A DNA stretch of 21,353 nt from IMG/VR virus record IMGVR_UViG_3300009104_000141, positions 1 through 21,353 of that record, one strand, 5' to 3'. The notes beneath the pieces were generated by a model. That model made no database searches. It was not told the origin of the DNA and saw only the letters and a program-made list of their open reading frames with translations. The translations under genes were made by a program, and so were the position numbers. The stretch comes from a virus. Numbering within the stretch: the stretch's first letter is position 1; the number at the start of each line of letters is the position of its first letter. Shown piece by piece: positions 1 to 21,353 of the stretch.

Positions 1-391
1 CACTGCCTATACTCATCACGTTGAGTGTGGCGTCGGGCTTGCCGTATTCGTCCCTATTATAGCGTTCAGCCATCCACCGCCTCTGCTCTGCCTTGAGCCT
101 AGCGGCTTGCACAGAGCCATCGTCTGCATCGTCCACGATGTCCAGAGATTCTTCAACCAGGCTTGAACCTATGATCTTTTTATTGTCCTGCCACCTCTGC
201 CATCGCTCACCGCTTCTGTCGCTGTGCAGCCACTTGTAGAATACCCCCATACTGACATGGCCGATCTCAGGCTCAATGTTCTTGAGTAGTCGCTCCACGC
301 TTCTGACTTCCAAGTATTTTTCAAATATCAGCGGCTCGCCCAAGCCCGTGAGTGCCCTATAGGCGGCCTTTATGATTGGTCTTCCTGCCAT
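1..391 (-). CDS. terminase small subunit-like protein, partial (3' end outside window)
   Basis: An open frame runs from ATG at 391 to the window edge (130 codons) without a stop. The N-terminal half (about residues 15-75) looks like a helical DNA-binding region. Residues about 98-122 contain VQAARLKAEQRRWMAERY followed by YGKP. This resembles the C-terminal signature of Sf6-gp1-type small terminase subunits (A-K-x-R-x-D-x-R-K-W-x-x-x-K-x-x-P-K-x-Y-G-D-K). Such proteins bind the packaging site and recruit the large subunit. A GGGGGA lies about 9 nt before the ATG, and the start overlaps the end of the preceding gene by 35 nt. The large subunit is on the other strand about 12 kb away, which is unusual. 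The family assignment comes from motif memory only, and another small HTH protein is possible. Confidence 0.6.
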   Translation of the reverse strand, partial: MAGRPIIKAAYRALTGLGEPLIFEKYLEVRSVERLLKNIEPEIGHVSMGVFYKWLHSDRSGERWQRWQDNKKIIGSSLVEESLDIVDDADDGSVQAARLKAEQRRWMAERYNRDEYGKPDATLNVMSIGS

Positions 392-641
392 GTCGCCATT
401 CCCCCTTGTCGATAGGCCATAACTGGATAATCCAGTCTAGCTTTTTGTGGAACATATCTGTGGGCAATTGTTCGCCATTACTCCCAAACCTCAATGGGTC
501 ATCAAGAGGTATCCCACCCTCCCGGGATATAGCATAGTCCAGTTTATCCTCAAGATGAGTGGCGACGGTATCCGGAACTCCGCGTCTCAAGTCTAGAGAT
601 CTAATCACCTTGAGCAGCAGTCGCGTATCTACTTGGGCCAT
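357..641 (-). CDS. hypothetical protein between helicase and small terminase
   Basis: A 94-residue protein I do not recognise. It is soluble, mixed charged/hydrophobic, with no signal peptide or membrane segment. ATG at 641 overlaps the helicase stop (TAG 629-631) by 13 nt and is preceded by GAGGAG about 6 nt upstream, which supports this start. Its 3' end overlaps the small-terminase-like start by 35 nt, so the three genes form one tightly coupled block. No catalytic motif is visible. The position suggests a replication or packaging accessory role, which is inference only. Confidence 0.75.
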   Translation of the reverse strand: MAQVDTRLLLKVIRSLDLRRGVPDTVATHLEDKLDYAISREGGIPLDDPLRFGSNGEQLPTDMFHKKLDWIIQLWPIDKGEWRHGRKTNHKGRL

Positions 642-1498
642 AGATGCTCCTCATGCGGCTCACCTTCAGCACAGGATAGCGTCCGATAATTCCAAGCTAT
701 AGGTATTTCTATGCAGGGCCCTGCCCTATTTTTTGCGACAATTAGATACGAAAATGCGTCATTGCCATCACGCCTGTATCTACTGTGATCCAATAAAAGC
801 ACTAAATCAGAACTAGCCTCCAAAATCATGCCTCCGAACAGCCCGGTCATCCGCGGAGATTGGTCATAATTGGAACTCGTACCTCTGTTGAACTGGGACA
901 AGCACAGAATAGTGGACTGATGTTGCACGCCCCACGCTCGGAGTTCGGTTACGATCTTTTGCGTTCGGGCGTAGATCTCTTGCTCAGTGCCTGTGGATAC
1001 CAGCTGCAAGTAGTCCAGTATGTAGTATCTAGTGCCGTGCTTCATCAGGCACTCGTCCATGTATGCCAAGCAACTCTCCCAACTGACGAGCAGCCCGTCA
1101 GGCACCCACAACGGCTGCGACCCAGCCATAGCCTTTCTAGCCGTGTCGAACGCATGATCGTTGAAACTGCCCTGCTCCAAGGAAGCGATCCGTGTCTGTG
1201 AGTGGATCGCATACATCCTGGTAGCCGTCTGAATGTCAGACATTTCTAGATTTATCATGCACACTCCGCCCTCTAGGCCATGCCTAAGAGCGGCAGATGC
1301 GAAGCCTAATGCGAGTGCAGACTTACCGTTCCCCGTAGCTCCAGAGATCGTGACGAATATCGGCCCAAAGCCGAGGCCACCCCCACTGCCCCTACATATT
1401 CTATTGAGGGTAGGAAGGTGTGTAGGCACCGCTCTTATCGGTTCGTGAGCCTTCTTATGGAACTCATCCAAAAACTCTTCGCTTAGAATATCCTTCAT
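629..1498 (-). CDS. DnaB-like replicative helicase (RecA-type ATPase domain only)
   Basis: A 289-residue DnaB-family helicase core that would unwind DNA 5' to 3' at the phage fork. Walker A is GATGNGKSA (about residues 52-60). INLEMS (about 81-86) matches helicase motif H1a, YILDYLQL (about 158-165) is Walker B, and LSQFNRG (about 199-205) is motif H3. A late KNRAGP stretch matches the motif H4 region. The usual DnaB N-terminal domain is missing, so the protein is shorter than the roughly 450-residue cellular enzymes. I chose ATG at 1498 (MKDILSEE) because it forms a 4-nt ATGA overlap with the RecE-like gene stop, as elsewhere in this operon. The frame stays open to 1567. The initiator-like gene two genes upstream is a plausible loader partner. 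Confidence 0.9.
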   Translation of the reverse strand: MKDILSEEFLDEFHKKAHEPIRAVPTHLPTLNRICRGSGGGLGFGPIFVTISGATGNGKSALALGFASAALRHGLEGGVCMINLEMSDIQTATRMYAIHSQTRIASLEQGSFNDHAFDTARKAMAGSQPLWVPDGLLVSWESCLAYMDECLMKHGTRYYILDYLQLVSTGTEQEIYARTQKIVTELRAWGVQHQSTILCLSQFNRGTSSNYDQSPRMTGLFGGMILEASSDLVLLLDHSRYRRDGNDAFSYLIVAKNRAGPCIEIPIAWNYRTLSCAEGEPHEEHLWPK

Positions 1499-2316
1499 TG
1501 CCCGATACGGGGCGTGGCCCATGCCGGGACTTCCAGTTCCTGAATCGTATGTGGATAAGAGGGCCACTTGTTTTCATCGTCACATTCTGCATACAGCCGA
1601 AGCAGGGCGTTCACTTCAACGGCACCAAAGCCCAAGCAGTCTTTATTCAACTCGTACATAGCAGTTGCGTATGGTGGCGACTTCTCACAGGCGATAATGA
1701 TGAAGTTCGTTCGTTCTTCATCGGGGTTGAGTGCATTCCAGCCACGAAGATAAAAGAAGGCTTGCCGAGCGTATCCGAAGTTCCAAACGCTTTTTGAGAA
1801 CGATTCCATACTCGCATCAATAGTACTTTTGAAGTCGATCAAGCTATCGCCATACATGGACGAACTACTGGGTATTACATCAACCCTCGCCTTGCAGTTC
1901 ACATGGGTCTGGGAGTCAACCCAGAATAAGGACTCCTCAATCATGCCCTCAAGTTGTGCCGATCTAATCGCACTGGAAGCGTGGGGGTTAGCCATAACCG
2001 ATTTTACCATCCCATCGATCTGGTCATAGGTAGCCGGTTTAATGATGTTCTCGGCACCGTACTGCTCAACCAGTTCCTTGTGCTGCTCCTTGACCGCCTT
2101 GGTCCTCCTGTCTCCGTCAACGCCTCTAACAAAGTCCTTGAACAACTCTGGCTCCAGCAGGGCCGTGTGTACTTGCTGCCCAAGCACTTGAGCCGGTGTG
2201 GAAGCATCGCTGTCCGGATTGTCTAGATAGTATTTGAGGTGTGCTGGGCTCTTCAACAGCTTCGTCATCATGCTGTTCGATAAACCCTCACTGGCGAAAT
2301 ACTCTTCCGATGTCAT
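1495..2316 (-). CDS. RecE/exonuclease VIII-like PD-(D/E)XK exonuclease
   Basis: A 273-residue nuclease resembling the RecE-type PDDEXK family (formerly DUF3799). It starts with the typical LSNSMMTKLLKSPAHLKYYL region. GQQVHTALLEPELF follows at about 46-59. The catalytic core is ARVDVIP, then LIDFKST about 15 residues on, and a downstream FGYARQAFFYL with a conserved Q. Enzymes of this family resect dsDNA to give 3' single-stranded tails for a partner annealing protein. The DUF1071 protein encoded at 3892-4503 is the obvious candidate. The start at 2316 (MTSEEYF) makes an ATGA overlap with the upstream stop and has GGAG about 10 nt before it. A start at 2331 is possible but has a weaker ribosome site. 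Confidence 0.88.
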   Translation of the reverse strand: MTSEEYFASEGLSNSMMTKLLKSPAHLKYYLDNPDSDASTPAQVLGQQVHTALLEPELFKDFVRGVDGDRRTKAVKEQHKELVEQYGAENIIKPATYDQIDGMVKSVMANPHASSAIRSAQLEGMIEESLFWVDSQTHVNCKARVDVIPSSSSMYGDSLIDFKSTIDASMESFSKSVWNFGYARQAFFYLRGWNALNPDEERTNFIIIACEKSPPYATAMYELNKDCLGFGAVEVNALLRLYAECDDENKWPSYPHTIQELEVPAWATPRIGQ

Positions 2317-3062
2317 AAATCTACGCTCCATGTTGAGCGGCTCACTCCATGAGCCTGGTGTTGGTGTCTTGAATGTTCAATGCCGTTCAGGAAATGACGC
2401 TCTCTGCGTTCTGGATTCTTAAACAGCGATTCTGGCAGTTGATACGCTCTCTTCTGATAGAACTCGTTTGATTTAACCGCTTTCAGAATACCTCTGAATG
2501 CTTCCGTGTAGTTTTCTTCCCCTTTTAGTTGTTCATCATACAATGACCCTATTACCTGTTTCCTTTTGGCTGTCAGGGTGGGTTGCTTGCCCTTTCCACC
2601 CAACTCCTCAAGGTAGACTTCCCATAGTTCTTTTATCTGTTTATCTGGTTGTTCTGTTTTATGTTGAGGCGAGGTTGTTCCAGACCTAGAGGTTTTCTTG
2701 GTTTTATATGTCTGAAAGTCCTGCCATACAGCCATATTCGTGATTTCCACAACTGTTCCGAGCTTTGTGGATTTATATGAGATCCTGCCGTCATCCTTTA
2801 GAGCCTTCAGCATCCGTGAAATACGGCTGGTAGACCACCTGACGATCTTGTTTCCAGAAGAATACTCGTTGTCCTCACTGATCTTCCGATAGCTTTTAAG
2901 GACTTCTCCATACCCCACGGAAACGTCATCGAACTGGTAAATCTTATCTCTCTGATAGTTGGCGTTCATAAGTAGATATAAAAAAAGTTTCAGGTGGTCA
3001 GGATCTTTTCTCCAAATCTTATTGTCTTGGATTTGGCGAGCAAGCAAGACAAATCCCTTCAT
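2313..3062 (-). CDS. phage replication initiator / helicase-loader-like winged-helix protein
   Basis: A 249-residue protein. The N-terminal half has the layout of phage replisome organisers: MKGFVLLARQIQDNKIWRKD, then LKLFLYLLMNANY, then a winged-helix segment STSRISRMLKALKDDGRISYKS at about 77-99. The middle (about 115-145) is a polar linker. The C-terminal part contains RKQVIGSLYDEQLKGEENYTEA and SLFKNPERRERHFLN, like helicase-loading modules of initiators. It should bind origin DNA and deliver the DnaB-like helicase encoded two genes downstream. A strong GGAGGAGG site directly precedes the ATG, which overlaps the nuclease stop by 4 nt. Family-level confidence is good; the precise subfamily is not determined. 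Confidence 0.75.
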   Translation of the reverse strand: MKGFVLLARQIQDNKIWRKDPDHLKLFLYLLMNANYQRDKIYQFDDVSVGYGEVLKSYRKISEDNEYSSGNKIVRWSTSRISRMLKALKDDGRISYKSTKLGTVVEITNMAVWQDFQTYKTKKTSRSGTTSPQHKTEQPDKQIKELWEVYLEELGGKGKQPTLTAKRKQVIGSLYDEQLKGEENYTEAFRGILKAVKSNEFYQKRAYQLPESLFKNPERRERHFLNGIEHSRHQHQAHGVSRSTWSVDL

Positions 3063-3391
3063 ACCTCCTCCACATAGCCTTCAGAGACAAGCCACTCCCA
3101 GCAATCCTTGTCGGAGCTTCGCCAAACTTTGTAATCCACCCCTGCCTGTTTGCACTCTTTCTGAAATTCAATTTGTGCCGGGCGGAGCTTGCTACCCTTC
3201 CTTTCCGTTTTGACTTCAAGAAAGAAAAAACAAGGCTTGTGCTCCGGGCCGAATACCATGAGATCCGGAATGCCGGAAGTGACCAGCGGAACCCGTGGCT
3301 GCGAGTTCTTGTACACGGCAAAATTGAGCATCCGAAGTAGGTTAATGATGCCGGACTCAACCTCTTTTTCTGTTGGCAAATACTCCGCCAT
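3059..3391 (-). CDS. VRR-NUC domain nuclease
   Basis: A 110-residue stand-alone VRR-NUC nuclease of the PD-(D/E)XK superfamily. VESGIINLLRMLNF provides the first helix. The catalytic set is SGIPD (D about residue 43), then FFFLEVK (E59, K61), with Q73 and F76 in RPAQIEFQKE. Small phage VRR-NUC proteins are structure-specific nucleases thought to act on branched recombination or replication intermediates. It lies among a single-strand annealing protein, an SSB-like protein and a RecE-like exonuclease. The start at 3391 (MAEYLPTE) overlaps the preceding stop as TGATG. A longer frame to 3469 exists, but its extra N-terminus is cysteine-rich and unlike the family. Confidence 0.88.
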   Translation of the reverse strand: MAEYLPTEKEVESGIINLLRMLNFAVYKNSQPRVPLVTSGIPDLMVFGPEHKPCFFFLEVKTERKGSKLRPAQIEFQKECKQAGVDYKVWRSSDKDCWEWLVSEGYVEEV

Positions 3392-3630
3392 CAATGAGGA
3401 TACTGACTGTGTACAGCCTTCAAGGCAGCCACGGAACACGCATGAGCAGAGTCCAGCTGCGACTTGCACTGTTCCAACGCCTCTCTGGTTCCGTTAACTA
3501 GAAGGCTTTTCGGTATCCTCTTAATCCTGTTCTCAGCCGATAGAATGTCATCTTGAATTGCAGATAACTCGGATTTTAGAACTGGGAATAGATGGGCTTG
3601 GATGCGGTGCAGTTCAGAAGGGGAGGCCAT
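3391..3630 (-). CDS. hypothetical helical protein
   Basis: A 79-residue protein from ATG at 3630 (MASPSELHR), not recognised. It is rich in Leu, Ala, Glu and Lys over about residues 5-70, suggesting an alpha-helical or coiled-coil fold. GGAAGG lies 5 nt before this ATG and only 2 nt before an adjacent in-frame ATG at 3633, which favours 3630. It overlaps the 3' end of the SSB-like gene by 17 nt and touches the VRR-NUC start by one base. A longer frame reaches 3693 but lies inside the SSB-like gene. Position suggests a recombination accessory protein; no function can be assigned. Confidence 0.7.
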   Translation of the reverse strand: MASPSELHRIQAHLFPVLKSELSAIQDDILSAENRIKRIPKSLLVNGTREALEQCKSQLDSAHACSVAALKAVHSQYPH

Positions 3631-3877
3631 CATCGCCTTCCGCTGTAGGGTTGCTCGGTGTGCTGCTAGACTCCTTCGGACGCCATGTATCAACTTGAAG
3701 ATAGAGCTTACCGCCCTTGCTCCGCTTAATGTCCATATTCACCCACTCACCTTCCTGCGTGTCCAACCAGGGAATGAGCTCAGACTTCTTGATTGAAAGC
3801 CTTCCGCGTACAAAATCGGGGGCTTTCTCATGCGGATCTTTTACTGACAGCCCTTCGGGGAAAATTACGTCGGCCAT
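3614..3877 (-). CDS. SSB-like protein with acidic DDGLPF tail
   Basis: An 87-residue protein resembling small phage proteins of the form MADVIFPEGL...PHEKAPDFVRG.LSIK..EL. Residues about 20-65 alternate hydrophobic and polar residues, consistent with a small beta barrel (RLSIKK, EWVNMDIK, KLYLQVDTW). The C-terminus is a Ser/Thr/Pro linker ending in DDGLPF, which closely matches the acidic DDDIPF-type tail by which bacterial SSB recruits partners. A role in coating single-stranded DNA is therefore likely, although the core is shorter than a standard OB fold. GAGG lies about 8 nt before the ATG. It follows the DUF1071 annealing gene with a 14-nt gap, consistent with joint work in recombination. 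Confidence 0.65.
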   Translation of the reverse strand: MADVIFPEGLSVKDPHEKAPDFVRGRLSIKKSELIPWLDTQEGEWVNMDIKRSKGGKLYLQVDTWRPKESSSTPSNPTAEGDDGLPF

Positions 3878-3891
3878 TTTGCTACCTCGTC

Positions 3892-4503
3892 CTAGAGTTG
3901 TGATTGAATGAACGTGATCGCCTTCTGCATCCTAGCCACAGGCTTCGCCTTGTCATCAAGCAGAGACTTGGCGGACGCTAGTACATCTGCGTCAATGGTG
4001 GATGTGGTGTCTTTTTCTACTTCGTTGATTAACTCTGTTAGATCCGACTTGACCGCTTCATAGGGATCTGGCGTGCTGTCCTCACCGTTAGGCGTGGACT
4101 CGCCTTCATAAATATAGAATCCCAGCCCAAACAAGGCGAAGCATTTCGTCAGGCACCGCATTTTAGTTGTGTTGATCTCAAATGAGGTCGGATTTTCTAT
4201 GCTCTGATTTCGGTAATTCAAGACCGGGAGCCACATCTCTCTTTCAACGTCACCAATCGTGACTGTGCAGTTGACGCTGGCTGTTCCACCAGGATAATAG
4301 CAGACATCCCTTTTTACGCCTTCTGAGTCAGTGTGGCCCCACCACTCAACCGAGAGCTCTGGAAAGTTCTCCATCATCATGGCCCAAGCCCAAGCCCAAC
4401 TCAGGTAGGTCAGGCCATTTTTGTCCTCGACATGATCGTTGCAGTTGATCGATGACAATCTAGCCCATATAGACTTAGCTGTTGGTTTCTTCGCTGCTGG
4501 CAT
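3892..4503 (-). CDS. DUF1071 single-strand annealing protein
   Basis: A 203-residue protein. SIWARLSSINCNDHVEDKNG then LTYLSWAWAWAMM is the hallmark N-terminus of DUF1071. The core continues through YYPGGTASVNCTVTIGD, LPVLNYRNQSIENPTSFEINTTKMRCLTKC and FALFGLGFYIYEGE. The family is regarded as a phage recombinase group that anneals complementary single strands, with a Rad52/Erf-like logic. The last 80 residues form an acidic helical tail. With the RecE-like exonuclease, VRR-NUC nuclease and SSB-like protein it forms a recombination module. The start at 4503 (MPAAKKP) has AGGA about 9 nt upstream. Longer frames to 4527 or 4554 exist but run through the overlapping small gene. Confidence 0.88.
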   Translation of the reverse strand: MPAAKKPTAKSIWARLSSINCNDHVEDKNGLTYLSWAWAWAMMMENFPELSVEWWGHTDSEGVKRDVCYYPGGTASVNCTVTIGDVEREMWLPVLNYRNQSIENPTSFEINTTKMRCLTKCFALFGLGFYIYEGESTPNGEDSTPDPYEAVKSDLTELINEVEKDTTSTIDADVLASAKSLLDDKAKPVARMQKAITFIQSQL

Positions 4504-4645
4504 TGGTGTCGTCCTTCTTTGAGGTTTCATTGAACGATGCTCGGATAGAAGCATCGAATACGTCTAAAACTTTTACCATGTTTTCAAGCCGGATCTTTAA
4601 TAGCTCATCAGGCGAGAGTGGTTCCTTCTTTATCGGATTTTCCAC
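4475..4645 (-). CDS. small acidic hypothetical protein, 56 aa
   Basis: A GTG-started frame of 56 residues, not recognised. It has a helical middle (PDELLKIRLENMVKVLDVFD) and a polar tail ending NASSEETNS. AGGAG lies about 9 nt before the GTG. It overlaps the upstream gene by 38 nt and the DUF1071 start by 29 nt, and otherwise fills an uncovered stretch of about 100 nt in a block with almost no spacers. That packing is the main argument that it is real. The unusual start and double overlap are the main arguments against. Confidence 0.55.
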   Translation of the reverse strand: MENPIKKEPLSPDELLKIRLENMVKVLDVFDASIRASFNETSKKDDTNASSEETNS

Positions 4646-4805
4646 TGGCGGTGTCTCCTGTTGGGGTTAACGCTTTTACTAACGCTTGGCATTCCTCAAG
4701 TTTCGCCTCAAGTGAATGCACTTTTTCGTCTAGAATCTTTGTGATGTGAGCGAGGTCACGGATGAGCCTCTGTCTATCAAGGTCGTTCGGGCGTTCTTCA
4801 GCCAT
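4608..4805 (-). CDS. small coiled-coil hypothetical protein
   Basis: A 65-residue protein. Residues about 10-48 (RQRLIRDLAHITKILDEKVHSLEAKLEE and on) show heptad-like Leu/Ile spacing typical of a coiled coil, followed by a Thr/Ser/Lys-rich tail. ATG at 4805 overlaps the stop of the upstream gene by 8 nt. No enzymatic motif is present. A structural or adaptor role within the replication block is possible but unsupported. Confidence 0.7.
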   Translation of the reverse strand: MAEERPNDLDRQRLIRDLAHITKILDEKVHSLEAKLEECQALVKALTPTGDTASGKSDKEGTTLA

Positions 4806-5004
4806 CTCTTACCTTCTCCTCTCTTGCGTCGTTTATATCAATAGCAGCGGCCATGTAGTCACGGATTGTATTCATCACCTTAATGCGTTTTTGCCATAAA
4901 TCTAAGAAACGACTGTCTTGAGTTTTGAGGCTACCTAGTCTGTATGACAAGGTGCCGTATTTGTGAATAGCTATGGTCAGCATTTCAACTTGTTCCTTAT
5001 TCAT
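4798..5004 (-). CDS. hypothetical helical protein, 68 aa
   Basis: A 68-residue protein from ATG at 5004 (MNKEQVEML). It is predicted mostly helical from its pattern, not recognised, and has no membrane segment. GGAGG lies about 5 nt before the ATG, inside the last codons of the methyltransferase gene, whose TAA overlaps the start by 8 nt. A longer frame to 5040 exists but lacks a comparable ribosome site. The gene sits between the C5 methyltransferase and a coiled-coil protein in one operon. Confidence 0.7.
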   Translation of the reverse strand: MNKEQVEMLTIAIHKYGTLSYRLGSLKTQDSRFLDLWQKRIKVMNTIRDYMAAAIDINDAREEKVRDG

Positions 5005-6322
5005 AAGCCCTCCGCAGTCGGTGTCCAATCCATTCTGCAACCGATACCGTCACAGCGTTGCCCATCATGCGGTAGCGATGCGTGTCTGCGACCTCTGAAC
5101 CGTCTTCGGCATAGCGAGTCCAGTCATCCGGAAACGCTTGAAGCCGTTCGCACTCTGTGGGAGTCAGGCGTCTAGGAATGGACCCCACATAGAATCCTGG
5201 TTCGGCACCCTGTCCACCCGGACGGGAAGTCCCTGCTCCTGAAGCGTTCAGCGTGGGGGCTATCGGATGGTGCGTGGTAACGTAGTTCTGTTGCTTTGCC
5301 CCGGGATGTGCGGCTAAAGCTCCAGCCAGCTGCCCATCCCCATTAACGTAGCGTACTTCGTCTCTAGTGTTCTGCTGAAAAATAGCAGGAACTTTGGTTG
5401 TAGACAGATATGGCGTTTTGTCTGTGACGCTCATTGTCTGGTTGGGAGATGCTTGCCACTGAAAACTCTGGGGGTCATCCAAAACCAAATCCACATCGGT
5501 CTGCTTTTTCTGGGCCGCTCGCAGTGTCGTTGCCTTGGTGTCTTCCTTGTACGTTGAGAATCCTACTCCTCGCATTACGGCATGAGGGCCACGGGCGACG
5601 ATTGGTGGGGACGTATTGGACTCCTCAATGACGGGCTCATAGAGAGCGTTCTCGCCTTGGTTGAACGCAGCCCGATCAATGACGGTGGCTACTCCTCCAG
5701 AATCCGATTCCTGAGAGCCGTCTCCAGACCTTTTGGCAGTTCCTTCCCTCTCTTTTCGGCTCGCCTCAGAATCCCCCTGCAAGCCTTCGGACTCAAATAG
5801 TATTTCGGGTGGACATCGCTCTGAAGAGTATCCGACAATGAAAACTCTTCTGCGTCTCTGTGCGACACCGTGGTGTTGGCTGTCCAGAATCCGGAACTGC
5901 CACCCATACCTGCACTCTTCCAACCCTCTGAGGATAATTTCCATGTCCCGTCCGTCGTTGCTTGAGAGTAGACCAGGGACATTTTCAATAACGATGAATG
6001 GGATATTCCCAGCCTCTGCAATAAGGCGATGAAACTCAAACCAGAGTTGGCTCTGCTCGCCTTCCACAAGCCCTTTCCTATTTCCAGCAACTGAGAGGTC
6101 AGTGCATGGGAAGCCTCCACAGAGAACGTCGGTTCCAAGGTCGTTGAGAACAGATCCTCTTGCATTCCTAACGTCTCCTTCCAAGTGGATACCGGGCCAG
6201 TGACGCCTAAGAATTGATTGTGCTACTGGATCGCTTTCGCATTGGTATACGACCTCCAACCCAGCTGCCTCAAAACCCAGATCAAAACCACCAACCCCTG
6301 AAAAAATACTGGCTACCTTCAT
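4997..6322 (-). CDS. DNA (cytosine-5) methyltransferase
   Basis: A 441-residue C5 methyltransferase, transferring methyl groups from SAM to cytosine in DNA. Motif I is FSGVGGFDLGFE (about 7-18). Motif IV is GGFPCTDLS (68-76) with the catalytic Cys in PC, motif VI is ENVPGL (112-117), and motif VIII is QHHGVAQRRRRVFIVG (148-163). Motif IX is RRLTPTECERLQAFPDDW near 395, and motif X is MMGNAVTVSV near 425. The long segment from about 165 to 390 is the target-recognition region. All catalytic motifs are intact. ATG at 6322 forms an ATGA overlap with the HTH gene. No restriction endonuclease is evident beside it, so protection against host restriction or epigenetic control is more likely than a complete restriction system. 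Confidence 0.95.
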   Translation of the reverse strand: MKVASIFSGVGGFDLGFEAAGLEVVYQCESDPVAQSILRRHWPGIHLEGDVRNARGSVLNDLGTDVLCGGFPCTDLSVAGNRKGLVEGEQSQLWFEFHRLIAEAGNIPFIVIENVPGLLSSNDGRDMEIILRGLEECRYGWQFRILDSQHHGVAQRRRRVFIVGYSSERCPPEILFESEGLQGDSEASRKEREGTAKRSGDGSQESDSGGVATVIDRAAFNQGENALYEPVIEESNTSPPIVARGPHAVMRGVGFSTYKEDTKATTLRAAQKKQTDVDLVLDDPQSFQWQASPNQTMSVTDKTPYLSTTKVPAIFQQNTRDEVRYVNGDGQLAGALAAHPGAKQQNYVTTHHPIAPTLNASGAGTSRPGGQGAEPGFYVGSIPRRLTPTECERLQAFPDDWTRYAEDGSEVADTHRYRMMGNAVTVSVAEWIGHRLRRAYE

Positions 6323-6546
6323 TTGGCGGCAGAATCCCTCATACGCCAGTCGCCCAGTAGATAGGAAATTACGATCTCCGGGATGGGACTGGTTCCGGAG
6401 AGGTAGCGATGGACGGTGGATGGGTCACGGATAAGCCGTTCCTTACTAAACCTGGTCACTCCGAGTCCAGAATCATCTATGCGTTTTCTGAGCTCGTCCC
6501 TAGCTATTTTCTGAGAATCGACCTCTATCGATACATCTTCTGGCAT
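6319..6546 (-). CDS. small HTH DNA-binding protein (candidate regulator)
   Basis: A 75-residue protein. LRKRIDDSGLGVTRFSKERL, then DPSTVHRYLSGTSPIPEIVISYLL (about 18-62), has the spacing of a Cro/CI-type helix-turn-helix. Its recognition helix would be around STVHRYLSG. These short proteins usually act as repressors or transcription regulators. The ATG at 6546 has AAGGAG 7 nt upstream; a longer frame to 6567 lacks a better site. It is the first gene of a long leftward operon. Its leader carries two 12-bp GATTCT repeats and a TTGCA-type element shared with two other promoters, so autoregulation is plausible but inferred. Confidence 0.75.
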   Translation of the reverse strand: MPEDVSIEVDSQKIARDELRKRIDDSGLGVTRFSKERLIRDPSTVHRYLSGTSPIPEIVISYLLGDWRMRDSAAK

Positions 6547-6554
6547 GGTGTTTC

Positions 6555-6578
6555 TCCTTAGAATCACTCCTAGAATCG
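6555..6578 (-). repeat. two 12-bp GATTCT direct repeats in the HTH gene leader
   Basis: Read on the minus strand, CGATTCTAGGAG is followed by TGATTCTAAGGA with exact 12-nt period. The same unit occurs five times at 8870-8929. The second copy supplies part of the ribosome-binding site of the HTH gene, so a protein bound here could affect transcription or translation. Confidence 0.7.
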
Positions 6579-6585
6579 TCCTCTT

Positions 6586-6614
6586 ATTATGGTGAATGCG
6601 AGATGCAGATGCAA
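6586..6614 (-). promoter_or_regulatory. leftward promoter candidate with overlapping TGCAGATGCAA element
   Basis: On the minus strand TTGCAT (6609-6614) and CATAAT (6586-6591) are separated by exactly 17 nt. The -10 matches five of six consensus bases and the -35 three. The element TGCAGATGCAA (6604-6614) covers the -35, as a regulator site would. It lies 58 nt before the HTH gene start. The same element precedes the other two leftward units. Confidence 0.55.
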
Positions 6615-6810
6615 GTCCGCAGCGGAACCGCTCGGGGGATTCCGCGGAGTTCCGGGAAGGCGGTAGGAGCCATGTTGTAGATAGGATCAGACACCTGAAA
6701 AGCCGTTTTTCCCGGGTGGTAGGGGTAGGGTAGGGTAGGAGATCGTCCCTCTAAAGCGATCCTACGCAGTCGGAAATCAGCGAAATTGGCCTAAATCCGG
6801 GTTTAAGGGC
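6615..6810. other. intergenic stretch with G-quadruplex-type motif
   Basis: This is most of the 325-nt gap between the HTH gene and the small membrane protein gene. I see no credible gene. It contains a short AGCGG/CCGCT inverted repeat near 6621-6632 and a plus-strand telomere-like run of GGG tracts separated mostly by TA (6714-6735). That run fits the pattern G3-N5-G3-N3-G3-N2-G3. The rest shows no clear structure. Confidence 0.6.
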
Positions 6811-6843
6811 AAAACGAAAGGGGAAGGCTCTAAGCCCTCCCCC
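6811..6843 (-). terminator. intrinsic terminator after leftward unit B
   Basis: On the minus strand GGGGAGGGCU (6833-6842) pairs with AGCCUUCCCC (6820-6829) around a three-base loop, giving a 10-bp GC-rich stem with one G-U pair. It is followed by TTTCGTTTT. It lies 29 nt beyond the stop of the small membrane protein gene and separates unit B from unit C. Confidence 0.75.
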
Positions 6844-6871
6844 AGATACTGCGTCCTCCCGGTGGCCCTTC

Positions 6872-7021
6872 TTAGCGTGTGGCGATGAAAGCCCACACGA
6901 TAGGCGACAGCATGATGGCTATAAATAGCCACATGAGCCACCGCATCCGCCCATAGAGGTAAGATTCAAGCCAGACATCAAGCTTGTCTTCCACCCGGGC
7001 AACCAGTTCCAATATGGACAT
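6872..7021 (-). CDS. small single-span membrane protein
   Basis: A 49-residue protein from ATG at 7021 (MSILELVARV), with AAAGGAG about 5 nt upstream. The N-terminal half is amphipathic and acidic (ELVARVEDKLDVWLES). It is followed by GRMR and a hydrophobic segment WLMWLFIAIMLSPIVWAFIA (about 28-47), then TR at the end. This suggests a single membrane helix with a cytoplasmic N-terminal amphipathic helix. Such small phage membrane proteins can be holin-like, exclusion or superinfection proteins, but nothing here decides between them. It is the last gene of unit B. Confidence 0.7.
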   Translation of the reverse strand: MSILELVARVEDKLDVWLESYLYGRMRWLMWLFIAIMLSPIVWAFIATR

Positions 7022-7085
7022 GGTTCTCCTTTGGTTAGAGGAATAGGTCAACGAGGCCAACTCTCATCACACATAGATATCAAGC

Positions 7086-7754
7086 TTACCCATACCTACC
7101 TCTAACTGATGAGGGTATTTTGTAATGCTCACCATTAGTGTGGTCTACTAACACGATAGCACTATCTTCACCCGCTCGCAGAGGAGCGAACGCTCTCATA
7201 CGTTTGTATAGCTCCCTACCTTGTTGCCCTCCTCCTTCTTGCAGGTAGATATCTTTATAGTCGCAGTCAAAACATTCCATGATGTGACCAGTGGTGGGTA
7301 ACTTTGAGAGTGTATCAATACTCAAGAGTCTAGCGTTGTCACTACCGCACTCCCAACAATCCTCTTGTCTCTCATCTAAAAACTCAGAGTGTCCGTCTTG
7401 GCGATGAGCGAACGGATGGTGAGGTATGTAACGCTCTGCGGTTTGCATAAGGAAGTTCAGGAAGGCGTTTACAGCCTCCTCATCCGATCCCATCTCAGCG
7501 TCGTCGCACTGCCACTCTCCCACACTTCCCTGCTCTTGAATGTCTGATTTTGGAATCGTGACCATGAACATAATCGGAGGAGCAGAATACTTGGCGGACT
7601 CGTCCTTGAAGGTCGGCTTCTGATTTTCCAAGGTTGACTTCAGACTGACACACCCACCTATCCACTTCTCAGTTTGGTGTGGATGGTGTAGAAGGTAGCA
7701 GGTGTGGTCCTTGGTGCGGACGATCCAGTAGTTGTCAGTTTGGTTGAGTATCAT
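7086..7754 (-). CDS. hypothetical protein with a zinc-ribbon-like CxxC pair
   Basis: A 222-residue protein, not recognised. CWEC (133-136) and CFDC (161-164) are separated by 24 residues, a layout typical of a zinc ribbon or knuckle. The N-terminal region (about 1-70) is beta-rich (YWIVRTKDHTCYLL, PIMFMVTIP). Residues about 85-110 form an acidic stretch, then a helix. ATG at 7754 overlaps the upstream stop by 4 nt, and AAGGA precedes it. It is co-transcribed with another unknown acidic protein and a small membrane protein, with no pathway clue. Confidence 0.8.
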   Translation of the reverse strand: MILNQTDNYWIVRTKDHTCYLLHHPHQTEKWIGGCVSLKSTLENQKPTFKDESAKYSAPPIMFMVTIPKSDIQEQGSVGEWQCDDAEMGSDEEAVNAFLNFLMQTAERYIPHHPFAHRQDGHSEFLDERQEDCWECGSDNARLLSIDTLSKLPTTGHIMECFDCDYKDIYLQEGGGQQGRELYKRMRAFAPLRAGEDSAIVLVDHTNGEHYKIPSSVRGRYG

Positions 7755-8731
7755 TGTCCTTCCTCGTCTGAGTAAAAGTCCAGAGGTGCATGGCCCTCGT
7801 CTGAAATCCAGGTTTCCATCAGATGCTGGAGCTTCCGCTGGCTGGCCTTGACGATGGGATGGTCAGGCGGTGGGCAGTTGTTCGTGTCCGTTGCCGCCAT
7901 ATCGTTCAAGTCTTCCAGCAACGCATCCAAGTGTCTAGCGACGAGTCCGCTAACGAGTGTTGCGTCATATTCAATGATGTAGTCCTCGTAAGGAACTGGG
8001 ACTAAAGACCCCTCAACTAGAGCTTCGGGGGCATACACCTCTAGATCGCTTGGGTCTAGATCCATGCGTGGGAAGTGGAAGTGGTCTTGGTCGGAAGCGA
8101 AGGATCGCACCCTCCACCCTTTAGACTGGAAATCTTCAGACGGCTCTGTAGAATAATTTGAAAGGACCGTCGTTGTGCCGTCAAAATGAAAACGGACATA
8201 ATGAAGGCCAACGAAATTGGTGTAGAGTCCAGTCCATACATCATTGTCAATATAGTAAGACGCTTCAAACCCATACTCCTCTTCCGGGTCGCAAGCCACA
8301 CCGTCCTTCAGGAAGTAGTTGAAGGGTTCCGTCTCCTTGGTGTCTTCTTCCACATCCAGCCCTTTCATAAAGTTGACCACTTCGTCACGCACACAGCCTT
8401 GGTAGTTTTCCTCTGAGGTGTGGTCCCCATACCCTCCACATGGGCAAGCGTGAAGAATGCCGTTCTTGGTTCCCAACGCACCGATGCGGAAAAGTTTTCC
8501 GTCTTTTTGGATAGAGGAAATCGTGAAGAATCCATCCTGCTCTTCTGTCGGAACTCCATCCAAACATTCTGCACGATAAATAGGAATATCACACTGGATG
8601 TGGATGCCCTGAGAATGTGGTTCGGTGCCACTGTCATCAGCACCGATGACGAGTGCCTCGCCATCTGCGAGTCTGATGCGTTTGGCAGTTGCGTATGGAA
8701 GTCCCGGACTCATAAAGTTGTGTTCGCTCAT
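7751..8731 (-). CDS. hypothetical acidic protein, 326 aa
   Basis: A 326-residue, strongly acidic and aromatic-rich soluble protein that I do not recognise. It has a CPCGGYGDH stretch near residue 95, and several beta-like segments (about 180-240, with FVGLHYVRFHFDG). It contains no obvious catalytic motif, signal peptide or membrane segment. AGGAG lies about 7 nt before the ATG, in a leader containing CAACGCCAGA. It is the first gene of unit B, under a promoter candidate at 8764-8792. The high Asp/Glu content could reflect a DNA-mimic or inhibitor role, but this is only a possibility. Confidence 0.8.
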   Translation of the reverse strand: MSEHNFMSPGLPYATAKRIRLADGEALVIGADDSGTEPHSQGIHIQCDIPIYRAECLDGVPTEEQDGFFTISSIQKDGKLFRIGALGTKNGILHACPCGGYGDHTSEENYQGCVRDEVVNFMKGLDVEEDTKETEPFNYFLKDGVACDPEEEYGFEASYYIDNDVWTGLYTNFVGLHYVRFHFDGTTTVLSNYSTEPSEDFQSKGWRVRSFASDQDHFHFPRMDLDPSDLEVYAPEALVEGSLVPVPYEDYIIEYDATLVSGLVARHLDALLEDLNDMAATDTNNCPPPDHPIVKASQRKLQHLMETWISDEGHAPLDFYSDEEGQ

Positions 8732-8763
8732 AGTGTCTCCTGGTTGGTCTGGCGTTGACGGAA

Positions 8764-8792
8764 ATCTAAGCCCAACGGTGTTGCAGATGCAA
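8764..8792 (-). promoter_or_regulatory. leftward promoter/operator candidate for unit B
   Basis: TTGCAT (8787-8792) and TTAGAT (8764-8769) on the minus strand are 17 nt apart. The -35 lies in a 20-bp near-palindrome covering 8777-8796 (GGTGTTGCA, GA, TGCAATACC) with a single mismatch between half-sites. This is the best copy of the element shared by the three leftward units and is 50 nt from the start codon of the 326-residue protein gene. Confidence 0.55.
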
Positions 8793-8812
8793 TACCTCAG
8801 AATGGTCTTATC

Positions 8813-8835
8813 AAAAAAAATTAAGCTGGGCTGAG
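8813..8835 (-). terminator. weak U-tract terminator candidate
   Basis: On the minus strand a short AGCT/AGCT hairpin with a six-base loop is followed by AA and eight T residues. The stem is only 4-5 bp, so alone it would be weak. It lies between the strong hairpin at 8951-8991 and the unit B promoter, where it could catch readthrough. Confidence 0.3.
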
Positions 8836-8869
8836 CTCGTGATGCGAGTGTTCGATGCCGAGTTGTTCG

Positions 8870-8929
8870 CTTCTAGAATCGCTCTGAGAATCACCTTGAG
8901 AATCACCTTGAGAATCACCTTGAGAATTA
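8870..8929 (-). repeat. five 12-bp tandem iterons (GATTCT type)
   Basis: Five head-to-tail 12-mers. On the minus strand these are TAATTCTCAAGG, TGATTCTCAAGG twice, TGATTCTCAGAG and CGATTCTAGAAG. The last contains TTCTAGAA, a perfect 8-bp palindrome. Two more units with the same period lie at 6555-6578. The array lies in a 265-nt gene-free stretch before unit B. Binding sites for the HTH protein or for a replication initiator are the main candidates. Confidence 0.8.
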
Positions 8930-8950
8930 CCAGGTTTGGGTTTCCGGGAT

Positions 8951-8991
8951 GGACATAACAAGAGGGGCAAGGACCGAAGTCCTCACCCCTC
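8951..8991 (-). terminator. stable UUCG hairpin ending unit A
   Basis: On the minus strand a 13-bp continuous stem (8962-8974 with 8979-8991) closes on a C(UUCG)G tetraloop and is followed by TTGTTATGT. Two central pairs are U-G and G-U wobbles. On the plus strand they would be C-A mismatches, so the structure is specific to minus-strand RNA. It lies 5 nt after the stop of the 71-residue zinc protein. The U tract is modest, so it may also act as an RNA 3'-end stabiliser. Confidence 0.65.
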
Positions 8992-8996
8992 AGATG

Positions 8997-9212
8997 TCAC
9001 TTCTTGGCACACGAAGAGCAAACGGATGCAGAGACGTAGTAAGGCTCCCAAGCCCACTCAGGGATTTCCTCAACTGGCCTGTCGTCTCTGGCCCAGATAG
9101 TGCTACTGCCCATCTTAATTCGCTTGGTGCCGTACTGGTCACCCTTGGCGATGGACGCCTTACACCTCTGGCACGTTCGGCTCTTCATGGACCGTCTTGT
9201 TTTGACGGCCAT
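8997..9212 (-). CDS. small zinc-finger protein
   Basis: A 71-residue basic protein with CQRC at 14-17 and CSSC at 66-69, a pattern suggesting one treble-clef or zinc-ribbon site closed by the two ends. KGDQYGTKRIKM and the acidic/aromatic PEWAWEPYYVSASVC lie between. Phages carry many such small zinc proteins; binding of nucleic acid or host RNA polymerase is possible but not shown. The ATG has a perfect AGGAGG about 9 nt upstream and the CAACGCCAGA leader motif. It lies directly downstream of hammerhead ribozyme 1, so its messenger should carry a new 5' end at 9254 after cleavage. Confidence 0.8.
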   Translation of the reverse strand: MAVKTRRSMKSRTCQRCKASIAKGDQYGTKRIKMGSSTIWARDDRPVEEIPEWAWEPYYVSASVCSSCAKK

Positions 9213-9244
9213 GATAGAAGCCTCCTGTCTGGCGTTGAATTGTC

Positions 9245-9269
9245 AAAAAACCCTGACGCCCCCTCAGGG
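9245..9269 (-). terminator. alternative terminator hairpin inside hammerhead 1
   Basis: On the minus strand CCCTGA (9264-9269) is a perfect complement of TCAGGG (9251-9256) across a seven-base loop, followed at once by TTTTTT (9245-9250). This is a textbook intrinsic terminator shape. It uses bases of stem III, the cleavage triplet and stem I, so it cannot coexist with the active ribozyme. Confidence 0.6.
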
Positions 9270-9301
9270 GCGTTTCGTCCTTGCGGACTCATCAGAGGGC
9301 T
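9249..9301 (-). ncRNA. hammerhead ribozyme 1 (type I, self-cleaving)
   Basis: Minus-strand RNA, 5' to 3': stem I strand AGCCCU, core CUGAUGA, stem II GUCC/GGAC with GCAA loop, core GAAA, stem III CGCCCC/GGGGCG with UGAG loop, U16.1 and C17 (cleavage triplet GUC), then stem I strand AGGGUU. All invariant core bases are present and A15.1-U16.1 can form. Stem I has six pairs including one G-U. Cleavage should fall between 9255 and 9254. Stem I is open, so this is type I. The outer stem I bases overlap the stop codon of the 43-residue gene. An alternative fold uses CCCUGA and UCAGGG as a terminator stem directly before six U residues. Confidence 0.93.
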
Positions 9302-9431
9302 AGCGGTTCCTCCTACGGTTGCGAGCGGACTTTATAACCACTTCACACAAGCCGAACAGCAACAGCAACAGCCAGACCAAGACGCCCAAAACTAGGACTA
9401 ATTCTAGGTCTTGGTTATAAGGTCCATTCAT
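9300..9431 (-). CDS. 43-aa single-span membrane protein
   Basis: A 43-residue frame. A short polar N-terminus (MNGPYNQD) is followed by a highly hydrophobic segment, LELVLVLGVLVWLLLLLFGL (about 9-28). It ends in a strongly basic tail (KSARNRRRNR). The positive C-terminus predicts an outside N-terminus and a cytoplasmic tail. It starts with an ATGA overlap on the stop of the conserved 85-residue gene and has no ribosome site of its own, so translational coupling is expected. Its TAG lies in the outer base pairs of hammerhead 1. I do not recognise a family; holin-like or toxin-like activity would be speculation. Confidence 0.65.
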   Translation of the reverse strand: MNGPYNQDLELVLVLGVLVWLLLLLFGLCEVVIKSARNRRRNR

Positions 9432-9685
9432 GCTACTGAGAACGCTCCAGAGAACTCCCCAATTGGTCCCCGATAAAGGACGCGATTAGCCCCTGCACCA
9501 TGCCAAGGGATCATAGAGACTACCACCCAATCCTCTTTCACTCCGTCGGAGCGTTCTTCTTGGTACGCCTCGCACCGCACCGCCCCCGACCAAGACGCAC
9601 AAACCGTCGTCACTCCTGAATCCTTGCTACCGCATCTCGTCGCCTGTCCTCTGTTGCCCTGTAGCGTGCCGTAAAAGTGTGCCAT
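9428..9685 (-). CDS. conserved phage protein of unknown function (MAHFYGTLQG type)
   Basis: An 85-residue protein. The opening MAHFYGTLQGNRGQATRCG, then SGVTTVCASWSGAVR, and the late PWHGAGANRVLYRGPIG match a small protein I recall from many phages and mobile elements, with no known function. It looks like a compact beta-rich fold. The gene lies just after hammerhead 2, so its message should begin at 9724 after cleavage, giving a leader of about 39 nt with the CAACGCCAGA-like motif and AAAGGAAAGAAG before the ATG. The next gene overlaps its stop. Confidence 0.85.
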   Translation of the reverse strand: MAHFYGTLQGNRGQATRCGSKDSGVTTVCASWSGAVRCEAYQEERSDGVKEDWVVVSMIPWHGAGANRVLYRGPIGEFSGAFSVA

Positions 9686-9717
9686 TGTCTTCTTTCCTTT
9701 TCTGGCGTTTGTAGTGA

Positions 9718-9773
9718 ACCAACAGACGAGGCCGTAGCCTCGTTTCGTCCTCTTAGGACTCGTCAGTGTTGGT
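9718..9773 (-). ncRNA. hammerhead ribozyme 2 (type I, self-cleaving), overlapping a coding 3' end
   Basis: Minus-strand RNA, 5' to 3': stem I ACCAACA, core CUGACGA, stem II GUCC/GGAC with loop UAAGA, core GAAA, stem III CGAGGC/GCCUCG with UACG loop, U16.1 and C17 (triplet GUC), then UGUUGGU. Stem I (7 bp), stem II (4 bp) and stem III (6 bp) are all perfect. Cleavage should fall between 9725 and 9724. The last codons (Asn-Thr-Asp-Glu-Ser) and UAA of the 273-residue gene lie in stem I, core and stem II, with UAA in loop II. Ribosomes finishing that gene must therefore unfold it. Stems I and III differ from ribozyme 1 but remain paired, strong evidence of a maintained structure. Confidence 0.95.
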
Positions 9774-10574
9774 GACGGTAACCTGCACGTTCACGCCTTG
9801 GAAGTTGAAGGTCTTGGGGCTTCTGGAATCTTCCCAACTAAAGTCACAAGAGGCTTCCAACTTCTCTTGGAGTTCCTCATCTGAGTAGTATCCATCACAG
9901 GAACGGCAGAGGCTGACGCCCAACTGTTCGCCCATGCTTCTGGCGTCTTCATTGGCTCCGCAGAGACGGCAGGATAGGGTGGCGGTCTGGATGCCGTTGG
10001 AGTTGTTTTGTAAGGCTTCCTGATAACCTCTGATAACGTCCTCAGCGTTCCTGAGTTCTGTACTCAACTCGTCAACGGTGGCGTTGCGTTTGTCTACCAA
10101 GTCTCTTAGGTGGGCCATCTGGGCTGTTCGGTCGTGTATGTCCTGACTCAACTCAACCGCCCTGTCTCTGAGTCTTGAGATCTCTTTTCCTTGCCTCTCA
10201 CACTCTGCCCGATACCAATCGGAGGTGGCTCTGTAGTTCTTGGCTTTTGTCCTGTCGGTGGTCCAGTGGACCTCATCCAAATTGGTTGGATAGAGGGAAT
10301 AGTGCGAAGCGTGATCCATCGGCAGGTCTTGGTCAAAACCTCTTGGACCGCCCCAACGGCTATGCTCTACTGCAAGTTCTGCCCTCTTGCCTCTGCCTCT
10401 CTTTTTCCAGTTGAGGTTTGGGGCAAACTTCTTTAGAAGGGCCATAAACAGTTGGCCCTCGTCATCGTTAGGAACGCCCTTGAATAAGGCTCCCTCTGGG
10501 CCGTCCCATGTGACCTTAGTTGGCGTGTCTACTTTGGGGTTAAGAATGTCTAGGGCTTTGGTAAATATGCTCAT
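9753..10574 (-). CDS. coiled-coil zinc-binding hypothetical protein
   Basis: A 273-residue protein. The N-terminal region (about 20-105) has an unusual WDGPEGALFKGVPNDDEGQLF then RWGGPRGFDQDLPMDHASHY, not recognised. A long coiled coil follows (about 120-190). A zinc-ribbon-like pair is formed by CRLC (202-205) and CRSC (223-226). The tail is beta-like and ends TNTDES. ATG at 10574 lies two nt after the stop of the methyltransferase-like gene with GGAG about 12 nt upstream; the longer frame to 10733 runs inside that gene. The final codons are part of hammerhead 2. A structural or nucleic-acid-binding role is possible. Confidence 0.78.
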   Translation of the reverse strand: MSIFTKALDILNPKVDTPTKVTWDGPEGALFKGVPNDDEGQLFMALLKKFAPNLNWKKRGRGKRAELAVEHSRWGGPRGFDQDLPMDHASHYSLYPTNLDEVHWTTDRTKAKNYRATSDWYRAECERQGKEISRLRDRAVELSQDIHDRTAQMAHLRDLVDKRNATVDELSTELRNAEDVIRGYQEALQNNSNGIQTATLSCRLCGANEDARSMGEQLGVSLCRSCDGYYSDEELQEKLEASCDFSWEDSRSPKTFNFQGVNVQVTVTNTDES

Positions 10575-10576
10575 CG

Positions 10577-11173
10577 TTAGATACTCCATTGTTGGGCCAT
10601 CGCTTCCGCTAGGCCAGTTGGCGTTAGGCTTCTCTGTTTGGCTCTCTGAAGGCTTGGCCCCATTAGCCAGACTTCTTGGTTCCGTCCGTCCGTCATATTG
10701 GTCGGCTTGAGTGGTGGAAGACCTCTCAACCATAGTCCTGTTTTCTTCTGGCTATGATGACCAAACCAATAGGGCTGGACGTACTGAGGCTTCGGTAGTT
10801 CCAATTTGATGTGGGCGAGTTCGGGCCACTTGCCAAACGTGTTAAGAATACCCACAGGGTTTTCTATGCAGACTCTAGGACAGTCGGCTTCCCAAATGGC
10901 TTGGACAAATCGCAGTGCGTCCGCCTGTCTGCCGTCCTTCCGCTTGGCTTCAAAGTACCTCGCACCTGAGACGGCAAGGTGAGTGCATGGTGGGAAGGCT
11001 ATAACCATATCCCAAGGCTCTCTGATGACTTCTAATACATCGCCTTGGATGTGTGGGGCGTTTACGTCGCCCTCACATGGTAGGAGGTCACAACTAACAG
11101 CATCGTGACCACGCTGGCGGAAGGCGTCCCTGACTCTTCCGCTATACTCACAGGCTACTAAGACTCTGGCCAC
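10577..11173 (-). CDS. small cytosine-methyltransferase-like protein
   Basis: A 198-residue protein of the compact phage type VLVACEYSGRVRDAFRQRGHDAVSCDLLPCEG. The SAM-binding first strand and acidic end of strand two (CDL) are present. FPPCTHLAVSG (60-70) has the PPC motif with Cys63 in the position of the C5 catalytic cysteine, and IENPVG (102-107) resembles motif VI. The target-recognition domain and late motifs of full C5 enzymes are missing, so substrate and even activity are uncertain. GTG at 11173 has GGAGGG 7 nt upstream. It is the first gene of unit A, behind a TTGCA-type element. A second, full-length C5 methyltransferase lies at 4997-6322. Confidence 0.82.
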   Translation of the reverse strand: MARVLVACEYSGRVRDAFRQRGHDAVSCDLLPCEGDVNAPHIQGDVLEVIREPWDMVIAFPPCTHLAVSGARYFEAKRKDGRQADALRFVQAIWEADCPRVCIENPVGILNTFGKWPELAHIKLELPKPQYVQPYWFGHHSQKKTGLWLRGLPPLKPTNMTDGRNQEVWLMGPSLQRAKQRSLTPTGLAEAMAQQWSI

Positions 11174-11225
11174 TCTATACCCTCCTTTCGGGGTGGTGTC
11201 TATTAAAGAAGGTAATAGAGAGGTA

Positions 11226-11237
11226 TTGCAGGTGCAA
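11226..11237 (-). promoter_or_regulatory. TTGCA-NN-TGCAA element before unit A
   Basis: A 12-bp perfect-arm inverted repeat (TTGCA, GG, TGCAA), 53 nt before the GTG of the methyltransferase-like gene. The left flank GAGGTATTGCA is identical to the minus-strand flank of the unit B copy. A -10 box at 17 nt is not convincing here (TACCTT; TATTAC at 14 nt), so I call the operator-like element rather than a full promoter. Confidence 0.5.
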
Positions 11238-11314
11238 CAAGGGAGGGAATAGGAGAAGAGAAAAAAAGGGGGGGTTCTTTCTACAGAATGAACCTCCCAA
11301 GCGTGTAGGAGACG

Positions 11315-11365
11315 GAACTGGTTTGAACTGGTTTGGTTGGTGACACTGGGACCATGAACTGGGTT
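11315..11365 (+). repeat. G/T-rich GAACTGGTTT repeats at the strand switch
   Basis: GAACTGGTTT occurs twice in tandem (11315-11324, 11325-11334) and an imperfect copy GAACTGGGTT lies at 11356-11365. The surrounding 70 nt are strongly G/T-skewed on this strand. The site is between the divergent arms, where phage origins or late control regions are often found. Confidence 0.55.
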
Positions 11366-11413
11366 CGGGTTTGGGTGGTGTCAACTCGGCAGTGCCACAA
11401 TGACATCAACGGT

Positions 11414-11440
11414 GTTTATTCGGGGTGAATAAACCCCGAA
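11414..11440. promoter_or_regulatory. two overlapping, mutually exclusive hairpins
   Basis: GTTTATTC (11414-11421) pairs perfectly with GAATAAAC (11427-11434). TTCGGGGT (11419-11426) pairs perfectly with ACCCCGAA (11433-11440). Both stems are 8 bp and share bases, so only one can form at a time. They lie just upstream of a terminator-like hairpin and the first rightward gene. Confidence 0.6.
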
Positions 11441-11482
11441 AGTGCCCCCCCTCAAATCCAGTCGACGGGCACTTATTTTTAT
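11441..11482 (+). terminator. terminator-like hairpin upstream of rightward genes
   Basis: AGTGCCC (11441-11447) pairs perfectly with GGGCACT (11467-11473) around a 19-nt loop, then TATTTTTAT follows. It lies 67 nt before the first rightward start codon. It could stop early rightward transcription until an antiterminator acts, as at lambdoid late promoters; that role is inference. Confidence 0.5.
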
Positions 11483-11548
11483 AGGCCCACACACACCAAC
11501 TTGACGTAATTGGAGTCCCGGCCAATTTTGAATCAACCAGGAGGCACT

Positions 11549-11761
11549 ATGGATGAGCAGCTGATTAGCGATTTACGATCTCGGGCTAAGTTTCATTCCG
11601 GTTTTGATTGGAAACTTCTTCGACGTGCAGCGGATGCTTTAGAGAATCATTCTTTGACGCCGGAATTGGTTATTTCCTACTTCGATGAATGTGGTATCAA
11701 GCTACTTCCGTGGCAGACAAACAAGCTCACTGAGAACAAAATCGAGGAAGTATCCGTTTAA
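11549..11761 (+). CDS. hypothetical protein, first gene of rightward arm
   Basis: A 70-residue protein from ATG at 11549 (MDEQLISDLR), with a perfect AGGAGG 5 nt upstream; the frame is open to 11510 but the strong ribosome site decides. It is helical (SDLRSRAKFHSGFDWKLLRRAADALE) with no known family. The leader CAACCAGGAGGCACTATG is nearly identical to that of the 326-residue gene on the other arm. Preceding small terminase candidates are expected at this position in many phages, but this protein lacks a recognisable terminase signature. Confidence 0.75.
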   Translation: MDEQLISDLRSRAKFHSGFDWKLLRRAADALENHSLTPELVISYFDECGIKLLPWQTNKLTENKIEEVSV

Positions 11762-11770
11762 GTCTGAATG

Positions 11771-11870
11771 TGGAACGGGGGTTTGGAACACCCATATTAT
11801 GATCTAAGCTATTGCCCTACAATGAGATATTGTCCTAATGTTGTATGATTGGAACAGGGGTGTGGAACAC
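11771..11870 (+). repeat. TGGAAC-type direct repeats
   Basis: A 21-nt unit occurs twice 79 nt apart: TGGAAC, G5, TTTGGAACAC at 11771, and TGGAACA, G4, TGTGGAACAC at 11850. An extra TGGAAC follows at 11874. The spacing puts paired GGAAC half-sites one to two helical turns apart. They fill the 162-nt gene-free stretch before the zinc-ribbon gene, about 500 nt from the large terminase gene, so a packaging or regulator site is possible. Confidence 0.6.
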
Positions 11871-11923
11871 TTCTGGAACAATATATAACAGTTAAACCAA
11901 AAAAGATTCTATGTGGAGGTCTT

Positions 11924-12106
11924 ATGACTCGACACATAAGTTGCCAAGGCTGCGGCCAGACACAGGAGCCCACGATACTGTGGCTAACCTGCGAGTATTG
12001 CGGTATAGTCTTGGAGGATCATCCGTACTTCGGGAGTGATGATGGCGACTCTGACCACGAAGCAGAGGGAGAAACTACCGACAAGTTCCTTCTGCGGACC
12101 CGGTAG
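11924..12106 (+). CDS. small zinc-ribbon protein
   Basis: A 60-residue protein from ATG at 11924 (MTRHISCQG), with GGAGGT 3 nt upstream. CQGC (7-10) and CEYC (24-27) form a compact zinc ribbon, followed by an acidic tail (SDDGDSDHEAEGE). The frame is open to 11849 but the ribosome site favours the shorter form. Its last 65 nt overlap the next gene in another frame. A DNA- or RNA-polymerase-binding regulator of late genes is possible; it is not recognised as a known family. Confidence 0.65.
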   Translation: MTRHISCQGCGQTQEPTILWLTCEYCGIVLEDHPYFGSDDGDSDHEAEGETTDKFLLRTR

Positions 12107-12236
12107 GACTTATCCGGTTCCAGATATTTCTCATGCCAGGAATGCTTTGGCTAGGGCTGCCCAGTTTGCTACCCAAGCTGAAGAGGCTAGGATCAGAAGG
12201 TGTGTTGAAAAAAAATTTCCTTCTCTGAAGAAGTAG
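12042..12236 (+). CDS. small phage protein with FCGPGRTYPVPDISH motif
   Basis: A 64-residue basic protein. KLPTSSFCGPGRTYPVPDIS then HARNALARAAQF and IRRCVEKKFPSL match a module I recall from small phage proteins and from the ends of phage head or protease proteins, where a FCGP...YPVPD...H...A element is followed by a CV-x-R/K-K end. Function is unknown. GGGAG (12032-12036) is 5 nt before ATG 12042; ATG 12039 and GTG 12036 are alternatives. Its TAG is followed at once by the ATG of the next gene. Confidence 0.78.
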   Translation: MATLTTKQREKLPTSSFCGPGRTYPVPDISHARNALARAAQFATQAEEARIRRCVEKKFPSLKK

Positions 12237-12377
12237 ATGCCGTATCGACTTAAGGGTAAATCTGTTCAGGTTAAGACAAAGACTGGCGTTTGGAGAACGG
12301 TTAAGACGCATCCTAGTAAGAATCGTGCGACGAAGCACCTTCGTGCATTGAGAATGAACACCTCGTACAAGAAATAG
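12237..12377 (+). CDS. 46-aa very basic protein directly before terminase
   Basis: A 46-residue frame beginning MPYRLKGKSVQVKTKTG, with about one third Lys/Arg/His and no acidic residues. It resembles short phage proteins starting MPY-(R/K)-(I/L)-(R/K)-G-K that I recall near terminase genes. It fits exactly between two genes: its ATG follows the previous TAG and its own TAG is followed by the terminase ATG, with no spacers. No Shine-Dalgarno is evident, so reinitiation after the preceding stop is expected. Nucleic acid binding is likely from the charge alone. Confidence 0.65.
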   Translation: MPYRLKGKSVQVKTKTGVWRTVKTHPSKNRATKHLRALRMNTSYKK

Positions 12378-13763
12378 ATGGATCTAGCGACATCTATAAA
12401 GAAGTTCCGTAAAGATCCCACTCTGTTCGTTCAGACGATCCTGAAAGCGGAGCCGGACGAGTGGCAGTCGAAGGTCATGCAAGCTGTGGCTGACGGTGAT
12501 CGTGGTGTCAGTATCAGGTCTGGTCATGGAGTCGGTAAGACATCTTGTCTGTCATGGCTCGCTCTGTGGTGGATCTCTTCGCACTACCATGCGAAAGTGG
12601 TCATAACCGCACCTACTTCTGCACAGCTACACGATGCACTTCTTCCTGAAGCAAAGTCCTGGCTCAAACAATCTCCAGAAGGTTTTCGAGAAATGTTCAC
12701 GATACGGGCTGACAGGATAGAACTCCTGGCAGATCCGGAAAGGAATTTTATCTCGGCAAGAACATCCAGAGCCGAACAGCCTGACGCTTTGCAAGGTGTT
12801 CACGCAGAACACGTTCTTCTGATAGCAGACGAAGCGAGTGGTGTACCAGAACAGGTATACGAAGCTGCTGGTGGTTCTATGTCTGCTCATCACGCTACGA
12901 TGGTACTGGCTGGTAACCCGGTCAGGTCGAGTGGTTATTTCTATGATACGTTTCATAAACTCGCAGATAGATGGAATACGTTTCATGTATCATGTGAAAC
13001 GACACCGCGAGTGTCGAAAGAATACATAGCAGAATGTAAGATCAGATACGGCGAAGAATCCAACACATACCGCGTCCGTGTTCTGGGCGAGTTCCCGAAA
13101 GGCGATGACGATACGGTTATCAGTATGGAACTCACAGAAGGTGCGATTACACGCGATGTGGCTCCTACTCAGTTTGGCACGACAGTGTGGGGTGTGGATG
13201 TAGCACGATTCGGTGCAGACGCATCAGCACTCTGTAAGCGAAAAGGAAATTCCGTCACGGAACCAATCAGATTATGGCGTGGTCTGGATACGATGCAGCT
13301 AACTGGTGCCGTTAAGGCGGAGTATGAATCGGCATCGGAGAAGCCAGAAGAGATATTCGTAGATGCGATTGGGTTGGGTGCAGGTGTGGCCGACCGACTC
13401 AGAGAGTTGGGGTTACCGGCTTACGCGATTAATGTGAGCGAGAGCCCTGCTATGGGTGATACCTACCTCAACTTGAGAGCGGAATTATGGTACAAGGCAA
13501 AAGGCTGGCTGGAAGGCCGTGATGTTCGTCTTCCCAGGGATGATAGATTGAAGGCGGAACTTACGACGTTGCGTTACACATATACGTCCAGTGGTAAATT
13601 GAAAATAGAATCGAAAGCAGACTTGAAGAAGAGAGGAGTAGATAGTCCCGATGCAGCGGATGCGTTCGTGTTGACCTTTGCGTCCGATGCTGGTACTGCT
13701 ATAGGAGGAAGATCTCGCAGACGCTCGGGTAAGTTGAAGAGAGATCTGGCAGGAATAGTCTAG
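12378..13763 (+). CDS. terL: terminase large subunit
   Basis: A 461-residue packaging motor, with ATPase driving DNA into the prohead and nuclease cutting the concatemer. Walker A is RSGHGVGKTS (47-56), Walker B VLLIADE (146-152), and the coupling motif LAGNP lies at about 177-181. The nuclease domain has WGVDVARFGADAS (Asp274), VDAIGLGAGVAD (Asp329) and SPDAADAF (Asp428), the three metal-binding acidic positions of an RNase H-like fold. Length and motif layout suit the P22/Sf6-like group. The start is the ATG directly after the basic-protein stop. It is followed by 138 nt of structured leader, then the portal. Its likely small partner is on the opposite strand at the left edge. Confidence 0.95.
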   Translation: MDLATSIKKFRKDPTLFVQTILKAEPDEWQSKVMQAVADGDRGVSIRSGHGVGKTSCLSWLALWWISSHYHAKVVITAPTSAQLHDALLPEAKSWLKQSPEGFREMFTIRADRIELLADPERNFISARTSRAEQPDALQGVHAEHVLLIADEASGVPEQVYEAAGGSMSAHHATMVLAGNPVRSSGYFYDTFHKLADRWNTFHVSCETTPRVSKEYIAECKIRYGEESNTYRVRVLGEFPKGDDDTVISMELTEGAITRDVAPTQFGTTVWGVDVARFGADASALCKRKGNSVTEPIRLWRGLDTMQLTGAVKAEYESASEKPEEIFVDAIGLGAGVADRLRELGLPAYAINVSESPAMGDTYLNLRAELWYKAKGWLEGRDVRLPRDDRLKAELTTLRYTYTSSGKLKIESKADLKKRGVDSPDAADAFVLTFASDAGTAIGGRSRRRSGKLKRDLAGIV

Positions 13764-13901
13764 GGGGTTCGGCTGATAACTGGCGTGTCAGCCCAACTTA
13801 AATAAACAATGGTGTCTCCCTCCGCAGTAGGGTGTTGCCCCTAGATGTCTGCCGTTAAAGATTACAAATGCAGTCGCAGACCTTTAACAGCGTGATATGA
13901 T
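13764..13901 (+). promoter_or_regulatory. structured leader between terminase and portal
   Basis: There is no gene here. GGCTGA/TCAGCC (near 13771-13793) forms a hairpin after the terminase stop, and TAGGG/CCCTA forms another near 13828-13843. Then GTCTGC (13847-13852) and GTTAAAG (13854-13860) are complementary to GCAGAC (13876-13881) and CTTTAAC (13882-13888). These two stems interleave and end 13 nt before the portal start. Confidence 0.45.
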
Positions 13902-15965
13902 TTGGCGTATATAGACGAAGCCGAAACAGAAGTTGGCATAGGGATGACGGAAGACGAACTGCAAAATACCGTTCGTAAGTACATTGAAGACGCTATCCAA
14001 TACATAGACGACGACATCAGCCCGATCAGGGCAGAGTCGACACGCTTCTATAACGGCGAGCCACTGGGTAATGAAATAGAGGGCAGAAGCCAGGTTATCA
14101 GCCGCGATGTGCGTGATAGCGTACAGGCAATTCTTCCTTCCATGATGCGTGTGTTTTTCGGTGCCGAGAATATGGTGGAGTTTGTACCACGCGGTCCTGA
14201 AGACGTACCGATGGCTGAACAGGCTACCGATTACGTCAACTACATCATACGCGAAGACAACGATGCCGTAGGAATTTTCTACAGCGTGTTCAAGGACGCA
14301 CTTGTGAACAAGGGCGGCATCGTAAAGTGGTGGTGGGATGATTCCGTAGAAGTACATACATACAGTTTTAACGGACTGAGCCAAGCTACACTAGGAATGC
14401 TACTCGACGAGGAAGGCGTAGAGGCGGTGTCGGTTGAAGGCGTCCCTGACCCGAATGTGCCTCCCGAACAGATACAAATGATGGAAGCTCAAGGTGTAGA
14501 GATTCCCATGATATACGATGTCGAGATCAAGCGGCAGAGAAAGAGAAACAAGGTACGCATTGAAACAATGCCACCCGAAGAATTCTTCGTGGACGCGAAC
14601 GCGACCAGCTTGGAAGATGCTATGGTAGTCGGTCACAGAACTATGTCGACCGTAAGTGATTTAGTAGCAATGGGTTACGATAAGGATATGTTGGATGAGT
14701 ACTTATCTGATGAGACAGCGTTCATAGATAATGACGAGTATTGGGCACGTTACCCTGATCGCACGTCGCCCGGTCCTCTATCTGCGTTCAACGAACGCAG
14801 GGTCTTGTATGTCGAGGCGTGGTGCTATGTGGATTATGATGGTGATGGACTGGCAGAACTAAGACGGATTTGCACGGTAGGAAACAACTATCACATGGTA
14901 AACAACGAACCGACCGACAGCATCCCGTTTGCCATGTTCGCCTGTGACCCAGAACCTCATGTCTTTTTCGGTACTGATATAGCCGATATGACGAAAGACA
15001 TTCAGAAAGTTAAATCAGCGATACTCAGAGGTATGCTTGATAGCCTGTCATTCGCACTATATCCCAGGACGGGAGTCGTAGAAGGACAGGTTGACATAGA
15101 TGATGTTTTGAATCCAGAAGTAGGATCAATCATAAGAATGAGAGCTCCCGGGATGGTGCAACAATTGGATGTGCCGTTCTTGGGCAAGGAAGCATTCCCG
15201 ATGGTTGAGTATATGGACTCTATGAAGGAAAACAGAACCGGCCAGACGGGTGCAAGTCAGGGGCTTGATCCAGATGTGCTACAGTCCACTACCCGTGCAG
15301 CGGTATCTGCTACGATCCGTGGTGCCGAACAGCGTTTGGAGATGATGGCACGTTTGTTTGCAGAGACTGGATTTAAGCCGATGTTCAAGGGATTGCTTAG
15401 ACTGATTATAGAACATCAAGATCAGTCGAGGATGGTCAGGCTTCGCAATCAGTGGGTGCCTGTAGATCCTAGAGTATGGGACTCCACGATGGATGTCAGC
15501 ACGAATGTTGGACTTGGTTCCGGTCTTACAGATGAACGGCTTGCTACACTTAATCAAATAGCTGGGCGACAACAGGAAATCCTGCAACAGATGGGGCCGG
15601 ACAATCCACTGGTAGGGTTGGGGCAAGTTAGGCACACGCTTGCGAAGATGCTTGAAGTCAGTGGCTTCAAGGATTCTAACCAGTTCTTCAAACCACTACC
15701 TATAGATTATCAGCCTCCACCGCCCCCTCCTCCGAAGCCCACTCCGGAAGAGCAGTTGGCACAGGTGCAGATGGCGGATATTCAGGCTCGTACTGCGATA
15801 GATCAAGAAAAGTTGCAGCTGGATTCCATGAAGGCACAAATGCTCAACGAACGTGAGACTACCAGGATAGCTGGTGATTTGGCGTTACGAGAAAAGAAGT
15901 TTGAAGACGATGTGGACTTGGAGCTCTTGAGAGGAGCGATTAAGCAAGAGACGACAGATGAGTGA
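13902..15965 (+). CDS. portal protein
   Basis: A 687-residue portal of the podovirus-like type that forms the dodecameric DNA channel at one vertex. The N-terminal region matches known portals: TEDELQNTVRKYIEDAIQYI, then RAESTRFYNGEPLGNEIEGRSQVISRDVRDSVQAILPSMMRVFF, and FVPRGPEDVPMAEQATDYVNYI. The middle includes RTGQTGASQGLDPDVLQSTTRAAVSA (about residues 445-470), a strongly conserved portal segment. The C-terminus is a proline run (PPPPPPPKPTPEEQ) and a helical tail. The frame opens after a stop at 13893, and the best upstream start is TTG 13902 without a clear ribosome site; ATG 13944 (MTEDELQ) is a strong alternative. It overlaps the next gene by 8 nt. Confidence 0.93.
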   Translation: MAYIDEAETEVGIGMTEDELQNTVRKYIEDAIQYIDDDISPIRAESTRFYNGEPLGNEIEGRSQVISRDVRDSVQAILPSMMRVFFGAENMVEFVPRGPEDVPMAEQATDYVNYIIREDNDAVGIFYSVFKDALVNKGGIVKWWWDDSVEVHTYSFNGLSQATLGMLLDEEGVEAVSVEGVPDPNVPPEQIQMMEAQGVEIPMIYDVEIKRQRKRNKVRIETMPPEEFFVDANATSLEDAMVVGHRTMSTVSDLVAMGYDKDMLDEYLSDETAFIDNDEYWARYPDRTSPGPLSAFNERRVLYVEAWCYVDYDGDGLAELRRICTVGNNYHMVNNEPTDSIPFAMFACDPEPHVFFGTDIADMTKDIQKVKSAILRGMLDSLSFALYPRTGVVEGQVDIDDVLNPEVGSIIRMRAPGMVQQLDVPFLGKEAFPMVEYMDSMKENRTGQTGASQGLDPDVLQSTTRAAVSATIRGAEQRLEMMARLFAETGFKPMFKGLLRLIIEHQDQSRMVRLRNQWVPVDPRVWDSTMDVSTNVGLGSGLTDERLATLNQIAGRQQEILQQMGPDNPLVGLGQVRHTLAKMLEVSGFKDSNQFFKPLPIDYQPPPPPPPKPTPEEQLAQVQMADIQARTAIDQEKLQLDSMKAQMLNERETTRIAGDLALREKKFEDDVDLELLRGAIKQETTDE

Positions 15966-16224
15966 CCTGTCGCCAGAGCAAAAAGGACGCAGGGCAAAAG
16001 AAATCCTTGAAGATCCAGTGTTTACGGAAGTTCTGGATAAGACGAGAGAAAGTATCGTTGCCCAATGGACACTTACAGAGTTAAATGAAGTAGGTGTAAG
16101 AGAGAATCTGTTTATGCAAGGCCGTGGCCTTGATGAGATCGTGCGAGGACTCCGCACTCTGGTAGATAACTGGACAGTGGAGCAATCTCGTAAACGTAGA
16201 CCTAAACGGAGAAGACCAAAGTGA
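15958..16224 (+). CDS. conserved small protein between portal and scaffold
   Basis: An 88-residue protein. It resembles a small protein I recall at the same place in related phages: QKGRRAKEILEDPVFTEVLDKTRES then a helical region and GLDEIVRGLRTLVDNW. It ends in a very basic tail (RKRRPKRRRPK). Its function is unknown; the position suggests head assembly. The ATG overlaps the portal stop by 8 nt and the stop overlaps the scaffold GTG by 4 nt, so all three are translationally coupled. Confidence 0.8.
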   Translation: MSDLSPEQKGRRAKEILEDPVFTEVLDKTRESIVAQWTLTELNEVGVRENLFMQGRGLDEIVRGLRTLVDNWTVEQSRKRRPKRRRPK

Positions 16225-17237
16225 GCGAAGCGACAGTCACCAACCCGGTTGGAACAGATAGTTCCGAAGGGAGTGAACGCAGACGCACAGCAGGTGAGAT
16301 TCAGGATACTCTTACCGATATGCTCAGAGAAGACTACGCACCACCTCAAGAAGAGGAGGAGCAGTCTGAGTCTGGCATAGAAGATGGCTTGGAAGAAGAA
16401 GCCATAGAATCTGAGTCTTTGGAAGACTCAGTAGAAGTGGATGAGATGGACGAGGAGGCCGATGATGAATACTCGGAAAGCGATGCCGCGACCTACCGTA
16501 TCATAGTAGACGGCAAAGAGACGCAAGTACCGCTTGACGAACTCATATCGGGCTACCAGAAGGGATCGTCATTCACACAGAAGAGTCAGGCTTTAGCGGA
16601 AGAGCGTAAAAACTTTGAGGCTACTGCACAGGCTGTTCGGCAGGAGCGTGAGTCTTATTCAACCGTGCTCCAGCAACTTCGGCAACAGATGGAAGCTGCC
16701 GCACAACCGAACATTGATTGGGATACGCTAGAGCGACAAGACCCCGTTCAATGGCTAAAACTCAAGCAGTTAGAACGAGATAGGCATGGGCAGATCCAGG
16801 CGGTTCAGGAAGAGCAACAACGTATGCAGCAACTCCTTCAGCAACAACAGCAACAGGAACTGCAACAAAGGCTTTCTCACGAACAGACTCTGGTGCTGGA
16901 AAAAATCCCAGAATGGTCCGACTCTGACCTTCAGGCTACAGAGCTAAGACAGTTGATAGAATTCGGTAAAACGATTGGATATACCGATCACGAACTGAAT
17001 GAAGTCATAGATCACAGGGCAGTGATAACGCTCCGTGATGCGTGGCGATACAACCAGTTAGCGAATGGAGCTCCTGTTAGATCGGCCAAATCGAAAATCA
17101 AGAACGCGAAATCCGGTGGCAAACAGATGAGCAAACGGATGCGTTCCCGTAAGGCGAAGGCCCAAAGGCAAAAGCTGAGAGAAACCGGCAAGGTGGACGA
17201 TGCTGCTGCACTTCTTGGGGCGATCCTTACGGAGTAA
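16221..17237 (+). CDS. scaffolding protein
   Basis: A 338-residue protein in the scaffold position, directly before the major capsid gene. The N-terminal third is extremely acidic (residues about 45-90). IIVDGKETQVPLDELISGYQ followed by KGSSFTQKSQALAEERKNFE (about 94-133) is a recurrent phage scaffold motif. A long Gln/Glu-rich coiled coil follows (about 130-220), including QQLLQQQQQQELQQ. The C-terminus (about 285-325) is strongly basic (KSKIKNAKSGGKQMSKRMRSRKAKAQRQK), as needed to contact capsid protein. GTG start with a 4-nt overlap. It should direct prohead assembly and leave before maturation. Confidence 0.88.
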   Translation: MSEATVTNPVGTDSSEGSERRRTAGEIQDTLTDMLREDYAPPQEEEEQSESGIEDGLEEEAIESESLEDSVEVDEMDEEADDEYSESDAATYRIIVDGKETQVPLDELISGYQKGSSFTQKSQALAEERKNFEATAQAVRQERESYSTVLQQLRQQMEAAAQPNIDWDTLERQDPVQWLKLKQLERDRHGQIQAVQEEQQRMQQLLQQQQQQELQQRLSHEQTLVLEKIPEWSDSDLQATELRQLIEFGKTIGYTDHELNEVIDHRAVITLRDAWRYNQLANGAPVRSAKSKIKNAKSGGKQMSKRMRSRKAKAQRQKLRETGKVDDAAALLGAILTE

Positions 17238-17254
17238 CTATGAGGTATTAAATT

Positions 17255-18265
17255 ATGGCAGTTGTAGCGAATACGTATCTTACATACGACGCGAAGGGGT
17301 TGAGGGAGGATCTATCCGATCTGATTTCGGATATTTCACCCACCTCGACCCCGTTCCAATCGAACATTGGAACAAGAGATGCAGATGCTACTTTTTATGA
17401 GTGGCAGACCGATTCACTATCGGCAGCTTCGGCTACGCCGGTCGTTGAAGGTCAGGATCTGAGCAGCTTTACCGCAGTCTCGGCTACCACCCGACTCGGT
17501 AACTATGCACAGATCAATATGCGTGATTTCATCATCTCAGGCACAGAACAGAAAGTTCTTAAAGCTGGCCGTGCTTCTGAGGTGGGGTATCAAGCAGCGA
17601 AGGCAGCAAAAGAACTCAAGCGTGACGTAGAGAAGGCTTGTCTTCAGAATGCTGGTGCAGTTGCTGGGGCAACCGCTACCGCTCGCGTAACTGCTGGGTT
17701 CCCGTCGTGGTTGAAAACGAACGAAACATCAACAAATGTCACCGCCCCTGCCTACACGGGTTCGACCCCGCTGGCTTCGGCTGCGACCGATATTTGGAAT
17801 GGTTTCGGGACGCCAACGGCGTTTACTGAAGCAATGCTTAAAACCACTATGCAAGAATGCTTTGAAAGTGGTGGCGAGCCTACCGTGCTGATGGTTGGAC
17901 CTTACAACAAGACTGTTGTGAGCGGATTCAGTGGAATTGCCTCTAGCCGCTACAATGTAGACGGTGCAGAGCCTTCCGTGATTATCGGTGCTGCTGACAT
18001 TTATGTCAGTGACTTTGGGAACCTGTCAGTTGTTCCAAATCGTTTCTTTACTACGGTAGAAGACGAAGGTGCTGGCAGCTTGATGAACGATTGGGCTTTC
18101 TTGATCGACCCAGATGAAGTAAAACTTGCGACAGTGCGTCCGTATAGCATTGAAGCACTTGCGAAGTCTGGTGATGCCGATAAGAGAATGGCGTTGATCG
18201 AATGGGGGCTTCAGGTTAACAACGAAGCAGCCCACGGTGTTGTTGCTGGAATCACAGCGGCATAA
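17255..18265 (+). CDS. major capsid protein (SU10/DUF5309-like, HK97 fold)
   Basis: A 336-residue protein that should form the icosahedral shell. The opening TYLTYDAKGLREDLSDLISD then ISPTSTPFQSNIGTRDADAT and FYEWQTDSLSAAS is the hallmark of the SU10-type capsid family. GNYAQINMRDFIISGTE, then an E-loop-like region and the long helix AAKAAKELKRDVEKACLQN (about 110-128), follow. The C-terminal part has LMVGPYNKTVVSGFSGIASSRYN, DIYVSDFGNLSVVPNRF and KLATVRPYSIEALAKSGDADKRM. GAGG lies about 9 nt before the ATG. A stable hairpin follows the stop, which may protect this abundant message. Confidence 0.95.
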   Translation: MAVVANTYLTYDAKGLREDLSDLISDISPTSTPFQSNIGTRDADATFYEWQTDSLSAASATPVVEGQDLSSFTAVSATTRLGNYAQINMRDFIISGTEQKVLKAGRASEVGYQAAKAAKELKRDVEKACLQNAGAVAGATATARVTAGFPSWLKTNETSTNVTAPAYTGSTPLASAATDIWNGFGTPTAFTEAMLKTTMQECFESGGEPTVLMVGPYNKTVVSGFSGIASSRYNVDGAEPSVIIGAADIYVSDFGNLSVVPNRFFTTVEDEGAGSLMNDWAFLIDPDEVKLATVRPYSIEALAKSGDADKRMALIEWGLQVNNEAAHGVVAGITAA

Positions 18266-18278
18266 CTGAAAACCTAGT

Positions 18279-18304
18279 GGGGTGGGGGCTTCGGCCCCTG
18301 CCCC
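18279..18304 (+). terminator. C(UUCG)G hairpin after the capsid gene
   Basis: An 11-bp stem (18279-18289 with 18294-18304) closes on UUCG, with two central G-U wobbles that would be mismatches on the other strand. No U tract follows. It lies 13 nt after the capsid stop and 15 nt before the next ATG. It probably attenuates transcription or stabilises the capsid mRNA 3' end. Confidence 0.6.
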
Positions 18305-18319
18305 CGATGGTGCGATACT

Positions 18320-18634
18320 ATGAAACGCATACTCGACTATGAGCCAGTAACGAAAGTTACGCAGTGGTATCATTACGATGAGATCACAGGAAAGATCAGC
18401 CTTGAGACTAACCAGGATGTTACTGCTATTGTTGAGCAGAATAAGAACATCTTCAATCAGGTTGATGAGCGTAAATCATGGAAGGGCGATATACACAAGG
18501 TGGCCTCAATTCCTATGAGTATTTACCACGAACTCGCCAAAATATCGAATAACTTCAAGGATCAAGCAGCGATTAAGCGTTGGTTGAATGATCCTGACAA
18601 CAAAGTGTTCAGAACAAGGCCGGGACGAGTCTGA
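18320..18634 (+). CDS. conserved phage protein downstream of capsid gene
   Basis: A 104-residue protein. It resembles a family I recall at this locus in related phages: MKRILDYEPVTK then WYHYDEITGKISLETNQDV, HKVASIPMSIYHEL, AAIKRWLNDPDNKVFRTRPGRV. It has no known enzyme motif and is presumably a virion or head-assembly factor. No strong ribosome site is seen before the ATG, which follows the post-capsid hairpin. Its TGA overlaps the adaptor ATG by one base. Confidence 0.82.
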   Translation: MKRILDYEPVTKVTQWYHYDEITGKISLETNQDVTAIVEQNKNIFNQVDERKSWKGDIHKVASIPMSIYHELAKISNNFKDQAAIKRWLNDPDNKVFRTRPGRV

Positions 18635-19272
18635 TGGCGATTAGCACCTATGCAGAACTTCAGACAGCTACTACAAATTGGCTTGATCGCTCAGATGCAG
18701 ACATGACTGCTAGAGTGCCTGAGTTCATTGATTTGGCGGAATCTTCCTTCAATCGCACGATTCGCAATCATCGTATGATTACAAAGAATGATTCTTATTC
18801 TTTAGATGGGCGTTATGTGGATCTACCTACGGACACCTTGGAAGTCATTAGAATCGTAGTATCCGGTAGTCCTGTGGTTACACTGGAATATATGACGCCT
18901 GAAGAAATCGCAGAGGGCCGGTATACGTTGTCGAGTACTGGGAAGCCGGGATATTACACCGTGATCGGTGGGAGTACGAATCAGATAGAGCTCTTACGCT
19001 CTCCTGACGATACTTATACGGCATCCATTGTTTATTATACGAAAATACCTGCTCTCAGCGATTCTGCTACAACGAATTGGCTCTTGACCAATAACCCCGA
19101 CATCTACTTGTTTGGAGCGTTGCTTGAGGCGGAGCCATACTTGAAGAATGATGAGCGTCTTCCCATGTGGGCTGCACGACTGAATAAGGCTTTGGAAGAA
19201 TTGAAAATGCAAGGAGAACGTGAGATGCACACGGGATCTTCACTCAGAATGCGGTCCAGGGTATTAGGGTAA
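18634..19272 (+). CDS. head-tail adaptor protein (SU10 adaptor-like)
   Basis: A 212-residue protein with the recognised layout of phage adaptors that sit under the portal. It has ISTYAELQTATTNWLDRSDADM, PEFIDLAESSFNRTIR with the conserved helix and R pair, then LDGRYVDLPTDTLEVIRI. A beta region follows: YYTVIGGSTNQIELLRSPDD, YTASIVYYTKIPALSDSATTNWLLTNNPDIYLFGALLEA. The C-terminal helix (RLPMWAARLNKALEELKMQ) completes the fold. It should connect the portal to the tail. One-base TGATG overlap with the preceding gene. Confidence 0.88.
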   Translation: MAISTYAELQTATTNWLDRSDADMTARVPEFIDLAESSFNRTIRNHRMITKNDSYSLDGRYVDLPTDTLEVIRIVVSGSPVVTLEYMTPEEIAEGRYTLSSTGKPGYYTVIGGSTNQIELLRSPDDTYTASIVYYTKIPALSDSATTNWLLTNNPDIYLFGALLEAEPYLKNDERLPMWAARLNKALEELKMQGEREMHTGSSLRMRSRVLG

Positions 19273-19276
19273 TAAT

Positions 19277-21353
19277 ATGGCTAATCCGACAACGAATTTA
19301 AGCATGACAAAGCCCACCGTTGGTGGGTCAACGGATACCTGGGGCACAACGCTCAATGAAGAGGTTGTAGATGTAATCGATGCAGTATTCAGTATTAGTG
19401 GCACCGATGTCACTATGTCTGACATTAAGTTCAATAGTGTTGGCCTTCAAGAAACGGGTTCTGGAACCGATACGGTAAAGTTTCAAGCTCCAGCAGCAGT
19501 AACCCAGTACACGCTCACTATGCCAGGAGCGGTTGGTGCTTCAGGCCAAATCCTCAGAACCTCGGATGCTTCAGGAACGCTCGAATGGGTGACGGACGAA
19601 GAAGGTGACCTGAAATCTGTAGCTGATGCGACGAACGGAGGGCTCGATGTCACGAACGGCACCGGCCCCGACGTTACCCTGGCAGTCGATTTCAATGATC
19701 TAGCAGCTGCGGTTGTAGATGTGGCAGCTGATTCAATTGGAATCCTCGATGCGACTGATAACGATACCAAAAAAGAAACGATTGCTGACCTGGTGTCTGC
19801 GATGGGCGGCACCGGGTTAACCGGGGCGAGCGGCCAGCTTAGTGTGGACGCAGCTCAAACTCAGATTACCTCTGTCGGAGCTCTCGATGCCGGGAGTATA
19901 ACGTCTGGCTTTGGTGCAATCGACAATGGCTCAAGTGCGATCACAACTACGGGAACCGTATCAGCGACTACGCTCGCTGGGACGCTTTCTACGGCCACCC
20001 AAAACAGTGTAACCACTGCTACGGGCCTAGTAACTGTTGGAGCCTTAGACTCTGGATCTATTACATCTGGATTTGGAACCATCAACACTGGATCGTCTGC
20101 GATAACTGGTGGTGCTGGCTCATTTACGACAATCAGCGGCAGCACAAGTCTGGCGTTAGCGACAGGTGAAACCGTCACTGGAATCGACAACGAGACACTA
20201 GCTACGGGATCAGCGACACTGCTTGCCACCCAGGGTGCAATTAAGACCTATGTCGATGCACAGGTAACAGCACAAGATTTGGACATTATATCCGATTCTG
20301 GAACCATAGACATTGATCTGGACTCAGAATCACTGACTCTAACTGGTGGTACGGGAGTTGATACTTCTGCTTCCTCTACAACAGTCACATTTGCACTCGA
20401 CCTGTCTGAGCTTACGACATCAACGAGTGACGGGGATGGTGACTTTTTTGCGGTTGTTGATTCAAGCAATGCTCAAAAGAAACTGACCAAAGCGAACATC
20501 GACATCAGTGGTTTCAATGATGCGGTAGCGACTGCGATCACTGGAACGGGTGCCCTCAATGCTGGCTCGATCACAAGCGGATTTGGGGCCATCAACAACG
20601 GTGCATCTGACATCACGACCACGGGCACGGTATCTGCCACGACACTTACTGGCACTCTGTCCACAGCAGCCCAGACCAACATCACCAGTGTCGGAACTTT
20701 GACCGCCTTGACTTTGTCTGGAAATCTGGATTTGGGCGATGACGATTATATACGGCTAGGTACGGGTAATGATCTCCAGATCTATCACTCAGGGACTCAG
20801 AGCTACATCAAGGACGTAGGCACTGGAGATCTGTATATCGAGGGATCGACAGCACTTAGGTGCCTGACAGATCAGTTCCAGTTAAATAATGCCGCCAATA
20901 ATGAAGCAATGATTCAAGCACTCGTAGATGGAGCGGTCACGCTTCACTACGACGGAGCCGCAAAACTAGCCACGGCCTCTGGTGGTGTGACTGTCACAGG
21001 TGCGGTAACGACTGGCAGTGTGAATGCGACATCTAATGTCGAGATAGATGGCGACCTTACGATAGCTGAATACATCTATCACAAAGCAGACACAAATACC
21101 TATCAAAGATTCCAGACTGATACTTGGACTCTCAGAACGAACGGTGACGATGCAATAACTGCCGACTCGTCACAGGATGTCCTCATCCCTAATGGAGGAC
21201 TCGCGATAGGCTCGACCTCATCGCCCCTTACACCACTAGACATAGACGCAGGTGCCCTTGCCACTTATGTGCCCGATACCGTAGCCACTTGGGCAACTGT
21301 TTTAATCGGTCAAGATAACTCAACCGCAGGGGAAGCTACTGGTGGTATAAAAT
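19277..21353 (+). CDS. tail fibre / tail spike-like protein, partial (3' end outside window)
   Basis: A continuous frame of 692 codons from ATG at 19277 to the window edge. The N-terminal TNLSMTKPTVGGSTDTWGTTLNEEVVDVIDAV is a typical fibre attachment start in marine phages. It is followed by Thr/Ser/Gly-rich beta repeats. A module containing GSITSGFGAI occurs three times (about 201-240, 255-280, 425-465). SATTLAGTLSTA and its near copy SATTLTGTLSTA accompany the first and third. Later LGTGNDLQIYHSGTQSYI and LYIEGSTALR resemble intramolecular fibre repeats. It should bind the host surface. No chaperone or enzymatic domain is visible before the edge. Confidence 0.9.
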   Translation, partial: MANPTTNLSMTKPTVGGSTDTWGTTLNEEVVDVIDAVFSISGTDVTMSDIKFNSVGLQETGSGTDTVKFQAPAAVTQYTLTMPGAVGASGQILRTSDASGTLEWVTDEEGDLKSVADATNGGLDVTNGTGPDVTLAVDFNDLAAAVVDVAADSIGILDATDNDTKKETIADLVSAMGGTGLTGASGQLSVDAAQTQITSVGALDAGSITSGFGAIDNGSSAITTTGTVSATTLAGTLSTATQNSVTTATGLVTVGALDSGSITSGFGTINTGSSAITGGAGSFTTISGSTSLALATGETVTGIDNETLATGSATLLATQGAIKTYVDAQVTAQDLDIISDSGTIDIDLDSESLTLTGGTGVDTSASSTTVTFALDLSELTTSTSDGDGDFFAVVDSSNAQKKLTKANIDISGFNDAVATAITGTGALNAGSITSGFGAINNGASDITTTGTVSATTLTGTLSTAAQTNITSVGTLTALTLSGNLDLGDDDYIRLGTGNDLQIYHSGTQSYIKDVGTGDLYIEGSTALRCLTDQFQLNNAANNEAMIQALVDGAVTLHYDGAAKLATASGGVTVTGAVTTGSVNATSNVEIDGDLTIAEYIYHKADTNTYQRFQTDTWTLRTNGDDAITADSSQDVLIPNGGLAIGSTSSPLTPLDIDAGALATYVPDTVATWATVLIGQDNSTAGEATGGIK
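19878..20672 (+). repeat. internal coding repeats of the tail fibre (three GSITSGFG modules)
   Basis: Modules near 19878-19994, 20039-20110 and 20549-20672 encode ALDAGSITSGFGAI, ALDSGSITSGFGTI and ALNAGSITSGFGAI, followed in copies 1 and 3 by TTTGTVSATTL. The DNA is less conserved than the protein, implying old duplication or conversion kept by protein selection. Confidence 0.75.

Follow-up and report, generated by a model that had tools for sequence, protein, structure and literature searches.

The locus described here raises the question of why a phage gene should end inside a self-cleaving ribozyme, and whether such an overlap reflects coupling between translation and RNA cleavage or the close packing of neighbouring elements. 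The window, i.e. the whole stretch of DNA analysed, is a virus contig of 21,353 bases, assigned to an SU10-like phage by its portal and capsid proteins; the nearest capsids are 45-50% identical and belong to spring-water phages and the Methylophilales phage Venkman. The original prediction placed a type I hammerhead on the minus strand, with the end of an upstream gene encoded within it, and regarded this coding overlap as the unusual part of the locus.

A type I hammerhead at the end of a 273-codon gene

The features of the first ribozyme and the gene preceding it are as follows:

9717..9773, minus strand, hammerhead A, type I with stem I open, recognized by sequence, Rfam, fold and a phage model
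9724..9725, minus strand, predicted cut of hammerhead A, falling between 9725 (C17) and 9724, the type I consensus position
9753..10574, minus strand, upstream gene of 273 aa with no assigned function, the only open frame of three, GC3 0.61
9753..9755, minus strand, TAA ending the 273-codon gene, at +11 relative to the core C and so within loop II of hammerhead A

Read from 9773 to 9717, the minus strand carries ACCAACA CUGACGA GUCC UAAGA GGAC GAAA CGAGGC UACG GCCUCG UC UGUUGGU. Stem I (ACCAACA/UGUUGGU) comprises 7 bp, stem II (GUCC/GGAC) 4 bp with a possible fifth U-A pair and the loop UAAGA, and stem III (CGAGGC/GCCUCG) 6 bp and the core A-U pair, with the loop UACG. The three stems surround the core, stems II and III being capped and stem I open, and the sequence also has the CUGANGA and GAAA core strings of the type I family together with its UH dinucleotide at the cleavage site. 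Judged by its sequence, the minus strand of the window at 9717-9773 holds a complete type I hammerhead; the stem lengths of 7, 4 and 6 bp, both core strings and the GUC triplet that had been claimed for it were all confirmed. As the GUC occupies 9727-9725, the cut is predicted between 9725 and 9724, in agreement with the site proposed originally, which follows from the consensus position. The minimum-energy fold of 9717-9773 is the hammerhead itself (folding z-score -4.6). On visual inspection, no base-paired contact was evident between loop II, with the sequence UAAGA, and stem I, a plain helix of 7 bp.

Searched against the whole Rfam library, hammerhead A received 28.7 bits (E 0.002) from Hammerhead_1 (RF00163). 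This falls short of the model's gathering score, 34 bits, which is a cut-off set by curators and not a structural feature. The original prediction had taken a score below threshold as grounds for rejection and, read literally, hammerhead A fails on this point (28.7 versus 34 bits). A phage covariance model, trained on 37 hammerheads from other contigs with the window excluded, gave 48.9 bits (E 9e-17). The window has two occurrences of the core pattern where shuffled sequence would give 0.03, and a strict hammerhead descriptor yielded no match in 536 kb of shuffled phage DNA. Pairing was complete in an alignment of hammerheads (A1), which is not independent proof because its rows were picked by a descriptor that demands pairing. 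A snoR113 match in the Rfam search (E 0.62) was dismissed as chance.

The final codons and TAA of the 273-codon gene lie within hammerhead A, as originally described, with the TAA at 9755-9753 in loop II. The protein ends in VTNTDES, and the residues TNTDES are encoded by stem I, the core and stem II. Near the C terminus is a CxxC...CxxC stretch resembling a zinc ribbon. The protein had no match in Pfam or PHROG; a 36-residue segment matches two viral contigs. No homologue of the C-terminal part was found in viral contigs. No phage record matched the gene or the hammerhead A region, and no homologous locus carrying the same ribozyme was found among viral contigs or phage records.

A second hammerhead and the organization of the minus strand

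Hammerhead A is followed on the same strand by these features:

9701..9709, minus strand, AACGCCAGA leader motif, ahead of the 85-aa gene
9428..9685, minus strand, downstream gene of 85 aa, start 39 nt past the hammerhead A cleavage site
9300..9431, minus strand, ORF for a 43-aa protein with a single membrane span, sharing ATGA with the 85-aa gene
9248..9301, minus strand, hammerhead B, also type I, loop II of the GNRA type (GCAA), with T6 following
8997..9212, minus strand, gene of 71 aa, two CxxC motifs, beginning 42 nt past the hammerhead B cleavage site, two viral relatives

Hammerhead B was missed by the original prediction and was recovered by the Rfam search, the core-pattern scan and the phage covariance model (51.8 bits, E 7e-18). 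Hammerheads on the same transcribed strand thus flank the 85-aa and 43-aa genes. Each ribozyme contains or touches the stop codon of the preceding gene; the 43-aa ORF stops with a TAG at -7 relative to hammerhead B, and the final two bases of this codon fall within stem I. The next start codons, 39 nt (A) and 42 nt (B) after the cleavage sites, are within the typical range of 20-50 nt. With two hammerheads on one minus-strand transcript, the RNA is predicted to be cut into gene blocks. The 85-aa protein matches PHROG 5927 over residues 1-33 (E 2.7e-9) and has six viral relatives; no hammerhead was found with the relatives of the 85-aa or the 71-aa gene.

The motif AACGCCAGA recurs at 9236-9228 and 8756-8748 on the minus strand, ahead of the next two gene starts. 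Three successive start codons thus have it upstream, its first base 24-25 nt away, and two of these copies are in leaders that hammerhead cleavage would form. Positions 9273-9248 of hammerhead B (stem III, or the region from stem III to stem I, then TTTTTT) score as an intrinsic terminator, and hammerhead B might therefore also end transcription. A tandem 12-bp repeat, AGAATCACCTTG, lies at 8875-8934, in the interval separating the 71-aa gene from the minus-strand gene that follows.

Stop codons at phage-type hammerheads

The position of the upstream stop was scored in 246 distinct hammerheads, nearly all from contigs other than the window, drawn from the matches listed by two pattern scans of viral contigs, one scan of genome contigs and a strict-descriptor screen, with near duplicates removed. 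The stop was defined as the end of the longest upstream open frame of at least 60 codons and counted from the core C; gene ends are consequently those of open frames, of which some in GC-rich loci are likely to be spurious. Among the matches listed, 173 of 246 (70%) had the stop between -16 and +14, compared with 6.6% at random positions and 12.2% at CTGANGAG strings outside ribozymes. A second set, differing in stem II and collected once the first had revealed the pattern, gave a similar proportion (72 of 97 listed matches), as did bacterial genome contigs (nine of 13 listed).

The stop lay inside the ribozyme in 86 of the 246 listed hammerheads, about one third, and the overlap that the original prediction had singled out as unusual is therefore a recurrent one. 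In this same set the stops formed peaks at -9 to -7 (n=55), where they abut stem I, at -3 (n=24), at +1 (n=38), where the stop is the UGA of the core itself, and at +11 to +14 in loop II (n=14 including the window; at least one of the loop-II stops, in the GC-rich locus L025, looks spurious). Start codons peaked 20-50 nt 3' of the cleavage site among the listed hammerheads.

Homologous gene pairs were found that keep the ribozyme while the stop shifts, between +1 and -3 (70% identity), +11 and -3 (76%), and -3 and -9. The +1 position was retained in L075, L112 and L118 at 71-87% identity. Many homologues of genes adjoining hammerheads have no ribozyme. Stop triplets occur in loop II of ~35% of the listed ribozymes, irrespective of the frame in which the gene is read; a stop cassette serving three frames was considered and rejected on this ground. 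Stops in stem I were enriched only in the frame used by the genes, which is partly a matter of construction. Together the results for loop II and stem I leave selection for stops in all frames unsupported.

Comparison with cultured phages and known systems

An annotated gene that ends in loop II is also present in a cultured phage, which again removes the overlap of the window from the exceptional. In the Methylophilales phage MEP301 (MW452941), a hammerhead between gp02 and gp03 has the TAA of gp02 inside loop II, at +12 rather than +11 and in a different gene and frame; the next start is 32 nt past the cleavage site, and no ribozyme is annotated in that part of the record. Annotated gp051 of Cellulophaga phage phi19:3 (KC821608) likewise ends inside a hammerhead, with the next start 34 nt after cleavage, but its TAA is at -3, at the end of the 5' arm of stem I. 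When the ribozyme-encoded C termini were checked as possible extensions, no homologues of MEP301 gp02 or phi19:3 gp051 were found in the phage collection. Annotated gp050 of phi18:3 has its stop at -16 of a hammerhead core and Pseudomonas phage tf_06 has a stop at -7; in OLIVR1, SCYZ1 and RiverRider no annotated gene ends that near the core.

Clustered hammerheads of prophages cleave in vitro and in E. coli, and processing of long phage transcripts has been proposed for them (Perreault et al., 2011; PMC3088659). Like those of the window they have type I cores and stems, occur several to a transcript and flank single genes or short blocks (PMC3088659). The window differs in coming from an uncharacterized SU10-like phage, and the overlap with stop codons is unmentioned in the main text of that study, where the term 'stop codon' has no occurrence (PMC3088659). 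The theta ribozymes of gut phages are, like hammerhead A, small, self-cleaving and common in phage transcripts; unlike it they have an HDV-like fold, lie mostly beside tRNAs and are expected outside coding regions (PMC10879173).

Hammerhead A is thus an added case of a known ribozyme family in a known setting. The window is a clean example of a widespread and little-studied arrangement and not a unique oddity, with at least hundreds of related phage ribozymes at gene ends. A 2017 review (PMC6155905) described the role of prokaryotic hammerheads as an open question, and no report of a rule placing hammerheads at or inside stop codons was found in the open-licence literature.

Probable RNA punctuation between closely packed genes

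The observed structure, positions, recurrence and layout of the hammerheads are, in our view, probably best explained if A and B act as cis-cleaving RNA punctuation in a single minus-strand operon of an SU10-like phage, the overlap of gene and ribozyme arising from packing without spacers. The order of stop, ribozyme, short leader and start is that expected of a device which cuts between genes, as proposed for the prophage clusters (PMC3088659), and the regularity of a stop at or in the ribozyme and a start 20-50 nt after the cut points the same way. Hammerheads A and B would fold during transcription, each cutting the mRNA just past a gene, and we infer that both are cleaved in the cell. From the chemistry of the hammerhead, cleavage would leave a 2',3'-cyclic phosphate on the folded 3' end of the upstream product, and the downstream product would begin with a 5'-OH. 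The upstream mRNA would accordingly be freed with a compact fold directly after its stop codon, which may affect its stability or protect it from decay, and the downstream mRNA would carry a short 5'-OH leader of ~40 nt bearing the ribosome-binding site.

The ribozyme itself could provide the stops, through the core UGA in one frame and, for the other frames, often through a UAA or UGA located where stem I ends or in loop II. The 273-codon gene would then run into hammerhead A as a result of the spacer-free packing of phage genes and ribozymes. As the stops slide while the ribozyme is kept, and loop-II stops are not enriched by frame, packing is the simplest account of the overlap; the same observations argue against a tuned device with its stop in loop II. 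The many homologues that have no ribozyme are likewise consistent with packing. Since some homologous groups keep their stop position, packing is the better account and not a proven one.

Translation and cleavage

A second reading, put forward in the original prediction, is that termination within or beside the ribozyme leaves stem I and the core beneath the ribosome, so that only untranslated RNA is cut. The footprint of a terminating ribosome is such that stops at about -16 to +14 put part of the hammerhead under the ribosome, and 70% of the listed upstream stops are in this range. A ribosome at the TAA at 9755 would cover the 5' arm of stem I, the core and stem II, making blockage of hammerhead A plausible, and antagonism between translation and its cleavage is likewise plausible. 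However, packing alone predicts the same range of stops, the stop slides among homologues and loop-II stops are not in excess in genes using that frame, and we regard such a gate as unlikely. A broader proposal holds that being built onto stop codons is a property of the whole class of phage hammerheads, one that would couple termination physically to self-cleavage and let the last ribosome time the cut. This appears equally doubtful; if true, hammerhead A with its loop-II stop would be an extreme form. The regularity of stops and starts makes coupling directly testable, for example in the cultured phages MEP301 and phi19:3.

Translation might instead assist cleavage, if the coding flank and the leader formed a competing fold which disables hammerhead A and is dissolved by ribosomes. 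The predicted probability of the hammerhead fold falls from ~0.3 to 0.001 once the flanks are added, and only 3% of shuffled flanks are equally unfavourable. When 40 nt upstream and 20 nt downstream are included, the competing fold, a CGUCA/UGACG hairpin with UGAAC/GUUCA pairing, beats hammerhead A by ~4.5 kcal/mol under nearest-neighbour rules, which ignore core stacking. Ribosomes could therefore favour hammerhead A, and antagonism is only one of two possible directions. Nevertheless the effect is absent for hammerhead B, hammerhead A is at the 86th percentile of natural hammerheads and so no outlier, and the energy model leaves out the tertiary core; we consider assistance by translation improbable. 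Least likely of all is that hammerhead A is a decayed or non-functional relic with a mere resemblance, as its score under the RF00163 cut-off and the failure to find the same ribozyme at a homologous locus in viral contigs or phage records might suggest, for every core position and stem is intact and one operon holds two copies, which the phage model scores at 48.9 bits (A) and 51.8 bits (B).

Further hammerheads in the scanned contigs

At least 28 contigs carry three or more hammerheads (e.g. L078, L199 and L262), and L043, L115 and L262 have one-strand arrays of eight type I hammerheads amid small genes. In the multi-hammerhead contigs listed, the stem I sequence is kept between copies in one phage (77% identity versus 38% between phages), whereas stems II and III vary within a phage nearly as much as between phages (61% versus 51-52%). 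After the predicted cleavage, the 3' arm of stem I forms the 5' end of each downstream mRNA. Hammerhead-pattern matches were also present in genome bins of Saccharibacteria and other Patescibacteria (L249, L253, L255, L266, L271, L275 and others), which may represent prophages or host genes. Likely type II hammerheads were seen at 2100-2170 of L133, 3985-4060 of L132 and 2225-2300 of L287; these belong to the Streptomyces phages R4 and phiRKBJ001 and the Faecalibacterium phage FP_Mushu, and each begins 0-16 nt past an annotated stop.
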